Below, piece by piece: positions 1 through 64,000 of a DNA stretch of 64,000 nt (its first letter is position 1; the number at the start of each line of letters is the position of its first letter). The notes under the pieces are model-generated. The model was not told where the DNA came from. It ran no database searches and saw only the letters and a program-made list of their open reading frames with translations. The translations under genes were made by a program, and so were the position numbers. Source of the DNA: Pedobacter sp. SYSU D00535. Its GTDB lineage: Bacteria > Bacteroidota > Bacteroidia > Sphingobacteriales > Sphingobacteriaceae. The stretch lies in assembly GCF_017355855.1 (NCBI RefSeq), contig NZ_JAFEWD010000013.1:1-64000 (forward strand), written 5' to 3'.

Positions 1-145
1 CGATGGAAAAGTAGAAATCAAATAACCGCAACACCACTTGTATAGTTCATAAAGGAATAACAAATTGCAGTGTATAATTGAATTAGTAATAAGCAATAAA
101 CCTGTATAGCTATTTCAGGACGAGACAAAGAACGTTTGGTATTTT

Positions 146-227
146 CCGAACGTTTCCCGAACAGTTCCCGAACAAATGGTAGGTTTTCCCGAACAAACGC
201 CGAACACTCCCCGAGACAATCCCGAAT
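146..227. repeat. Array of CCGAAC motifs with 11-bp period
   Basis: CCGAAC or a one-base variant starts at 146, 157, 168, 189, 200, 211 and 222. All steps are 11 bp except one of 21 bp, which is a missing unit with a one-base slip. Eleven is not a multiple of three, so the array does not encode a peptide repeat. The period is close to one helical turn, so all copies would face the same side of the DNA. Function unknown. A second array with the same period lies near 7895-8024. Confidence 0.75.
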
Positions 228-438
228 CAGGTACCTGTTTGGTAATAACCTTTCACGACCGTGTGCGGAATAACAGCCGAAGGAGCTTCGAATCATTACT
301 GAAAAAGATCTGGCAATTCTTCCCCATGCTGGCGCACCCCTTACTGTCCGTAAAGTTGGCAGGGCTCTACGGATTCCAGTATAAATGAGAGTCTCTAACT
401 CGATGGTAGTGGAGTTTAAACTCCTGATTATTGTTCAA

Positions 439-474
439 TCCGTAGAGACGCTACGCTTAACTCTCGGACAGAGG
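439..474. repeat. Dispersed repeat, CGTAGAGACGCT family, copy 1
   Basis: A 36-bp stretch containing CGTAGAGACGCT, CGCT, AACTCT and CGGACAGAG matches 15221-15256 with only a few changes. The ends (CGTAGAG and CTCTCGG, or CTCTACG in copy 2) are inverted relative to each other, so the element can form a hairpin. A more distant relative may lie near 52984-53010. Both clear copies are intergenic. Confidence 0.6.
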
Positions 475-570
475 GATTGTTGTTTCGTTCAATAACGAAA
501 CAGGTCCCGGTACGCCACGAACTGAATCTTAAAAACTTTTTTAAGAATGTTGTTTGTTAGCATATAAATT

Positions 571-1173
571 TTACCAATTATCTTCCTTACTATCACTCAG
601 CGCCTTTTTCAATGACAATATCAGCGCATCGATCGTTATCTGAGTCTGTTTTTGGTATTGTGGGTGCAAGAGCCTCGAATCTGCCTTGGCTTTTTCCATT
701 TGTCGCGCGTTCAGCTTGATACCTGACTTTTGCATCTCTGCTTCCCAGTTTTTTTCCCAATTAATCAACCAGGCTTCCGAATTTATCTTCGGCGGGTTGG
801 GTACCATCGCAGTCGGCTCTCCCTCATACTCTAAATCCGAAATTGAATACCGATACTTCTGATCCTTAAAGTCAAGCTTAATCGAATACATCAAACGCAT
901 GCGCGTAACTCCATAAGAGTGCTTAAGGTTGATAGGGGAGAAGCCTTTTACCACCATCATGCCGCCTTCCTTGTCGTCAATTTCTGTCACAGCTTTGGCC
1001 GAGTTGAAGATTTCGCCCACCCATCGTTTAGCTTTTAAATACAATTGTTCTTTGGTGGCCGCTTGATTTACCACTTCAGTAAACTTGATGCGTCCGGTAA
1101 GTGAATCGATAGGCCAGGTGTCAGCACTTCCAAAAAGTGGAATAAAAAGTAAGGAGAAGAGAATAGCCTTCAT
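571..1173 (-). CDS. DUF4468 domain secreted protein
   Basis: This is a 200-residue protein with an N-terminal signal peptide (MKAILFSLLFIPLFGSA) and a body typical of DUF4468 proteins, which are common, uncharacterised exported proteins of Bacteroidota with a TBP-like fold. Typical features are the early LYLKAKRWV segment and a central MVVKG beta-strand region. The frame stays open upstream to 1482, but the extra 103 residues are translated from a palindromic intergenic repeat (1190-1380), and only the start at 1173 gives a signal peptide. No operon partner is visible. Role unknown, probably periplasmic. The family call rests on recognition of sequence style. Confidence 0.75.
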   Translation of the reverse strand: MKAILFSLLFIPLFGSADTWPIDSLTGRIKFTEVVNQAATKEQLYLKAKRWVGEIFNSAKAVTEIDDKEGGMMVVKGFSPINLKHSYGVTRMRLMYSIKLDFKDQKYRYSISDLEYEGEPTAMVPNPPKINSEAWLINWEKNWEAEMQKSGIKLNARQMEKAKADSRLLHPQYQKQTQITIDALILSLKKALSDSKEDNW

Positions 1174-1269
1174 AATTGCGTAGGTTTTACGCCTGCAATC
1201 TCCAAAAAATATCCTGAAAACAAAAATCCCCGCTACGGCGAGCATAAGCGTTTTGCATAGGCGCTTGCT

Positions 1270-1291
1270 GGTTCGAGCTTGCAGCTCGGAC
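1270..1291. repeat. Imperfect palindrome, CGAGCTTGC family
   Basis: TTCGAGCTTGCAGCTCGGA closely resembles the perfect palindrome at 1939-1962. Nearby at 1314-1332 is GTACTTGTGCCTTAGACCA, which recurs exactly at 1758-1776. Together they suggest a small repeated intergenic element with two copies on either side of the 1384-1692 gene. Confidence 0.5.
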
Positions 1292-1383
1292 ACCTTACTG
1301 TCCTCAGCGTTGCGTACTTGTGCCTTAGACCACTGGCCCGAAACATAGCACCCACAGTTTTGTTGCACTAAAAAGTCATAGAT

Positions 1384-1692
1384 ATGCAACAACAGAATCA
1401 GGGTAAGATTACTATACAACAGGGACAAAAGAACGGTGAAGAACTTGTTTGGGGAGCCGTAGTCGGAGAAACGGAGTTTCAATATTTAGGAGAAGCAAGG
1501 GAAGCATTAAATGCTATAAATTGGGAAACGGCAGAAGAAATTTGTGGCCGAAGGCTGGATGATTCGTTTGCTATTTTGTTCAAAGTGCTTGAGAATAAGG
1601 CAGGAACATGGAAAGAAGATGAGGAGCGGGTTCTCTTATACATGATTAGTAAAGAACAGGAAAGTCTGCAACAGGATAGAGATGGTGAGTAG
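1384..1692 (+). CDS. Small hypothetical acidic protein
   Basis: This is a 102-residue soluble protein with no signal peptide or membrane segment. It is glutamine-rich at the N-terminus (MQQQNQGKITIQQGQ) and acidic and helical afterwards, with VLENKAGTWKEDEERVLLYM near the C-terminus. Codon use and amino-acid balance look like a real gene, and no other frame on this interval is better. I do not recognise a family. It is flanked on both sides by copies of a palindromic repeat that also share an exact 19-bp block, so the gene may sit in a small duplicated or inserted segment. It stands alone, and I see no clear promoter. Confidence 0.5.
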   Translation: MQQQNQGKITIQQGQKNGEELVWGAVVGETEFQYLGEAREALNAINWETAEEICGRRLDDSFAILFKVLENKAGTWKEDEERVLLYMISKEQESLQQDRDGE

Positions 1693-1938
1693 CCGTTTAT
1701 GAAGAATTTAATGGGGCTCGTCTTTGCGCAAGTATGCTGCGTTGACCTGTGGGGGGTGTACTTGTGCCTTAGACCAACAAAGGCTCTGCTTTCGTTATCT
1801 CAATGAACCCTTCAGCCTAAAATAGTCCCTGTCGTGCATTTTTCCGGATTTGCTACAGAAGCTTATCATTGGAAATACAGTAGCGCAATTGACTATTCCG
1901 GCGGTAGAGGGATCTTGGATAGTGACTTAGTATAATGA

Positions 1939-1962
1939 GGTCCGAGCTTGCAAGCTCGGACC
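1939..1962. repeat. Perfect 24-bp palindrome
   Basis: GGTCCGAGCTTG is followed directly by its exact reverse complement, a 12+12 palindrome without a loop. It lies 44 bp downstream of the CDGSH gene (minus strand), so it could end that transcript, but no T-run follows. The rest of the 1693-2005 gap contains only the GTACTTGTGCCTTAGACCA block. Confidence 0.7.
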
Positions 1963-2005
1963 AACAAATGCCACCTGATCCGTGCATCCTGCAATAGTAG
2001 GGACA

Positions 2006-2230
2006 CTAAACTTTCTTGGGTGGCAAATCGAATGCGACTGCTTCGTGCTCAAAATGGCCGTTGTGCGATCCATCACAAAAGGGCTTGTTCTTAGAAAGTC
2101 CGCATCGGCAGATCGATACCACTGTCCGGCCTTGTAGGCCATAAGCGTTACCATTCTTGTCCACAATTTCGAAATCTCCTTCAATTCTAACCGAACCGTT
2201 GTTGTTTATTGTAAGTTTTGTAGTTGCCAT
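2006..2230 (-). CDS. CDGSH iron-sulfur domain protein
   Basis: This 74-residue protein carries a CDGSH zinc-finger-like motif near its C-terminal half: CRC, then 8 residues on, PFCDGSHNG. The three cysteines and one histidine of this motif bind a redox-active [2Fe-2S] cluster in the mitoNEET family. The first half is a beta-rich segment (TKLTINNNGSVRIEGDFEI) often found in bacterial single-CDGSH proteins. The frame extends 12 codons upstream, but MATTKL at 2230 is the better start because the extension has no coding character. It is probably a cytoplasmic electron-transfer or redox-sensing protein; the partner is unknown and the gene is monocistronic. Confidence 0.9.
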   Translation of the reverse strand: MATTKLTINNNGSVRIEGDFEIVDKNGNAYGLQGRTVVSICRCGLSKNKPFCDGSHNGHFEHEAVAFDLPPKKV

Positions 2231-2596
2231 TTTTTGATTTTGGGCAAAAGTATAATAATGCATCAAGGAAAACGACTAATTTCCCATGCCATGATGTAAA
2301 TTCCCCGCTGTCCGGAGCGTTAAGCCTGGAACGAATGTTTCTGAAGCACCATTTCATAGTAGTGCAGCAGATTATTCAGGAAGCCGGGAGCACCTTGACA
2401 TCGACTTTCTATACCAAAGCTACCAGCTTCTTTCATTGCGGGCATTAAGCCAGCCCATGGCTAATTCGGCCCTTAACCTTAAGCCAGCAAGGGATTTGGG
2501 CTTACTGATGTCGTTTTACAGACTGTAAATCCGTATCATTACGTTCGAAAAGCGCATTATCATAAACGACTTGATAGGTTTTTTAAGAAGATTCCA
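2231..2596. other. Intergenic region upstream of two-component operon
   Basis: No gene recognised. An open frame at 2224-2448 is a shadow. The notable element is the 15-bp palindrome at 2515-2529. Divergent promoters for the CDGSH gene (leftward) and the kinase gene (rightward) should both lie here, but I found no clean TAnnTTTG box. Confidence 0.5.
2515..2529. promoter_or_regulatory. Candidate operator, TTTACAG-A-CTGTAAA
   Basis: A perfect 7-1-7 palindrome lies 67 bp before the kinase start. The half-site with context GACTGTAAAT recurs at 4957-4966, overlapping the promoter box of the small secreted gene. This is the pattern expected if the LuxR-type regulator encoded between them binds both promoters. 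No binding data; inference only. The stretch also resembles a tRNA anticodon arm, but no tRNA can be folded around it. Confidence 0.4.
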
Positions 2597-4252
2597 ATGA
2601 ACATAAAAACGCTGATACTAATAATGATCAATAGTTTGATCGTATTGGTGATCGCTTTGTTGTCTTTCTCGTTCTATGAACAGTTTTCAAGTGTTTTGAA
2701 CGACCGTATTCTAGCGCAGTTAAATTCAATCGAAACCCTTGAAAGTATTCAGATAGAGAATCTGATAAAGTCAGAATGGGAAAGTTTTAAAACTTCTGAC
2801 GAGTCTAGCGAAAATATGGATAGCGCTGCTTTCGCGCTTCCGGATAGTATAAAAATGATCAGTGGCATCCACGATTTTACTCCCTATCATAAAAATAAAA
2901 AAGCAACGATAGGCTTTGTTCTGAATGCCAAGAAAGGCAGAAAGATCAAGGTTATCGATTATAGCAATATACAAGAGATCCTGTTGGAACGAACGGGTAT
3001 GGGCGAGAGTGGAGAGACCTATCTTGTTGGCGAAGATTTTCGAATGCGTTCTGAATCTCGTTTTTTTTCGGATAAAAAACCTTATGATATATCTGTAAGA
3101 ACTCCTGGGGTAATCAGTGCCTTAAAAGGGATCAATGGAAGAGCTATTTTTGAAGATTATAGAGGTGTTCCGGTTTATAGTGTCTACAGTCTGATTCAAA
3201 TTTCAAATCTAAAGTTGGTTATTCTCTCTGAAATTGATGTAAGTGAGGTGACGAAGCCTTTGGATAGATTGAAGTTAAGGCTGATGACCTTAACGCTCGT
3301 CGTTTTTTTAGTTGCTGTTACGCTATCTCTTTTCCTGACACGAATTATTGTTGACCCGATAAAGAATATGCGAAATAGCCTGAGAGTGATGGCTAAAGGC
3401 GACTACAATCAACACATCGAATACAAAAGAAGCTCAAAGGAAATAAAGGAAATGTTCGATGCGCTATCGAACCTGAAAGCTTCTTTACAGGGTGCTGTAA
3501 AATTTTCGGAAGCAATCGGCAATATGGATGTAAAAACAATCTATGAACCCGGTAGTGCCAATGACGTCCTGGGGAAAAGTCTGCTGACGATGAGAAATAA
3601 GCTGATCGATTTTAAAAACCAGGAAGATAATACCAGGACAATGGCAAAGCGGCTGTTGGTGAACGGTTTGGAAAATGAAAGGCGCCGACTTTCGAGAGAG
3701 CTTCATGATGGTGTGGGCCCTTATTTAACTTCGTTGAAGCACTACATTGAAAATAACGTCGAAGATGAGTTGAAGAAAAATGAAATGAAAAAAATAGTGG
3801 ATGAAACTATTTCCGAAATCAGGTCCATGTCGAACGCATTGATGCCTGCTTCTATAGATGATTTTGGAATTGGCGTAACACTAACAAATTACATCGAAAA
3901 CTTAAACAGATCAACCAGTATAAACATTGAATATGAGGATCTTACCAAACAAGAAAACTCAAGGATTACAGACCATCAGGCAATCAACCTTTTTAGAATA
4001 AGCCAGGAGCTGATAAATAATTCACTTAAACACGCTAAGGCGAAAAACATCCGGATTACCCTCTCAGAATTTGATGAGTTTATTTCGCTTTTCTATTTTG
4101 ATGACGGGATTGGTTTTGATATTAGCACTGTTAAACTCGGGTCTGGAATCACCAACATTAAAGAGCGCGTAGACATTTGCAATGGTAAAATTACGATCAA
4201 TGCATTACCCGGAAATACAACTTTCGAAATTGAACTACCTGTTGAATCATGA
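2597..4252 (+). CDS. Sensor histidine kinase, NarL-type (HisKA_3)
   Basis: This 551-residue membrane kinase phosphorylates the regulator encoded next to it. Membrane segments lie at about 6-28 and 229-254. The ~200-residue extracytoplasmic part carries GESGETYLVGEDFRMRSESR, a signature of Cache-like sensor domains. A HAMP linker follows (~252-305). The phosphoacceptor is in ERRRLSRELHDGVGPYL with His near 369, the HisKA_3 type used with LuxR-family regulators. The ATPase has an N-box (ELINNSLKHAKA, ~471) and a DDGIGFD box (~501). Its last codons overlap the regulator start (ATGA), so the two are translationally coupled. The ligand is unknown. A palindrome 67 bp upstream may be an autoregulatory site. 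Confidence 0.93.
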   Translation: MNIKTLILIMINSLIVLVIALLSFSFYEQFSSVLNDRILAQLNSIETLESIQIENLIKSEWESFKTSDESSENMDSAAFALPDSIKMISGIHDFTPYHKNKKATIGFVLNAKKGRKIKVIDYSNIQEILLERTGMGESGETYLVGEDFRMRSESRFFSDKKPYDISVRTPGVISALKGINGRAIFEDYRGVPVYSVYSLIQISNLKLVILSEIDVSEVTKPLDRLKLRLMTLTLVVFLVAVTLSLFLTRIIVDPIKNMRNSLRVMAKGDYNQHIEYKRSSKEIKEMFDALSNLKASLQGAVKFSEAIGNMDVKTIYEPGSANDVLGKSLLTMRNKLIDFKNQEDNTRTMAKRLLVNGLENERRRLSRELHDGVGPYLTSLKHYIENNVEDELKKNEMKKIVDETISEIRSMSNALMPASIDDFGIGVTLTNYIENLNRSTSINIEYEDLTKQENSRITDHQAINLFRISQELINNSLKHAKAKNIRITLSEFDEFISLFYFDDGIGFDISTVKLGSGITNIKERVDICNGKITINALPGNTTFEIELPVES

Positions 4253-4881
4253 ATGAGATCAAATTAATAATTGCTGACGACCATGATCTTTTTAGAAATG
4301 GGCTTGTAGAGTTACTTAAAAAGCATGACGATATTAGAATTGTTAAAAGTGTTGCTGATGGTGCTGAGTTGATGAACCTGGTAAAACAGGAGATGGAGGC
4401 GGATATAGTTTTGCTGGATCTCACTATGCCAGAGATGGACGGTTTTGAGGTGTTGAAGGAATTAAAAAACGTAGACGCCAACATCAAACCTATTGTCATT
4501 TCTATGCATAGTGCTGGTAACTACATTGCAAAATGCGCCAAAATGGGTGCCTACGGTTACCTCTTAAAAAACACGGATGAATCTGAACTGATCCTTGCCA
4601 TCAGGACTGTTCACAGAGGGAAGAAGTATTTTAGCGCTGAAATCTCTGAGAAAATGATCAACTTCATGTCTGCCCAAAGCGTCAGCGAGGATGTTTTATC
4701 AAAGAAAGAGGCGGAGGTTTTGCGACTGATTTCTAAGGGTTTGACCACAAAAGAGATTGCTGCTCAATTGTTTGTGAGTTCACGCACGATAGAAACACAT
4801 CGCACGAATATTCTTAAAAAGTTGGAAGTGAAAAACACTGCCGAACTTATTAAAAAAGCCACTGAATTAAGTTTGATCTAA
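4249..4881 (+). CDS. Response regulator, NarL/LuxR family
   Basis: This 210-residue cytoplasmic transcription factor has a receiver domain (1-~120) with the acidic pair in ADDHD, phosphoacceptor Asp57 in VLLDLTMPEMDGF, and the later conserved Lys in LLKNTDE. A LuxR-type helix-turn-helix (~145-210) follows, containing LSKKEAEVLRLISKG, TTKEIAAQLFVSSRTIETHR and NILKKLEVKN. It overlaps the kinase gene by four bases. Phosphorylation should favour dimer binding to inverted repeats, and candidate sites lie at 2515-2529 and 4957-4966. The next gene, a small secreted repeat protein, is a plausible target. A hairpin follows the stop codon. Confidence 0.95.
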   Translation: MNEIKLIIADDHDLFRNGLVELLKKHDDIRIVKSVADGAELMNLVKQEMEADIVLLDLTMPEMDGFEVLKELKNVDANIKPIVISMHSAGNYIAKCAKMGAYGYLLKNTDESELILAIRTVHRGKKYFSAEISEKMINFMSAQSVSEDVLSKKEAEVLRLISKGLTTKEIAAQLFVSSRTIETHRTNILKKLEVKNTAELIKKATELSLI

Positions 4882-4895
4882 ACTTCAATTTTGAA

Positions 4896-4917
4896 GCATC
4901 CGTAGAAATACGGATGC
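4896..4917 (+). terminator. Hairpin after the two-component operon
   Basis: GCATCCGTA, loop GAAA, TACGGATGC: a perfect 9-bp stem 14 bases after the regulator stop. No T-run follows, so it may be a weak terminator, an mRNA-stabilising hairpin or a binding site. Confidence 0.55.
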
Positions 4918-4961
4918 AAATAGGGTGAATTCCTGTATTCCCAAACCCTTGTCATCGACTG

Positions 4962-4969
4962 TAAATTTG
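4962..4969 (+). promoter_or_regulatory. TAnnTTTG promoter box of small secreted gene
   Basis: TAAATTTG matches the Bacteroidota -7 consensus TAnnTTTG and lies 22 bp before the start codon at 4992. The half-site GACTGTAAAT overlaps it, so a bound regulator would contact polymerase directly. I see no convincing -33 element at the expected distance, which would fit an activator-dependent promoter. Confidence 0.5.
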
Positions 4970-4991
4970 TTAGACACATAAAAGAACAGTC

Positions 4992-5315
4992 ATGAAAAAA
5001 GCAGCATTAATTTTAGGATTGTTTGTCGTTTCATTTGGTGCCCTGGCACAAGAAAAAAGCGAAGTAAAACAAAGTGATCTGAAAGGTCCGGAATATAAAA
5101 ATTTTAAGCACTGGATGCATAAAGCGGTGCCAACAAAAGTACAGTCTGCTACCACTGTAGAAACAGTTCAAGGGCCTGCATTTAAGAACCGTCAGCCAGG
5201 GAGAGCTACTGCAAATGTAGAACAGACGGTAGTGACCACTGGTAGAAATGAGCAGCAGAAATTGAAAGGCCCTGCTTACAAAAACTACAATCATCATACG
5301 AGAAGACCTAATTAA
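4992..5315 (+). CDS. Small secreted protein with GPxYKN repeats
   Basis: This is a 107-residue protein with a Sec signal peptide (MKKAALILGLFVVSFGALAQ) and a basic, low-complexity mature part. Three copies of a short motif are visible: LKGPEYKNFKHW (~34-45), VQGPAFKNRQPG (~60-71) and LKGPAYKNYNHH (~91-102). The repeats share GP, an aromatic, K and N. I do not know a function for this motif. The gene lies 110 bp after a NarL-type regulator, has its own promoter box and a strong terminator, and shares a possible operator half-site with the kinase promoter, which suggests it is a target of that two-component system. It is probably periplasmic or bound to cell-envelope polymer. Confidence 0.8.
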   Translation: MKKAALILGLFVVSFGALAQEKSEVKQSDLKGPEYKNFKHWMHKAVPTKVQSATTVETVQGPAFKNRQPGRATANVEQTVVTTGRNEQQKLKGPAYKNYNHHTRRPN

Positions 5316-5341
5316 GGATCGCTAATTCGGATTTCCGTACT

Positions 5342-5373
5342 GGTCGTAGCCTCTTGCTACGACCTTTTTTTTT
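5342..5373 (+). terminator. Strong intrinsic terminator
   Basis: GGTCGTAGC, loop CTCTT, GCTACGACC, then nine T. A perfect 9-bp stem with a T-run, 26 bp after the stop of the small secreted gene. Confidence 0.95.
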
Positions 5374-5390
5374 GTCACCCTGTTACCCCC

Positions 5391-5554
5391 CTCTAGCGCA
5401 AGCGTCGCGCTTGTGCTGTCCTTGCAATGGCCCAACCTAAATGTTAGCTTAGCTTTTCATGAGTACCAAGTACAAAATTAGGGACCAGCAGAAGCTGTAC
5501 TTCGTAAGCTTTGCAGTAGTTTACTGGCTGGATGTATTTATCCGAAACGAGTAC
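5391..5554. repeat. Tandem 163-bp repeat, copy 1
   Basis: The unit begins with the palindromic CTCTAGCGCAAGCGTC(C)GCTTGTGCTG head, continues through GGCCCAACCTAAATGTTAGC and CATGAGTACCAAGTACAAAA, and ends CCGAAACGAGTAC. It is nearly identical to copies 2 and 3. It contains no conserved reading frame. The head belongs to the dispersed CAAGCGGACGCTTG repeat family. Confidence 0.85.
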
Positions 5555-5557
5555 CTC

Positions 5558-5616
5558 CTCTAGCGCAAGCGTCCGCTTGTGCTGTACTTGCATTGGCCCA
5601 ACCTAAATGTTAGCTT
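5558..5616. repeat. Tandem repeat copy 2, left part
   Basis: This is the first 59 bp of the second unit, from CTCTAGCGC to AATGTTAGCTT. The unit is broken here by the RAYT unit and resumes at 6250. Confidence 0.85.
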
Positions 5617-5624
5617 TCCCCTAT

Positions 5625-6241
5625 GGTTGGTGTTATCACCATACCATTTTCTCTATTCATATTCATGCCAGATCCCAGACATTACATATGTTCCATATAA
5701 TGCGTAAGCAAAGGATCAGAAACGTCTAAAAGGTAATAAGGGGCGGAGGAGTAAAGATACTCCTCAGGCAATGAACAGAGTCGGCTCTTACTGGATTGTT
5801 ATGTATGTAGTCAAGTTTCTGTTCCAGTACTGCCCGGTTGAACATTGTAGCTTTATAAGGTCTCCTTTCCTAAAAGTGAAACTGTCGGTCATTTTGGCTA
5901 CTTCTATAATTGTTTAATTCTTTTGGGAAGTTGTGCAGTAGATTGAATTTTATTTGCTGTGCGGTAAATTTCAAAAACTGCTGCTGGACACTTTTATCCA
6001 TCCAGTCATCCTGCTTCCGCCATAGCAGGTGGATGTGATTAGGCATTATTACATAGCCATACAGCCATACTCTTTTCTCATGCACAAGAAAGGAAAGGCT
6101 TTCCATGATAATCTGTTTATGTTTTTCATGCGATAAAAGGTGCTGCCAATTAAGGCATGTAGCTGTAAAAAATTCAAGGCCAGGGTACATTATGTGAATG
6201 TAAGAAAATAAATTTTTAGAGGTATGGTGATAACACCAACC
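5625..6241. mobile_element. REP-bounded RAYT unit (decayed)
   Basis: A 617-bp unit starts and ends with a perfect 21-bp inverted repeat: 5625-5645 (GGTTGGTGTTATCACCATAC plus C) and 6221-6241. Each end is itself an imperfect hairpin (GGTG TTAT CACC core), the usual form of REP sequences recognised by RAYTs. The only gene inside is the broken RAYT at 5682-6190. The unit splits one copy of a tandem repeat, and AATGTTAGCTT stands on both sides (5606-5616 and 6250-6260). IS200/IS605-like enzymes are not known to duplicate their target, so that direct repeat is notable. Confidence 0.8.
5682..6190 (-). pseudogene. REP-associated tyrosine transposase (RAYT), broken
   Basis: The frame from 6190 encodes FFTATCLNWQHLL and the HUH motif VIMPNHIHLLW (~48-58), typical of RAYT/TnpA_REP single-strand DNA transposases. 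It stops at a TAG (5870-5872) exactly where relatives have Trp in a FWER motif (DRQFHF-stop-ERR). The same frame continues with AVLEQKLDYIHNNPVRA, which carries the expected catalytic Tyr. A one-base deletion just after RA (GCCGACTC for likely GCCGGACTC) then shifts the frame; correcting it restores SLPEEYLYSSAPYYLLD and a stop at 5682. The ancestral protein was about 169 residues. One nonsense and one frameshift mutation make this copy inactive. Confidence 0.88.
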
Positions 6242-6249
6242 TCAGGTAT

Positions 6250-6364
6250 AATGTTAGCTTAGCTTTTCATGAGTACCAAGTACAAAATCAGGGACCAGCA
6301 GAAGCTGTACTTCGTAAGCTTTGCAGTAGTTTACTAGCTGGATGTATTTATCCGAAACGAGTAC
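6250..6364. repeat. Tandem repeat copy 2, right part
   Basis: The second unit resumes from AATGTTAGCTT and runs to CCGAAACGAGTAC, nearly identical to 5443-5554. The first 11 bases duplicate the end of the left part. Confidence 0.85.
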
Positions 6365-6373
6365 AGAGCCTCT

Positions 6374-6536
6374 CTCTGGCGCAAGCGTCCGCTTGTGCTG
6401 TAGTTGCATTGGCCCAACCTAAATGTTAGCTTAGCTTTTCATGAGTGCCAAGTACAAAATCAGGGACCAGCAGAAGCTGTACTTCGTAAGCTTTGCAGTA
6501 GTTTACTGGCTGGATGTATTTATCCGAAACGAGTAC
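6374..6536. repeat. Tandem 163-bp repeat, copy 3
   Basis: This is a full unit from CTCTGGCGCAAGCG to CCGAAACGAGTAC, closely matching copy 1. The sequence after it (6537-6680) is unique and leads to the MBL-fold gene. An 88-codon open frame across this copy is not supported as a gene. Confidence 0.85.
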
Positions 6537-6680
6537 AGAGCCCTCAGCCCTTACTGCATACTTGCGCCGAACCATGGGGATGCTTGCGAGTTCTAGTCGA
6601 AAGAGATCTTCTTTCTTTTACCTTTGTAAGCTCTTGGAAAGATCCCGCCGTAAAGTGTAAGGCTTATTAACAGAGATAAA

Positions 6681-7805
6681 ATGTTCAATTTCAAAATAAA
6701 AAGAAAACATATTTTAAGCGCCCTGGCTATCGCATTACTCCTTGTTTTAGGCGTAACAGGTTACTACGTAAATAATCAAATTGGGCAGTTAAAATCTTCC
6801 GACGAGCGAAAAAAGGAATATTCCGGGCATCGATATTATTCACCTTTGAAAGACGAATTTATAAGTCCGAAAGAGATCGTTTCTCATCCTGAACAAACAA
6901 CAGGAGGTAACCCTGGCTTCGGGAGGTTTTTCAAAAGATCTCCTAACGCCCCGGAGTTTGAACTGCCCAAACGTGCACTTACAAAAAGGGATTTTTCAGA
7001 AGTGCCTTCTTCATATGCCGCCTATTGGCTAGGGCATTCCAGTGCCATCATTGAACTTGATGGATACCGTATTTTAATCGATCCTGTGTTTGAAAATGCA
7101 GGCCCTTTGCCGATAATTGCCAGGAGAATGAGCGCTCCCCCGTTGCAGCGCGAGGAACTCCCAAAGATTGACATCGTAATAATCACCCACGATCACTACG
7201 ATCACCTGGAAACAGAAACTATCAAGTTTTTGGCGAACAAGAACATCCGCTTCATCGTTCCGCTAGCCGTAGGAGCCAGGCTGGAGGGATGGGGGGTGTC
7301 AAAGAATAAGATCAAAGAGCTGGCCTGGAATCAGTCTGTAAAACATGGATCACTTAGTATAACCGCTTGCCCAACTGTACATTATTCGGGAAGAAGTTAT
7401 AATGACAGGAATAAAACCTTGTGGGCCTCCTATGTAATTAAAGGAGAGAAGAAGAATCTTTATTGGAGCGGAGATACTGGTTATGGCGAACATTTCAAAG
7501 AAATAGGCCAGAAATACGGACCATTTGATTTGGCTTTTATGGAGATAGATGCATGGAACAAAGGCTGGCCGAATACCCATCTTTTTCCGGAACAGGTAAT
7601 CCAGGCTTCTCAGGAGATAAACGCCAGTCTGCTATTTCCTATTCATTTCTCTACCTTTGACTTAGCCTTGCATCCCTGGAACGAATCAATTAATATGGTA
7701 GCGGATTTGGCCCAAAAAAATAACATCGAAATGGTGACCCCGCTGATGGGAGAGAAAGTGATCCCGGGAATAACACCGACAAAAAAATGGTGGTTATCAC
7801 GATAA
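6681..7805 (+). CDS. MBL-fold hydrolase, NAPE-PLD/RomA-like
   Basis: This 374-residue protein has an N-terminal membrane anchor (~11-28, ILSALAIALLLVLGVTGYYV). The metallo-beta-lactamase domain has the metal site THDHYDHLE (~168-176), a later conserved WSGDTGYGEHF segment, EIDAWN, and a C-terminal PIHFSTFDLALHPW. This layout matches the bacterial relatives of N-acyl-phosphatidylethanolamine phospholipase D (RomA/UlaG-like group), which use two metal ions to hydrolyse phosphodiester or lactone bonds. The substrate cannot be read from sequence. The active domain probably faces the periplasm. The gene stands alone, just downstream of the tandem repeat region, so its promoter may lie in repeat-derived DNA. 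Confidence 0.85.
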   Translation: MFNFKIKRKHILSALAIALLLVLGVTGYYVNNQIGQLKSSDERKKEYSGHRYYSPLKDEFISPKEIVSHPEQTTGGNPGFGRFFKRSPNAPEFELPKRALTKRDFSEVPSSYAAYWLGHSSAIIELDGYRILIDPVFENAGPLPIIARRMSAPPLQREELPKIDIVIITHDHYDHLETETIKFLANKNIRFIVPLAVGARLEGWGVSKNKIKELAWNQSVKHGSLSITACPTVHYSGRSYNDRNKTLWASYVIKGEKKNLYWSGDTGYGEHFKEIGQKYGPFDLAFMEIDAWNKGWPNTHLFPEQVIQASQEINASLLFPIHFSTFDLALHPWNESINMVADLAQKNNIEMVTPLMGEKVIPGITPTKKWWLSR

Positions 7806-8374
7806 ATGCTTCAGAAGAATGAAGGTTTAGATAAAGTCGCTAGCGTGGTTGATGCCTCCTGCCAGACTCTGTTCAGCAGATAGGCCAACATACCGAAACG
7901 CGTCTGAACCTGTTGCCAACCAATACAGAGGCAAGCATGAACGAATACTGAACGAAGCCGGGAAAACATCGCTATAAGGTCGCTATAACATCGCTGTAAG
8001 GTCGCTATAAGGTGCTTGTATGGCTTTGAGATGTTAAAAGAATAGGTGTTTCGGAGGTGGTGGTTTAAAAATAGCAATAAAATTTAGCCTGTCATGAAAA
8101 AAGCGTAAGGAATTAAAGTGCCGGCTTTAAAGGCATAAAGGCTCACAGTAGCTGGACACTACTTATTTTTGGATCGGTCTATTAATATGTGCTTCTACTT
8201 TCTCTAACAAAATCTTTAATATAAAGATAAATAATCTAGTCCTGCTTGACAGTTTATACTATTCCAATCCCTCTCTTTATCTCTCGCGTCCGCTTGTGCT
8301 GCGATTACAGGTGCCCTAAATCGTCCTCGTTTTCGAGGGGAAATGCAGCGAGGTTTGCGGACTTTTCCTAATTT
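7806..8374. other. Gene-free stretch with phased array and REP remnant
   Basis: No gene recognised. It contains the second 11-bp array (7895-8024) and a partial CAAGCGGACGCTTG-family repeat (8285-8301, CGCGTCCGCTTGTGCTG). An 88-codon minus-strand frame at 7811-8077 is a by-product of the array. Confidence 0.55.
7895..8024. repeat. Second 11-bp periodic array
   Basis: The core is CGCTATAAGGT or close variants at 7970, 7981, 7992 and 8003, exactly 11 bp apart, with a decayed fifth unit at 8014. To the left the same 11-bp register continues as GAAC/GAAA starting at 7895, 7906, 7939 and 7950. The array is about 130 bp long. Function unknown. Confidence 0.7.
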
Positions 8375-8668
8375 TTATCTTGGTGATTGCTCAATCTCTT
8401 GATTTTCTGCGTCAACAGCTCGACCATATTTATCTATTTCAGTTTTACACTTCTCACAAGTCCACCCTCCGTACAGCGCTTGTCTTTCGTTTTGCGGCAT
8501 TCTGATAATTGGTTGTTTAGTGTGACACGAAGGACAACACACCCGACTGAAGTTGAGCCCAAATTTCGACTTATTACGGCTTTTTATCGCAAAAAAAACA
8601 ATAAGTGCCACGGGAAGGGTTGCATATCCTACGAAATCAGTAAGTGAAAATTGAACTATCGAAGTCAT
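8375..8668 (-). CDS. Small membrane protein with zinc-ribbon motif
   Basis: This is a 97-residue protein. One transmembrane helix lies near the N-terminus (~14-28, GYATLPVALIVFFAI), followed by a basic stretch (KSRNKSK) that should place the C-terminal part in the cytoplasm. There, CCPSC (~44-48) and CEKC (~72-75) form two CxxC knuckles about 25 residues apart, a zinc-ribbon pattern. GGWTCEKC is typical of small rubredoxin-like or zinc-ribbon proteins. I do not recognise a named family. No partner gene is near. A role in nucleic-acid or protein binding at the membrane is possible but unsupported. Confidence 0.7.
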   Translation of the reverse strand: MTSIVQFSLTDFVGYATLPVALIVFFAIKSRNKSKFGLNFSRVCCPSCHTKQPIIRMPQNERQALYGGWTCEKCKTEIDKYGRAVDAENQEIEQSPR

Positions 8669-8773
8669 TGGAATGCGTCATTCTATGAAATGAAGATACA
8701 ACTATTCCCCGTTGGCTTCATTGCAAAGTATTTGTAATTGCATCTTTTCCTATCTTACTTCAAAATCTACAAT

Positions 8774-9205
8774 ATGTGTTTTGCAGTTTTTATAGGGACA
8801 GATGAGGAACTAGAAACGGGAGAGTTTGTTCCTAAGGAAACGGATATCTATTTTGAAGAGATATCGCCGGAACAAAATGAATATCTAAGATCTAAATTTT
8901 CTAAGCAATACATTTATTATGTCGGCTCAGATACACGTTGTTCCTGTGGCTTAAACTTTTATTCTGCTGAATTTGATAATCCTGAGTGGCAGGATAATAA
9001 GCGTTCACCTCAAAAGTTTATCGAATTTATTAAAGAGAGAACAGAGAAGGAGCTTCTTGAATACTATTGTTGCTGGGAGGGCGACTGGGAGGAAGATCCG
9101 GAAGATTTTGAAGAAATAAACATCAATAATATTTCATTAGATAAGAACTATTTCGGCCTAACGGAGCGACAGTTTATAATTTTTAGAGGTATAGATTTGG
9201 AGTAG
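8774..9205 (+). CDS. Conserved hypothetical protein beginning MCFAVFIGT
   Basis: This is a 143-residue acidic soluble protein. The frame is open from 8738, but the start at 8774 gives MCFAVFIGTDEEL, which resembles a widespread uncharacterised family starting MC(Y/F)xVxxGT. The internal CSCG motif (~56-59, in DTRCSCGLNFYS) and a paired CC in EYYCCWEGDW are further conserved-looking sites. Cys at position 2 would be exposed after Met removal, as in N-terminal nucleophile enzymes, but that is speculation. No signal peptide, no operon partner. I cannot assign a function. Confidence 0.7.
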   Translation: MCFAVFIGTDEELETGEFVPKETDIYFEEISPEQNEYLRSKFSKQYIYYVGSDTRCSCGLNFYSAEFDNPEWQDNKRSPQKFIEFIKERTEKELLEYYCCWEGDWEEDPEDFEEININNISLDKNYFGLTERQFIIFRGIDLE

Positions 9206-9228
9206 AAATGTGTTTTCTATATCCCCTC

Positions 9229-9314
9229 GCTGTCCTAAAGTTCCCACGATCTACGGATTCTCCAACAGAAAAAGCCTTCGACTCGCTCACCCAAAATCAA
9301 CCATTATCAAACCC
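9229..9314. repeat. Diverged direct repeat, left copy
   Basis: From GCTGTCC to AAACCCT this aligns with 10066-10147: shared blocks are CTGTCC, AAAAAG, ACTC(G/A)CTCACCCAAA and ATTATCAAACC. The two copies bracket the two-gene unit 9389-9986. Divergence is considerable, so this was judged by eye. Confidence 0.4.
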
Positions 9315-9388
9315 TGGCTAGTGCGAGCATGAGCATTTTTGCATATGCGCCGCGACCAATGGACATTAAGCTTGCCACAGCCGCGACT

Positions 9389-9691
9389 TTATGCCATTAA
9401 GTTTTTACGAAAGGAATTAATATTAAATAAGCCTAGTTTTTGCCCACCGTATAAATCATAGACATCGCAATGAAAATACGACTTCAATAACTTCAATACT
9501 CGCTTCAATTCCATCCAAGTCGGCTCATCTGCATTTGATAAAGGAACAGAAATACCTATGGCATCCCCTCCATTAATTCCCAGTTTGGGCATGGGGAAGA
9601 TTTCAAATCCCAGGCTTGTTTTCACAGAAGCTTTATGTATCTCCTCGAAATCAAGACGTCTTGACGATTCTGCTATAATATTAAAAGCCAT
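9389..9691 (-). CDS. Small hypothetical protein, second of a pair
   Basis: This 100-residue soluble protein is mixed alpha/beta, with no signal or membrane segment. Features are a central GFEIFPMPKLGINGGDAIGI segment and an amphipathic helix WMELKRVLKLLKSYF. The ATG at 9691 is one base after the stop of the upstream gene (TAA-a-ATG), so translation is coupled; an ATG at 9703 would overlap it by 11 bases. I do not recognise the family. Paired short genes of similar length, flanked by related sequences, are sometimes immunity or toxin-antitoxin units, but neither protein shows a toxin motif I know. Confidence 0.65.
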   Translation of the reverse strand: MAFNIIAESSRRLDFEEIHKASVKTSLGFEIFPMPKLGINGGDAIGISVPLSNADEPTWMELKRVLKLLKSYFHCDVYDLYGGQKLGLFNINSFRKNLMA

Positions 9692-9692
9692 T

Positions 9693-9986
9693 TTAGTCGA
9701 CAATAAAGCTTATGGTTAAATTTCCAGGATACTGGTTATTTAACTCCATTTTCAAAAGGTCAGTAGTATTCTTAGGTACACTTTGGCCCCGTAAATCAAT
9801 TTTTACTAAATGTTTGGGGTTAGGGGGTAACTGCGTATCGTAATAGCGAAGCCTTCCTAAAATAAACCTTAAGGTTCGATTCAATTTCTCCGCAGATGAT
9901 AGGTCATGGTTATATACGTAGATAAACTCATTCCTTTCTAGCCTTGTTCCTTCGGGAGTTACGATTCCCCAATCTAGCTTATCCAT
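9693..9986 (-). CDS. Small hypothetical protein, first of a pair
   Basis: This is a 97-residue soluble protein starting MDKLDWGIVTPEGTRLERNE. It has alternating strands and one helix (SSAEKLNRTLRFILGRLRYYD), then KIDLRGQSVPKNTTDLLKME. It contains no cysteine or histidine cluster and no obvious catalytic motif. It is the first gene of a two-gene minus-strand unit with the protein ending at 9389. No family recognised. Direct-repeat-like sequences lie on both sides of the pair (9229-9314 and 10066-10147). Confidence 0.65.
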   Translation of the reverse strand: MDKLDWGIVTPEGTRLERNEFIYVYNHDLSSAEKLNRTLRFILGRLRYYDTQLPPNPKHLVKIDLRGQSVPKNTTDLLKMELNNQYPGNLTISFIVD

Positions 9987-10065
9987 TCATTACTTCAATT
10001 GTTCTCCTAATATAGAATATAGGTTTATTAAACAGAAGTTATCCTCTTCCCTTTCCCAGCCCCAC

Positions 10066-10147
10066 ACTGTCCCTGAAGTCCCTATTAATTTCCCAATAAA
10101 AAAGAGTATCCAACCCACTCACCCAAACTCCCCTATTATCAAACCTC
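10066..10147. repeat. Diverged direct repeat, right copy
   Basis: Related to 9229-9314; see that entry. The remainder of the 9987-10373 gap holds the upstream region of the pair on the left and the leader of the aldolase operon on the right, without a clear promoter box. Confidence 0.4.
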
Positions 10148-10373
10148 TTTCTTCCATATCGCAATCAATAGCCGAAGCGTACATTTGCTGCTTCAACCTT
10201 GCAGCCCGAACCTCCCCTTAGAAGATAATTTCCTATCTTTCGATCGATAAAACGGCTTTATTTGTGTTTTTGGTATTGCCCCCTTAGGTGCTGAACCGGA
10301 ATAAAATAGAGAACTAACTGTCCTGCAAAAACAGAGAAGTAAGAATTGCTATCCTTTAAATTATATATATACA

Positions 10374-11066
10374 ATGGAACTTTGGAAAGATGATACAGAG
10401 TTATTTGATATTGCCCGGAAAGAATTGTTTACCGCGCTGGTAGGCGATATTCTTGATAAGATGGGTTATTTGCACCAATTTGTTTCGCCTCACATAAAGC
10501 CTTTACGAAGCGACATGGTAGTGATTGGCCGTGCTATGCCTGTGTTGGAAGCCGATGTTTTCGCCGAAGTAGTAGAAGGGAGTCAGGTGCCACTCATGAA
10601 AAAGCCTTTTGGGATTATGTTTGAAGCATTGGACAGCCTGCAACCCAATGAAGTGTATATATGCTCCGGCTCGTCTCCCCGTTACGCTTTATGGGGTGGC
10701 CTGATGAGTACGAGGGCACTGAAATTAAAGGCTGCGGGAGCGGTAGTGGATGGCTATTCCAGGGATACGCCTGAAATTCTGCGGCTGAATTTTCCAACCT
10801 TTTCTTTGGGCAGTTATGCACAAGACCAGGGACCTCGCGGTAAAGTGATTGATTACAGGGTTCCAATAGAATTTAATGGCGTAAGGGTCAATCCGGGTGA
10901 TATCGTATATGGAGATCTCGATGGATTGCTGATCATACCCAAAGAAGCAGAAAAAGAAGCGTTCAGCGGTGCCATAGAAAAAGCAAGAGGAGAAAAGCTG
11001 GTACAGAAAGCCCTGGAAGAAGGGATGAGTACGGTCGATGCATTTAAGAAATTTGGAATCATGTAA
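10374..11066 (+). CDS. RraA/HMG aldolase family protein
   Basis: This 230-residue protein of the RraA-like/4-hydroxy-4-methyl-2-oxoglutarate (HMG/CHA) aldolase family starts the uronate operon. Diagnostic parts are GDILDKMGY near residue 24, the central AAGAVVDGYSRD (~120-131) that binds pyruvate enolate and Mg2+ through Arg-Asp, and the C-terminal GDIVYGDLDGLLIIP. Family enzymes split 2-oxo-4-hydroxy acids to pyruvate plus an oxo compound; others in the family act as RNase E inhibitors, which is unlikely here given its neighbours. Ten bases separate it from the SDR gene. The likely substrate is a 2-keto-3-deoxy sugar acid made by the UxaA-type dehydratase downstream. Confidence 0.88.
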   Translation: MELWKDDTELFDIARKELFTALVGDILDKMGYLHQFVSPHIKPLRSDMVVIGRAMPVLEADVFAEVVEGSQVPLMKKPFGIMFEALDSLQPNEVYICSGSSPRYALWGGLMSTRALKLKAAGAVVDGYSRDTPEILRLNFPTFSLGSYAQDQGPRGKVIDYRVPIEFNGVRVNPGDIVYGDLDGLLIIPKEAEKEAFSGAIEKARGEKLVQKALEEGMSTVDAFKKFGIM

Positions 11067-11076
11067 AGATTGAATT

Positions 11077-11835
11077 ATGGAAAATATTTTATCCTTAGAA
11101 GGGAAAGTTGCTTTAATAACGGGTGGGGGATCAGGCATCGGTCTTGGCATTGCAGAAACATTTGCAAAGGCAGGGGCAAGGGTTGTCATTACGGGACGGC
11201 GTGAGGATGTTCTGCAGCACGCAGTGGAGAAAGTCGGGAACGGGGCTTGTTACTACGCGCAGGATATTTCTCTGCAGAAAGAGGTGCCTGCCCTGGTTGA
11301 CAAAATTGAAAGAGAAGTGGGGCCTATTGATATCCTGGTCAACAATGCGGGCCAGCATCTGAAAAAGCCGGCCGGGGTAACCACTGATGAAGAATTTTTA
11401 AGTGTATTGCAAGTGCATTTGCTCAGCGTTTTCACCTTGTCGCGTGAGGTAGCGAACCGAATGAGCCAACGCAAGAGTGGAAACATTATTTTGATCAGTT
11501 CGATGTCGGCGTTTATGGGCATGAGTCAGGTAGTCGCCTACACCACAGCAAAAACTGCCTTGATTGGTTTGATGCGTGCATTTATGGCCGATTACAGCCT
11601 GGATAATATCCGCATCAATGCGATTGCACCAGGCTGGATTGAATCCGACATGATGTTCAAAGCAATTCAATCAGATGAAAAAAGAAGGGAAAAGATCATG
11701 AACCGTATTCCTTTTCAACGATTTGGTAAACCGCAGGATATTGGCAATGCTGCACTGTTTTTAGCTTCTGATGCGGCTGCTTATATAACCGGTGTTTTAT
11801 TGCCGGTAGACGGCGGTGCTGCCTTTGCTTTTTAA
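11077..11835 (+). CDS. SDR oxidoreductase, sugar-acid type
   Basis: This 252-residue classical short-chain dehydrogenase/reductase has the cofactor motif TGGGSGIG (~14-21), NNAG (~88-91), active-site Ser in ISSMSAF (~140), the YTTAK catalytic pair (~155-159) and the C-terminal PVDGG. TGRR after the second strand contains an Arg that often goes with NADPH, so the cofactor is open. It lies in an operon with an RraA-type aldolase and a split altronate-type dehydratase, which suggests it interconverts a hexuronate or keto-aldonate with the corresponding aldonate, like 2-deoxygluconate 3-dehydrogenase or tagaturonate reductase substitutes. The substrate is inference. Confidence 0.88.
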   Translation: MENILSLEGKVALITGGGSGIGLGIAETFAKAGARVVITGRREDVLQHAVEKVGNGACYYAQDISLQKEVPALVDKIEREVGPIDILVNNAGQHLKKPAGVTTDEEFLSVLQVHLLSVFTLSREVANRMSQRKSGNIILISSMSAFMGMSQVVAYTTAKTALIGLMRAFMADYSLDNIRINAIAPGWIESDMMFKAIQSDEKRREKIMNRIPFQRFGKPQDIGNAALFLASDAAAYITGVLLPVDGGAAFAF

Positions 11836-11885
11836 TCCCGGGTAATGATAGAAGTGAAAGGTCGTTTTAGATGGTAGAGACAAGA

Positions 11886-12155
11886 ATGAGTACGAACAAA
11901 ATTCTCCGTATTAATATCCATGATAATGTAGCTATAGCTTTGCAGCCATTGTCAGAAGGGGATGAATATTTCTTAGATGATAATACAGAGCCTCTTGCAT
12001 TACTAAACAATATTCCATACACTCATAAGGTGGCCATAAGACCTATAAAAAAGGACGAAAAAATAATCAAGTATGGAAGTCCCATTGGTTCTGCCCTGTA
12101 TGATATAAAGCCAGGAGAACACGTACATAGTCATAACATGAAGAGTAATTATTAG
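11886..12155 (+). CDS. UxaA-family dehydratase, small SAF-domain subunit
   Basis: This is an 89-residue protein corresponding to the N-terminal SAF domain of altronate/galactarate dehydratases, here as a separate chain. Recognisable features are HDNVAIALQPL near the start, IPYTHKVAI, KYGSPIG and a C-terminal GEHVHSHN with the metal-associated His residues. The frame is open from 11871, but ATG at 11886 gives the usual length. The large subunit follows after 20 bp. In this family the SAF domain helps bind the sugar acid and metal. The same split appears in (2R)-sulfolactate sulfo-lyase (SuyA), so that activity is an alternative, though the pectin context favours altronate-like substrates. Confidence 0.85.
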   Translation: MSTNKILRINIHDNVAIALQPLSEGDEYFLDDNTEPLALLNNIPYTHKVAIRPIKKDEKIIKYGSPIGSALYDIKPGEHVHSHNMKSNY

Positions 12156-12175
12156 AACTTAATTATTACCTAAGG

Positions 12176-13366
12176 ATGAAAGGATACTTAAGAGATAACG
12201 GCGAGAAGGGTATAAGAAACACTTTACTGATTGTTTATACAGTGGAGTGTTCGCATCATGTTGCCAGGGAAATCGCGTCAGAATTTAAAGATAAAGATGT
12301 ACATGTGATCGGCTTTAGCGGATGCGCACCCAACGAATACGCTAACAACATGTTGAAGAACCTGTGTACACACGCTAACGTAGGTGCCGTTTTATTTATT
12401 TCCCTGGGATGTGAAAACCTCGATACCGCTGGCATATCTGCTGCTGTAAAGAAATCAAATCGTCCCGTACATACATTGGTCATACAGGAGACCGGGGGGA
12501 CATTAAAAACCATACAGGAAGGAGTTAAGTGGGTAGATGGAGCGTATACCCTGATTCAATCGGTGCCACAGGTAAATTTAGATTGGGATGAACTAATAGT
12601 GGGGACCATCTGTGGCGGCTCGGATGCCACGAGTGGAATAGCGGCTAATCCGGCTATCGGCAAATCTTTTGATATCCTTGTTGCGAAAGGAGCCACAACC
12701 ATATTTGAAGAAACAGGTGAATTGATTGGATGTGAGCAGATCATGGCCGATCGTGCTGCTGATGAAACCTTGGCCAAGGAGCTTTTGTCAACTGTAGAAA
12801 AAGCGTATGTGTACTATAAAAAAATGGGACATGACAGCTTTTCTGCCGGTAATGCCACCGGTGGTTTAACAACAATAGAAGAAAAATCAATGGGAGCTTA
12901 TTGTAAAAGTGGCGACTCTGTCATAAGCGGAATAATCAAACCAACGCAAAGAGCCCCCAAGCCAGGGTTATATTTATTGGATGTTGTTCCCGATGGTGAG
13001 CCCCTTTTCGGATTTCCAAACATTAATGATAATGCAGAGATTGCGGAGCTGATATCTTGTGGTGCCCACATTATTTTGTTCTCCACAGGCAGAGGTTCAG
13101 TGGTTGGTTCAGCAATTTCACCTGTTGTAAAAATTTGCGGTAATCCAAAAACATTTGAAAGGCTCCGGGACGACATGGACATCAATGCCGGCAAAATAAT
13201 TAATGGAGAATCGAGTTTAGATGAATTGGGACAGGAGATTGTTGACTATATCGAAAAGGTTAGCGAAGGGATGCTTACACGATCAGAAGCATTAAGGCAT
13301 CGCGAATTTGTATTAACCTATAAACAGTTTCAATTGGATTATCAACCTGGTTGTTTCCCTGCTTAA
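12176..13366 (+). CDS. UxaA-family dehydratase, large subunit
   Basis: This 396-residue protein matches the catalytic C-terminal part of altronate dehydratase (UxaA) and galactarate dehydratase (GarD). Visible family features include VECSHHVA (~22), GFSGCAPNEYANNM (~46), SLGCENLD (~81), QETGGT (~105), GTICGGSDATSGI (~144) and a later FSTGRGSVVG (~305). The enzyme removes water from a sugar acid to give the 2-keto-3-deoxy acid and needs Fe2+ or Mn2+. It should work as a complex with the 89-residue SAF subunit just upstream. Together with the aldolase at the operon start, this gives a possible non-phosphorylative route to pyruvate. The exact sugar acid is not known. Confidence 0.88.
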   Translation: MKGYLRDNGEKGIRNTLLIVYTVECSHHVAREIASEFKDKDVHVIGFSGCAPNEYANNMLKNLCTHANVGAVLFISLGCENLDTAGISAAVKKSNRPVHTLVIQETGGTLKTIQEGVKWVDGAYTLIQSVPQVNLDWDELIVGTICGGSDATSGIAANPAIGKSFDILVAKGATTIFEETGELIGCEQIMADRAADETLAKELLSTVEKAYVYYKKMGHDSFSAGNATGGLTTIEEKSMGAYCKSGDSVISGIIKPTQRAPKPGLYLLDVVPDGEPLFGFPNINDNAEIAELISCGAHIILFSTGRGSVVGSAISPVVKICGNPKTFERLRDDMDINAGKIINGESSLDELGQEIVDYIEKVSEGMLTRSEALRHREFVLTYKQFQLDYQPGCFPA

Positions 13367-13543
13367 TCTGTAGTTACCTGTAAAAATAGTACTGAATTTA
13401 TTAGCGTGCAGGGCGGCTGTCCTGACTGCCTGAATAGTATAAATTCGACAAACGCTAAGCACCCTTATATAGGCCATATGAAAAGAAATCATTCAATACC
13501 AACAGCTTCGAGATTATTGCCATTAAAGTCCGTTTCTGCTAAG

Positions 13544-15139
13544 ATGAAGGCGGCAATCAAATTAAGAACGCTCGCTTTTATTCTGGCTTTAGTTGCGGGT
13601 ATGCAAAGCAGCTTCGCAAAAGGAACCGATCCTCTTGATTCTATTCCTACGAAGGATGAAGTGGGGGCATTAAGAATGCCTGATGAGATTGCACCTGTCT
13701 ATGCGCCATTTCCTATGCCTCAATTCAAAAAGCCCACATTTAAACCGCTGACAATGCAGATTACGGAGAAGGGGGCAAAGCAGGGTGTCATGAGTACAAA
13801 AGCGATACAAGCGGCTATTGACGAGGTGCATCGTAAGGGTGGCGGTACCGTTATTGTTCCCAAAGGCATTTGGAATACCGGCCGTATCAGCCTGAAAAGT
13901 AATGTGAACTTTCATGTCTCTGAAGGGGCCGAACTGCGTTTCAGCGGCGAAATTAAAGACTACCTGCCGGTTGTATTTACCCGTAGTGCAGGCGTAGAAG
14001 GTATGTCGCTGGGAGCTTGCATTTATGCGAACGGCCAGCAGAATATCGCCATCACAGGTAAAGGTACGCTGATTGGGCCTGCTCCGGGATCTGTAAGAAA
14101 ACAGAACATAGGCTATGGAACGTTTGAAGAAAAAGTCCCTTTCGAGAAGCCCGCAACGCAACGAATATTTGATGGAAAGAACGGAGGTCCGATCTTCCTG
14201 CCCACGTTTATTGGTCCCATTAATTGTAAAGACGTCTATATAGAAGGCGTTTCATTAAGAGAAACGGCTTTCTGGAATATTGTCCCGGTGTATTGTGAAA
14301 ATGTCATCATCCGCGGTGTTGACGTTTACTCAGTTGGTATCCCGACAGGAGATGGTATGGACATCGAATCCTGCAAAAATGTGTTGATAGAATACTGTAC
14401 GTTGGCGGCGGGTGACGATTGCTTCACCATCAAGTCCGGAAGAGGCGAGGACGGCTTGCGTGTGAATAAACCTTCAGAAAATATCGTGATAAGATATAGC
14501 CTTGCAAAGCAAGGACACGGAGGCGTTACTACCGGAAGTGAAACTGCAGGCATGATCAGGAACTTGTATGTGCATGATTGTGTTTTTGATGATACTGATA
14601 CCGGAATACGTTTTAAAACAAGGAGGCCAAGAGGTGGTGGCGGAGAAAACTTGTATTACGAGCGGATCAGGATGAACCTAAGGGGAACAGCCGTCAATGT
14701 AGACATGTTAGGGAGCAGCATGTATGTAGGAGCCCTGGCAAGCAGGGATAATGTGGTTGTAAATAAATTAACTCCTCTATACAGGAATATCAGCATAAAA
14801 AATATTGTTGTAGAGCAGTCATCGCAGTTTTTAAAGGTTAATGGCCTGCCAGAGTCGCCTTTGAGCAATTTGTCAATTGAAAATGCAACCGTTCGTTCTA
14901 AAAAATTGATCACGCTGAACGACGCAAAGGGTGTTGTGTTGAAGAATCTGAAAATAAGCAGCGGAGATAGTTTGATCCAGGTATTGGATAGCAAGAATAT
15001 TGCGTTCGAAGACGTGCATTTCGCTGTGCCGGGAAATGAACTGAAGACCGAAATTAAAGGCGATAAAGTTGGCAGTATTGTGTTCAAGGATTGTACACCC
15101 GCGAAACCCGAAGGCTGGGAAACAACATCTCGCCAGTGA
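13544..15139 (+). CDS. GH28 polygalacturonase-like pectinase
   Basis: This is a secreted 531-residue enzyme (start at 13544) with signal peptide MKAAIKLRTLAFILALVAG ending near SFA. The frame is open to 13478 and 13406, but only the later start leaves a normal signal sequence. It is a right-handed beta-helix of family GH28. The catalytic sites are present in the variant form TGDGMD (~268-273), AAGDDCF (~288), GHGGV (~324) and RFKTRRPRG (~355), which correspond to the NTD, DD, GHG and RIK motifs. These enzymes release galacturonic acid from pectin or rhamnogalacturonan in the periplasm. It follows the sugar-acid dehydratase genes and would feed them. A hairpin terminator follows. Confidence 0.9.
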   Translation: MKAAIKLRTLAFILALVAGMQSSFAKGTDPLDSIPTKDEVGALRMPDEIAPVYAPFPMPQFKKPTFKPLTMQITEKGAKQGVMSTKAIQAAIDEVHRKGGGTVIVPKGIWNTGRISLKSNVNFHVSEGAELRFSGEIKDYLPVVFTRSAGVEGMSLGACIYANGQQNIAITGKGTLIGPAPGSVRKQNIGYGTFEEKVPFEKPATQRIFDGKNGGPIFLPTFIGPINCKDVYIEGVSLRETAFWNIVPVYCENVIIRGVDVYSVGIPTGDGMDIESCKNVLIEYCTLAAGDDCFTIKSGRGEDGLRVNKPSENIVIRYSLAKQGHGGVTTGSETAGMIRNLYVHDCVFDDTDTGIRFKTRRPRGGGGENLYYERIRMNLRGTAVNVDMLGSSMYVGALASRDNVVVNKLTPLYRNISIKNIVVEQSSQFLKVNGLPESPLSNLSIENATVRSKKLITLNDAKGVVLKNLKISSGDSLIQVLDSKNIAFEDVHFAVPGNELKTEIKGDKVGSIVFKDCTPAKPEGWETTSRQ

Positions 15140-15172
15140 GGTGTAAATACTGTTGGGATGCTGCTCGTTGCC

Positions 15173-15200
15173 GGCGCACACCGGGCGGCGTGTGCCTTTT
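15173..15200 (+). terminator. Terminator after GH28 gene
   Basis: GGCGCACACC, loop GGGC, GGCGTGTGCC followed by TTTTAATAATTTT. The 10-bp stem has one mismatch and one G-T pair. A similar GTGTGTCTTTTAATAATTC stretch at 19224-19243 follows the HxlR gene. Confidence 0.65.
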
Positions 15201-15220
15201 AATAATTTTATGCAGTGCTG

Positions 15221-15256
15221 TTCGTAGAGACGCTGCGCTCAACTCTACGGACAGAG
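15221..15256. repeat. Dispersed repeat, CGTAGAGACGCT family, copy 2
   Basis: TTCGTAGAGACGCTGCGCTC, then AACTCTACGGACAGAG, matches 439-474. CGTAGAG and CTCTACG form an exact 7-bp inverted pair around a 13-base loop. Confidence 0.65.
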
Positions 15257-15494
15257 CGGGTTCGTGTTTGTTTTGCGATCGAGTAAACTAAAGTACCGTC
15301 TTCATTGTAGAGTTTAATAGTTCACATCGAGTGTTCTTTCCTTTTTCGGGAAGGAGTGTCACTCTGCCAACTGCTGTCTTCTCATGCACGAATTTATCGT
15401 ATTGAGCCATACCGCGTTTCCTTTATCTAGCCTTATCGACCAAACAAATAATCCGACAGGAGGTTTATCAAAGGCTAATATTCCCCTATAACAT

Positions 15495-16661
15495 ATGACT
15501 CAATCTGCAGTAGTTTTTACTGAATTAAATGATGGCACAGAGGCGGGCCGAGAACTTGGACAAAAAATAAAAAATAAATTTCCTGATGTTGTTCCTGATG
15601 TTGTAATTGTATTTGCATCATCGATATATGATTACCCAGCCTTTTTAGGTGAATTAAAAAATGGCTGTAATCCTAAAATACTAGTTGGTAGTTCGTCTGC
15701 TGGCGAATTTACATCGAATGATTTCGGAACCGATTCTGCCTGTGCCATCGCTATACAATCTACAGATCTAAAGTTCAGGGCGGGATTTGCCACGGGAATC
15801 AAAGAAGACCGGGCCCTGGTCGCAGAGGAACTGAATAAAAACTTAACGGATATACACGACTATCAGTATCAATATTATTCAGCCATGATTTTTGCAGACG
15901 CTTTATCGGGTTATACTGACGAGTTAATTGATATTTTAACTGAAAAAACTACAGGAAAATACCAGTTCTTCGGTGGAGGGGCGGGCGATAATGCAAACTT
16001 TCAGCGTACGCACATATTTTACGATACTGATGCCTACACCAATTCGGCCGTCATCTTAGAGATTCTGTCGAACAAGCCAATTGGCGTAGGCGCGGCACAT
16101 GGATGGAAGCCGGTGGGCGAAAAAATGCGGGTAACAGAATCGGATGGAATGAAGCTGGTAAGTTTGAATGCACGCCCGGCTTTAGAAGTATTTCTCGAAC
16201 ATGCAAAAACCACAGGCCAACAATTGGATGTAGAACAACCCATTCCTTTTTTTCTGCATAATATCATCGGCATAGAAATAGCAGGAGATCATAAATTGCG
16301 GGTTCCCCTGGCAGTGCTCCCTGATGGGTCGATTGCTATGGCCAGTGATGTACCGAATGGTGCGTATGTGAGTTTTATGACTACAGATAATAGTTGCTCG
16401 CAGGAAGCAGCAATGCTTGCCGCAAAAAATGCGATAGAGCAGCTGGGAGATCATAAGCCAAACGTGGCTTTGTTTTTTGATTGCGTTGCTACCAGACTTA
16501 GAATGGGTAAAACCTTTGATTTCGAATTAAACCAGGTAAAAGAAACTCTAAAAGGGGTTAACTACGCGGGCTGTAACACCTACGGACAAGTAGCAAGGGT
16601 CAATGGCCAATTTAGCGGATTTCAAAACTGTACGGCAGTAGTTTGTGTGATTCCTGAATAA
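15495..16661 (+). CDS. FIST-domain sensory protein
   Basis: This 388-residue cytoplasmic protein has the FIST N domain (~20-220) and FIST C domain (~225-375). Family hallmarks are VGSSSAGEF (~67-75), FGGGAGD (~160-166), GVGAAHGWKPVGE and the C-terminal YAGCNTYGQVARVNG with the CxxYGQ element. FIST domains are proposed to bind small ligands such as amino acids or peptides and are often encoded next to kinases or chemotaxis components. Its stop codon overlaps the start of the following histidine kinase by one base, so the two are made together, and FIST may hand a ligand signal to that kinase, which has no membrane sensor. Confidence 0.92.
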   Translation: MTQSAVVFTELNDGTEAGRELGQKIKNKFPDVVPDVVIVFASSIYDYPAFLGELKNGCNPKILVGSSSAGEFTSNDFGTDSACAIAIQSTDLKFRAGFATGIKEDRALVAEELNKNLTDIHDYQYQYYSAMIFADALSGYTDELIDILTEKTTGKYQFFGGGAGDNANFQRTHIFYDTDAYTNSAVILEILSNKPIGVGAAHGWKPVGEKMRVTESDGMKLVSLNARPALEVFLEHAKTTGQQLDVEQPIPFFLHNIIGIEIAGDHKLRVPLAVLPDGSIAMASDVPNGAYVSFMTTDNSCSQEAAMLAAKNAIEQLGDHKPNVALFFDCVATRLRMGKTFDFELNQVKETLKGVNYAGCNTYGQVARVNGQFSGFQNCTAVVCVIPE

Positions 16662-17869
16662 TGATTTTACAGTTAATTTCGGGATTAAGCGAAAGTTCTG
16701 AACGTATGCATGCTGCTTCGAAATTAGCAGAATATCTCGGAGGCAGCAGTCTGATGATATTTATACGCGATCCAGAAATTAACATTTTGCTACCGGCTCC
16801 AGGCTTCCAGCAAACTATTCCGGACGGGAACAAATGGCACTGTTTTCTAAATGATACCGCGAAGCAAGAAATTCATAAGGGTACTTTACCATTTCCCGAC
16901 AATACTTCGTCCCTACCAGCTCTGGGAATAGCTGGTCCCTCTCAATCGGTCGCAGTTTTATTGGGTAGGATACCTGAAGAGGCTCAACTAACTGAGCTCA
17001 GAGAAATTCTGCCTGTCTTAATATCGTTGTTTAAAAAAGAGCAGGAGCTATTAAGTGCCCGAATACGCATAGAGCTGGCAGAAAAAACTGCCGTGAAAGC
17101 AGAAAAACTTGCTAACACCATTGACCTGATGCGGGCCAATCTCAATGATGCACTAGTAAAGCAGGAAAAAGACAGGAAGGATATTGAGGAGTTGATGAGG
17201 AAAAAAGATGAGTTTATGAACGTGGCCAGTCACGAACTTAAAACACCTTTAACTTCCATGAAGGCTTTTCTTCAAATGCTCCAAAGGACGGTAACAAAAG
17301 GTGATAATGCTCATGCAATTAGGTTTATTGAACGCGCAAATGCTCAGGTTGATAGATTAACAGCTTTGGTAAACGATCTCCTGGACGTTAGCAAGATTCA
17401 GGCCGGGCAAATGGTTTATAACTTCAGCGAGGTTGCTATTGCAGAAGTTATCAATGAAGTTGTCTCACAAATACAAGTTGGCGTTTCTACACATAAAATA
17501 ATTGCCGAAAATAATGTTCATGCAATTATTAAGTGCGATCGCAGCCGTTTAGAACAGGTGATTGGCAATTTCTTATCCAACGCAGTTAAATATTCACCGG
17601 ATGCAGATGAAGTAGTAGTGACGTGCTCCTTGGTTGATGGGAACGTACGCGTAACGGTTGAAGATTTTGGGATAGGTATACCGGAAGAGATGCAAGCTTT
17701 CGTATTTGATCGGTTCTATCGTGTTCACAGTTCCTCCCAAAAGTTTCCGGGACTTGGTATCGGACTATATATTTCTGCAGAAATCATTAAACGCCATGGC
17801 GGACATGTTGGCGTAGATAGTGATGAAGAAAGTACACGATTTTACTTCGAGATTCCCGTGGTAGGATAA
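16661..17869 (+). CDS. Cytoplasmic histidine kinase paired with FIST protein
   Basis: This 402-residue soluble kinase has an N-terminal ~130-residue degenerate GAF-like region (SSERMHAASKLAEYLGG at the start), a coiled coil (~135-180, KKEQELLSARIRIELAEKTA), then the HisKA domain NVASHELKTPLTSMKAF with phospho-His near 190, and the HATPase (NFLSNAVKYSP, DFGIGIP, PGLGIGLYI). No receiver or output domain is attached and no response regulator gene is adjacent, so its partner is encoded elsewhere. It is translationally coupled to the FIST protein upstream. The GAF-like assignment is weak; the kinase core is certain. Confidence 0.93.
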   Translation: MILQLISGLSESSERMHAASKLAEYLGGSSLMIFIRDPEINILLPAPGFQQTIPDGNKWHCFLNDTAKQEIHKGTLPFPDNTSSLPALGIAGPSQSVAVLLGRIPEEAQLTELREILPVLISLFKKEQELLSARIRIELAEKTAVKAEKLANTIDLMRANLNDALVKQEKDRKDIEELMRKKDEFMNVASHELKTPLTSMKAFLQMLQRTVTKGDNAHAIRFIERANAQVDRLTALVNDLLDVSKIQAGQMVYNFSEVAIAEVINEVVSQIQVGVSTHKIIAENNVHAIIKCDRSRLEQVIGNFLSNAVKYSPDADEVVVTCSLVDGNVRVTVEDFGIGIPEEMQAFVFDRFYRVHSSSQKFPGLGIGLYISAEIIKRHGGHVGVDSDEESTRFYFEIPVVG

Positions 17870-18020
17870 CTCCCATTTTGTCATAAGTATGGAGCCCGGC
17901 TGGGAAAGGAGTACTATTATAAACCAGGCATATAGCTCCAAACCTTCTGAAGAAGGCAGATATAGGAAGAGCTATAGTGCACATCGCTTTTAATCCCCAG
18001 TGCCATTAGCGGGATCAGAG

Positions 18021-18656
18021 TTAATAGGCAATTTCAACTTTCGATTTGAAGGTGTGGCTGTCCGTAATATGATCTAAGATATAATGCGCGAGGTCTGCTC
18101 GGGAGATTGTTGGAATACCTTTTAGTGGTTGCTGAGTTATTATCCTATACTTTTTTGTAAGCTTCCCGTCGCTCAGTTTGGGTGCGCGGACCACCGTCCA
18201 GTTCAGCTCAGACTGGCTAAGGATATTTTCCATCAAAACCATGTCGGTGTAAATAGGTTTGTATATGCGCTGAAGAACGTTCTTTATAAGAAAGGTCATA
18301 ATAAACGAGCTTTTTGGCGGAATACTAATAGCTCCGGACGAGATGCAAATAATGCGGCTTACCCCTGCATGTTGCATTGAGTCTACAATGTTTTTCATTC
18401 CCTGGGAATATAAAGTAGTAGGCTGGATCTTGGGAATGCCCAGACAAGATATCACAACTTCGTTTCCTGCAATATGCTCTTGAAACGTCTCGGGGCGTAA
18501 AACATCATTTTTAATAGTTTTAAGGTTAGGGTGTTGGAGGGTGAAGTTTTCAATATTACGGACCATCGCTTTAACCTCGAGTCCTAAAGCCAGAGCCTGT
18601 TCCACGACTTGTTTTCCTGTACCTCGAGATGCGCCGAATACAATTATTTTTTTCAT
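18021..18656 (-). CDS. NmrA-like NAD(P)-binding protein
   Basis: This 211-residue atypical SDR has the dinucleotide motif GASRGTGKQV (~8-17), an Arg in MVRN after the second strand, and VVISCLGIPK and SSGAISIPP in place of the catalytic Ser region. The C-terminal part ADLAHYILDHI is typical of NmrA/YesF-type proteins that bind NAD(P) and act as redox sensors or small oxidoreductases. The gene is divergent from an HxlR regulator with an 81-bp shared intergenic region carrying an inverted repeat over its promoter, so it is probably the regulated target, as in many HxlR systems responding to quinones or electrophiles. Confidence 0.88.
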   Translation of the reverse strand: MKKIIVFGASRGTGKQVVEQALALGLEVKAMVRNIENFTLQHPNLKTIKNDVLRPETFQEHIAGNEVVISCLGIPKIQPTTLYSQGMKNIVDSMQHAGVSRIICISSGAISIPPKSSFIMTFLIKNVLQRIYKPIYTDMVLMENILSQSELNWTVVRAPKLSDGKLTKKYRIITQQPLKGIPTISRADLAHYILDHITDSHTFKSKVEIAY

Positions 18657-18661
18657 TTTTT

Positions 18662-18737
18662 CTTTGCTTGTTGATTAGACAAAGGTATTTTAGTGCTTAC
18701 TTTTCTGCAAGTACATACTCTAAAGTAAGTAGGCGTT
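18662..18737. promoter_or_regulatory. Shared promoter region with inverted repeat
   Basis: On the minus strand, TTG (18710-18708) and TACCTTTG (18687-18680) give a good Bacteroidota promoter for the NmrA-like gene, about 20 bp apart. CTTACTTT at 18696-18703 and AAAGTAAG at 18722-18729 form an exact inverted repeat with an 18-bp gap. One arm lies between the two promoter boxes, so binding there would block polymerase. Likely the HxlR operator. Confidence 0.6.
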
Positions 18738-19136
18738 ATGACTAAGATAAAAGAGAGTTCAACTATTCAGTTTAATAAGCAAACCGTTTTCAGGCTCTGC
18801 CCGATAACTTACGCAATGGAGAAGATCGGCAGTTATTGGAAGCCAATTATTTTGTTCCACCTGATTAGTGGCAGCAAGCGTTATGGAGAGTTGAAGCGAG
18901 CAATGCCACATATCACAGAAAAGATGCTGATACAGCACCTGAGGCAGTTGGAAGCGGACAGTTTAGTTTCTCGGAAGGCGCTGCCGGTAGTTCCGCCGCA
19001 AGTTACTTACAGCCTTACTGAAGACGGTCTGGCACTAAAGCCCGTTTTACAGGCAATGGCGAATTGGGCGATAGATACCGGGCGTAAAAGCAAAGAGTCA
19101 CTGTTCCAAAACCTAAATAATTTTCCAGATACCTAA
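18738..19136 (+). CDS. HxlR-family transcriptional regulator
   Basis: This 132-residue DNA-binding protein has a single winged-helix domain. Characteristic parts are CPITYAMEKIGSYWKPIILFHL (here ~24-45), the recognition segment YGELKRAMPHITEKMLIQHLRQLE and the wing region VTYSLTEDGLAL. The Cys in the CPI motif is the residue that senses thiol-reactive or oxidising compounds in several HxlR proteins (YodB/HypR type). It is divergent to an NmrA-like oxidoreductase gene and probably represses or activates it through the inverted repeat between them, which also lies close to its own start. An intrinsic hairpin region follows. Confidence 0.93.
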   Translation: MTKIKESSTIQFNKQTVFRLCPITYAMEKIGSYWKPIILFHLISGSKRYGELKRAMPHITEKMLIQHLRQLEADSLVSRKALPVVPPQVTYSLTEDGLALKPVLQAMANWAIDTGRKSKESLFQNLNNFPDT

Positions 19137-19532
19137 ACATACTGGCCCAAGCCTTGATTGCCTGGGCTGGCACACGGTGCTGTGCGTTCTTTCTAACACC
19201 CATGCTGACGCAGTGTGCTGCGTGTGTCTTTTAATAATTCTACAAATACTCTATTGCTACCAAACCCATATTCGGCTTTCAAGCTCATATGTAGTTCGGC
19301 TCTCCTTGCATTTGCCTGAAAACTAGTCTTTTTCAAAGCATTGCTGCCCTGTCGTGCCTCCTCCAAACTACCCGTGGTTTGGCGCAAGTAGGCCCGGCCT
19401 TAAGCGTCAAGTACTTGTATTCAAGTATCTCGCTGTTTGCTGGAGAAACAATGCTTTTGATGCCGAGCATTATAAATCCCACGTGCATAAGCTTCCAGTA
19501 GTGAACTTGTGCAAAGTTTACTATTTTGCGTT
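19137..19532. other. Gene-free region after HxlR gene
   Basis: Two small hairpins are visible: GCACA-CGGTGC-TGTGC near 19173-19188 and ACGCA-GTGTGC-TGCGT near 19209-19224, the latter followed by GTGTCTTTTAATAATTC, a probable terminator of the HxlR gene. Nothing else recognised. Confidence 0.45.
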
Positions 19533-20852
19533 ATGAACCGATTTCCACGCTTACTTCTCATTATTATATGTGTTTTTTCGTTGTCAGCGAGTGTTCAATC
19601 ACAAACGGGGGGCAAAAAGTCGACCTCTGGCAATGGCTCCTGGGAACGCTTGATTACGACTGCTTCAACATCCGGTAAACCAGAATGGCGGCCGATGCTA
19701 ACGTATCTTGCCAGGCTTCACAAAACCAACACACACCCGGCGGCCTGGCCGTTTGAATATGAGTGGGAGGGCCTGGGCCCGGGCTACGTATATGGAGAGG
19801 CTTTTGGCCACTGGGACATTGTACACATTACCCTTGATGTATTACACTCTTATCCGGAGCATGCCTTGCATCAGTTGTTAAATGATGTGAGAAATCAGGA
19901 GCCTACGGGCATGTTGCCTGGCTCGATTTATATGCCAGGAGGGATGTCAGGCAGAGATACAATATACTGGAATAAAAAAACCGAGGGGCATCCGCCGGTA
20001 TGGCCGATAGCAGCGCAGGACTACATTAAGTACACCGGAAATAAGGACGTGCTGAAAAAATTGTATGGGCCTCTGATCAGGCAAATAGCCTGGTTTGAAA
20101 ATAACAGGAAGGCTCAGGGGGAAGGTTTCTTCTATAATGATATCTTATTGAAAAGGTGGGAGAGCGGTGTAGATGAAGGAGTGCGTTTTGATGAGGTAAA
20201 AAAAGGTCCGCTAGCTTGCATAGATGCCACTTCGCATGTGTATAACTTGTATAAAATAGCCGGCGAATGGTCAAGGCAGTTAGGCTTCGATTTTCATTGG
20301 TATGACAAACGCAGGGACGATTTGAAGACGTTCATTAACGATTCGTTATATGTGAAGGAGAATGGGATGTTTTATGATATCTGGGCGGTGAAAGATCCAT
20401 CTCTTCGCCACCTGGCGCTAGAAAGTATGTGGCCTCTGGTCACCGGGGCAGCAACTAAGGAGCAGGCTGACCGATACATTGACAATTATCTGTTAGATAC
20501 CGCGGCATTTTTCACCGCTCACCCAATGGCTACTGTGGGCAGGAAGGATCCTAAATTTGAACAACGTATGTGGCGTGGGCCTGCATGGAATAGCATGACC
20601 TACTGGGCAGCCCGGGCATGTCTCAACTACAAAAGGGGAGATGCGGCAAAATTAATTCTTGAAAAGGCACTTGATGCGTCTGCACGCCAGTTTAAAAGAA
20701 CCGGAACGATCTGGGAGTTCTATCATTCGCTGGGAGGCAACCCTGAAGACGTTAAGCGAAAGCCACATACGAAGTTTAACACACCGTCCAAGGATTATTT
20801 GGGACACAATCCACTCATCGCTATGGCTTTGATGTATGACTCGATAAAGTAG
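19533..20852 (+). CDS. Secreted GH37/GH63-like (MGH1-type) glycoside hydrolase
   Basis: This is a 439-residue protein (start 19533) with signal peptide MNRFPRLLLIIICVFSLSAS. The body is an (alpha/alpha)6 barrel of the trehalase/mannosylglycerate hydrolase type: AFGHWDIVH, a central SGVDEGVRFD (~212) carrying the likely acid Asp, RMWRGPAWNSMTYW, and TIWEFYHSLGG (~393) with the likely base Glu. Such enzymes hydrolyse alpha-glucosides such as trehalose, mannosylglycerate or alpha-rhamnosyl/glucosyl ends by inversion. It is shorter than GH63 glucosidases and lacks their N-terminal domain. The substrate cannot be fixed from sequence. It is monocistronic; a weak hairpin with TTTCTTT follows at about 20857-20880. 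Confidence 0.82.
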   Translation: MNRFPRLLLIIICVFSLSASVQSQTGGKKSTSGNGSWERLITTASTSGKPEWRPMLTYLARLHKTNTHPAAWPFEYEWEGLGPGYVYGEAFGHWDIVHITLDVLHSYPEHALHQLLNDVRNQEPTGMLPGSIYMPGGMSGRDTIYWNKKTEGHPPVWPIAAQDYIKYTGNKDVLKKLYGPLIRQIAWFENNRKAQGEGFFYNDILLKRWESGVDEGVRFDEVKKGPLACIDATSHVYNLYKIAGEWSRQLGFDFHWYDKRRDDLKTFINDSLYVKENGMFYDIWAVKDPSLRHLALESMWPLVTGAATKEQADRYIDNYLLDTAAFFTAHPMATVGRKDPKFEQRMWRGPAWNSMTYWAARACLNYKRGDAAKLILEKALDASARQFKRTGTIWEFYHSLGGNPEDVKRKPHTKFNTPSKDYLGHNPLIAMALMYDSIK

Positions 20853-21288
20853 GAGCAAGGCTTAAGAAGGCCTTTCTTTCCGCTATTTTTTTGACCTAGG
20901 CCCCAACCCTAAATGTCAGCTTTTTCATGTCCAAAAAATTACATGGACTAAAAGCTGCAGTGTAATGTATATGAATCCGGGATTAACCCGATTTGTCGAC
21001 AGACCGGCAGCGTCTACTTGCGCCAAAATGGGCGGCGAAAAGGGCTTGGTAGATACTCACCTTGTATAGTAGCATAAGCGGACGCTTGCGTCAGACCTGA
21101 AAGCAGAAGTACAGGACGCTGAGGCTATTGAGTTGCATACACTGCCACTTAGCGAAGCCTGCAGGATTTGGATCTGTCAACATGCCTTCACCGAAACAAA
21201 CCTAAATAGTTATTCCACGTATAGGGTCTTTAAACCAAAAGTAGAATTTTCTGTCAGAGCATGGCGAGTGCTTTATCTTAAAGTTAAA
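20853..21288. other. Gene-free region with repeat relatives
   Basis: GGCCCCAACCCTAAATGTCAGC at about 20900-20921 is a diverged relative of the middle of the 163-bp tandem repeat at 5.4-6.5 kb. 21071-21094 (AGCATAAGCGGACGCTTGCG) is a CAAGCGGACGCTTG-family palindrome in the opposite orientation. The open frame from 21133 that runs into the next gene is not supported as coding before 21289. Confidence 0.5.
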
Positions 21289-22362
21289 ATGAAAAGACTT
21301 CTATCAATTATTATGTTTGCTCTGCTTTTTATGCAATGCAGGAAAGCGGAGGAGCCTGGTAATCAAGCCCCCAATTCCTATTTTCCACCGGCCCACTCCG
21401 GCGAATGGGAGAGCATCAGGCCTTCGTCTTTGAACTGGAACGAGAATGAATTGAGCTCCCTGGCGACATTCCTTGAGCAAAAGGGCACAAAGGCTTTCAT
21501 TATCCTGAAAGATGGGCGCATTGCTGTTGAATATTATTTTGATGGGTTTACTCCCGATAAGAGTTGGTATTGGGCTTCCGCAGGTAAAACCTTAACTGCC
21601 GCACTGGTTGGAATTGCGCAGCACCAGGGCAAACTAAGTATTAACGATAGAACCTCTCAGTATCTTGGCACCGGTTGGACCAGTACTTCCCCTGAGAAAG
21701 AGAATAAGATCACGATCCGGCATCAGCTGGCCATGACTACCGGCTTAGACGACAATGTACCCGAAAGTGACTGTACCTCGCCATCCTGCCTTCAATATAA
21801 GGCAGATGCTGGTACCCGTTGGTCTTATCATAATGCCCCCTATACCTTGCTCGAGAAGGTGCTTGAGTCGGCTACCGGCACTCCTTATAAATCTTATTTC
21901 CAGCAGATGATAGGAAGTGAAATTGGGATGGATGGATCATGGCTGAAGTCGGGGTTCAATAACGTATTCTACAGTACACCGCGCAGTATGGCACGATTCG
22001 GCTTGCTCCTGCTTAACAATGGACGCTGGAATGGAAAGGCCATTCTCCCCGCTGATTTTCTTTCTGCGCAATTTGCTTCTTCTCAAAACATCAATGCTGC
22101 ATACGGTTACCTCACCTGGCTGAATGGCAAAAGCAGTTATATGCTGCCGCAGACTCAAATTAGTTTCAATGGTTTTCTCATTCCCAATGCGCCTGAGGAT
22201 ACTTACGCGGCTTTGGGAAAAAACGATCAAAAGATTTATGTAGTTCCGTCTCAAAATCTCGTTATTATCCGGATGGGTGAAAGTGCCGGAGATTCGCGCT
22301 TAGCAGCCTCGAGCTTCGATAATGAGCTATGGGGAAGGCTTCGAAAGGCTCTAAAACTCTGA
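21289..22362 (+). CDS. Serine hydrolase lipoprotein, class C beta-lactamase family
   Basis: This is a 357-residue lipoprotein (MKRLLSIIMFALLFMQC, lipobox FMQC) of the beta-lactamase/transpeptidase-like family. The nucleophile motif is SAGKT (~97-101, SxxK) in WYWASAGKTLTAALVGI, the second motif is YHN (~179-181) and the domain continues to a late GESAGDSRLA. The frame upstream to 21133 is open but lacks a signal and was not chosen. Family members include esterases (EstB type), D-amino-acid peptidases and penicillin-binding-like proteins, and real lactamase activity is uncommon. It should be anchored in the outer or inner membrane facing the periplasm. No operon partner. Confidence 0.85.
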   Translation: MKRLLSIIMFALLFMQCRKAEEPGNQAPNSYFPPAHSGEWESIRPSSLNWNENELSSLATFLEQKGTKAFIILKDGRIAVEYYFDGFTPDKSWYWASAGKTLTAALVGIAQHQGKLSINDRTSQYLGTGWTSTSPEKENKITIRHQLAMTTGLDDNVPESDCTSPSCLQYKADAGTRWSYHNAPYTLLEKVLESATGTPYKSYFQQMIGSEIGMDGSWLKSGFNNVFYSTPRSMARFGLLLLNNGRWNGKAILPADFLSAQFASSQNINAAYGYLTWLNGKSSYMLPQTQISFNGFLIPNAPEDTYAALGKNDQKIYVVPSQNLVIIRMGESAGDSRLAASSFDNELWGRLRKALKL

Positions 22363-22474
22363 AGGGCTATTCTGTGTAAGCGGACGAATCGAGGACTAAT
22401 GGATACTCCTGACCATGAAACGAAATGTACTGATATTCTTTTAGCAAATTGCTGCACCCTAAAATCTGTAGTTT

Positions 22475-22663
22475 AGGGTTGGATGTACAAGCCGTAATGG
22501 ATTTGATATCGGCGGAACCTCCGGAATGGCTTACGCTGTTTTAACTGCAGGGGGCGCAACGAGGTTATATACTATTAACACGACTACGGGCATGGCGACA
22601 GTGAAACCGGGTGTCAGCTTTAATACTCCGGTACGCGGATTTGCCCTTGGGTTAGGGTTTTAA
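22475..22663 (+). pseudogene. DUF4394 protein C-terminal remnant
   Basis: The frame reads NGFDIGGTSGMAYAVLTAGG, then TRLYTINTTTGMATVKPGV and VRGFALGLGF before the stop at 22661-22663. This is the last repeat unit of DUF4394-type beta-propeller proteins (FDI..G.AYA.LT..G...LYTI...TG). No start, signal peptide or upstream repeats remain; the sequence before about 22475 is unrelated. A perfect terminator follows, which was presumably that of the lost gene. Confidence 0.75.
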
Positions 22664-22682
22664 ATTGTTTTTTTGATACGTT

Positions 22683-22710
22683 AAAAGCCGCCTGTGCAGG
22701 GCGGCTTTTT
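22683..22710 (+). terminator. Intrinsic terminator
   Basis: AAAAGCCGCC, short loop, GGCGGCTTTT and a further T. It stands 20 bp after the DUF4394 remnant and may now end transcription from the serine hydrolase gene. The rest of 22363-22828 shows nothing else. Confidence 0.9.
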
Positions 22711-22828
22711 CTGTTTCTGTCACGATATTAGTTTCCGCCTCCGCTTTCGTGTGAGTATGCAACTTTGAGCGAGGGCAGCGTACTTACCGATAGCAGCGAG
22801 GCATCGTAAAATTGTATTTTTCTCTTCG

Positions 22829-24337
22829 TTATTTTAATAGTTTAACCTCATATAGGTCCTTCCGCCTGTCTTTTAAAATTTTAACAGTGCCAAAATGATG
22901 TAATTCATCCAGCAGGTGTAAATCTACATCCACCACCAGCATCATCTCCGTATTTGGAGTGGTTTCTGCCTTAACAGCATTGGTAGGGAAGGCAAAGTCG
23001 GATGGTGTAAATACCGCCGACTGTGCAAATTGAATATCCATATTATTGACTTTTGGCAGGTTGCCCACACAACCGGCTATGGCTACATAGCATTCGTTTT
23101 CAATGGCCCTGGCCTGCGCACAATGCCGCACTCTGGTATAACCGTTTTGAGTATCGGTTAAAAAGGGAACAAATAAAATTTGCATCCCCTGGTTGGCAAG
23201 TATTCTGCTTAGTTCAGGGAACTCAACATCGTAGCAGATTAGGATTCCAACTTTTCCGCAATCCGTATCAAAGGCCTGGATTTTGTCGCCACCAACCATT
23301 CCGTAGTACTTTTGCTCATTAGGTGTGATGTGGATTTTTCTGTATTCATCCGTTTTTCCGGTCCGATGGCACAGGTACGTAGCGTTGTAAAGCTTGCCAT
23401 TGTCAAGAATAGGCATACTTCCCGTAATGATGTTAACATTGTAAGAAACAGCATATTCATGGAGCTTTAGAACTATTTCTTCCGTGAGCTCTGCAAGCTT
23501 ACGCATAGCTTCCATTTCTGGTAAATGGTTATACGGTTGAAGCAATGGGGTATTGAACAGCTCGGGGAAAAGGAGGAAGTCGGATTTATAGCCACTCACT
23601 GCATCAACGAAGAATTCTACCTGTTCGTAAAAGGTTTCCATGTCGGGGAAAAGCCGCATTTGCCATTGTACCAAACCAATACGGATTGTTTTCGCAGAGC
23701 GGGCAGAGGCATCTATTCCCTGGTAATAGATGTTGTTCCACTCAATAAGGGTCGCAAAGTCTTTTGATTCATGATCTCCCGGAAGGTAATTTTTTAGCAC
23801 CTTCCTTACGTGAAAATCATTAGATATTTGAAAAGTCAGGGTAGGGTCGTACAATTCCTTGGCTTTAACTTTATCAATATATTCCCTCGGACTCATCGTT
23901 GCTGCATGCGCATGATACCCCGGAATCCGGCCACCGGCCACAATGCTTTTAAGATTCAAGGTTTCGCAGAGCTCTTTTCTCGCCTCGTACAGTCTACGCC
24001 CGAGACGCAGTCCTCTGTACTCAGGAGAAACGAATATCTCTATACCGTATAGGGTGTCGCCGTTAGGGTCGTGAGTTGAAAAAGTATATTCTCCTGTAAT
24101 TAATTTATAGGTGTGTTTGTCGCCGTACTCATCGTAATCTACAATAATGGATAATGAACAAGCCACCACTTTATTGTCTACTGCAATGCACAACTGACCT
24201 TCCGGAAAAAGCGAAAGCAATTTAGCGATCGTTGCTTTGCTCCAGATTTGTCCGCCTAATGTGTCGTACGCCTGCAGCATTGATTCTTTCAGGTCATCGT
24301 AGTCTTCCAGCGTAAGTTTCCTTGTTTCAATATTCAT
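22829..24337 (-). CDS. GNAT acetyltransferase - carbon-nitrogen hydrolase fusion
   Basis: This is a 502-residue two-domain enzyme. Residues 1-~165 form a GNAT N-acetyltransferase with the acetyl-CoA loop in VSPEYRGLRLGRRLYEAR (R-G-x-x-L-G-R). Residues ~220-490 form a nitrilase-superfamily amidase with the Glu-Lys-Cys triad: FPELF (~257), YRKIH (~333) and ICYDVEF (~369). The same fusion is known from Bacillus YhcX and related proteins. The amidase part resembles omega-amidase-like members that deaminate amides such as ketoglutaramate analogues. How the two activities cooperate is not known. It is cytoplasmic and monocistronic. Confidence 0.92.
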   Translation of the reverse strand: MNIETRKLTLEDYDDLKESMLQAYDTLGGQIWSKATIAKLLSLFPEGQLCIAVDNKVVACSLSIIVDYDEYGDKHTYKLITGEYTFSTHDPNGDTLYGIEIFVSPEYRGLRLGRRLYEARKELCETLNLKSIVAGGRIPGYHAHAATMSPREYIDKVKAKELYDPTLTFQISNDFHVRKVLKNYLPGDHESKDFATLIEWNNIYYQGIDASARSAKTIRIGLVQWQMRLFPDMETFYEQVEFFVDAVSGYKSDFLLFPELFNTPLLQPYNHLPEMEAMRKLAELTEEIVLKLHEYAVSYNVNIITGSMPILDNGKLYNATYLCHRTGKTDEYRKIHITPNEQKYYGMVGGDKIQAFDTDCGKVGILICYDVEFPELSRILANQGMQILFVPFLTDTQNGYTRVRHCAQARAIENECYVAIAGCVGNLPKVNNMDIQFAQSAVFTPSDFAFPTNAVKAETTPNTEMMLVVDVDLHLLDELHHFGTVKILKDRRKDLYEVKLLK

Positions 24338-24811
24338 AATGCAATGGTAGTCTTTAAAGAACGAATATCATGAATAAAAGTGTTGAGCCGGCAAAATGCG
24401 AGTATGGATTCGGCTTTAGAAGAGGTACATTTTTCTGTTGGGGCATCCCTGTTGTTCGATATGTTCCGCTTGGCAGGTCGAAATACAGATACTAGCACAA
24501 GCGGAGTCATCTCATCCCTAACCCTTCTCCTTCAAGGAGAAGGGAACCATCCTACCTTCGATCGCAGTTAGAAGCTATCTGGGGAAGTATCTGTTTTAAA
24601 AAGTGCAGTTGAAAGTTTGCAGAAACAACATTGGTAGTTTTCCCCATGCCGGCGCACGAGTGCCGCGTGTGTACAAAGTTATCGTACTCAACAGCCTGAG
24701 ACATTTTTTATACACTAGCACAAGCGGACGCTTGGGCGAGATTGAGTAGTAGAGGCGGCTAATTGAATAAGCCTTTCTAAATTTCGATATATTTGAGCTT
24801 CATGACAAAAA
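24338..24811. other. Gene-free region with several repeats
   Basis: Holds the left copy of a ~100-bp direct repeat (24511-24610), partial and full CAAGCGGACGCTTG-family elements (24491-24507 and 24713-24740), and a TTTTCCCCATGCCGGCGCAC block at 24637-24656 related to the block near 318-337. The frame at 24380-24571 is not supported. Confidence 0.5.
24511..24610. repeat. Direct repeat flanking a lipoprotein gene, left copy
   Basis: Begins CTCATCCCTAACCCTTCTCC and ends AAGTGCAGTT. It matches 25307-25405 over about 100 bp with roughly a dozen differences. CCTTCTCCTTCAAGGAGAAGG near its start is itself a palindrome. Confidence 0.8.
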
Positions 24812-25237
24812 ATGAAGCCTATTAGAAGTCTTTTTCTGTTGATTATTTTCTTCGTAACTATCTCCTGTAAGAAAAATGCGGAGGAGTTTAATCAATTGTC
24901 TTTTAAGGTAGATGGGTTACTGAAAGAGGCCCAATCCCATGGTACAACCGTAACATTTCAGGGTAATGTTTACTATTTCGATGCAGAGGTCAGCGAAACT
25001 GAATGGCTAAGATTTAAGATCGTAAAAGGCATTGATGGACAACCTCTATTGTATGATATCCGCTACGCAGCCAAGGTCTCCGACGCCGACCTGTTGTACC
25101 AGGAGACGATCGGAAATTTACAATTAAGTGCTCAAGGGGAAACTCTGAAGGGGACGTTCGACTGCATTTTACGAAACAGAAGGGAAGAAACAATAAGTCT
25201 GGAAGGTTCTTTTGCTGTAAGGCCTTCCATGGACTAG
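24812..25237 (+). CDS. Hypothetical lipoprotein
   Basis: This is a 141-residue protein with a lipoprotein signal (MKPIRSLFLLIIFFVTISCKK, lipobox TISC). The mature part is a small beta-rich domain: LSFKVDGLLKEA, TVTFQGNVYYFDAEVSE and GTFDCILRNRREETISLEG. No family recognised. It is bracketed by direct copies of a ~100-bp repeat (24511-24610 and 25307-25405) at similar distances, so gene and flanks may be a mobile or recombination-prone segment. Probably attached to the outer membrane. Confidence 0.75.
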   Translation: MKPIRSLFLLIIFFVTISCKKNAEEFNQLSFKVDGLLKEAQSHGTTVTFQGNVYYFDAEVSETEWLRFKIVKGIDGQPLLYDIRYAAKVSDADLLYQETIGNLQLSAQGETLKGTFDCILRNRREETISLEGSFAVRPSMD

Positions 25238-25306
25238 TATTCGATAGAGATAATTAAAACGACGGCGGAAAAATATTGTACTGGTTCACCAAGTGGTACG
25301 TATCTC

Positions 25307-25405
25307 CTCATCCCTAACCCTTCTCCTCCAAGGAGAAGTGAACCATCCTCCCATCGATGGCAGTTAGAAGCTATCTTGGGAAGCTCTGTTTTAGAAGGTG
25401 CAGTT
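25307..25405. repeat. Direct repeat flanking a lipoprotein gene, right copy
   Basis: See 24511-24610. Same orientation, one single-base gap, changes spread evenly. Elsewhere in the 25238-25642 gap only the terminator at 25552-25588 is recognised. Confidence 0.8.
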
Positions 25406-25551
25406 CCACTGCGCTTGAAAACTGCTAATAGTGAGCCGCTGTTACGAAACCTGCTACTAGGATTATCATGGGTATTTCCGGCTTTCTGTTCTATTACTTC
25501 TGCTGTTCATAATTCAATCGGCATATTATGATGCTACCAGAATTGCGAGCA

Positions 25552-25588
25552 TAAAATAGCTAGCCCACGCGACAACCGTGGGCTAGCT
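25552..25588 (-). terminator. Terminator of the DUF4249/TonB operon
   Basis: AGCTAGCCCACG (25558-25569) and CGTGGGCTAGCT (25577-25588) form a perfect 12-bp stem with a 7-base loop. Read on the minus strand it is followed by ATTTTAT, 54 bp after the DUF4249 stop. Confidence 0.85.
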
Positions 25589-25642
25589 AGGAGTACTTGT
25601 AATTTTAACGCCAACAACTTCTCTGCGCTGGCTATCCGCTAT

Positions 25643-26440
25643 TTACTTCAACTTCACCACCGTTTTTAAACTAGAAGTGGTATGAGCACTAAAAACTCCA
25701 AGCGCGCCATTGTTGAAGTTGGAAGTCGGATTGGAGGGGGCTACCGGCGGACCGCCTTCTCCGGATATCTGAGCAATAGCGAAGTAATATTTGTACACGT
25801 TCAGATCCAGGCCGCGCATCTCAACCTCCAGCGAATCCCCTTCAACGAGCTCTTCTTCTAAATCCATGAAAAGCGTTTCGGTGACATCATTGCCATTCGT
25901 AAACCGGTCTTCAGTTAAAGATTCCTGGACTTCTTCATTCTTAGCTTTCATACGGAACAGGTATTGATTCTTTGCATCCTTTGGGTCCTTGTAATAAGCG
26001 AGTGGAACAATCACTTCCTCCCCGAAAAAAGACAGTTTTCTAAATCCCAGTGAGTCCAGCTTTACCGCTAGTGGCATAGTAGAGCTTGCGGTGTACACTT
26101 TACCTTCGACAGTTACGTCAAGTACATAGTTCGTTCCGGGAACACCTGCGAACCTGGGGCTTTTGTAGACGCCCTTTTCTGTTTCGCTGAAGGTGATCTT
26201 CTGTCCGCCCGGAAGGCTCAGTACTACCTGGGCACCGGAAATGCCGTTGAACTCATTTGTTTGGGTAAAGGGAATCGTTTTGGAAATCCTCACCACGTGG
26301 TTGGTGTCCCGGTCACTAACTTCGGCCTCAACAACCAGTTTGGGCTCCGAATCCTTCAGATCCACCTCTACTACTTTTTCGCAACTTGCGAGAAACGTAC
26401 CTGCAAGAAGCAGCGATAGGAGTTTAGCTCCTGATTTCAT
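25643..26440 (-). CDS. DUF4249 lipoprotein
   Basis: This is a 265-residue lipoprotein (MKSGAKLLSLLLAGTFLASC, lipobox LASC). CEKVVEVDLKDSEPKLVVEA is the typical opening of DUF4249 proteins, and a long beta-sandwich region follows. It is encoded directly after a TonB-dependent receptor; in Bacteroidota this pair stands where a SusD-like protein would be, and DUF4249 proteins are thought to be surface or periplasmic partners of the receptor. An alternative start at 26473 is three bases after the receptor stop and would add 11 residues; the internal start gives the cleaner lipoprotein signal. Confidence 0.88.
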   Translation of the reverse strand: MKSGAKLLSLLLAGTFLASCEKVVEVDLKDSEPKLVVEAEVSDRDTNHVVRISKTIPFTQTNEFNGISGAQVVLSLPGGQKITFSETEKGVYKSPRFAGVPGTNYVLDVTVEGKVYTASSTMPLAVKLDSLGFRKLSFFGEEVIVPLAYYKDPKDAKNQYLFRMKAKNEEVQESLTEDRFTNGNDVTETLFMDLEEELVEGDSLEVEMRGLDLNVYKYYFAIAQISGEGGPPVAPSNPTSNFNNGALGVFSAHTTSSLKTVVKLK

Positions 26441-26476
26441 AAATATCAATGCGATTGAATAAGATGCTTTCATAAT

Positions 26477-28804
26477 TTAAAATTTGAAGTTCCACGTAAC
26501 TGATGGGATAATGCCGAACAGCGTAGTTCGTACAGCTTGTGTTCTTGTCGCGTCATCCGGATCGTCTCTGAAATCCATGGTGTAGGTATTTTGCCGGTTG
26601 TACAGATTATAGATACCGAACGACCAGCTCGACTGAAGCTTTTTCCCTGGTTTTGCTTCCAGCGTAGCAGCCAGATCCAGGCGGTGATAATCGGGAAGGC
26701 GGTCGGCGTTCCTTTCAGAATAATAAAATACCGTTTTACCTTTCAGCTGATATTTGCCATTGGGGAAGGTAACTGCATTGCCAGTATTGTAAACAAAGGT
26801 CGAAGAGAAGGTCCATCGCTTGCTTGCTTTGTAAATACCTACCAGGGAGAGATCATGCGTGCGATCCTGCTTGGAAGGGAACCAGCTGCCGCCGTTGATA
26901 TCATTGAACTGGCGTTCGGTACGGGAAAGGGTATAACCCACCCAGCCGTTTAAATTCCCGAAACGCTTCTTAAGGAACAGTTCCACTCCGTAGGCCCTGC
27001 CGTCGCCATAAAGCAGATCGGCTTCTACATTATCGTTGCCCCGCAAGTCGGTGCCGCTGCGGTACTCTATCTGATTAGACATGCCTTTGTAATAGACTTC
27101 AGCAGAAAATTCATATTTGTCATCTTTGAAGTTTCGGAAGTATCCTATGGCCACCTGATCGGCTATCTCCGGTTTGATGTTGTTGCTGTTCATCACATAC
27201 AGATCGGTAGGAGAGGTGGATGTGGAGTTCGACATCAGGTGCAAGTTCTGTGTGTTCCTGGTGTAAGAAGCCTTCAGGGAACTTGATTTTCCCAACTGGT
27301 AACTTGCAGAAATGCGAGGTTCCGGGTTAATATATGTTTTAACAATTTCTCCCTCGTTGTAATTGCGGGTGGCAATGGTGTTACCGTCCTGGTCGTAAGT
27401 TCTGAAATCCCCCGGACCCAGGGCTGAAAAAGAACTTCCGCGGATGCCGTAAGTAATGTTTAGTTTGTCGCTAACCTTCCACTCATCCGAAATATAGATC
27501 GCCATTTCCAGGCCTGCCCGGTCTTGGATCTGATCGTCATTTACCGACGATGCCTCGCTCGCGGTGATTCTGCCCGGTTTGATCGTATGGTGTATCACAT
27601 CCAGCCCGAAGCGTAAATTATGCTGGTTCAGGGAGTATTGAAAGTCTTGCTTAAGATTCAGATCCTGGATGGCCGACTTTACTTTAAAATCGCTCTGCTC
27701 AATAAAACTCTGGATCACATAATTGTAATTGCTATAGATGAGCGAGGTATTTGAAAATAAACGGTTGTTGAACAAATGATTCCAGCGTAAGGTAGCGGTG
27801 GAGTTGCCCCAATCGAAGCCGAAGGTGTTGTTTAGTCCGAGTTCATCTCTCCCAAAATAGCCGGAGAGGTAAAGCGTGTTATTCTGGTTGAGGCGGTAAT
27901 TTACTTTGGCATTTAAATCGTAGAAATACAATACATTATTTCTGATGGAGGTATCGGGAGCAAGCTTCAGAAAGGCATCTGCATACGTTCTTCGTCCGCT
28001 GATGATAAAGGTGCTTTTATCCTTCACCAAAGGGCCTTCCACCTTTAGCCGTGATGAGATCAGGCCCAAACCACCTTCTACGCCCAGGTCGTTCTGGTTC
28101 CCATCGTTCATGCGGATATCGAGTACGGAAGCCAGCCTTCCGCCATATTGAGCAGGCATTCCGCCTTTATACACGGCTACATCTTTTATAGCATCCGAGT
28201 TGAAGGTAGAAAAGAAACCCAGGAGGTGGGAGGCATTGTAAACGGGTGCTTCATCTAACAGGATCAAATTATGATCAATAGAGCCGCCCCGGACGTAGAA
28301 TCCACTATTGCCCTCACCAGCAGATTTTATCCCGGGAAGCAATTGCAGGGTTTTGATGATATCGCGTTCGCCGAACAAAACCGGTACATTCTCCACTTCA
28401 GCCATATTCAGTTTCGCCAGGCCCATCTGCGCACTTGAAACATTATGGTCTCTTCGCTCTGAAGTAATGACTACCTCCGCCAGCGCGTTATCGGCCTTTA
28501 GCGAAAGGTCGAGGCGAGTATTCTTATTAAGGTTCAGTGTTTGATGGAGTGTTCGGAAACCGATATAACTTGCGGTGAGCTGATACTCTCCTTTTGGTAC
28601 ATTAAGCGAGTAATAACCGTAAGCATTGGTGGTGGTACCATGGTCCCGGGCCCCTTTGAGCTTTATCGTTGCACCGATCAAAGTCTCTCCCGACAGAGAA
28701 TCTTTGACAACACCCGAGATAGTGAAATTATTTTGCGCGAATCCATATCCCGCAAAAGAAAGTAATGCCAGAATAAGTACGCTAACCTTTTTGAATTGAT
28801 TCAT
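26477..28804 (-). CDS. TonB-dependent receptor with CarboxypepD_reg-like domain
   Basis: This is a 775-residue outer-membrane receptor. The signal peptide (ending GFAQ, ~24) is followed by a carboxypeptidase-regulatory-like domain (~28-110: ISGVVKDSLSGETLIGATI, NAYGYYSLNVPKGEY), a plug domain (~125-235: LPGIKSAGEGNSGFYVRGG, YNASHLLGFFSTFNSDAIKD) and a 22-strand barrel ending in aromatic KF. It has no TonB-box-like extension and is shorter than SusC proteins, fitting the group paired with DUF4249 lipoproteins. It imports an unknown substrate using TonB energy. It heads a two-gene operon ended by the hairpin at 25558-25588. Confidence 0.93.
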   Translation of the reverse strand: MNQFKKVSVLILALLSFAGYGFAQNNFTISGVVKDSLSGETLIGATIKLKGARDHGTTTNAYGYYSLNVPKGEYQLTASYIGFRTLHQTLNLNKNTRLDLSLKADNALAEVVITSERRDHNVSSAQMGLAKLNMAEVENVPVLFGERDIIKTLQLLPGIKSAGEGNSGFYVRGGSIDHNLILLDEAPVYNASHLLGFFSTFNSDAIKDVAVYKGGMPAQYGGRLASVLDIRMNDGNQNDLGVEGGLGLISSRLKVEGPLVKDKSTFIISGRRTYADAFLKLAPDTSIRNNVLYFYDLNAKVNYRLNQNNTLYLSGYFGRDELGLNNTFGFDWGNSTATLRWNHLFNNRLFSNTSLIYSNYNYVIQSFIEQSDFKVKSAIQDLNLKQDFQYSLNQHNLRFGLDVIHHTIKPGRITASEASSVNDDQIQDRAGLEMAIYISDEWKVSDKLNITYGIRGSSFSALGPGDFRTYDQDGNTIATRNYNEGEIVKTYINPEPRISASYQLGKSSSLKASYTRNTQNLHLMSNSTSTSPTDLYVMNSNNIKPEIADQVAIGYFRNFKDDKYEFSAEVYYKGMSNQIEYRSGTDLRGNDNVEADLLYGDGRAYGVELFLKKRFGNLNGWVGYTLSRTERQFNDINGGSWFPSKQDRTHDLSLVGIYKASKRWTFSSTFVYNTGNAVTFPNGKYQLKGKTVFYYSERNADRLPDYHRLDLAATLEAKPGKKLQSSWSFGIYNLYNRQNTYTMDFRDDPDDATRTQAVRTTLFGIIPSVTWNFKF

Positions 28805-28993
28805 TATTTCTCTTTGTCGAATTTGTACCGCTAAGATGCTGCAAATTGGAAATTGTTACAGGCATCAATAGCGTTGAGGGTAGAGAAGCGAGGGTGACAC
28901 TGGTTCGCACCCGGCCAGCCCGAGCTTGCCTAAAGCAAGGGGCGACGCAGTTTTTTTCAATCCGCTAGAACTCGAGGAGACGAACTGCCTGAT

Positions 28994-29908
28994 TTACATT
29001 AATATTCCACCTTCGGGTTTTTTCTTTTGCGGTAAATTGGTGTCCCCAAGCATTTCTTTCAAATCAATTTCGATGTTTTGACTAATTGTAGTAACGGGTA
29101 TATCATTCTCCCTGTTAGAAAAGGGATCCTGAATTTCAATAGCTATTTGTTCAATAATCAGGAAAATAAAAATAGCGCACATAGCCGCAGGAATTGTCAT
29201 GTACCCAAACGCGTCCACCATCCCAAAGGGGATCAGGATAGCAAAGATGTGCACAAGCAACCAGGTAAAGTAGCTGTAAGGCACAGGAAAAGGTGTGTTT
29301 TTTATCCGCTCTGCTCCACCCAAGTTATCTGTTAATTGATAAACAGTCTCCTCAAGCCTTAGCAGCTCGATGTCGGTAATAATGCCTTCTTGTCGTAATT
29401 CTTTAATCGCATACACATTGTGTAAGAGTAGTAGATTTGGAATATGCGATTTTCTGATTAACTGTTCGTATTCTTCTTCGTATAGTAGAGGCTTAATTAA
29501 AGCGGCGGCATCCTGTTCTCTTAGCCGACAAGCCATTGAATGAACAAAAGCGATCTGTCTGTATACCAGCGCGTATACCAGCTCTTGCGAAATAGCGGAT
29601 TCGTGCGTGAATGTAATAAGTTGCCTTGCCAGACTCCTTGAGTTATTTACAACGGAGCCCCAGATCTTTCTGGCTTCCCACCATCTTTCATAGGCCGAAC
29701 TAACCCTGAACCCCATAAGTATAGAAAGAGCGATACCCAGCATAGATATTTCTGAAGAAGGAATCGCCAAATTTATTTTGTAAAAGGTGTGAAGTACCGT
29801 AACAGCTATTGACAAAATAAGATAAAACAAGAGCCACTTCCAGATAAGCAAAATGACCCTGATCGCACGAATGTTAGTTTCTATAATCATATAGTTTCCC
29901 CTGATCAA
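28994..29908 (-). CDS. Bestrophin-family ion channel
   Basis: This is a 304-residue inner-membrane protein of the bestrophin/UPF0187 family. It has four hydrophobic segments (~23-45, ~55-70, ~215-235 and ~237-257) and the family motifs GFRVSSAYERWWEARKIWG (~66-84) and NNSRSLARQL. PYSYFTWLLVHIFAILIPFG and the acidic EIQDPFSNRENDIP are also typical, the latter corresponding to the acidic cluster of eukaryotic bestrophins. Bacterial members form pentameric channels, some sodium-selective. ATG at 29890 is an alternative start (MIIETNIRAIR). No partner gene. Confidence 0.9.
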   Translation of the reverse strand: MIRGNYMIIETNIRAIRVILLIWKWLLFYLILSIAVTVLHTFYKINLAIPSSEISMLGIALSILMGFRVSSAYERWWEARKIWGSVVNNSRSLARQLITFTHESAISQELVYALVYRQIAFVHSMACRLREQDAAALIKPLLYEEEYEQLIRKSHIPNLLLLHNVYAIKELRQEGIITDIELLRLEETVYQLTDNLGGAERIKNTPFPVPYSYFTWLLVHIFAILIPFGMVDAFGYMTIPAAMCAIFIFLIIEQIAIEIQDPFSNRENDIPVTTISQNIEIDLKEMLGDTNLPQKKKPEGGILM

Positions 29909-30276
29909 CCAGTTTTGGGTATAAAAGAAGTTTCACCGCCTGTTGTTTGAGGGAATTTCATCTATTTGCTGCTGCTGGATATGTCCCGCAAGGCGTGTCG
30001 GTGCTTTAAACCGAACGGAACTGTTGGGCATCAGGCCATAGAGTTTCAAACCATTCTTTGCTGCGGTACTTCCAAGTAGAGCAGGTTTTGGTTCCGGAAT
30101 TTGTACCGGATGCTCATGAAATAGGGGTAGGAAGAGGTACAAGTACACGTCGCTCCTGGCTCACCTAGCATACTTGCGACTTCGCCTTGGTTAGTGTCCT
30201 CGTACTGGTTGTAATGTCTCAATATGTCCCAGTTGAGTACCATGGTGACTACGGATAGCTTTAGCTCTTTTTTATT
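29909..30276. other. Gap without a recognised gene
   Basis: Two overlapping minus-strand frames (30243-30046 and 30148-29933) together could be a decayed gene: the second contains IPEPKPALLGSTAAKNGLKLYG. I cannot match it to a family and neither frame has a clear start. CGCCTTGGTTAGTGTCCTCG near 30183-30202 resembles half of the hairpin elements at 33142 and 33281. Confidence 0.35.
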
Positions 30277-30987
30277 CTAGCCCAGCATGGTTTCGGCATA
30301 GTGCAGGAGCAATTTCCTGTTTACCGGATAGCCATGTCCAAGGTAAAACGTCTCTGTGTTTTTCGCCAGTAATTGATGAATGCTGTGCTTTACCAGCGAC
30401 TTATCATGATGGAAGGGAGGATGCTTCATTCGTGACCTGCATAGAATACCGCCAAGAAAAATGCCGGAAGAAGCGAGGTCCATAATGATAGCTTCGCCGT
30501 TGTCCAAAACAATTGAAAGAGACCCGGGCGTGTGACCGGGCGTATGGATGACCGAACCTGCAATTCCAAATTCTTTTAGACTAAATACTTCATCGGCCCT
30601 CAGGATCAAGTCAGGTACCACCGGTGTTGCAGTATCTGCTGATAACTTCCATTTTAATAAATTCCAATACGCTTGTGTCGGTTTTAATGTTGCGACTAAA
30701 GATTTTCCCGTGCTTAAAGCAGGCGCATCGTTTTCGTGAACTAAGATCGGCACATCCAAAGCTTTACTTAACGCATTGGCACTACCAAAATGGTCTATGT
30801 GACCGTGTGTGATAACCAGCAGGCCGATGTCTTTCAAGCTTAATCCAAGAAGTTGGAGCTGTTGGAGGATCTGTTTTTCGCTGTCTGGGAGGCCGGCATC
30901 TACCAGGACATGTTTTTTTGCCCCCCGGATTACATAGCTGTTGATCATCCCGAATGGGAGAATGGAAAGTCGATTTATTTGTTGCAT
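30277..30987 (-). CDS. MBL-fold metallo-hydrolase
   Basis: This is a 236-residue soluble metallo-beta-lactamase-fold protein. The metal-binding motif THGHIDHFG (~59-67) is followed by a later HTPGHTPGS (~148-156), an acidic DLASSG and a last His in LGHGYPV, the complete two-metal set. It resembles glyoxalase-II-like and quorum-lactonase-like members; the substrate is open. Its start codon lies inside a 7-bp inverted repeat (GCATACC, then GGTATGC at 31001-31007), which could hide the ribosome-binding region in the mRNA. The Crp-family regulator gene just upstream (31047-31619) runs the same way, 59 bp apart, so the two may be co-transcribed. Confidence 0.88.
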   Translation of the reverse strand: MQQINRLSILPFGMINSYVIRGAKKHVLVDAGLPDSEKQILQQLQLLGLSLKDIGLLVITHGHIDHFGSANALSKALDVPILVHENDAPALSTGKSLVATLKPTQAYWNLLKWKLSADTATPVVPDLILRADEVFSLKEFGIAGSVIHTPGHTPGSLSIVLDNGEAIIMDLASSGIFLGGILCRSRMKHPPFHHDKSLVKHSIHQLLAKNTETFYLGHGYPVNRKLLLHYAETMLG

Positions 30988-31046
30988 ACCTTCTGTTTTA
31001 GGTATGCTAAATTCCGGAGTTGCTGTTTCAGAAAAGATGACAATTG

Positions 31047-31619
31047 TTAGGAAATGACTTTTTTTCTTATGCGGCTTAGCGACTCTGGTTTAATTCCCAG
31101 ATAGGTAGCTATGTATTGAACAGGGACATGCAGGCCAATGCCCGGATAGTCTTTTAATAGTTGGAGATAGCGGCTTTCGGCAGTTTTTGTCAGGAGTTCG
31201 CGGGTGCGTTTCTGATTAAAAATTATTTCTTGCTCATAAATGCTATGACAAAAGTTTTTCCAGCTGATACTTTCAGCAATTAAGTGCTTGTAGCTATGGT
31301 TAGATATCGAAAGAACATCACAAGCGGTAATGCACTGAATGCTGCTGTCGGCTAGGGAATCGTTTACAAAGCCGTTAAAAGCAGTGATTAGGCTGTTAGC
31401 TCCCCGAATATTTGTGGTGATGTCCTCGCCAGTTTCATAATGAAAAGATCTTATAAAACCATTTACAATGAAGTAGAGATTTTTTGTACGTGTTCCTTCC
31501 GCTTCAAGCATACTCCCTTTGGAGAATCGCCCAGTTACAAAACTTCTTTTAATCAGATCCAACTCTGCCTCGCAAAGCCTGCTTGTGTTGTTAACTTGTT
31601 GAATTAGCGCTTCTATCAT
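31047..31619 (-). CDS. Crp/Fnr-family regulator
   Basis: This is a 190-residue protein with a cyclic-nucleotide-binding-like beta-roll (~25-115: RFSKGSMLEAEGTRTKNLYFIVNGFIRSF) and a short C-terminal helix-turn-helix (VPVQYIATYLGIKPESLSRIR, ~163-184). This form is common in Bacteroidota, where the ligand is usually unknown; the cAMP-contacting GE and RS residues of true CRP are not clearly present. It lies upstream of an MBL-fold gene in the same orientation and may regulate it. It closely resembles the other Crp-like protein at 37373-37948, including the SLSRIR end, so the two are paralogues. Confidence 0.9.
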   Translation of the reverse strand: MIEALIQQVNNTSRLCEAELDLIKRSFVTGRFSKGSMLEAEGTRTKNLYFIVNGFIRSFHYETGEDITTNIRGANSLITAFNGFVNDSLADSSIQCITACDVLSISNHSYKHLIAESISWKNFCHSIYEQEIIFNQKRTRELLTKTAESRYLQLLKDYPGIGLHVPVQYIATYLGIKPESLSRIRKKVIS

Positions 31620-32002
31620 AAGCTCCGGTCTTAAAGATGCACAAAATACGATAAAGCAGGAGGGAATTGGGCATGATAAGTTTGCGTTCCTGAATCGGGG
31701 GATATGCAGCAGCCATTTTTTGAGCTATTCATGGAGGCCCTTGCAACGCACTTGTGCTGTATGTCCTTTCCAATTTTCCTCCGGAGGCTGGACGGCAGCA
31801 AGACATTATGACCAGCGGGGGTGAAAATATTTTGTATGCGAGAATAAGTCTATTGTTAGAAAATAGGGACACGTGGTACTACAATTATTTTATGCCCGGT
31901 GTTAGGAAAGGGCTATTAGCCAGCCCCAATCCACTTTAAGCATTAATTTTAATTTGGAGATTTAATAATGTGGGTTGGAATAAGGTTTGCAAACCTTTCT
32001 GC
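31620..32002. other. Gap without a recognised gene
   Basis: A 61-codon plus-strand frame at 31754-31939 has plausible composition but no family or clear start signal and is not called. GCACTTGTGCTGTATG near 31749 resembles the end of the CAAGCGGACGCTTG repeats. Confidence 0.4.
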
Positions 32003-33088
32003 ATGGGACAAATCGAACTACCAACAGAGGCGCCGGGGGCGGAGGGTAAGTACAAGGAGTTTAAGCTATGGATGCCGAAGCGGGTCGTCTTTACTGCCGA
32101 TGCATTTGAAGAACCTTATGCACAGCGGATTCTTGAGCGGGTGAAGTTATATGGTTTGAAATACGAAGTTACAAAACGAGTAACAGGTCTAAAGGGAGCA
32201 AGCGATCGGGAGACCTATCAGACAGCCAAATCTACACTCGCGGTAGTGAAGGCACCTCCTGGAGCTTTTTCTCTTCGCCCAATTCCGCCGAGCGCCGACT
32301 GGCAGTTTCACCTGGCAGAAGGCTGCCCGGCTCATTGCCAATACTGCTACCTGGCTGGGAGTTTATCAGGCCCGCCGGTGATACGGGTGTTTGCCAACTT
32401 GCCTGCAATTCTCGAAAACCTGGTGAAATATACAAGCAAGTCGCAGTTCTCAACTTTTGAAGCCAGCTGCTACACCGATCCACTGAGTCTTGAACATATT
32501 ACCGCCGGCCTGCAGGAAACTATTAGTTTTTTCGGACGGTTGGAAAATACGCAGCTACGCTTCGTAACAAAGTTCGATGCCATCAAACCGCTTCTAAATC
32601 TTCAGCATAATAACAACACGCGCTGTCGAATCAGTCTTAACGCGCATTCGATTGGGCGAAGGCTGGAAAGCGGTACGCCGCCTATATCGGCTCGGATCAA
32701 AGCGCTACGGAACTTAGCCTTGCCGCAATCACAAGGAGGCGGAGGGTATCCGGTAGGAGTGGTGCTTGCCCCCATCATGCCAATACCCAATTGGGAGCAG
32801 GAGTATGGGCGATTGTTTAATGAGCTGGCGGAAGCGTTAGACTTTCCTTGCGACCTTACCTTTGAATTGATTACACACCGGTTTACACCAGGCTCTAAAG
32901 ACATTCTGCTAAAATGGTATCCTAACACTTCGCTGGAGATGGATGAGCAATTGCGTATTGTGAAACGGAATAAGTTTGGAGGAGTTAAATATGTTTATCC
33001 GAAATTGATGATGAACGATTTGAAGACCTTTTTTAACCGGGAAATCGGCAGCTTATTTCCTTCAGCAAAAATACTCTACTGGACCTGA
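32003..33088 (+). CDS. Spore photoproduct lyase-like radical SAM protein
   Basis: This 361-residue protein (start 32003; the frame is open to 31970) has the radical SAM [4Fe-4S] cluster motif CPAHCQYC (~108-115) in the form CxxxCxxC, preceded by WQFHLAEG. The N-terminal part MPKRVVFTADAFEEPYAQ and the C-terminal VYPKLMM region agree with the SplB family. True spore photoproduct lyase repairs a UV thymine lesion in spores, using an extra Cys near the C-terminus. Bacteroidota do not form spores, and I see no Cys in the last ~65 residues here, so the substrate probably differs. Repair of UV-damaged DNA remains possible. Confidence 0.87.
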   Translation: MGQIELPTEAPGAEGKYKEFKLWMPKRVVFTADAFEEPYAQRILERVKLYGLKYEVTKRVTGLKGASDRETYQTAKSTLAVVKAPPGAFSLRPIPPSADWQFHLAEGCPAHCQYCYLAGSLSGPPVIRVFANLPAILENLVKYTSKSQFSTFEASCYTDPLSLEHITAGLQETISFFGRLENTQLRFVTKFDAIKPLLNLQHNNNTRCRISLNAHSIGRRLESGTPPISARIKALRNLALPQSQGGGGYPVGVVLAPIMPIPNWEQEYGRLFNELAEALDFPCDLTFELITHRFTPGSKDILLKWYPNTSLEMDEQLRIVKRNKFGGVKYVYPKLMMNDLKTFFNREIGSLFPSAKILYWT

Positions 33089-33141
33089 CAGTGCTTGGAT
33101 GACAAAGTAGAGCTGGTTTTGGTCCTTTGCTAGCCGTCGCC

Positions 33142-33165
33142 TTGGTTCGTGAAGACACGAACCAA
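33142..33165. repeat. Hairpin element TTGGTTCGTG, copy 1
   Basis: TTGGTTCGTG, loop AAGA, CACGAACCAA: a perfect 10-bp stem. It pairs with the copy at 33281-33304 that has GAGA as loop; flanks (GTCGCC before, GGCGGT after) show that the two are inverted to each other. Confidence 0.8.
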
Positions 33166-33280
33166 TAAAAATCAATTAGAACTCCAACCTCAAATCTTTA
33201 AGAAAAGAGAATGCATATACTTATCTGCATAGAGGCGGGCAGAGGAAGATTCGTAGTCAGTAGAAACAAATTCTAGGTCG

Positions 33281-33304
33281 TTGGTTCGTGGAGACACGAA
33301 CCAA
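33281..33304. repeat. Hairpin element TTGGTTCGTG, copy 2
   Basis: TTGGTTCGTG, loop GAGA, CACGAACCAA. Directly after it, GCACACCG-TGT-CGGTGTGC (33312-33330) is another perfect hairpin. The group lies between two convergent genes, so it may end transcription from both sides. Confidence 0.8.
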
Positions 33305-33372
33305 GGCGGTGGCACACCGTGTCGGTGTGCTTTCCGGTCGCAATTAAACCAATAGTGCTATTAAGCGCATTC

Positions 33373-33873
33373 TCATCTGCCTTTCAAATACTTGTCTGTA
33401 ATGACGTTGATATGGTGTATTTCATGTCCAACGGTAGCTTTCAGAAACTCCTCAACTGTTAATTCGTATGTCGACACAACTCCTTTTAAGTTAAGTTGGA
33501 CTTCGGATAAAGAGTCAATGAAGTTGTTCGTAGCTGCCCTGACATTTTCAAATTCTGTTATTAGTTGTTGTAGGCTTAATTTGTTAAAGCGACTGTTCTC
33601 AACAAATAAGTTCTGGTCGTAACCAGGTAGTGGGGTTCTGTCTTTTCGGCTAAATCGTAATGTCCGATAGGTCATAATTCTTTCGTGGTCAGTAAGATGT
33701 CCTATTATTTGCTTGATATTCCACTTGTTTGGTGCATAGCGGTAGTTCGCCTGTTCCTCGCTGATTGTTCTAAGTAGAACCAAGCTTTCTGGCGAAGAAA
33801 ACCGTTGTCTGAAATCTGCGCTTCCCAATAAGTCTATGTAATAAAGAAAACCGTCTTGCAGGGTGTATTTCAT
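33373..33873 (-). CDS. DinB-family protein
   Basis: This is a 166-residue four-helix-bundle protein of the DinB/YfiT group. Candidate metal ligands are His in IIGHLTDHERIM (~54) and the pair in GHEIHHINVI (~149-153), matching the three-His site of the superfamily. PNKWNIKQIIGHL is the usual first signature. Members with known function are metal-dependent thiol transferases (bacillithiol or mycothiol S-transferases), and this is a likely but unproved role. It is a single gene, convergent with the radical SAM gene. Confidence 0.9.
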   Translation of the reverse strand: MKYTLQDGFLYYIDLLGSADFRQRFSSPESLVLLRTISEEQANYRYAPNKWNIKQIIGHLTDHERIMTYRTLRFSRKDRTPLPGYDQNLFVENSRFNKLSLQQLITEFENVRAATNNFIDSLSEVQLNLKGVVSTYELTVEEFLKATVGHEIHHINVITDKYLKGR

Positions 33874-33900
33874 TTTATAATGCTTTAAAGAAATCTCAAT

Positions 33901-34124
33901 TTATCTTGTTGAAGTTGTATTGTCTCCGGGACCCAGGGCTAAGTTTGGCGGCTGTACAGCTTTAGCAAAGCGGCTCTGTTCTTGTTTTTGCAGGTCGTTA
34001 TATTCAACCCCGCTAATATCAGGATACTTGCTGATTACGGTCTTCTTTCCGTATTTCTTAAAAGTGTGATTTTGCCGATACTTCCTTGAGCATTTTGAAG
34101 GATAAGGTTGTCAGTGGTTGCCAT
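33901..34124 (-). pseudogene. Frameshifted small conserved protein
   Basis: ATG at 34124 starts MATTDNLILQNAQGSIGKI, after which the frame stops within ten codons. Adding one base to the A4 run at 34060-34063 (T4 on the coding strand) gives TLFKKYGKKTVISKYPDIS, then LQKQEQSRFAKAV. This matches a family of ~120-residue Bacteroidota proteins of unknown function with the layout N-I-L-G-SG-x-G, KTV(I/V)SKYPD and SRF.EAV.YA. After AV the sequence diverges and stops at 33901, so the C-terminus is also lost. Elsewhere in 33874-34382 nothing is recognised. Confidence 0.65.
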
Positions 34125-34382
34125 ACTTGAAGATATAAATTCTTCTCCTTAAAAGGTAGCCCCTCCAAAGCGTGATCGTGAGGCAATTATCAACCTTGAA
34201 ACTTTCTATTATGCTAAGTCACTTACTCTTTTGCTTAATTTCCTATGAGCATCAGCCGGCCTTAACACAGACTTTACAAGAGGCCCTGAATTTTAAAGTC
34301 TAGTTTACTTTTTCGTTAACTTATCTGCCTGAGCGTCTTTGTTTTTTGAGCCTTTCTATTTTCGTCCGAAAAAGATGTCAAC

Positions 34383-35903
34383 ATGTATAAGAAGCTACTT
34401 TTAAGTATTTTATCTATTTCCCTTTTTGCCGCAGGCTGTAAAAAAGACTCGCCGCAATCAGAAGTTCCTGAACCTGTCGTTCCTGAAAATCCTTCCAGTT
34501 TCAAAGAAGTCGCTTCCCAGAAGTTAGGTGGCGAGGCTGCCTCAGAAATATCAGCTTTCGACCCGCAAAGCAAACGCTTGTTTGTGGTAAACAACGAGGG
34601 TGCAACGAAAGTTGAAGTACTGGACCTTTCTAACTTTCCTGCAGTTACCAAACTTCAGGCTATAGACTTTTCTGCTAGCAGCGGTGGTGCTAACAGCGTG
34701 GCGGTATCAGAGGGCCGACTTGCAGTTGCTCTTGAAGGAACCACTAAAACGGAGAACGGCAGCGTGGCTATATGGAACACGTCCTCTCTGCAGGAGGTTA
34801 GAAGAGTGACGGTTGGTGCATTACCCGACATGGTCACTTTCAGCCCTGATGGAACCTATATCGTTACTGCCAACGAAGGGGAGCCTAATGCAGATTACTC
34901 CGTTGATCCTAATGGCTCTATTTCCATCATCAATACAAAGAACAATTATTCAGTAGTCACTGTAGATTTTACAGCTTTCGAGAATTCCAAAAACACGCTG
35001 TTAACACAAGGATTCAGAGTTTATGGAAAGAATGCGACATTGGCAAAAGACGTTGAGCCGGAATACGTGGCAATCTCGGCAGATTCTAAAAAAGCCTGGG
35101 TTACACTGCAGGAAAATAATGGAGTAGCTGAAGTAGACCTGGTGAGCGGAACTATTCAGCGCATTATACCATTGGGTGTCAAAGATATCAGTTTAGCAGC
35201 GAACGCTTTTGATGTGAGTGATCGCGATAATAAGATACAATTAGGAACCTGGCCGATCAAAGCCTTTTACCTTCCTGACGCCATTGCCGCTTTCTCAGCT
35301 AACGGCACAAATTACCTTGCCTTGGCAAATGAAGGCGACACGAGGGAATATACCGGCTTCGGAGAGGAAGTACGGGTGAAAGACTTATCGCTTGATGCTA
35401 CTCGCTTTCCCAATACTGCTACTTTAAAGACTGACGCTAATCTGGGAAGATTAACAGTTACCAGAATGCAGGGTGATACCGATGGAGACGGCGATTTTGA
35501 CGAGATCTATTCTACCGGCGGCCGCAGTGTTACTATTCTGAATGCGACAAACGGGCAGTTGGTAGCCGAAGTTGGCAAGGACCTGGAAGAGCGCGTGATT
35601 GCTGCCGGGAAATATGATGATACGAGATCAGACAACAAAGGGGTAGAAGTAGAAGCAGTAACAGTTGGCTCGGTAAATGGAAAGACGCTGGCATTCATCG
35701 GAATGGAACGCTCGGACATGATTGCCATCTATGACGTCAGCAATCCTGCAAGTCCTGTTTTTGTACAGCTTTTTGCAACAGGTGACGCCCCTGAGGGTGT
35801 TCTGTTTATTAAACCAAAAGATAGTCCAAACGGCCGCAGTATTCTGGTAGTATCCAGTGAAGGCGACGGAATGGTCAAGTTTTATCAGCCAGATAAATTA
35901 TAA
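34383..35903 (+). CDS. Choice-of-anchor I domain lipoprotein
   Basis: This is a 506-residue lipoprotein (MYKKLLLSILSISLFAAGC, lipobox AAGC). After a Pro-rich linker it folds as a beta-propeller-like repeat region with the motifs NSVAVSEGRLAVALEG, LPDMVTFSPDGTYIVTANEGEPN and LANEGDTREY, and a late GDAPEGVLF. This is the choice-of-anchor I family, also found joined to alkaline-phosphatase-like or esterase domains; none is attached here. DTDGDGDFDE is a likely calcium-binding loop. It is probably displayed outside the cell or in the periplasm. Role unknown. A perfect terminator follows. Confidence 0.88.
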   Translation: MYKKLLLSILSISLFAAGCKKDSPQSEVPEPVVPENPSSFKEVASQKLGGEAASEISAFDPQSKRLFVVNNEGATKVEVLDLSNFPAVTKLQAIDFSASSGGANSVAVSEGRLAVALEGTTKTENGSVAIWNTSSLQEVRRVTVGALPDMVTFSPDGTYIVTANEGEPNADYSVDPNGSISIINTKNNYSVVTVDFTAFENSKNTLLTQGFRVYGKNATLAKDVEPEYVAISADSKKAWVTLQENNGVAEVDLVSGTIQRIIPLGVKDISLAANAFDVSDRDNKIQLGTWPIKAFYLPDAIAAFSANGTNYLALANEGDTREYTGFGEEVRVKDLSLDATRFPNTATLKTDANLGRLTVTRMQGDTDGDGDFDEIYSTGGRSVTILNATNGQLVAEVGKDLEERVIAAGKYDDTRSDNKGVEVEAVTVGSVNGKTLAFIGMERSDMIAIYDVSNPASPVFVQLFATGDAPEGVLFIKPKDSPNGRSILVVSSEGDGMVKFYQPDKL

Positions 35904-35913
35904 GAAACATGTA

Positions 35914-35945
35914 AAAAGCACCTCCTTCGGAGGTGCTTTTTGTTT
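35914..35945 (+). terminator. Strong intrinsic terminator
   Basis: AAAAGCACCTCC, loop TTC, GGAGGTGCTTTTT and further T. It stands 11 bp after the choice-of-anchor I stop. Confidence 0.95.
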
Positions 35946-36030
35946 TTAGTGGGCCTTTTTTGTTTCCCTTCTAGCGCTAGCGGCGAGCATAAATGATTGA
36001 ATCAACGATAGGGAACAATGTCTACCTGCG

Positions 36031-36521
36031 TTAGTCCTTTTGAATCAAGTTCGATTCCTTCAATTCAAAGTGCCCTTGAATTGCTCGAATTTCGTCCTTC
36101 GTGAATTTATACTTCCTCAGGTAATCTTGTTCGCGGATTATCTCCTTCCAACCCAGTTTATCAACCCGGGCTTTGTCGAAGAAAAAAATCCATACATGGT
36201 TGTCTTCCGGAACTTCCTCTAAATCAAATCCGGGGAAATCGGTTTTATTGTGCAGTATCGCAGACCAATGTCCCGAGTTTTTGATGAATTTAGAGCTTTG
36301 CGCCATTCGGGTGTCCAGGGGGAAATAATAATTGGAGGAGGTGAGCCGTTTATAAGTGTGTCGATTTCCGACAAGTCTCCTGCAAAGGAAACGTAGGTTA
36401 AGAGTGTGCGAGTAGTAACGTTGGTTACTCTGAAATTATCTTCTACCTTATAACGGGGACACATTACGCAGGAGGGTATAAACGGTATGAAAGTGAATAG
36501 CAAATATTTCAAACTCTTCAT
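36031..36521 (-). pseudogene. Frameshifted hypothetical lipoprotein
   Basis: The upstream half (36521-36219) starts with a lipoprotein signal (MKSLKYLLFTFIPFIPSC) and reads to EIDTLIN. The downstream half (ending at 36031) continues MAQSSKFIKNSGHW. Adding one base at the T3 run 36349-36351 joins them as EIDTLIKRLTSSNYYFPLD followed by TRMAQSSKF, a natural-looking protein of about 163 residues. The two halves overlap in different frames exactly as expected for a one-base deletion. It is either a recent pseudogene or a sequencing error in a homopolymer. No family recognised. Confidence 0.8.
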
Positions 36522-36713
36522 TATTTAATTAATACCCAACTTTGATGGAAGTAACCCGCTCTCGCTGCCCCCTTCGCTGTTCGACATCTGCCGCAAAGGA
36601 GGTCGAACTTTAGATGAAAAGGGATTTGTAATCCCTTTTATATCCAATGAGATGCAAGCTAGTGGTGCTTATCGCTGCGATAGCCGCTCAAATTCCTACC
36701 CAGCATTTTCACT

Positions 36714-37169
36714 TTAAAAATATTCCGCAAGGATTCGCTGCCGGTAAGCGAATATTTCTCTCACTCTCCGATGTACAAATAGTTTTCCCGCCAGCCAGCC
36801 AAAAACGGAGAAGCCAATGTCATAATAAACTAAATCTGTCATCAGCACACCGCCCTCCACAGTCTTAAAGTGATGCTCGTGATGCCAGATTTTATACGGT
36901 CCGGAGCGTTGTTCGTCAATGAAATACTCCTTTTCGCTGATGTGCGTAATTTCTGTACACCAGTCCATCGGAATATTAAGAAAAGGTTTGATTTTATAAG
37001 TGATAATGAGGCCCTCGTACATCTGAGCAGGAAGGTTAGAGGTGATCTCAAATGTCAGGTCTGGTGGAGTAATTTCGTTCAGATTTCGCGGAGTGGCAAA
37101 AAAGTACCAGGCTTTTTCAATGCTTATCGGTAGTAGCTGCTGCTGTTGGAGAACCTGCATGTTATTCAA
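36714..37169 (-). CDS. SRPBCC-family protein
   Basis: This is a 151-residue START/Bet v 1-like (SRPBCC) protein. It begins LLPISIEKAWYFFATPRNL and has EITPPDLTFEI and the C-terminal helix with RRVREIFAYRQ. Close relatives are the YfhF/YdjM-like cyclase/dehydrase group, which bind hydrophobic ligands in a central cavity; many are encoded with NAD-dependent epimerases or photolyases. Here the nearest epimerase-like gene (38008) is on the other strand. The ligand is unknown. ATG three codons later is an equal start. Confidence 0.88.
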   Translation of the reverse strand: MNNMQVLQQQQLLPISIEKAWYFFATPRNLNEITPPDLTFEITSNLPAQMYEGLIITYKIKPFLNIPMDWCTEITHISEKEYFIDEQRSGPYKIWHHEHHFKTVEGGVLMTDLVYYDIGFSVFGWLAGKLFVHRRVREIFAYRQRILAEYF

Positions 37170-37338
37170 ATTATGGTTGGTATATCAGGGTTTCCTGTCC
37201 CTTCGCTGCTGCGGAGTGTCCTTCTTTGCTTCGCCCCGGGTATTCTATGTGCAAACAGTCTGCCGATAATTTTAGGTTGATGTCCTAAGACGAAACTTAA
37301 AAACTTGCTATTTTGAATTCTACCTTAATTTCCAGGAA

Positions 37339-37368
37339 TTTGTTGAAGGATTCGATTTCTTACTTTTG
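37339..37368 (+). promoter_or_regulatory. Promoter just before Crp-like gene start
   Basis: TTTG (37339-37342) and TACTTTTG (37361-37368) fit the Bacteroidota -33/-7 pattern. The -7 box ends only four bases before the ATG at 37373, so the mRNA would be almost leaderless. Confidence 0.5.
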
Positions 37369-37372
37369 CATA

Positions 37373-37948
37373 ATGCACCGCCAGCTATTCGAGCTAATAT
37401 CTCAAAGTATTGCCTTATCGGAAGAGGATATCCGACTCTGTAAACTTTACTTCGAGCCGGTTTCCATTCCAAAGAACAGGGTTATTGAAGAGGAGGGCAG
37501 CGTTCCTGCATATCTGTATTTTGTGGTATCCGGATTCGTTCGGCTCTTTCATTATAATGATAAGGGCGAGGAGGTAACAACCCATATTAACTGTCCGCCT
37601 GGATTTATTACATCTTATTTCAACTTTATCAATCAAACTCGATCCGGAGAAAATTTAGAATGTGTCACCTCCTGTGAATTACTTCGGATTACCAAGACCA
37701 ACCTGGAGCTGCTTATACACCACAGCGCTGCATTTAAGGATTTCAGTATTATTGTTTTTCAACAATCACTCGCCTATAACGAAAACCGTTCAATAGAGCT
37801 GGCCACACTCAGCGCAGAATTAAGGTACTGCAGAATGATTGAGAAATATCCCGAGATACTCCAAAATGTTCCTGTTCAATATATTGCTTCTTTTCTTGGA
37901 ATGAAGCCAGAGAGCTTAAGCAGAATCAGGAGACAAATGATTAACTAA
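37373..37948 (+). CDS. Crp/Fnr-family regulator
   Basis: This is a 191-residue paralogue of the protein at 31047-31619, with a beta-roll (~20-110: RVIEEEGSVPAYLYFVVSG) and a C-terminal helix-turn-helix VPVQYIASFLGMKPESLSRIR (~165-186). The frame opens at 37313, but MHRQLFELISQS at 37373 aligns with the start of such proteins. The NAD-dependent epimerase gene follows 59 bp later in the same direction and is the likely target; in Bacteroidota this regulator type is often next to the oxidoreductase or efflux gene it controls. The ligand is not known. Confidence 0.9.
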   Translation: MHRQLFELISQSIALSEEDIRLCKLYFEPVSIPKNRVIEEEGSVPAYLYFVVSGFVRLFHYNDKGEEVTTHINCPPGFITSYFNFINQTRSGENLECVTSCELLRITKTNLELLIHHSAAFKDFSIIVFQQSLAYNENRSIELATLSAELRYCRMIEKYPEILQNVPVQYIASFLGMKPESLSRIRRQMIN

Positions 37949-38007
37949 CATTTGTCAAGTAGCTTCGGAAAAGCAGTTTTCAATTTTGTGTCATCAAATA
38001 GAACGAT

Positions 38008-39018
38008 ATGACACAGAAAAACTTAGCATTGGTAAATGGGGCAAATGGACATCTCGGAAACAACCTTCTTAGATTACTGCTTAGTAAAGGTATTCCGGTA
38101 AGGGCCTCCGTTCGCAATCTGGAAAACAAAGAGGCTTTCTCCCACTTGGATTGTGAAGTGGTTCAGGCCGACATTACAGACAAGCAGTCGTTGATAAAAG
38201 CCTTGCAAGGTGTACACACTTTTTATGCGGTTGGTGCAGCTTTCAAACTTTGGGCTAAAGATCCTAAAAGAGAAATTTATGATGTAAACCTTCTGGGAGC
38301 CAGAAATATTGTAGAAGCAGCTGTAGAAGCAGGCGTAAAGCGCATTGTCTATGTAAGTTCAATTGCCGCATTAAACTACTCCAAAACTCCCGTAAAGGAA
38401 TGCTATGGATACAATCCTGATCGAAGAGATATGTACTACAATTCCAAGAACGATGGTGAGCAACTGGCTTTTAAATTGGCGGAAAAGCACAACATCGATT
38501 TAGTGGCCGTGTTACCTTCTGCCATGATCGGTGAAACTGCAATAGCACCATTGAGCGTATCCTATAACATCATCAACTTAATTTTGAAAAAGGCAATTCC
38601 CGTTGAAACTAATATTGCTTTAAACTGGATTGATGTGAAAGATGTAGCGGAAGGCTGTTACCTGGCTGCGACAAAAGGAAAAAATGGAGAACGCTACATC
38701 TTGGCCAACGAGAAATGTACTTCCATTCAGCAAACGACCAGAATTGCGCAAGAATTATTTCCCGAGCTGAAGTTAAAGTTGCCGCTCGCAGTTCCTAAAT
38801 CTGTTTTACTTGCTGTTGCCTGGTTGATGGAAATGAGAAGTAAGTTCAATGGAAAAGCGCCACTACTAAGCACTAAAGACATAAAGATGTTTTCAGGGCT
38901 TCAGCAAGATTTTGACCTTTCAAAGTCAAGGGAAGAGCTAGGCTTTATTCCAAAGGATCCACATGAAGTTGTGAAAGAGGCTATGCGCTATTTACGGCAG
39001 AATGAAGATCGGTTTTAA
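38008..39018 (+). CDS. NAD(P)-dependent epimerase/dihydroflavonol-reductase-like protein
   Basis: This is a 336-residue extended SDR. The cofactor motif is NGANGHLGNNL (~10-20), the active-site Ser is in VYVSSIAAL (~115-123) and the YxxxK pair is in YYNSKNDGE (~145-149). WIDVKDVAEG and the C-terminal LGFIPKDPHEVVKEA are typical of the dihydroflavonol-4-reductase/cinnamoyl-CoA-reductase-like group, which reduces carbonyls or aldehydes with NADPH. It follows a Crp-like regulator and may be induced by it. The substrate is unknown. The hairpin at 39092-39113 follows the gene. Confidence 0.9.
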   Translation: MTQKNLALVNGANGHLGNNLLRLLLSKGIPVRASVRNLENKEAFSHLDCEVVQADITDKQSLIKALQGVHTFYAVGAAFKLWAKDPKREIYDVNLLGARNIVEAAVEAGVKRIVYVSSIAALNYSKTPVKECYGYNPDRRDMYYNSKNDGEQLAFKLAEKHNIDLVAVLPSAMIGETAIAPLSVSYNIINLILKKAIPVETNIALNWIDVKDVAEGCYLAATKGKNGERYILANEKCTSIQQTTRIAQELFPELKLKLPLAVPKSVLLAVAWLMEMRSKFNGKAPLLSTKDIKMFSGLQQDFDLSKSREELGFIPKDPHEVVKEAMRYLRQNEDRF

Positions 39019-39091
39019 TTGTTCCATTAGTTGTTGTTGTGTTTACAGCGAGGCATGAACGCCCCGGGCTGGATAGGAGCAGGCCGCGGTA

Positions 39092-39113
39092 GGGGAGTCT
39101 CATTCGACTCCCC
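39092..39113 (+). terminator. Hairpin after epimerase gene
   Basis: GGGGAGTC, loop TCATTC, GACTCCCC, followed by CGGGTCTTCTTTC. The stem is perfect but the T-run is poor, so termination is likely but not certain. Confidence 0.5.
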
Positions 39114-39273
39114 CGGGTCTTCTTTCAGCGCTCTAATGCTGGTCTCACCACGATGCTCGACCGTTCATCCGGTGCGAACAATCTCATCTTGTCGCAAATG
39201 ACCCTTCTTTTGCCGTTCCGGTCCCCCATAAGTAGAATTCGACTCCCTTAATTTTACGGTAAATTGCATAGCC

Positions 39274-39795
39274 ATGAATACTACAACAAACAGCCCTAAT
39301 CACCTGGTGAAGAATCTGCTTCTAACACAATTCAACTTACATCAGCGCCTGTATAACAACGTCCTGGACGGTATTTCAGACGAAGAAAGCAACCAGCGAT
39401 TGTATGAAAATACCGCCATGAATCATGTGAAATATCTTGCAGGACATTTATTGAACTCGCAATATGGCCTGGCAACAGGCATCGGTCTCCCTGTCGAGGT
39501 AAAATGGAACGACTTGTTTGCTGTGATGGGACAGTCAGCAGCCCGTGATAATTATGCCTACCCCTCTATCGAAGAAATCCGATCAGAGTGGAACCGCTTA
39601 TACGAGCCCTTACATCAGGCACTTGAAAGGGCGAGCACTGAAGCGCTCAACGAAAAACCCGATGCACCGTTCGATCAGGTGGCGACTTCAAAAGGCGAAC
39701 TTTGGGCTTTTATCAATCATCATATTGCCTATCATATTGGTCAGATTGCCATCCTAAGAAGAGGGTTCGGAAAACCTGCAATGCGCTATGATTAG
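39274..39795 (+). CDS. DinB-family protein
   Basis: This is a 173-residue four-helix DinB-like protein. Candidate metal ligands are His in MNHVKYLAGHL (~50-58) and HHIAYHIGQIAILRR (~149-163), so the three-His site looks intact, unlike in the related protein at 43876. The remaining helices match proteins annotated as DinB or damage-inducible. It is likely a metal-dependent thiol transferase or hydrolase with unknown substrate. Single gene; about 250 bp of non-coding DNA before it contain only the preceding hairpin. Confidence 0.88.
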   Translation: MNTTTNSPNHLVKNLLLTQFNLHQRLYNNVLDGISDEESNQRLYENTAMNHVKYLAGHLLNSQYGLATGIGLPVEVKWNDLFAVMGQSAARDNYAYPSIEEIRSEWNRLYEPLHQALERASTEALNEKPDAPFDQVATSKGELWAFINHHIAYHIGQIAILRRGFGKPAMRYD

Positions 39796-39952
39796 CATAG
39801 CTCGCAGGCAGTAGGGCTCAACGGTAAAGTGCTCTTCCATCCTTGCGCTGGCCGGGCTTAAAGTTATGTCACCCCCGTTTATGTTGCAAGCATGAAGTTT
39901 GAGATCGGATCTACGCTATTAAATTCGCTCCTGCTTTAGTATTTCTATCGGT

Positions 39953-41215
39953 CTATTTAAATAGATAATTTATACCAAACCACTTTTGTCGAAGCCTCAT
40001 CGAGTAGTTTACATTAGAATTGAGTTCCAGAGATGGGGTATATTTGACATAACACTCTATTTTTTTCCACATCTGGATTCCTGCAGCTGCTGAATAGGAA
40101 AAGCCCATCTTGCGCAGGTCCATCTCCTTATTCGTTTTCTTTAATCCGTAAGCATCGACGGATTCGTTTTTTAAATAAACGTTCCGAAATGCAGTTACCC
40201 CTGCTGCAAAGAAAGTTTTGAACTGGGGCTTGTTGTATACATTGTAGAGGATTTGCGGGTTTAAGGAGATATGAAGGTACTCCATATCATGGTTAGCCGT
40301 CCGGTAGCTGAGGGTGTTAAAATTGTAACTGTTCTCCGTCGTAGACGCTCTTTGCATACACGCTGCTCCCGCAAATCGGAACATCATTTTCTGAACTTGT
40401 TTGTTTTCAAACAAATCGTACCCGAAGGCGATGCCGGGAGCATGGGCAAAGGCATGCGTAGCGCCGTCTTTTGCGAGCTGGTGGTCTCCTTTGTAAACTA
40501 AGGATGCAGTAGATGAAAAAATACCTGCAACAAATCTCGAAGTGGAGGTTTTCTCTCGATGCTTTGCATTTTCCCGGCTTCCATTAATTTCCTGGATGAT
40601 GTTGCGGACTTCTGTTTCCCTGTATTCGATAGTCTCTAATTTTGCACGGAGTCGTGGAGAGTCAGCTCCACTGGAAACTGCAAGCAAATGAAGTTGGTTG
40701 GCAAATACTTTCGCTCCACTTATCTCTCTATTCTTCAGATAGGGACGATACTGCAGCTCTTCAGGGTTGGCATGTAATCCTGCTTTTTGAATATAGAACC
40801 GGGTTTTTATGTTGTCTGTATATTTATAAAGCGAAACATTTTTACCTGTCTCGATCAACTGGAGAAAAATAGTCCGTGTCTCAGAAGTCGTATCTTTCTC
40901 TGTCGACAGGTCTGCCAGTCCTATCGCTCCCAAACTGATATTTACAGTATGTTTTTCAAAAGAACCGTTGCCAATGATGCTAAACGACTGAAGCTCATTC
41001 AATCCCAGTTTTTCCGGCTTACTGTTCTCTTCTTTTTTGAAGGTGATACTTTGAGGGGTGGTTCTCCATTCTTTTAAATCTATTAATCCTTTTGAGGTGT
41101 CCCCTTTAGCAGATATGATAAACCCATTTTTATAATTTGCCTGCGAAAAACATATTACAGGAATTGCAATGATAAGTACTGGGAATAGGGTTTTTAAAGC
41201 AGTAAATCGGGTCAT
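39953..41215 (-). CDS. Secreted outer-membrane-like protein
   Basis: This is a 420-residue protein with signal peptide ending ICFSQA (~26). The first ~150 residues form beta-strands (GFIISAKGDTSKGLIDLKEW, LGLNELQSFSIIGNG) similar to a domain common in Bacteroidota proteins that start YKNGFIIT/ANGDT.KG.I. The C-terminal ~190 residues have alternating aromatic strands (EYLHISLNPQILYNVYNK, CYVKYTPSLELNSNVNYSM) and end YLFK, which suggests a small outer-membrane barrel. No named family is certain. It is alone on this strand. Confidence 0.75.
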   Translation of the reverse strand: MTRFTALKTLFPVLIIAIPVICFSQANYKNGFIISAKGDTSKGLIDLKEWRTTPQSITFKKEENSKPEKLGLNELQSFSIIGNGSFEKHTVNISLGAIGLADLSTEKDTTSETRTIFLQLIETGKNVSLYKYTDNIKTRFYIQKAGLHANPEELQYRPYLKNREISGAKVFANQLHLLAVSSGADSPRLRAKLETIEYRETEVRNIIQEINGSRENAKHREKTSTSRFVAGIFSSTASLVYKGDHQLAKDGATHAFAHAPGIAFGYDLFENKQVQKMMFRFAGAACMQRASTTENSYNFNTLSYRTANHDMEYLHISLNPQILYNVYNKPQFKTFFAAGVTAFRNVYLKNESVDAYGLKKTNKEMDLRKMGFSYSAAAGIQMWKKIECYVKYTPSLELNSNVNYSMRLRQKWFGINYLFK

Positions 41216-41580
41216 TGTGATAATGTTAAGTTGAAGCGATTCACAAATATAAATCGAAATTTGGTATTAGAAAGCACTACCTTTTTGGGGGCGTTTACTG
41301 GTGAATGAACCGTAAATAACTATTTCTACGCTGTTCACCTTATCCAGCGGAAACGCTCACTGCTGTAGGAGGGGTTGCTCTAGCCTGGAGTTCAAACTAG
41401 CCAGATCGTTGTCCTCTGTATCTAGAGGTGGTGCATAGCTGACTGGCATCATGTTGAGTTAAAACGAAACAATCAGTCTCCGTTTTCTTCCTTTCTCGAT
41501 ATATCTATACCTTTATTACCCGTGCTTAAGCTCGTTCGCTTAAAGCCGGAAATAACCGATAAAAAATTAAATACCCATAG
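41216..41580. other. Gap without recognised genes
   Basis: Divergent upstream regions of the outer-membrane-like gene (left) and the secreted protein gene (right). No promoter box that I trust, no clear repeat. Confidence 0.4.
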
Positions 41581-42498
41581 ATGAAGTTTGTCAGGCCAGC
41601 AGTATTTCTTATTTGCACGATTTTTACCTCCAGCATTCTCTGTGCACAGAATGCGGAGACCTCAAAAAATAGAAGGGCGGTCTCAACAAAGGCGCAAACA
41701 GCCAGCCCGGCTACTGTAAAACTTACGGAAGTACAGTGGCACGGAACAGGCTGTTACCGGATTGAAATGCCTATGGGCACCGTTTACTTCGAAAAAGATA
41801 ACGGGGTGTCAGGATTTAAAAGTTTTATAGATACTGAAGGAAACGACTGGATCGCTTCCTATCTTCCTCCCGGGCCGAACGGAGACTTTCGCGGATTCCC
41901 AAACAGTGTCGGTAACTTTGGCCATGCCGGCCGCAATAGCGGATCAAAAACAATGATTGTTGATGGGAGGACGGAAGGGGATGTGGTGATCCTGGAATCC
42001 TCGAATGACAAGTTTACCTTCCGATACTGGTTTTTTGGGGATCGTATAGCCTTGCAAGTACTGAAATCGGAGGGGGAGTATAGCTTCCTATTCGAAGGTG
42101 TTGCCGGAGGGAAAGCGGATGCAGAAGACTTTTTTGTCACAGCCGACGGAAAAAAACATATTCCTGAAGGGAAATTTAAAGATTTTACGCCGGAGTGGTT
42201 CTATCTCGGCGATCCAAAGGCGAAGAATGTACTCTTCCTTGCTAAAACTCCAGATGACGATGCTCCGAACGAAAATCACCGGCAAATACGTGCGGGAGGA
42301 CAGCATAACATGGATCTCTATAGTTTCGGTCGTGCTGGCATCGAAGAAAAATATCAGATTAAAGGAATGAGCGGTAATCACCATATCTGTGTCATCGGCT
42401 TTATCCCGGCAACGCGTCCTCACCATGAAATTGCTGCAATGATTGAGCGCTTTTTAGCTGCACCTTTTACTGTGGAGAAAAAAACAGTAAAGCACTGA
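41581..42498 (+). CDS. Secreted hypothetical protein
   Basis: This is a 305-residue exported protein (signal peptide to SSILCAQ, ~23). The mature part is a beta-sandwich-like domain rich in aromatic residues and glycine: EVQWHGTGCYRIEMPMGTVYFEKDN could be a metal- or sugar-binding strand pair, followed by SGFKSFIDTEGNDWI, SFLFEGVAGGKADAEDFF and HHICVIGFIP. I think relatives occur near carbohydrate-active enzymes in Bacteroidota, but I cannot name a family. Function unknown; periplasmic or surface location likely. It stands alone. Confidence 0.7.
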   Translation: MKFVRPAVFLICTIFTSSILCAQNAETSKNRRAVSTKAQTASPATVKLTEVQWHGTGCYRIEMPMGTVYFEKDNGVSGFKSFIDTEGNDWIASYLPPGPNGDFRGFPNSVGNFGHAGRNSGSKTMIVDGRTEGDVVILESSNDKFTFRYWFFGDRIALQVLKSEGEYSFLFEGVAGGKADAEDFFVTADGKKHIPEGKFKDFTPEWFYLGDPKAKNVLFLAKTPDDDAPNENHRQIRAGGQHNMDLYSFGRAGIEEKYQIKGMSGNHHICVIGFIPATRPHHEIAAMIERFLAAPFTVEKKTVKH

Positions 42499-42935
42499 AT
42501 AAGGCAATCTTGTAACCACCAAGGTACTGGTCATCGCGTCTCGCTACACTCTTTCGAGGTTTTTTAGGGGATGAATAGGAAGTACGCTATTCAGGAAAGA
42601 AAGTGGGATTTAAGACCGCTAAGAGCCGATCTTGTCGTCTCAAAAAAACTCTAACCTTATGCCTTGGAAGAAAGGCAATTCATATTCCTCACACCGCATA
42701 AAAGCCAGCAGGAATATTTACAATCAATAGAATTTGTATCGAAGTTCTCATACTAGCGCACACCTATCAACACATCCGCATACTCCGGGAAGGCAAACAT
42801 TTCTGCCAATGCGAAGTGCCCCCGATACTCACCTTTTTGTAATTTTACCCATTCAGGTGCTGTTAATCCTGCACTCGAACGAGCCGCCTGTTAGCTGGCG
42901 GTATGGAAAAGGGTTTACTTCAGTTAAATGATGGA
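42499..42935. other. Gap without recognised genes
   Basis: Only a small hairpin (CCGCC-TGTTAGCT-GGCGG, near 42884-42901) just before the next gene and the phrase CGCTATTCAGGAAAG (42585-42599), which recurs at 43852-43866. Confidence 0.4.
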
Positions 42936-43514
42936 ATGAAATTGTTGCATATAGTTTGTATGTCTGTTTTTATCCTGTTATCATGCAATAGGATCGCAGC
43001 ACAAGATAATATTGGAATAAAATTATTTGGATTAAGTGTACATCCTAAAGGCGAAGAGGAAAACGCATTTTTAATGCCGAACAAGTTGGACGAGCATGGA
43101 TATTTAGTTATTAATGTCGGTGCGGAGCTGTCATATGAAAAATTTTTTCTTAAGGATGTTATATCATTCAAGGTAGTGCAGGCGCTGTACGCCGATTGCG
43201 CAGAAAGATTAGCTGGTTTCAGTCATATAGGATTGAGGCATAGAATTCTTAAAAGAGGAAATCATAGTCTGTACGGGGGACTTGGGCCGACATTAGTCTT
43301 TCGGAGAAACTGGTTGGATTTACCCGGGTATATAAACCAAAACCGTTTCAAAGGGGATCCAGGGGATAAATATCAATATTTGTTTTTATGGTATGGTGGG
43401 GAATTTGAATACAAAGTCGGACTGAGTAAGCAATTAGATTTCGGACTTTCTTTCGTCCCCGGTTATCCGGATCTGATGAGTTTTGCATTCGGTATTAACT
43501 ATAAGCTCAATTAA
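42936..43514 (+). CDS. Secreted hypothetical protein, barrel-like
   Basis: This 192-residue protein (start 42936; the frame is open from 42903) has signal peptide MKLLHIVCMSVFILLSC ending near IAAQ. The mature part alternates short strands with aromatic girdles (HSLYGGLGPTLVFRRNW, YLFLWYGGEFEYKVG, LDFGLSFVPGYPDLMSFAFG) and ends INYKLN, as in small eight-stranded outer-membrane barrels. No family assigned. It is monocistronic and lacks an obvious terminator. Confidence 0.7.
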   Translation: MKLLHIVCMSVFILLSCNRIAAQDNIGIKLFGLSVHPKGEEENAFLMPNKLDEHGYLVINVGAELSYEKFFLKDVISFKVVQALYADCAERLAGFSHIGLRHRILKRGNHSLYGGLGPTLVFRRNWLDLPGYINQNRFKGDPGDKYQYLFLWYGGEFEYKVGLSKQLDFGLSFVPGYPDLMSFAFGINYKLN

Positions 43515-43875
43515 GTAAGGTTCTTCCTACTTCTTAGAGTCTTCCTAATAGGCACCTACGTCCCCTTCATTATTTTTTGTTGTTCCTGACTCTGCCGGTC
43601 CATTGCCTGCTGGTTATTTAATATGGCCTCTGCTTTTCAGAACGCTTCTTTCCCGTCTAAGGTACTGCAGTAGCAGAGGACTGTCCTCCGCTGGCGGAGG
43701 TGGCGCAGCCGGAGGTGGTGTACAGCCAATTCAAACAAGAACTTCGATAGCTAATCATCGATCGCTTAACTAGCTCCACCCAGTTGAACTAAACGCGGCT
43801 CTATTTCCTCCTTACTCGCACTTGTCGTCAGGTCTCCGCTACGACCTAACACGCTATTCAGGAAAGGTGCCGGAC
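43515..43875. other. Gap without recognised genes
   Basis: A purine-pyrimidine rich palindromic patch (GGACTGTCCTCCGCTGGCGG, 43679-43698, followed by AGGTGGCGCAGCCGGAGG) and the repeated phrase CGCTATTCAGGAAAG near 43852. No gene. Confidence 0.4.
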
Positions 43876-44400
43876 TTAATAGCCCAAATTATCATCCACA
43901 TCATATCTTACCCCTGGGTAATTTAAAATCTTTCGCATCAGACCCAATTGCCCGAAAAGGTAGCTTTCACGATCCATGCACATGCCCACCATGTTCAGCT
44001 TATTCTCCTCCACGTAAGGAACATGCATGCCGAATTCATAAGACTCCATCAGCTCTGCCTCGTCGATGTGTAATAGCTTTTGATATACCAGAGGTGAAAT
44101 TTTATGCCACTCTTTCTTCAACTCATCCAGCGTGGGGTACACGGCATTGACGTCCAATGCTTTTGCGTCCTTAAACAAGTCTTCGTTCGGATCCTTTTCT
44201 GGTAGACCTAAAATGCCCGCCAGCCAGTACCTGCAGTTGACCAAATTCCCTACCATCCAGGTGAAGTGGTTGGTTTTATTTTCAATCCGGGTTTGAGCAT
44301 CGGCTTCCTGAATGTCGTTCAGCATGTTGTTGAAGGTCTGGCTGTGCATCCGATAACCGGGAATAACGATAGCTAATGATCTCGCTAAGGGAGTTTCCAT
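43876..44400 (-). CDS. DinB-like protein lacking metal ligands
   Basis: This is a 174-residue protein with the four-helix layout of the DinB superfamily (TNHFTWMVGNLVNCRYWLAG in the second helix; ESYLFGQLGLMRKILNYPG in the last). The last helix has Glu-Ser-Tyr-Leu-Phe-Gly where family members with metal have HxxxHxGQ. The usual metal site is therefore lost, and a catalytic role is doubtful; a binding or structural role is more likely. Compare the intact relative at 39274-39795. It is a single gene. Confidence 0.8.
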   Translation of the reverse strand: METPLARSLAIVIPGYRMHSQTFNNMLNDIQEADAQTRIENKTNHFTWMVGNLVNCRYWLAGILGLPEKDPNEDLFKDAKALDVNAVYPTLDELKKEWHKISPLVYQKLLHIDEAELMESYEFGMHVPYVEENKLNMVGMCMDRESYLFGQLGLMRKILNYPGVRYDVDDNLGY

Positions 44401-44734
44401 AATGTTTTCCTTTAGGATTAGTTAAATCAGGGACTTGTTACTTATTTTTCGATATACAAATCTCTGATATCCTGGCGGGGACAGTGAGACGCGAAAAAGA
44501 CAAGTTAGGGCGTAGTTTGCGACATCCAACCAGGGCAAGGGGCCTCCTCCCCCAATTCCCCTTTTGGGTTCAGCTATACGGTGCCACACTCTTATTGAAC
44601 AGTTCAAGATATATCGGCTTTACTTTCAATGGTGGCCTGGCTACTAAAAAAGCGACCAACGCTAGGGATATTCAACTTTCTGTTAACTTCTGGAAGTTTC
44701 GTATATTAGTTATTACACACTTAAATTATCAGCG
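44401..44734. other. Divergent intergenic region
   Basis: Upstream DNA for the DinB-like gene (left) and the small membrane protein (right). An 84-codon plus-strand frame at 44484-44738 overlaps the next start but is not supported. Confidence 0.4.
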
Positions 44735-44995
44735 ATGAAATACCAACTAGACCTAAAATCCACAGCAATTGGATTTGCGAGTGCATTTCTATTAACAGCC
44801 ATCATCAGTTTCAAGAACTCAGCTGACTCAACTAATGGAAGATATCAGACTGCGGTCCATGAGAATAAGGTGGTAATTCTGGATACGAAGACCGGAGCTT
44901 ACATCATGGAATCTTACATTTCTCCAAAAGCAACCTGGATAAGGGGTAACTTTGAAAGCAAACGTATGGCCGAGGCCGGAGCTAAAAATGACTAG
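44735..44995 (+). CDS. Small membrane-anchored hypothetical protein
   Basis: This is an 86-residue protein with one N-terminal hydrophobic segment (~11-25, AIGFASAFLLTAIISF) that is either a signal anchor or an uncleaved signal. A short beta-hairpin domain follows: RYQTAVHENKVVILDTKTGA, then YIMESYISPKATWIRGNF. The KxxVxILDTKTG pattern resembles a group of short Bacteroidota proteins of unknown function with similar length. No partner gene. A strong hairpin lies just after the stop. Confidence 0.7.
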   Translation: MKYQLDLKSTAIGFASAFLLTAIISFKNSADSTNGRYQTAVHENKVVILDTKTGAYIMESYISPKATWIRGNFESKRMAEAGAKND

Positions 44996-44998
44996 TAA

Positions 44999-45032
44999 AT
45001 CGGGAGGGATAACAAGCTAGTCCCTCCCCGAT
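44999..45032 (+). terminator. Hairpin after small membrane protein gene
   Basis: ATCGGGAGGGA and TCCCTCCCCGAT pair over 11 bp with one bulged base. No immediate T-run. The rest of 44996-45384 contains no recognised gene. Confidence 0.55.
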
Positions 45033-45384
45033 GATCACCACGTTCAGGTGGCTTGAGCTTTTCCTTTGTTGCTATCCCGATGAACAACGCCTATCTTAAA
45101 AGTCTATTTATCGATTTTATCAGGGCGGAAGATGGGGCGGGGGGATTTATTTCTCCAAGCTCGAGGTATGCACTGTTAAAACTCCTTTGGGTAGCCTGGA
45201 AATCTTGATGCAGCGAGCAGGGTATGATTAACCAAGATGAACAAGCAAACCATGAAACCTTCAAATGCTGCTTGCTTTTTTTGGAAGGCAATTAACTACT
45301 GGGAAGATTGAACCATCTTTTCAAAAAAAGCCTCTCTTGTATCATTCCCATTCGTGCCTTCGTAATAACATAAAGCACCTTACT

Positions 45385-45909
45385 ATGAACAGCCAAACAT
45401 TAACCTTACTCCTCCTGCTTCTTGTCGGCATCTTCACATCTTGCGACAAAGACGATATTGAGTACCAAAACCAATTTGAGAAAAGCTACCGGGCCTGGTT
45501 GGATTTCAAAAAAGAATCTGGCAATTCATATACTTATACCACTACCTTCGGATCCTCGACTGGCTTTGCAGGCCAGACTAAAATTACAGTCGCCTCGGGC
45601 AGAGTAATTGAGCGGCATTTTAAATACACTGCAGTTCCGCAAGGTTCTCTTGTGCCGCAGGAATCTCTTGAATGGACAGAAAACGAAAGTGAGTTAAACT
45701 CCCATACCTATACGTCTGCTTCCCTGCCGCTAACTCTCGATCAAATCTATCAGCAAGCTAAAAATGAATGGCTTCTGGAAAGGAAAAATGCTAAGACCTA
45801 TTTTGAAGCAAAGAATAATGGGTTAATATCCTCCTGTGGTTACGTAGAAGACGGATGTCAGGACGACTGTTTTCTAGGAATCTCCATCGGTTCCATCAAA
45901 AAGAATTAG
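45385..45909 (+). CDS. Hypothetical lipoprotein
   Basis: This 174-residue lipoprotein (start 45385) has signal MNSQTLTLLLLLLVGIFTSC with lipobox FTSC. The mature part has SYRAWLDFKKESGNSYTYTT, then TFGSSTGFAGQTKITVASGR, which resembles the strand layout of DUF6174-type lipoproteins, but I am not certain. Near the C-terminus SCGYVEDGCQDDC has three Cys that could form disulfides or bind metal. It overlaps or abuts a palindrome used by the convergent gene as a terminator. Function unknown. Confidence 0.75.
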   Translation: MNSQTLTLLLLLLVGIFTSCDKDDIEYQNQFEKSYRAWLDFKKESGNSYTYTTTFGSSTGFAGQTKITVASGRVIERHFKYTAVPQGSLVPQESLEWTENESELNSHTYTSASLPLTLDQIYQQAKNEWLLERKNAKTYFEAKNNGLISSCGYVEDGCQDDCFLGISIGSIKKN

Positions 45910-45924
45910 CAGGCACTGCCTGCT
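45902..45924 (-). terminator. Terminator of the DUF3826 gene
   Basis: AGCAGGC, loop ACT, GCCTGCT (45908-45924). Read on the minus strand it is followed by AATTCTTTTT. It overlaps the stop codon of the convergent lipoprotein gene. Confidence 0.7.
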
Positions 45925-45938
45925 TAAGGAGCTCTCGA

Positions 45939-46628
45939 TCAGCGCTTTTTAGCAGTCTCTTTCGGTGGCTCCACGATATCAATGTATTTCTTATACAGCT
46001 GGGGCCAGTTACGGCCTTTCGAGATTAAATACTGCTCGTTTTTAGTCCGGTATATTTCAAATATTTCGATGACCAGCTTCACCGTCTTATAATCGATCGA
46101 TTGTTCGCGGGCCTGCTTCAGGTTCGCTAAGATCACCTTTTCTTCCTCTGCGGTCAGGTCAGGCACGATCATTTTGTATTTAGCAAGGGTGGAGGCGAGT
46201 TTGTCTTTCGTGTATTTATCCAAAATTTGCTCCACCTGCTGCTCGGTAAGATCCTTACGCAGACCAGTCATCAGGGTCTCATGCACGCTTCCTGGCATAG
46301 CTGATGAAGCAATCAACTGCCGGTCTAAAGGACCAAGGGGTTTGCCGGTAGCCGGGTTAATTCCAGCGGGTACAGTTTCGTAGCTGTGGGAATAATGCCA
46401 GTCGTGGACAGCCTTTAAATGAGTGGTGATAAGAGCTTTTATACGTTGCTCTTTTTCCGCATCATTCAGTTGTAAGGATGCGGCCCATTCGGCGGCATTC
46501 TTGTAGATAGCCGCCTCTTCATTCGCAATCTGCTCAGGAGTAGCTTTTTGGGTGGTGCTTAACTGAGCTTTTGCAGAAAGAGATAGTACCGCCACGAACA
46601 ATAGAATAATTACACCTTTGCTATTCAT
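45939..46628 (-). CDS. DUF3826 secreted protein
   Basis: This is a 229-residue exported protein with a signal peptide (MNSKGVIILLFVAVLSLSAKAQ) and a helical mature domain. Recognisable segments of DUF3826 are KNAAEWAASLQLNDAEKEQR, then HDWHYSH, and KLVIEIFEIYRTKNEQYLISKGRNWPQLYKKY. In Bacteroidota, DUF3826 genes are often found in loci for pectin or rhamnogalacturonan breakdown; here the GH28 operon is 31 kb away. The biochemical role is unknown. Its 5' region carries two perfect 21-bp tandem copies ending nine bases before the start. Confidence 0.87.
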   Translation of the reverse strand: MNSKGVIILLFVAVLSLSAKAQLSTTQKATPEQIANEEAAIYKNAAEWAASLQLNDAEKEQRIKALITTHLKAVHDWHYSHSYETVPAGINPATGKPLGPLDRQLIASSAMPGSVHETLMTGLRKDLTEQQVEQILDKYTKDKLASTLAKYKMIVPDLTAEEEKVILANLKQAREQSIDYKTVKLVIEIFEIYRTKNEQYLISKGRNWPQLYKKYIDIVEPPKETAKKR

Positions 46629-46636
46629 ATCTTCCG

Positions 46637-46678
46637 GATTCTATAATGGTTTTAATAGATTCTATAATGGTTTTAATA
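46637..46678. repeat. Two perfect 21-bp tandem copies upstream of DUF3826 gene
   Basis: GATTCTATAATGGTTTTAATA plus its exact repeat, at 46637-46657 and 46658-46678. On the coding (minus) strand each copy contains TATAGAATC. They occupy the place of the leader or promoter of the DUF3826 gene. Confidence 0.85.
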
Positions 46679-46935
46679 GTTTAATTGGATGCTTATGCAA
46701 ACCTTTTTCTGCAACCAGTAGTGATTGAAGAATGGCTTTGTTCAAAAGTACACACTAAAACGGGATATAAGCTGATTAAACTTCGATAAAATGGGGGGCA
46801 TTAACTGAAATCAAGAAGGAGGATTTGCCCTCCTTAAAAAGATCGAAGAGCTAGTGCTCTTGTTATTCCCTTCTGATTCCCGCATGGACGTGCCTGGAGG
46901 CCTCCTTTGCTTCAACAAGTCTGCTCGACAATAAA

Positions 46936-46970
46936 AAACCGCCTCAAAGTTAACTTCAGAGGCGGTTTTG
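46936..46970 (-). terminator. Terminator of the BLUF-RsbQ signalling operon
   Basis: AAAACCGCCTC (46936-46946) and GAGGCGGTTTT (46960-46970) form a perfect 11-bp stem. On the minus strand six T follow. It stands 68 bp after the CheY-like gene. The rest of 46629-47037 has no gene. Confidence 0.92.
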
Positions 46971-47037
46971 CTAAGACATAAGCTGAATGTCGATGACACT
47001 AAGTGGAAATTGGTAGTCTCGACTATTGTAAATCCTG

Positions 47038-47406
47038 CTATTTCGTTAAAAGGAACTGATTTATTTTTTCCAGTAGAATACTCATCTCAAATGGTTTCGC
47101 GAGAAAGTCATTTGCGCCAGCTTCGAGGGCCGTTTTTTCAAGATCCCTGCTGGCCGAAAGCATAATCACCGGGATATCTTTGGTTGCCGGAGAGCAACGA
47201 AGTAGTTGGCAAATTTCTTTGCCGTCTTCTCCGGATAACCAAACATCTAATAGAATTAAATCTGCTTTTTGTCGGGCCAAATACGGGAAGAGGTCGGATC
47301 CCTTGGTGAAAGTTTTAATTGTGTAGCCCGCAAATTCAAGCATTACTACCAGCGAGTCTACAATTCCCGGGTCGTCATCTACTACAACTATTGTTTTGTT
47401 AGTCAT
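47038..47406 (-). CDS. Single-domain response regulator (CheY-like)
   Basis: This is a 122-residue receiver domain without output. It has VVVDDDPG with the acidic cluster (~8-12), the phosphoacceptor Asp in LILLDVWLSGEDG (~55), VIMLSASRD with the conserved Ser, and the Lys of FLAKPFEM (~105). It is the last gene of the minus-strand operon, 23 bp after the multi-PAS kinase, so that kinase or the RsbP-PAS kinase should phosphorylate it. Lacking DNA-binding, it must pass the signal by protein contact or phosphotransfer to a target encoded elsewhere. A strong terminator follows. Confidence 0.95.
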   Translation of the reverse strand: MTNKTIVVVDDDPGIVDSLVVMLEFAGYTIKTFTKGSDLFPYLARQKADLILLDVWLSGEDGKEICQLLRCSPATKDIPVIMLSASRDLEKTALEAGANDFLAKPFEMSILLEKINQFLLTK

Positions 47407-47429
47407 TCCTGCGTTTCAATTAATCTTAT

Positions 47430-50069
47430 TTATTTAATTTCATTAGGTAGCGAGAAGCAGAAGGTAGACCCATAGCCTTCTTTGCTCGAAACCCATATTT
47501 CCCCACCTTCTCTTTTGATAATTTCAGAAGAAATGTAAAGGCCGAGACCTAAGCCAGGGAAGGTGTGTTCCTTAGTCCCGCTTACGCGATAAAACTGTTC
47601 GAACACTTTGTTTCTTTTGTTTTCAGGGATTCCTATACCAAAGTCCTGAACACAAAGCCTGACGTTAGGGCCATCCAGGCGACTATAGATAATTACTTTG
47701 TCTGCCCCAGGAGAGTATTTTATAGCGTTGGAAATAAGGTTAGTAATTACCTGGCCGATGCGATCCCGATCAGCGAATACGTTCCCGTCAAATTCCAACT
47801 TGGTGACAAGTTGATGCTTTGTTGTTCGTTGTATTTCCTCCACAATCTCTTCTACGAGCGAGCTGAAATCAAAAGAAGCATCATTAAACTGCATCCTTCC
47901 GGTTTGAATTTTAGTAACATCCAGCAGGTCTCCAATAAGTGAAGTAAGCTTATTCAGCTGCAGATCCATCTTATGAACCAGGCCTGCCTTTTTCTCATCT
48001 CCCTCATTTTTCAACATAGCCTCCAGAACCTGCGTATAAGCTTTGATACTGGTTACCGGGGTCTTCAATTCGTGGCTTGCAATTCCAAGGAAGTTATCCT
48101 TCTGTTTTTGCAAAATCTTGAACTCATTAATGTCCGTATTCGTTCCAATCCAGCGCACTATTTGTCCCTCTTCATTGCGTATAGGTACAGCACGACCAAG
48201 GAACCAGCGATACTCTCCCTCTTTAAATCGATCTTTAAATCTGTACTCGATCTCGTAAACCGTTCCGGTGCTTACGCATTTGTACCAGGTATCTACCACG
48301 CGTTTTAGATCTTCCGGGTGCAATATCGGTTCCCAGCTTTCATCCCCGAAACTGTCCTTGCTAAAGCCAGTATAGTCATACCATTGCTCGTTATAATAAT
48401 CCAAATAGCCGTCTGGTCTTGCAGTCCAAACAATCTGTGGCATGGAGTCTGCCAACTCGCTGAGTCTTTGCTGACTCTCTTTTAGCTTCAATTCATTTTC
48501 TTCCACCAACTTACGCGACAATACCTGTTCTGTGACATCAAGACACATGATCAGGATGCTTCTTTTGTTTTCCTTGAAGCTTATTGGTTTATAGGTGAAA
48601 TTGAAATAATAGGTTTTGAGTTCGCCATTGACTATAATCTCGGCTTTACTTTCTGTATTGGTATATTCCTCTCCCGTCTCATAAACTTCTTTCAATAAGG
48701 CCGGGTAGCTTTGTCCCTTTAGCTCCGGCATAAACTCGAGGAGTTCCCGGTCCAGGATACTTCTATCTCTTCCCCAAATTTCGAGCATTGCATCATTAAC
48801 CAGTTCCAGTACCATGTTTTCTCCACTCAGTAATGCCGTAGCAACAGGGGCTTTGTCCACCAGGTTTCTAAACCTTGCTTCGCTTTCCTCTGCCCGGTGT
48901 CGCGAAAGCACTAGATCTGTGACATCGTAGCCCAGAGACATGATAGTCGAAACTTTTTCACCCTCAAAAATGGGATGATAAACGAAGTTGATATACATCG
49001 TCTTCGGACCGTCGCTATGTACTATAGAAATAGGCAATTCCGTTCCGTAGAAAGGTACACCTGTACGATACACATCCTGAAGCACGTCAATAAATCCCTG
49101 CTCAATAAGTTCGGGAAAAACATCAATTACTTTTTGACCGATAACATCTTTCGTTCGTCCCCAAATCTCCAGCGATTTTGAATTGGCTGTTTCTATAATA
49201 AAATCTTCTCCCTGAATAACTGCCATCGCCACCGGAGCTTGTAAAATCAGGTCACGGAGTTTTACCTCGTTACTTTCCGCCCTTCTTCGTATCATCACCT
49301 GCTCTGTAACATTCGTAGCCATATTCAGGATAGCATAAATTTCACCTGCCGAATTTCGAAGTGCCTTATAACTGAAATTGTAGTAGAAACGTTGTAGTTT
49401 TCCATCAACAACCAGATCTACAGGGTCTTCAGTTGCTTTGTAGGTAGTGCCTGTATGATAAACGCGCTGCAGTAAGTCGTGAAAAGGCTGCCCTTCCAGT
49501 TCAGGAAGAGCCTCATGAAGTGTTTTTCCAATAACGTCCTGGTCTTTACCCCAAACCTTAATCATTGCATCATTCGCGACTTCAATCCTCATTTCCGGCC
49601 CCACGTAAACCGCTGTGGCAACATCTGCCTCTAATACAAGACTTTTAAATTTCCTTTCACTTTCTACCAGATTTTTCTTGGCCAACACCTGTTCTGTAAC
49701 CTCTGTCGCCACTACACTTACTCCCGTGATCTCTCCTCCCGTATTCCGTACAGGCGCATATATGAAGTTAAAATATGCATCCTCGAGAATCCCATGCCGG
49801 TATAGTTTCGCCAGTGTTTCATATCCGCGTTGCTCAATGCCCGTATCAAAAACATTCTTAAGCATAGCCGGAAAAGGCTGGTCTGCTATTTCGGGTAATG
49901 CTTCTATAATCGGTAATCCAATAATCTCCTCTTCTTTTCCCCATAGTTCAAGTATTTGGGGATTGGCGATATCAACGAGTAGATTCTCCCCTTCCAAATA
50001 TGCTAGCGCTACAGGAGCCTGCTCAAATAATGAGGCCATGCTGTCGCGACTAAATAACTCTGAATTCAT
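47430..50069 (-). CDS. Multi-PAS sensor histidine kinase
   Basis: This is an 879-residue soluble kinase with no membrane segment. Four similar PAS domains stand in a row (~10-130, 140-260, 270-390, 400-520), each with APVA-x-A-x-GE near the start, a WG(K/R) in the middle and a final Y-x-(F/V)-x-Y strand followed by VTEQV. They look like tandem duplications of one module. A fifth PAS of PAS_3 type follows (~540-655, WTARPDGYLDYYNEQWYDYT). HisKA has SHELKTPVTSIKAY with His666, and the HATPase has NLISNAIKYSPG, DFGIGIP and PGLGLGLYI. It is in the BLUF-RsbQ operon, before a CheY-like gene. The number of sensing domains suggests several inputs or cooperative ligand binding. Confidence 0.94.
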   Translation of the reverse strand: MNSELFSRDSMASLFEQAPVALAYLEGENLLVDIANPQILELWGKEEEIIGLPIIEALPEIADQPFPAMLKNVFDTGIEQRGYETLAKLYRHGILEDAYFNFIYAPVRNTGGEITGVSVVATEVTEQVLAKKNLVESERKFKSLVLEADVATAVYVGPEMRIEVANDAMIKVWGKDQDVIGKTLHEALPELEGQPFHDLLQRVYHTGTTYKATEDPVDLVVDGKLQRFYYNFSYKALRNSAGEIYAILNMATNVTEQVMIRRRAESNEVKLRDLILQAPVAMAVIQGEDFIIETANSKSLEIWGRTKDVIGQKVIDVFPELIEQGFIDVLQDVYRTGVPFYGTELPISIVHSDGPKTMYINFVYHPIFEGEKVSTIMSLGYDVTDLVLSRHRAEESEARFRNLVDKAPVATALLSGENMVLELVNDAMLEIWGRDRSILDRELLEFMPELKGQSYPALLKEVYETGEEYTNTESKAEIIVNGELKTYYFNFTYKPISFKENKRSILIMCLDVTEQVLSRKLVEENELKLKESQQRLSELADSMPQIVWTARPDGYLDYYNEQWYDYTGFSKDSFGDESWEPILHPEDLKRVVDTWYKCVSTGTVYEIEYRFKDRFKEGEYRWFLGRAVPIRNEEGQIVRWIGTNTDINEFKILQKQKDNFLGIASHELKTPVTSIKAYTQVLEAMLKNEGDEKKAGLVHKMDLQLNKLTSLIGDLLDVTKIQTGRMQFNDASFDFSSLVEEIVEEIQRTTKHQLVTKLEFDGNVFADRDRIGQVITNLISNAIKYSPGADKVIIYSRLDGPNVRLCVQDFGIGIPENKRNKVFEQFYRVSGTKEHTFPGLGLGLYISSEIIKREGGEIWVSSKEGYGSTFCFSLPNEIK

Positions 50070-50147
50070 ACTAGATTCAACTTTTTAAGTACTTTCTGCA
50101 AAGATACTGGTAATATGGACGCTTTTTTAAACCTCCAATTTTATATC

Positions 50148-51647
50148 TTATGATAATGGCTCACTATTGTTCCAGTTGGAGACAGGAAGTGAGAAATAAA
50201 AGCAACTCCCCTCATTCAATGTACTATTAACAAACACCCTGCTTTGATGCTGCTTCAGAATACTTTGAATGATGTACAGCCCAAGGCCCAGCCCCGATGC
50301 TTTGTTGTTATTGGTAGTATCGCTTACCCGATAATATTTTTCAAATATAAGCTCGAGTTTGTCTGCCGGTATTCCAACTCCAAAATCGCTGATTTCAATT
50401 TTTACTAATTTCCCGTTTTCGCTAAGCTTCAGGCCGACTTCCACCTTGTCTGCCTGTGGCGAGTATTTGATAGCGTTATTTATCAGGTTAATAATAACCT
50501 GCATTATTTTTTGGCGATCGGCATATACCAGATGGACGTCGTCAGAATTAAAGGTCCGAATAATGGTATGGCTGTTCTGAGTGGCAGATATAAGGTCGAT
50601 GCATTCTTCAAGCACTTTAGTAATTGAAAATGAGCTGAGATTGAGGGAAAGCTGACCAGAGTCTATATTTGAAACGTCGAAGAGGCTGGAAACAAGAAAC
50701 TCCAGAGAATTAAGAGAGGCATCGGCTCTCAATAAAAACTTTCTGCTACTTTCAGGCAGCGCCATTCGCTGGAGGATTTGATGGTATGCCTTTAAGCTGG
50801 TGATGGGAGTTTTCAGTTCATGACTGGCAATATTAATAAATTCGTCTCTTCTTTGTATTGATTTAACCTGACTATCAATATTGGTACATGAACCGATCCA
50901 TTTAACTGGTCGCCCGTCTTCAAAATACGGTTGGGCCTTGATAAGATACCATTCAAAGGCTTGGGCATGATTTTCCAGTCGGATTTCAACTTTAAATTCT
51001 TCCAAACTTTTCATCCCGGTGTTCCAGCACCGCAACAGCTTAAAGCGGTCCTTGATGCATACTTTAAGCAGCACCTCCTTTGCCAGGAATTCGGAGATAT
51101 TAAAGAACTGAAAAAAGCGCTTGTTCACATAGTCGACCTTGCCGGAAACGTCGGCAGTCCAGATAATATCAGGATTAAAGTCGGATAAAAATTCGAACCG
51201 TTTTCGTTCAGCTTCTGCTTTCCTTTTAGAAATTAACAGTTCCCGTTCGTATAGCTTACGTTCGCTAACGTCGTAGAGCGTAGCGTTGATTGCTTGGGCA
51301 ACTCCGTCGACTGCTTTGCTGGGTACCGCGCTAAGAAAAACGGGAAAAGAGGCGTTATTTTTTTTGATAATATCGTAGCTCAGCTGGTTTACTGCTCCAT
51401 TAGCGTTAATTAATGGACGAAAAAACATTTCGTAATGTAGTGCCGCCCCTTTTGATATGAGGTCAGTAAATTTTTTTTTATATAAAACCTCCTCCAGCTC
51501 ATACCCGAGCCATTCGAGAAGGGTCCTGTTTATTTTGATAATTGTTCCGTCAGGAAGGAAAGATAAATATCCACAAGGGGCATTTTGATACAGTTCTTCT
51601 GTGTCAATTAAGGTATCTAATAACTTTTTGTCGACACTGAAACTCAA
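50148..51647 (-). CDS. Histidine kinase with RsbP-type PAS domain
   Basis: This is a 499-residue soluble kinase. The first PAS (~18-130) starts YQNAPCGYLSFLPDGTI and continues LLEWLGYELEEVL, LHYEMFFRPLINANGAV and YDVSERKLYERELL. This is the PAS type I know from phosphatases encoded beside RsbQ-like hydrolases (RsbP in Bacillus and SpoIIE-type relatives). A second PAS of PAS_3 type (~155-265) has WTADVSGKVDYVNKRF. HisKA is SHELKTPITSLKAYH with His276, then the HATPase (NLINNAIKYSPQ, DFGVGIP, GLGLGLYI). The gene starts five bases after the RsbQ-like gene ends. Thus a kinase core replaces the usual phosphatase. Confidence 0.94.
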   Translation of the reverse strand: MSFSVDKKLLDTLIDTEELYQNAPCGYLSFLPDGTIIKINRTLLEWLGYELEEVLYKKKFTDLISKGAALHYEMFFRPLINANGAVNQLSYDIIKKNNASFPVFLSAVPSKAVDGVAQAINATLYDVSERKLYERELLISKRKAEAERKRFEFLSDFNPDIIWTADVSGKVDYVNKRFFQFFNISEFLAKEVLLKVCIKDRFKLLRCWNTGMKSLEEFKVEIRLENHAQAFEWYLIKAQPYFEDGRPVKWIGSCTNIDSQVKSIQRRDEFINIASHELKTPITSLKAYHQILQRMALPESSRKFLLRADASLNSLEFLVSSLFDVSNIDSGQLSLNLSSFSITKVLEECIDLISATQNSHTIIRTFNSDDVHLVYADRQKIMQVIINLINNAIKYSPQADKVEVGLKLSENGKLVKIEISDFGVGIPADKLELIFEKYYRVSDTTNNNKASGLGLGLYIIQSILKQHQSRVFVNSTLNEGSCFYFSLPVSNWNNSEPLS

Positions 51648-51652
51648 TAGCC

Positions 51653-52447
51653 CTAATTTAAATACTTCTTAATCGCCTTAACTGTTTCTTGTGGTTCGCT
51701 GATGTGAGGACAGTGTCCGCTCGCTTCCATTATATACAATGTATTATCAGGAGTGTTTGCAGCGATAAAATCTCCGATATTAAGGGGAGCAATAATATCA
51801 TCCGTACATTGCAGGGTAAGGCTGGGAACCTGAAGTTTTGGCAAATCTGCTCTGTTGTCAGAGAAAAAAGTAACTCTTGCAAATTCCCGCGCTATATCAG
51901 GATCTGTGGAACAAAAGCTACTGGTCAAAAATGCTCCAAGTTCCGGCCGGTCGGGGTTTCCCATAATAGCCGGTGCTAACTGGCTCGACCAGCCCAAATA
52001 GTTGGAATCCATAAATTCAAAAAGTGCTTCCAAATCGGCTCTTTCAAATCCGCCGTGATACCCCTCATCATTCAGGTAACGCGGAGAGGGACCTACAAAA
52101 ATCAGCTTTTCGAAAAAAGACGGGTGCTTAAGGGCAGCAAGCACGCCCACCATGCTGCTTACGGAATGACCAACAAAAATAGTTTCCTCCAGTTTAAGCT
52201 CATCACAAACCTCCAGAATATCCTGAGCATACCCTTCTAACGTTCCATAGCGGGAAGAACTGTAGGCACTTAAATCGGATTTGCCGGCTCCTACATAGTC
52301 AAATAGGACTAATTTATAGTCGTTCGCAAAAGCATCAGTAACAAATTTCCAGGAGTTTTGGTCGCAGCCGAATCCGTGGGCGAAAAGCATTACTTTCTCT
52401 CCCTTGCCTGTAATGGTGACATTATTACGTTTGATTATCGTATTCAC
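51653..52447 (-). CDS. RsbQ-like alpha/beta hydrolase
   Basis: This is a 264-residue cytoplasmic alpha/beta hydrolase. It opens with IIKRNNVTITGKGEKVMLFAHGFGCDQ, typical of RsbQ; the triad is Ser95 in GHSVSS, Asp216 or 217 in QCTDDIIAP, and His245 in SGHCPHISEP. LFDYVGAGKSD and SRYGTLEGYAQDI also match RsbQ/KAI2/D14 relatives. In Bacillus subtilis RsbQ makes or delivers a small hydrophobic signal to the PAS domain of the phosphatase RsbP. Here it is encoded between a BLUF photoreceptor (8-bp gap) and a kinase with an RsbP-type PAS (5-bp gap), so its likely partner is that kinase. Confidence 0.93.
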   Translation of the reverse strand: MNTIIKRNNVTITGKGEKVMLFAHGFGCDQNSWKFVTDAFANDYKLVLFDYVGAGKSDLSAYSSSRYGTLEGYAQDILEVCDELKLEETIFVGHSVSSMVGVLAALKHPSFFEKLIFVGPSPRYLNDEGYHGGFERADLEALFEFMDSNYLGWSSQLAPAIMGNPDRPELGAFLTSSFCSTDPDIAREFARVTFFSDNRADLPKLQVPSLTLQCTDDIIAPLNIGDFIAANTPDNTLYIMEASGHCPHISEPQETVKAIKKYLN

Positions 52448-52455
52448 AAGATTAT

Positions 52456-52848
52456 TTATTTAGGATCATTATTAGAGTCTAAAATAGATAAAAGGAACAA
52501 GCTTTTTTCAGCAAACATGTTAATGGTTTCTTCCTGCATTTCCTGACTGATGTCTTTCCGTTCGAACCCCATACTCCAGTCGGGAAAGAAACGCTGGTCG
52601 ATTTTTCCTTCTTTTAAAGTTTGCACATTGTAATGACGATCGTCTCGAAGAAGATTACTGTATAATTGCTGAATTTTTGTTTCCTCTCCTTCAATCAGTT
52701 GGACGTATAAATCTTTGAAGCAGATGAGCATTCCTGTGACTTCATGCTCAGAGTTTGCAGACCTTGCGGTGTTCAGTAGATCATCGAGCTCCTGGTCCGA
52801 CAACATCCTGCTGGGAAAGCTGGAATATATTAAATAGTATAAGGCCAT
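52456..52848 (-). CDS. BLUF-domain blue-light photoreceptor
   Basis: This is a 130-residue stand-alone BLUF protein that binds FAD non-covalently. All key residues are visible: Tyr8 in LIYSS, Asn32 in ARSANSEHEVTGML, Gln50 in YVQLIEGE and the Trp91-x-Met93 pair in FPDWSMGF. Tyr, Gln and Trp/Met correspond to the photoactive residues of AppA and PixD. A C-terminal helix-rich tail of ~35 residues follows (DISQEMQEETINMFAEK), which can mediate oligomerisation or partner binding as in PixD. It is the first gene of the five-gene operon and has no output domain, so it must signal through a partner, probably one of the two kinases. Confidence 0.95.
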   Translation of the reverse strand: MALYYLIYSSFPSRMLSDQELDDLLNTARSANSEHEVTGMLICFKDLYVQLIEGEETKIQQLYSNLLRDDRHYNVQTLKEGKIDQRFFPDWSMGFERKDISQEMQEETINMFAEKSLFLLSILDSNNDPK

Positions 52849-53026
52849 GACCTTTATGGGAAGTGTTTGTTATTCTAAACTCGACAATAAAACAATATAA
52901 TGGGGTAATTGTTTTCTGGAGTTTTCTAAAAGTAGAAAAAAGGGGAAGTGAGGACTTCCATTCTATAATTTAAGAAGTCGATAAGCCGCCGCGTCTCTGT
53001 GAGACGCTGCGTTGAAGGAGCTGGGA

Positions 53027-53914
53027 TTAAGTTGTTTTTCCCTTGCGGACAATGATGTTTTTTGAATAGTAGTAGGTGTCTGCAGTAGGTCCTGGCGATC
53101 CGCTCGAACCTTCCATTTGCAGGTTTATGATCAGCCACATAGGCTTGTTTGCGTGATTGGTGCCGGTATGCGTTCCTCTTAATACCCCGTCTATGTAGTA
53201 CTGGCACCGCACGTCATTCGTCCAGGCGCCGCTAGAGTTTTTAATCCGCGTCAACACGAGCTTATAATTATGCCAGGTAGAGGCTGCATTTGAAATTACG
53301 GTCTGAGTAGTTTCCCAGCTGGTGTTCTGCCAATCGGGGCCATCCACCGTATTTTGCCAGTTCGTAGTGCTTCCTTTAAACTCCAGGATGTCACACTCAG
53401 GCGGCCAGGAAGTCGCGCCGGTAATCCAGAATGCAGGCCAGCTACCGCGAGTAACGGGCGCTTTAAAATCACCGCTGATCTCCCAGGTGTCAAAGGCATC
53501 GTTAACGTTTATCTGGGCTTTAGCATGCATCGCCCCTGAATGATAGCGGATCGGCAAATGGGGGTCGGCGCTGCTGTTTCCCTCGTTCCAGTTAATTCGG
53601 GTTGCTTTAATAGTCATCCCACCATTTTCAAGATAAACATGATTACGGTCCGTATTACTCGCATACATCCTGGCAGAACCGTTGTGGTCTGATCCCCAGG
53701 GATACAAGTAGTTCCAGTGTGCTTCGAGCACGCTGCGACTGGAAAAAGTAGTGCCGTTCAAAACGGTGGTCCATGTCACCGCACTGGTAGTCGCGCCATT
53801 CTTGCCTGCGGCAGAGGCAGATGGAGATGATTCAATGAGGTCCGATTTTTTGCAGGAGGAGAATGCAAATAGCATCGCAATGGAGAGGACTCCATAGTTA
53901 AATTTCAGATTCAT
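53027..53914 (-). CDS. GH16 family beta-glucanase-like lipoprotein
   Basis: This is a 295-residue secreted lipoprotein (start 53914; MNLKFNYGVLSIAMLFAFSSC, lipobox FSSC). It has a beta-jelly-roll with catalytic motif ECDILEFKG (ExDxxE, ~172-177), WPAFWITGATSWPPECDI, and later WHNYKLVLTRI and WLIINLQMEG. GH16 enzymes hydrolyse beta-1,3 or 1,3-1,4 links in laminarin, lichenan, agarose or carrageenan. The substrate-defining loops do not allow a firm choice. GSDHNGSARMYASN and HSGAMHAKAQINVN lead into the catalytic domain. It is monocistronic, in reverse orientation to the next gene. Confidence 0.85.
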   Translation of the reverse strand: MNLKFNYGVLSIAMLFAFSSCKKSDLIESSPSASAAGKNGATTSAVTWTTVLNGTTFSSRSVLEAHWNYLYPWGSDHNGSARMYASNTDRNHVYLENGGMTIKATRINWNEGNSSADPHLPIRYHSGAMHAKAQINVNDAFDTWEISGDFKAPVTRGSWPAFWITGATSWPPECDILEFKGSTTNWQNTVDGPDWQNTSWETTQTVISNAASTWHNYKLVLTRIKNSSGAWTNDVRCQYYIDGVLRGTHTGTNHANKPMWLIINLQMEGSSGSPGPTADTYYYSKNIIVRKGKTT

Positions 53915-54379
53915 ATTAAGGTAGTTTTTTAGTAATTGATTAAATGGTAAATGTCTGGCGGCCGAACAATACAAAGGTTAGCACATCTGGGCGCTTGTGC
54001 GGGGGACAAAATCATTCAAATAGGTGGGCATTTTGTGAAGATGGAAGGGGCTAGGCTAGAACTTATTTGAAAGTAGCCAGCCACTTTAAAAGTAGCAAAA
54101 GATTTAGCTTGGCTAGAGCGGCTAAACGACTGTCCTCAGCTAGCTAAATGGCATACCGCAGGTGGTTAAAAGGATCTTATTTCTTTAAGCCGAGTGTTAG
54201 TGCTCGCCAGCTTAAACTTCTCGGATATGTCTCCAGGATTTTAAGCATAAACTGTAACTCCTTGTACATAACGTTGTCTATAGGATGATTAAGTCTGAAA
54301 GGATGCTTCTACAATTGGACGAAGGGGTGGGAGATTATAGAAATGTGCATCTCTGCAGGCATCAAAACGGACATACTGT
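53915..54379. other. Gap without recognised genes
   Basis: Divergent upstream region between the GH16 and MDR genes. I see no repeat or promoter box that I can defend. Confidence 0.4.
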
Positions 54380-55324
54380 ATGAAAGCATTTACAAGAAAA
54401 CTATACGGAGGACCTGAGGTCCTTCAATTGGAAGAGGTAGAAAAACCAACACCGCAAGCAGGTCAGTTGCTGGTGAAGGTTGCTGCTAACTCGGCTAATC
54501 CGGCCGATTGGCATATCCTGAGGGGGACTCCCATCCTGGCACGCTTCGCTTTCGGGTTATTTAAACCCCGCTCTAAGTTTATAGGCGCCGACTTTGCGGG
54601 TGTTGTCGAAGCAGTAGGAGAGGGTGTAACACAGTTCAAGGCAGGCGACCGGGTGTTTGGCGAGACGCTTAGAGGTGGTTCTTTCGCCCAATACACCTGC
54701 GTGGCAGAAAAAGAGTGTGCGCAAATACCCGAAGGACTAACCTTCAGGGAGTTAGCTTGTGTTCCTGTTGCGGGGCTTACCGCGCTGCAGGCGCTCATCA
54801 CTCATGGAAAATTACAGAAAGGCGAATCCGTGTTGATTAACGGTGCTTCCGGTGGGGTAGGACATTTTGCCGTGCAAATTGCTAAAGCCTACGGGGCGAA
54901 AGTTACAGGGGTATGTTCTGCCAAGAATGCTGCCCTGGTGGTGGGCCTTGGTGCTGATCAAGTGATCGCCTACGATCAGGAAAACATCCATCAGCATAAG
55001 GGAAAATATGACCTGGTTGTTGATACCCATGGTAACCTTTCCCTGGCTGATTTCAGGCGTATGGGACAGCGGGGCGTGATGGTCGGCTTCACCTCCATGC
55101 CGCACATGCTATCGGTAATTTTCAAAGCAAAGCTGAGCAAGTATCCCTTGGCACAATTTACAGCTGAGACGAATACACCAGATTTAGAAACGCTAGCTTC
55201 GCTGGTGAAAACTGGGAAAATAAAAGTTCATATAGACGCTACCTATTCGCATCAGGAAATTCCTGAAGCCATTGGCTACATTGAAGCTATGCGAACGAGG
55301 GGAAAAGTGGCGATGGTTTGGTAG
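54380..55324 (+). CDS. MDR-family NADPH oxidoreductase (quinone-reductase-like)
   Basis: This is a 314-residue medium-chain dehydrogenase/reductase without the structural or catalytic zinc ligands: no Cys cluster, and GADFAGVVEAVGEGVTQFKAGD is the usual loop. The cofactor motif is NGASGGVGHFAVQIAKA (~154-170), preceded by GKLQKGESVLI. The set fits zeta-crystallin-like quinone oxidoreductases and enoyl reductases that use NADPH. No neighbour hints at a substrate. The start at 54380 gives MKAFTRKLYGGPEVL, a standard opening. Cytoplasmic, single gene. Confidence 0.92.
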   Translation: MKAFTRKLYGGPEVLQLEEVEKPTPQAGQLLVKVAANSANPADWHILRGTPILARFAFGLFKPRSKFIGADFAGVVEAVGEGVTQFKAGDRVFGETLRGGSFAQYTCVAEKECAQIPEGLTFRELACVPVAGLTALQALITHGKLQKGESVLINGASGGVGHFAVQIAKAYGAKVTGVCSAKNAALVVGLGADQVIAYDQENIHQHKGKYDLVVDTHGNLSLADFRRMGQRGVMVGFTSMPHMLSVIFKAKLSKYPLAQFTAETNTPDLETLASLVKTGKIKVHIDATYSHQEIPEAIGYIEAMRTRGKVAMVW

Positions 55325-55587
55325 AGACTGCGGAATCGTTGCAAGGGCCTGGTGTTTTTGGTGAAACTATGGAGCTAAGTGGCGTCGGCTGGCCTGAATC
55401 TCCGTATACTCACAGAAGCCTATTTCCATGTGGTACTAGCAGTGCTGTTGACAGCCCGTAAATTAACTCTTATCTTTAGTGTCTCGATCGCGGGACAAAG
55501 AGGATCACCGCCCCTTCCGGTTAGTGGACAGATCTATTTTCGCGCGGTGAGTCCACTAGCGACTGCTAAATACTATCACAATTACTC

Positions 55588-56502
55588 ATGAACATCAAGA
55601 TCATTAGCCTTGCTGCGCTCTTCTTCTTATCTTCCTGTTTGCCATCACCTTCCAGCGTGTTATCCCTATTACTGAGTGATCCCGACACAGGCATTGTCGG
55701 AAAATGGGACTTCCGTACCAGCTATCTGCCAGGGCAGGAAGATGGATTTAAAGCGGGAGAGGTAAATGTTTCTGTAGAAAATCTTGTAAACAGCGACTAT
55801 ATCGGCAGTTACTATGTCTTCAATGCTGACGGCACCTATCGCTCTTTGCATACCGAGGGCCTCACGGAAGAATACATTGAGGGCAGATGGAGTTTCGACG
55901 AAAAAGACTCTCTCCTCCGTTTTGAGACGAACAAAGCAACCCAGCAAAAAATCTTCAAGGTTAATTATCTAAAGAATAACAAACTAAGTTTATCTGATGT
56001 GCGTCCGGCGGAGCAGGGTAAAAAAACATCCTACCTCGACAAGCTGTACACGGAAATAAGCCATCACTACACCTTTCAGGCAGATGAAGACGTGGTGGAT
56101 ACAGAACATGACTACACCGTTAGAGAAGCAAATGACTGGCGTATAAAGCCTCAAAAGCCTGAAACTGACGGGCAGATCAGAGAAAGGATAGCGGCCAACA
56201 TTGACTACGCCATCATGTATCTGGACGCTCATCTGGAGTCTAAAAAGAAAAGCATCCGGTACGCAGGTTTGGCTAGTCCATTTATGTTTGCTTCAAACGG
56301 CATTGCTTTACACCCGATGGAAAGAGTAAAGGCATGGAAAGATATGTTCTACAGCTATGAGCAGGCTGTTCTGGGCCACGGTTTTCTGAAAGAGGCCTTC
56401 GCTACGCATATCAAAGTTCCCGAGAATAAATCTCACGTCGAGCTACAGCGACACCTTTTAGTCGAAATAAAAAGACAAGTCCTAAAGCGAAACAGTATTT
56501 AG
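55588..56502 (+). CDS. Hypothetical lipoprotein with lipocalin-like start
   Basis: This 304-residue lipoprotein has signal MNIKIISLAALFFLSSC (lipobox LSSC). The mature part begins with GIVGKWDFRTSYLPG, the GxW pattern of lipocalin-like domains, followed by VFNADGTYRSL and GRWSFDEKDSLLRF (~35-150). The second half (~190-300) is helical and contains RIAANIDYAIMYLDAHLESK, not part of the lipocalin fold, so there are two regions. No family fits the whole length. It could be a surface-attached binding protein. Single gene. Confidence 0.75.
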   Translation: MNIKIISLAALFFLSSCLPSPSSVLSLLLSDPDTGIVGKWDFRTSYLPGQEDGFKAGEVNVSVENLVNSDYIGSYYVFNADGTYRSLHTEGLTEEYIEGRWSFDEKDSLLRFETNKATQQKIFKVNYLKNNKLSLSDVRPAEQGKKTSYLDKLYTEISHHYTFQADEDVVDTEHDYTVREANDWRIKPQKPETDGQIRERIAANIDYAIMYLDAHLESKKKSIRYAGLASPFMFASNGIALHPMERVKAWKDMFYSYEQAVLGHGFLKEAFATHIKVPENKSHVELQRHLLVEIKRQVLKRNSI

Positions 56503-56927
56503 GGCACGCTCCCCTTCGGTCATCTGACAACTATTGCAGATTTGGAAGGATGACTGCTTTTGAGAAATTCCAAAAAGTCAACTCCTTACCTTGGTTATCA
56601 ACATACCGCTAACCTTAATTACCGAAATTAGGATTAATATGACCTGCAACAAAATTCAATAAACGAGGCAGGAGAGAGAACATTGCGGAGTTCAAGATGA
56701 AAGCGTAGCCTAGCCCGCCTGTAACCCTAAACACAATAACCATCGGAAGCGTACGCCTATTCCTCGAAAGGAAGCAGAGGTGCCGCCCTTTTAGTTCCTG
56801 AAAATCAGGTCTATGTATCCGTTTCAACAAATATGTTACAACTTATATAAACAATTGCTTTTTACGCAAGTATTTAAAAGAAACGTTAGCCTATGTGAAC
56901 TAGTGTTAATTAATTAAAGTCCTATCT
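56503..56927. other. Gap without recognised genes
   Basis: No supported gene. The last ~50 bp before 56928 are A/T-rich and may contain the LruC-gene promoter, but no clean TAnnTTTG box is visible. Confidence 0.4.
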
Positions 56928-58247
56928 ATGAAAACAACTAATTCTACCAAATGGAGGCATAGCGTCTCCGTACTTGGCTTTGCCTTGCTTGCCGTCTTTG
57001 GAGTGGTAAGTTGCAGCGATGAAGAAATCGTCAATGCAGAGCTTAATTCCCAATCGCTTTCGGCGAAAAAAAACAGCAGCTCTCTCATGCTCAATGAGGT
57101 CCCCGAACCCTGTATCAGCCGCTGTCTGGTTGCAGGACAACATACGAACGTAGGTTCGGTAGACGTAGCGGTAAATAGTGGCGGTGATATTCTTGTTACT
57201 TACAGAATCACAAAGCCCAATATTTATCTGCTCGAAATTCACACAGATGTCTTTAAAAGCATCGAGCAGTTTAAGCAGGAAAAGAAACTAAGCAACGGTG
57301 GCGCAACTCCCGGGAAGTTTGCTTTCAAACAGTCCTGGAGTGCAAGTGCGAAGGTGACTAATTACACAGTTACGATCCCTAAATCTTACGTGGATAAATA
57401 CCTGGGATCCACCCGTTGCCTCAATATAGCAACGCATGCAGCGCTGTCAAACGGAGAGACGGCATGGGGAGGGCTTTGCGCTGATTCTCCTAAGGGGGTT
57501 ACCCTCGACAAGGCTAAACAGTTCCCAGGAAAGAATTGGTCCGTTTACTTTGAATTCTGCATGGATGAATGTAAGGATATCATCGATTTTACTTATGCCT
57601 GGGAAGACAAGAGAAACAATCAGAATGATGCCGACTACAACGACATGGTAGTGCAGGCCGACGTGATAAAGACTCCCGGCGAATTAAAACTTACCTTTTT
57701 AGCAACAGCGCGTGGCGCGTCTTATGATCATAAGTTTAAAATTCGTATTCCGAAGCAGGGAATCACCGGAGTCTTCGGGCAAAATGGTGAACCGCAGAAT
57801 GTGGTATCAAGCGGAAGCGACTATATTATTACCGTCTTCGAAAGTACTAAAACGGCGTTACCTGCCGGAAATGCCTGGGGATTTGCCAATACCATGCTTA
57901 CTGAGAAGTGTGCTCCCTTCGCATACAAGGAGCTGGTACTAACGGTCGATAACAGTTTCCCCTACAATCCGGCCAAGCCCTATATTCCTTTCATTACAGT
58001 CTATACCTCCGGAAACGTTCAAAGCGGACCAGGATACGATCTATCCATATTTGAACTTTCAGGACGGGATACCTGGGTTGATCCAAGCGGAAAAGTATAC
58101 CCGAACGGTATCCTGATTCCGAAAGATTGGAGATGGCCGATCGAAAAGCAGCATATCAAAGGTCCTTACCCGAACTTTTCACAACCGAACTGGGCCAATT
58201 ATCTTGCTGACCCATCTCTTACTTTCAATAAAAGCAGGTGTAATTAA
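56928..58247 (+). CDS. LruC/DUF4842-domain lipoprotein
   Basis: This is a 439-residue exported protein with a lipoprotein signal (~12-29, VSVLGFALLAVFGVVSC). The C-terminal half carries the LruC domain (DUF4842): YAWEDKRNNQNDADYNDMVV (~223-242) with the acidic DADYND loop that probably binds calcium, then LTFLATARGASYDHKFKIRI. The N-terminal half has Cys-rich EPCISRCLVAG, NIATHAALSNGETAWGG and FEFCMDECKD, perhaps a second beta domain. LruC was described in Leptospira as a lipoprotein linked to outer-membrane immunogenicity; in Bacteroidota its role is unknown. A hairpin terminator follows. Confidence 0.88.
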   Translation: MKTTNSTKWRHSVSVLGFALLAVFGVVSCSDEEIVNAELNSQSLSAKKNSSSLMLNEVPEPCISRCLVAGQHTNVGSVDVAVNSGGDILVTYRITKPNIYLLEIHTDVFKSIEQFKQEKKLSNGGATPGKFAFKQSWSASAKVTNYTVTIPKSYVDKYLGSTRCLNIATHAALSNGETAWGGLCADSPKGVTLDKAKQFPGKNWSVYFEFCMDECKDIIDFTYAWEDKRNNQNDADYNDMVVQADVIKTPGELKLTFLATARGASYDHKFKIRIPKQGITGVFGQNGEPQNVVSSGSDYIITVFESTKTALPAGNAWGFANTMLTEKCAPFAYKELVLTVDNSFPYNPAKPYIPFITVYTSGNVQSGPGYDLSIFELSGRDTWVDPSGKVYPNGILIPKDWRWPIEKQHIKGPYPNFSQPNWANYLADPSLTFNKSRCN

Positions 58248-58276
58248 AATAATTTAACAGGAAGGAGCTAACGTTT

Positions 58277-58309
58277 ACACCGTCGCGGCATTGCCGGGCG
58301 GTGTTTTTT
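58277..58309 (+). terminator. Terminator after LruC gene
   Basis: ACACCGTCGCGGCA and TGCCGGGCGGTGT pair with two mismatches, followed by six T. Intrinsic terminator with moderate stem. Confidence 0.75.
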
Positions 58310-58331
58310 ATCCAAATCATACCTAATTTAT

Positions 58332-59333
58332 ATGCAACTTTTTACTCTTATTCATATCTCCCTCGAAGAAGAAAGCATTCAAAATAATTTTGTAACAGGA
58401 GGCACAAAGGCCCAGATAGCCTTGTACATCAACTGTGCCTGCAGACTGGCAGAGTCACTGGCCGTACAAGGGTTATCGCTGACAGTTATAACTAATGATC
58501 GGGAGTATATTTTGACGCACTTGGCTAATCCTCCTTTTGCCATTGTTCAGCTTCCTTTTGTTCAAAATGTGCCTTCAGGAATTCGCTTCTATTCTGCACA
58601 TTATAAGTTGCAGGTGTTTAAGTATTTGGCCGGACTAGATAGCGGCTATCTGTGCCTCATTGACTCAGATATTGTTTGTGTTAATAAGGTCCCTGTTGCA
58701 TTACGATGCGCAGCTGCTAACCAAGAGCCTTTGTTTTACGACATCACCCGGCAGGTTGTTCCCAAGCTGGGGGTAAAGACTATCGTGGATAATAAACAGA
58801 GGTTAATCAATGACAAATGCGGGCCGACCTGGGCTGGAGGAGAGTTTTTAGCGGGGCCTCCGTCCTTCTTCGCTGAACTTTCTGAGCTTTTGGTCCCGAT
58901 AGAAAAACGCTACTTTTCGAACTTCCAGTCGTTCGTGCATCAGGGAGATGAAATGGTGGTGACCGCTGCTATTGAGAAACTGAGACGACGAAGAACTCTG
59001 GAGGATGCCGGTCTTAACGGAATTATTACAAGATACTGGAGCGTCAGGCCGATTCATCAGCAGGGATCGGTGGATAAAATCAAGACTAGTTTTCTAATAC
59101 ACCTTCCATCAGATAAACCTTTTCTCGCCGGTAAGCCCTTTACCACTCCGGACGAGTTCTTGAAGAGATATGAGCGCTATGTGGATCGTAAGCGGGTTTT
59201 TCGTTTTTGGTTTGGTCCCTTTATTCCTGCATTAAAAACTGTACTTATATCCGTGCCGAAGATGAGTCGCTATCCTTTAACAAAAGTTTTAAGTCAATTC
59301 TTTTTTCGGAAGAGTAAGGAGTATGCAAGTTAG
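58332..59333 (+). CDS. GT-A-fold glycosyltransferase
   Basis: This is a 333-residue protein with a nucleotide-diphospho-sugar-transferase fold. The metal-binding DxD is in YLCLIDSDIVC (~107-117), preceded by FYSAHYKLQVFKYLA, which resembles GT8 enzymes. WAGGEFLAGP (~173) and SFVHQGDEMVV (~200) are later active-site segments typical of the fold. The C-terminal ~60 residues are basic and end in a hydrophobic stretch (RFWFGPFIPALKTVLISV), perhaps for membrane attachment. No sugar-biosynthesis genes lie nearby, so donor and acceptor are unknown. It comes 23 bp after a terminator and thus needs its own promoter. Confidence 0.82.
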   Translation: MQLFTLIHISLEEESIQNNFVTGGTKAQIALYINCACRLAESLAVQGLSLTVITNDREYILTHLANPPFAIVQLPFVQNVPSGIRFYSAHYKLQVFKYLAGLDSGYLCLIDSDIVCVNKVPVALRCAAANQEPLFYDITRQVVPKLGVKTIVDNKQRLINDKCGPTWAGGEFLAGPPSFFAELSELLVPIEKRYFSNFQSFVHQGDEMVVTAAIEKLRRRRTLEDAGLNGIITRYWSVRPIHQQGSVDKIKTSFLIHLPSDKPFLAGKPFTTPDEFLKRYERYVDRKRVFRFWFGPFIPALKTVLISVPKMSRYPLTKVLSQFFFRKSKEYAS

Positions 59334-59521
59334 AACTCTTTTCTCCCGGGGAAGCTTCCTGAGCACAGGTTTTATCGCCAGCATTTTTCAGGAAGCGGGA
59401 AGGAGCCGATTCTGAAGTTCGATGAATTGTATTTATTCCCGGTTTACTTATCTCGTACACTCCTGTAAAAATCTACGGAATCCCAAACCTCCGATCTTTT
59501 GTTTAGTTTGCCTAGGAAACC

Positions 59522-61879
59522 ATGCGACCCAACATGCAATCAACTACCGTCATATATGCCAGGGGTGAGATGGCCGACAGAATCCGCTCGTTCAACTGGT
59601 CGGGCACCTTCCTCGGTCCGATAGAAGCCTGGCCCGCACCATTGCTCGCCACCGTGAACCTGGTTCTTGATTCCGGCTTTCCCATGTTTATCTGGTGGGG
59701 AAGGGAAGAGAAAATTCAGTTTTACAACGATGCTTACCGGCATATTCTTGGCAGCCCCGAAAACAGTAAGCACCCTCTAGCCCTAGGCCAGCGGGGCGAA
59801 GAATGCTGGAAGGAGGTCTGGCCGGTGATCAATCCTTTGATCGAGCGGGTTCTGCAGACAGGAGATGCCGTCTTTCTTGAGGATCAACTCATTCCGATCT
59901 ATCGCAACGGTCGGTTAGAGGATGTATACTGGACATTCTCTTATAACCCGATCAGAGAAAAAAACGGGACGCCGGAGGGGATTTTGGCCGTATGTACCGA
60001 AACCACCAAGGCCAAGCAGTTGCTACAGGAGAACGAACAACAACTACAGCGCGTAATGGATCATATGGCGGAAGGAGTGGGCATTACAGACAGGGAAGGT
60101 CGCATTATCTATTCCAACCCCATGGCGCATCAGATTCTCGATACAGCGAGTGAACGTTTTCCAGAAAGGAAGAGTAATTCGGCCGAATGGTACAATACGC
60201 ACCTCGACGGTCGTCCCATGGCCGACGAAGAGCACCCAACAATGGTTGCCATGGCGACCGGAAAGCCGGTGTTCAACTATGAATTTGCCATAGAGCGTCC
60301 GGGTACGAGTCGCATGTATTTAACAATGAATGCAGCGCCCATTACAGACACCAACGGAAATATAACCGGGTCGGTAGGAATGTTTATCGATATTACAGAA
60401 CGAAAACAAACAGAAGAAGCGTTAAAGTCGGCCAAAGAGGCGCTGGAACAGCAAAAGCGACTGTATGAGGCTATCACTTCAGGTACCCCAGACCTGATGT
60501 ACGTGTTTGATCTGAATTACAAGTTCAGCTATGCCAATAAAGCCTTGCTCGATATGTGGGGAAAGACGTGGGAGAGTGCCGTTGGCAAAGGACTCCGTGA
60601 AAACGGGTATGAAGAGTGGCATGCTCAAATGCACGAGCGCGAGATTGACCAAGTGGTGGCTACCAAACAAGCCCTTCGGGGAGAAGTATCCTTTCCTCAT
60701 GCTAATCTGGGAAAGCGCGTTTACGACTATATCCTGGCGCCGGTACTTGACGAGAATAGCGAGGTAGTTGCGGTAGCCGGTACAACACGGGATATCACCG
60801 AGATCAAAAATGCCGAAGCTGCCATCATGGAAAGTGAAGAACGTTTTCGGATGATGGCCGAAGGAGCAGATGTGATGATAGCAGTAGGTGATGAAGCAGG
60901 CAGGGCAATTTATTTTAATCAGGCATGGAGCAAGTTAACCGGCATCACAGGAGATGAACTGCTGAAGTTTGGCTGGGTAGATTTGATGCACCCCGACGAC
61001 AAGGAGCGGGTACTTGCTATTTTTTCAGCTGCACTCAAAGAGCAAAAGTCTTGGGAATGGGAGTTTCGGATGCCTGACGCTAAAGGAGAATACCGATGGT
61101 TGCTGTCCCGGGGGCTTCCACGCTTGAGGTCAGATGGAAGCTTTGCCGGCTATATTAGTTCAACCATAGACATCCACGATCTTAAAGAAAATGAGCAGCG
61201 CAAAAATGACTTTATCAGTATGGTGAGCCACGAGTTGAAAACGCCCTTAACCTCCACTATCAGCTACGTGCAGGTGGCACAACGGAAAGTGGTAGCGGCT
61301 GGTGATACACTTACAGCGGGCATGCTGCAGCGGGCAGTCCGACAGCTTGGAAAGATGACCACACTCATTAACGGATTCCTGAACGTGTCGAGGTTAGAAG
61401 CGGGTAAAATCCATATTGATAAGAAAAAGGTGGATCTGGCCGTATTGGTAAAAGAGGTCGAGGAAAGCATTGTGCCCGAAGCAAGTTTTCACCACATTAT
61501 TTTTGCGCCTGTAGAGGAAACTTGGGTTAATATTGATAAAGATAAAATCGAACAGGTGATAAACAATCTGATCAGCAATGCTACCAAGTACTCGCCCCCC
61601 GGAACTACGATTAATATAGCATGTGTAACCAGGGAGGAGCACGCATTTTTTAGTTTAAAAGATGAAGGAATGGGCATTAGACCTGAGGATCAGGAAAAGC
61701 TGTTTAGTCGGTTTTACCGGGTAGCAGGAAATGAAAAGGCCATCCCAGGATTTGGTATTGGATTATACATCTGTAAAGAAATTATAGAACGGCACGAGGG
61801 AAAGATAGGTGTTGAAAGTGATGAGGGCAAAGGCAGCACTTTTTGGTTCACCCTACCAGTGTGTCAGAACAGCAAGTAG
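59522..61879 (+). CDS. Multi-PAS sensor histidine kinase
   Basis: This is a 785-residue soluble kinase. It opens with RGEMADRIRSFNWSGTFLGP (~14-33), then EAWP, the N-terminal signature of a large family of PAS-GAF kinases. Four PAS domains follow (~45-175, 180-300, 310-430 and 440-560); the last is PAS_3-like (WVDLMHPDDKERV). HisKA is SHELKTPLTSTISY with His570, and the HATPase has NLISNATKYSPPG, DEGMGIR and PGFGIGLYI. No response regulator is adjacent. It is convergent with the hybrid regulator at 62054. Confidence 0.94.
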   Translation: MRPNMQSTTVIYARGEMADRIRSFNWSGTFLGPIEAWPAPLLATVNLVLDSGFPMFIWWGREEKIQFYNDAYRHILGSPENSKHPLALGQRGEECWKEVWPVINPLIERVLQTGDAVFLEDQLIPIYRNGRLEDVYWTFSYNPIREKNGTPEGILAVCTETTKAKQLLQENEQQLQRVMDHMAEGVGITDREGRIIYSNPMAHQILDTASERFPERKSNSAEWYNTHLDGRPMADEEHPTMVAMATGKPVFNYEFAIERPGTSRMYLTMNAAPITDTNGNITGSVGMFIDITERKQTEEALKSAKEALEQQKRLYEAITSGTPDLMYVFDLNYKFSYANKALLDMWGKTWESAVGKGLRENGYEEWHAQMHEREIDQVVATKQALRGEVSFPHANLGKRVYDYILAPVLDENSEVVAVAGTTRDITEIKNAEAAIMESEERFRMMAEGADVMIAVGDEAGRAIYFNQAWSKLTGITGDELLKFGWVDLMHPDDKERVLAIFSAALKEQKSWEWEFRMPDAKGEYRWLLSRGLPRLRSDGSFAGYISSTIDIHDLKENEQRKNDFISMVSHELKTPLTSTISYVQVAQRKVVAAGDTLTAGMLQRAVRQLGKMTTLINGFLNVSRLEAGKIHIDKKKVDLAVLVKEVEESIVPEASFHHIIFAPVEETWVNIDKDKIEQVINNLISNATKYSPPGTTINIACVTREEHAFFSLKDEGMGIRPEDQEKLFSRFYRVAGNEKAIPGFGIGLYICKEIIERHEGKIGVESDEGKGSTFWFTLPVCQNSK

Positions 61880-62053
61880 AAATACGAAGTTAGTGATACC
61901 AGGGCTAGATCGGTAGCATCAATGTATTTTTCCCTTGCTTCGGAAATTGTACCACTTGCCTTTGTCTCACGCTATTACTAAGTCGGGAAAGACTTGGGAA
62001 TAACTCTTGTTTGAAGCAATAGCCCGGACAGCTTTGTGCGTTTCACATGCTTT

Positions 62054-64000
62054 TCAGGCCTTCTTCAGATCCTGCAAAAACTGACTTGGAGTTTTGCCAA
62101 ATTCTTTTTTAAATGCTTTAGTAAAATACGACTGCGTCTGGATTCCTACCCGGTACATCACCTCCGTAAGCAAAACATCGTCGTGCGTCATAATCTCCAG
62201 GGCTTTACGAAGGCGGATGGTACGGACAAACTCGCCTGTTGATTGCCCCGTAATGGATTTAATTTTCTGGTACAGCTTGGTGCGGCTCATCCCAATCTCC
62301 CTGCAAAGAAAATCGATATCGAGGTCTGGGTTTACCAGTTGAGACTCAATAATTTTCAGTAATTTATCGATAAACTCTTTGTCTTTTGTAGAGTGCGCCA
62401 GCTCCCTCACTTCTGCATGATGGTCCTGCGTATAATGGTCTCTTATTTTTTGCCTCTGGGCAAAAATGTTTTTGATAGTAAGCTGTAACAGCTGAATGCT
62501 GACTGGCTTGGTGAAGTAGTAGTCCGAACCCGATTCAACTCCCTCAATTTCGGCTTCTGTACTGTTTTTTGCCGTCAGCATCAAGAAAGGGATGTGGCAA
62601 ATCTCGATATCTTCCTTTACCCGCCGACAAAACTCGATTCCATTCATGCCCGGCATCATCACATCGCTTATAATCAAGTCGGGGAAGGTCTCTTTTGCTT
62701 TCTCGATGCCAGCCATGCCGTTTGCCGCTTCGCTGATTTTATAGACAGCGCCAAGGGTGCCTTTTAAAAAGGACCTTAGTTCTTCATTGTCATCAACCAG
62801 CAGGATGTGCTTTTGTTGATTACCTGAATCCTGATCCCAACTGCCTGGCTCTTCGGGGTCCTCCGGCAAGCTGATGACGCTCTCCAGCCGGGTGCCGGCT
62901 TCGTGTTCATTTTGTATCCATCGCTCGTCCTCCGAGTAGTCATCATTTCCACATGGAAGAGAAATGACGATCTCTGTGCCCTCGTTCTTTTCACTCGAGA
63001 CCAAGATGCTACCTTTATGCAGCGTGGCAAGACTTTTCACGAAGGCGAGTCCAACCCCTGAACCCAAATGAGTGTCGGTGATCCTGTAATACCTTTCAAA
63101 AAGGTGATTGATCGAGTCTTTAGAAATTCCGATGCCGTTATCTGCCACCCGCAAGTGGATATACCTTTTCCCCGCGTAGCTGTTGGGGATGTTTAGGCGA
63201 TTTGTAAACGAGGGACTAAAGCTTCGCAGATCCGTAAATAGCTGTAACGTTATTCGTCCTCCTTCAGGGGTGTATTTCAGAGAATTATTGATGAGATTCA
63301 GGATGATCTTCTCCACTACATGGCGGTCAAACCAGATTTCTTCCGGTATTTCCTCTTTGATCACCTCAAACTGAATTTTTTTATCCGCAGCTGAGTCTCT
63401 GAACTCGTCAGCAATTTCGTCCAGGAACAGCGAGATATTCCCCTGCATTACCTTTAACTTCAATGCCCCCGCTTCCACTTTTCGGAAGTCCATCAGCTCG
63501 TTGATAAGATTCATCAGACGCAGTGTGTTACGGTGCATCGTCCTCAAATATTGTCCGATAGCAGGAGAGGTATTCTCTTGAAGGAGCTTCTCAAGAGGGC
63601 CCAGTATCAGCGACAGCGGAGTTCTGAACTCGTGCGAGATATTGGTAAAAAACAGCAATTGTGTTTGGTGAATCTCCTCTCGTTTCGCTTTCTCCAGCTC
63701 TTCTAATTCCAGCGTCCTCTTAAAGCGATAGGCCCGGTAGGCCGCTGCAAGTACAAGAATCAGTACGACGACGCGAAACCACCACGTTTCCCAAAAGGGA
63801 GGACTGATGATGAGGGTGACGGCCGTCCCCTTTTTATTCCAGAAGCCGTCGTTATTGGATGCAATCACCCTGAAGGTGTAATTGCCCGGATCGAGGTTCG
63901 TATAGGTAGCAGTATGTTTATTGCCCACGTAATTCCAGTCTTTCTCGAAGCCTTCCATCTTATAGGCATACTTGTTCTCTTCAGGCGAGATATAATTCAG
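62054..64000 (-). CDS. Hybrid two-component sensor-regulator with AraC output (partial)
   Basis: This protein runs off the window at 64000; the frame stays open past the internal Met at 63958 (LNYISPEENKYAYKMEGF). The part here has the end of a Y_Y_Y/propeller sensor domain, one transmembrane helix (WWFRVVVLILVLAAAYRAY), HisKA (NISHEFRTPLSLILGP), HATPase (LINNSLKYTPEG, DNGIGI), a receiver domain (LLVDDNEEL, phospho-Asp in IISDVMMPGMNG) and two AraC helix-turn-helix motifs at the C-terminus (LTEVMYRVGIQTQSYFTKAF). This is the hybrid HTCS type that senses oligosaccharides and activates polysaccharide utilisation loci. The target locus would lie beyond the right edge of the window. Confidence 0.94.
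   Translation of the reverse strand: MNYISPEENKYAYKMEGFEKDWNYVGNKHTATYTNLDPGNYTFRVIASNNDGFWNKKGTAVTLIISPPFWETWWFRVVVLILVLAAAYRAYRFKRTLELEELEKAKREEIHQTQLLFFTNISHEFRTPLSLILGPLEKLLQENTSPAIGQYLRTMHRNTLRLMNLINELMDFRKVEAGALKLKVMQGNISLFLDEIADEFRDSAADKKIQFEVIKEEIPEEIWFDRHVVEKIILNLINNSLKYTPEGGRITLQLFTDLRSFSPSFTNRLNIPNSYAGKRYIHLRVADNGIGISKDSINHLFERYYRITDTHLGSGVGLAFVKSLATLHKGSILVSSEKNEGTEIVISLPCGNDDYSEDERWIQNEHEAGTRLESVISLPEDPEEPGSWDQDSGNQQKHILLVDDNEELRSFLKGTLGAVYKISEAANGMAGIEKAKETFPDLIISDVMMPGMNGIEFCRRVKEDIEICHIPFLMLTAKNSTEAEIEGVESGSDYYFTKPVSIQLLQLTIKNIFAQRQKIRDHYTQDHHAEVRELAHSTKDKEFIDKLLKIIESQLVNPDLDIDFLCREIGMSRTKLYQKIKSITGQSTGEFVRTIRLRKALEIMTHDDVLLTEVMYRVGIQTQSYFTKAFKKEFGKTPSQFLQDLKKA

Follow-up and report, generated by a model that had tools for sequence, protein, structure and literature searches.

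A BLUF photoreceptor gene beside an RsbQ-PAS histidine kinase pair in the soil bacterial genus Desertivirga

In Bacillus subtilis, a flavin light sensor, the LOV protein YtvA, and an RsbQ-gated branch, RsbQP, serve one stress network, in which the two inputs are not encoded in a single operon and have separate entry points into sigma-B partner switching (references in PMC3183031, PMC4844311). The RsbQ branch belongs to a wider module, described from 45 pairs of RsbQ with an RsbP-type PAS domain, in which RsbQ is encoded immediately upstream of a protein that carries this PAS domain most N-terminally, joined to one of three outputs: PPM phosphatase, histidine kinase or diguanylate cyclase (Nadezhdin, Brody and Price 2011, PMC3183031). 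The RsbQ-PAS contact in B. subtilis is experimental; Bacteroidetes and BLUF both go unmentioned in the paper's main text (PMC3183031). RsbQ is also, by structure-database comparison, a bacterial relative of the receptors with which plants perceive karrikins and strigolactones.

Short BLUF proteins that act in trans, such as PixD (Slr1694), BlsA and PapB, consist of one BLUF domain that ends in a short helical stretch and have no covalent effector; PixE is the known partner of PixD. Fur is a known partner of BlsA (PMC5955987) and an EAL protein that of a short BLUF (cited in PMC4844311); these known partners are not PAS histidine kinases. In photoreceptor histidine kinases, the LOV, BLUF or phytochrome domain lies inside the kinase (PMC6798134). 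The locus described here resembles the latter in that light may control a soluble histidine kinase, but differs in having its photosensor on a protein of its own and a putative additional input, from RsbQ, into the kinase.

Layout of the locus and its gene products

The window, that is, the whole stretch of 64,000 nucleotides of Pedobacter sp. SYSU D00535 that was analysed (contig NZ_JAFEWD010000013.1), comes from a genome that belongs with Desertivirga (Sphingobacteriaceae), alongside D. xinjiangensis and D. arenae. Five genes, all on the minus strand, follow one another in the order BLUF-RsbQ-HK499-HK5PAS-receiver, with gaps of 8, 5, 78 and 23 bp:

52456-52848, minus strand: short BLUF protein, 130 aa (Pfam BLUF, 1e-27)
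51653-52447, minus strand: RsbQ-type alpha/beta hydrolase, 264 aa, GTG start (Pfam alpha/beta hydrolase, 4.7e-18)
50148-51647, minus strand: HK499, soluble histidine kinase, 499 aa, with TTG as the first start (Pfam PAS_9, HisKA and HATPase_c)
50099-50131, minus strand: candidate Bacteroidota-type promoter, TTTA-N21-TATCTTTG, one mismatch, inside the 78-bp gap between HK499 and HK5PAS
47430-50069, minus strand: HK5PAS, soluble histidine kinase, 879 aa, with five PAS domains, HisKA and HATPase_c
47038-47406, minus strand: stand-alone CheY-like receiver, 122 aa (Pfam Response_reg, 3.3e-24)
46935-46969, minus strand: intrinsic terminator, 11-bp perfect stem and T run

These ORF coordinates agree with the initial annotation, which described five genes on one strand with the same gaps; the gene identities it proposed were borne out by Pfam and PDB comparisons, and its perfect terminator was found again as an 11-bp stem (46935-46945/46959-46969) with a T run on the minus strand and an energy of -19.3 kcal/mol. 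The terminator is missing from the list produced by a simple hairpin scan, presumably since its loop exceeds 8 nt. The candidate promoter, matched to a consensus for which each strand of the window has a background of about 0.18 hits per kb, possibly provides a separate start for the last two genes; no such promoter was found in the corresponding D. arenae gap. The window region 5' of BLUF has no Bacteroidota-type promoter match, the BLUF upstream regions of the window and D. arenae gave no meaningful alignment, and an Rfam search found no RNA element.

In a motif and alignment check the BLUF protein was found to keep the flavin-site residues that mark the family (Y8, N32, Q50 and W91/M93), and its AlphaFold model (mean pLDDT 81) has a BLUF fold, for which the nearest solved structure is Slr1694/PixD. 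The protein shares with the short trans-acting BLUFs the single domain, the short helical C-terminus, the lack of a covalent effector and the signature residues, but differs from them in that its model has one predicted C-terminal helix (residues 102-124) and in its neighbours, which are RsbQ and soluble PAS kinases. RsbQ matches the solved B. subtilis RsbQ (1wom) over its full length (E=1.5e-96), with the GHSV, TDD and GHCPH motifs intact at the Ser/Asp/His triad positions. HK499, which lies directly downstream of RsbQ as the rule of the published module has it, comprises an N-terminal RsbP-type PAS domain (residues 25-129), a second PAS domain, HisKA (HELKTP at 276) and HATPase_c, while HK5PAS comprises four PAS_4 stretches and a fifth PAS domain, followed by HisKA (HELKTP at 666) and HATPase_c by Pfam. 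The kinase boxes (HELKTP, NAIKYSP, DFGxGI and GLGLGL) are intact in both, and the receiver contains DDD (10-12), LLDVW, MLSAS and AKPF, the motifs of the acceptor Asp, Ser and Lys positions.

To place the first PAS domain of HK499, we aligned it with 54 other RsbQ-linked PAS domains (n=55). The residues that define the RsbP-PAS class are C10, L13, L48, F55 (aromatic), Y59, E72 and P86, with no DIT motif at the PAS end (PMC3183031). When numbered on a B. subtilis RsbP reference sequence, nine of whose ten checked residues agreed with PMC3183031 and whose C56 was set from that paper, HK499 keeps C10, L13 and P86, has a histidine at F55, within the aromatic class, and replaces L48 with I, Y59 with F and E72 with Q. 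The glutamine occurs only in the three Desertivirga sequences among the 55 domains, and E72A is null in B. subtilis (PMC3183031). The domain also ends in DVS, which is DIT-like and departs from the class description; since a DIT-like end is found in 15 of the 55 domains, the published no-DIT rule does not hold throughout the wider family. A phmmer search of this PAS domain against the PDB returned no match.

A PAS histidine kinase behind RsbQ is thus an already published arrangement, histidine kinases being one of the three published outputs. It is also the common state in our survey, where a gene for an RsbP-type PAS protein lies directly downstream of RsbQ in 52 of 79 distinct RsbQ loci, and HK499 groups with other RsbQ-linked kinases (tree support 0.997). 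What sets this locus apart from the described module, besides the glutamine and the DIT-like end, is the BLUF gene before RsbQ, the kinase-receiver pair after HK499 and the Bacteroidota host.

Conservation in Desertivirga and the reach of the BLUF-RsbQ pairing

The five genes occur in the same order in D. arenae, where protein identities to the window are 64% for BLUF, 81% for RsbQ, 72% for HK499, 82% for HK5PAS and 83% for the receiver, so that BLUF has diverged most (64% vs 72-83%). The gap between BLUF and RsbQ, 8 bp in the window, is about 11 bp there, and the two operons have no flanking genes in common. Because the order and 64-83% protein identity persist between unrelated flanks, the operon is more than a chance assembly. 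Some 16 kb from the intact D. arenae operon lies a fragment of the C-terminal half of RsbQ that is 75% identical (L068 7323-7700; G031:C9:69322-69720), which suggests a partial duplication.

In D. xinjiangensis, RsbQ (83%) and HK499 (71%) are found without an intact BLUF, HK5PAS or orthologous receiver adjoining them. About 17 bp upstream of RsbQ, however, there is a BLUF remnant (L005 7822-7984), made up, in this order, of BLUF codons 1-10, codons 83-99 including a stop and, in a different frame, codons 106-124. In tblastn against a 403-bp target it was recovered with E values of 6e-6 for the window BLUF and 2e-8 for that of D. arenae, and its DNA shows 71% identity over 126 bp; a search of the D. 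xinjiangensis genome found no intact BLUF elsewhere. Because this species keeps the remnant, BLUF probably came to lie beside RsbQ before the three species separated, and from the sequences compared this position is probably ancestral in Desertivirga, one of the three species having lost BLUF. A receiver-like gene (L005 7275-7631), 29% identical to the window receiver, lies upstream of the remnant and of RsbQ-HK499. The HK5PAS orthologue and its receiver are present as a pair on a different contig, and the pairing of these two genes is therefore kept in the window, D. arenae and D. xinjiangensis alike. More distant kinases of the HK5PAS clade also have relatives of the receiver after them, and related kinase-receiver pairs recur elsewhere in these genomes.

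In a family sample, in which RsbQ was present in 78 of 400 genomes (E <= 1e-90) and BLUF in 63 of 201 and to which further genomes were added, and in a phylum sample, together large rather than exhaustive, BLUF stood next to RsbQ only in the window genome and D. arenae; 77 of the 79 RsbQ loci have no adjoining BLUF. The nearest other case seen, in genome G466, has the two genes about 7 kb apart on opposite strands. Literature searches for RsbQ together with BLUF, and for BLUF with Mucilaginibacter, returned nothing relevant. In the genomes and literature searched, the BLUF-RsbQ-kinase pairing is new and restricted to one genus, a small group of soil bacteria. These results divide the claims of the initial annotation. 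It was right to call BLUF in this operon unusual, since the gene adjoins RsbQ in no genome searched outside Desertivirga, and the search for BLUF near RsbQ across Bacteroidota that it proposed found the pairing again in D. arenae, though not outside the genus. The gene order is accordingly not unique to this genome, given the same order in D. arenae and the remnant in D. xinjiangensis. Its identification of an RsbQ / RsbP-type PAS / kinase coupling was correct, but the coupling was described in 2011 (PMC3183031), and its remark that it knew of no such system in print holds for the BLUF pairing and not for the RsbQ-PAS kinase core.

BLUF proteins linked to soluble histidine kinases

In the BLUF tree, the window protein groups (support 0.976) with the second BLUF of D. 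arenae and with BLUFs from other genera. A profile built from this clade recovered additional members, whose scores were clearly separated from those of other BLUFs; across the class, a search for the subclade returned only distant BLUFs of at most 40% identity. In three genomes of one genus (G110, G733 and G676), a soluble kinase with two to three PAS domains is encoded 4-6 bp before the BLUF gene on the same strand, and in a fourth genome (G634) a BLUF with two stops follows the remnants of a kinase, indicating a decayed kinase-BLUF pair. In another genus (G011), a divergent multi-PAS-GAF kinase lies 109 bp from BLUF, while in G658 and G691, and at the BLUF paralogue of D. arenae, no kinase adjoins BLUF.

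A co-directional kinase within 150 bp is present at 3 of the 7 intact subclade loci outside the window operon, as against 2 of 114 other BLUFs (p=0.001), a comparison to be read with the facts that the three pairs come from one genus and are not independent and that the subclade was defined after the first pair had been seen. That the window BLUF merely follows a general BLUF-kinase habit of the family was considered and rejected, only 2 of the 114 other BLUFs having such a neighbour. In the kinase tree, the partners from the three pairs are most closely related to one another (0.965), and neither HK499 nor HK5PAS is orthologous to them. A kinase encoded on another contig of the window genome (C17:163435) is 50% identical over 599 residues to the BLUF-linked kinase of G733, which lies 6 bp from its BLUF.

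Among other BLUF genes, the window genome has three more (C3:103181, C11:821982 and C12:607237), with no close relative of the operon kinases beside any of them, and two BLUF genes in other genomes (L111 and L117; G145 and G194) are preceded, at a distance of 83-132 bp, by a co-directional gene with a receiver domain.

Possible signalling routes and their alternatives

Taken together, gene order and pairing indicate that the operon is composed of two modules, A (BLUF-RsbQ-HK499) and B (HK5PAS-receiver). In the reading we prefer, to which we give an even chance of being right, a BLUF protein acting in trans has been recruited to the RsbQ-gated HK499, and the HK5PAS-receiver pair is presumably co-transcribed with module A in two of the three Desertivirga species. 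RsbQ would dock on the RsbP-type PAS domain of HK499, or feed a product to it, and by homology to B. subtilis would set the activity of the kinase as RsbQ does for RsbP. From the genome context we infer that the short BLUF would supply a blue-light input in trans, most likely via direct contact with the HK499 dimer; every physiological output of the locus is likewise putative. Module B would be a two-component pair in its own right, with a multi-PAS kinase and possibly a promoter of its own. Because the receiver goes with HK5PAS in three species and related pairs recur, this protein, which has no output domain, is most simply taken first of all as the partner of HK5PAS; the receiver of HK499 is probably encoded elsewhere or shared. 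Several findings count against the preferred reading: the BLUF-linked kinases elsewhere are not orthologous to either operon kinase, the C17:163435 kinase could be what BLUF really acts on, BLUF is less conserved than the other four proteins and decayed in one of three species, and the HK499 PAS domain departs from its class at E72 (Q) and in its DVS end.

The initial annotation had instead proposed that BLUF and both kinases feed one phosphorelay ending in the stand-alone receiver. Five closely spaced genes before one terminator, in an order repeated in D. arenae, speak for such a relay, but with HK5PAS-receiver unlinked from RsbQ-HK499 in D. xinjiangensis, relatives of the receiver accompanying HK5PAS-type kinases elsewhere and a candidate promoter preceding HK5PAS, we consider it quite unlikely. 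It is also unlikely that BLUF acts on RsbQ, with light gating the hydrolase and thereby making the RsbQ-derived signal to HK499 light-dependent: the two are immediate neighbours in both intact operons, and in D. xinjiangensis the remnant sits directly upstream of RsbQ, yet BLUFs of the same subclade occur near kinases in other genera with no RsbQ nearby, and nearly all RsbQ loci do without an adjoining BLUF. An equally low probability attaches to control of a different kinase in trans, such as G000 C17:163435, BLUF being merely co-transcribed with RsbQ. The resemblance of that kinase to the BLUF-linked one of G733, and the existence of Desertivirga relatives of it that have no BLUF beside them, would fit such control, whereas the tight clade of BLUF-adjacent kinases consists of three proteins of one other genus and leaves the C17 protein outside, and three Desertivirga species have, or once had, BLUF at RsbQ-HK499. 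Finally, BLUF might be a chance passenger that is being lost and adds nothing to the RsbQ-HK499 unit; its divergence, its decay in D. xinjiangensis and the decayed kinase-BLUF pair in G634 would all be expected of a relic, but the window and D. arenae proteins keep their flavin-site residues and full length at 64% identity, and the gene order has survived although the flanks changed, which makes this very unlikely.

Extending the preferred reading, in which BLUF serves HK499, a broader scheme is possible, which we put forward tentatively: a short-BLUF subfamily of Sphingobacteriaceae would be dedicated to the control of soluble multi-PAS histidine kinases in trans, and in Desertivirga a kinase gated by RsbQ would have captured it, with blue light and the RsbQ ligand as two inputs that meet in a single kinase. 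If the kinase-BLUF pairs are functional, histidine kinases would join the known targets of short BLUF proteins, and the pairs could serve as two-part optogenetic switches. For the search for the natural ligand of RsbQ, a kinase that is gated by RsbQ and genetically coupled to a light sensor would offer a second controllable input and a phosphorylation read-out.

Two further observations concern the partners of RsbQ. The window genome encodes a second RsbQ paralogue (43%), whose gene overlaps that of a 506-aa PAS protein (L070 2369-3886 and 3873-4691; contig C1, ~38368-40690). The latter has an H-box-like end, MNSHLVRKPVANILGI, and no HATPase match, and a similar end is found in a MASE11-PAS protein (L137 774-2390); proteins of this type are possibly a DHp-only partner family of RsbQ. 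In two Mucilaginibacter genomes (L008 7570-7938 and L016 7566-7943), a stand-alone receiver is encoded about 40 bp upstream of an RsbQ-histidine kinase pair, which makes it a candidate for the direct output of the family's RsbQ-linked kinases.
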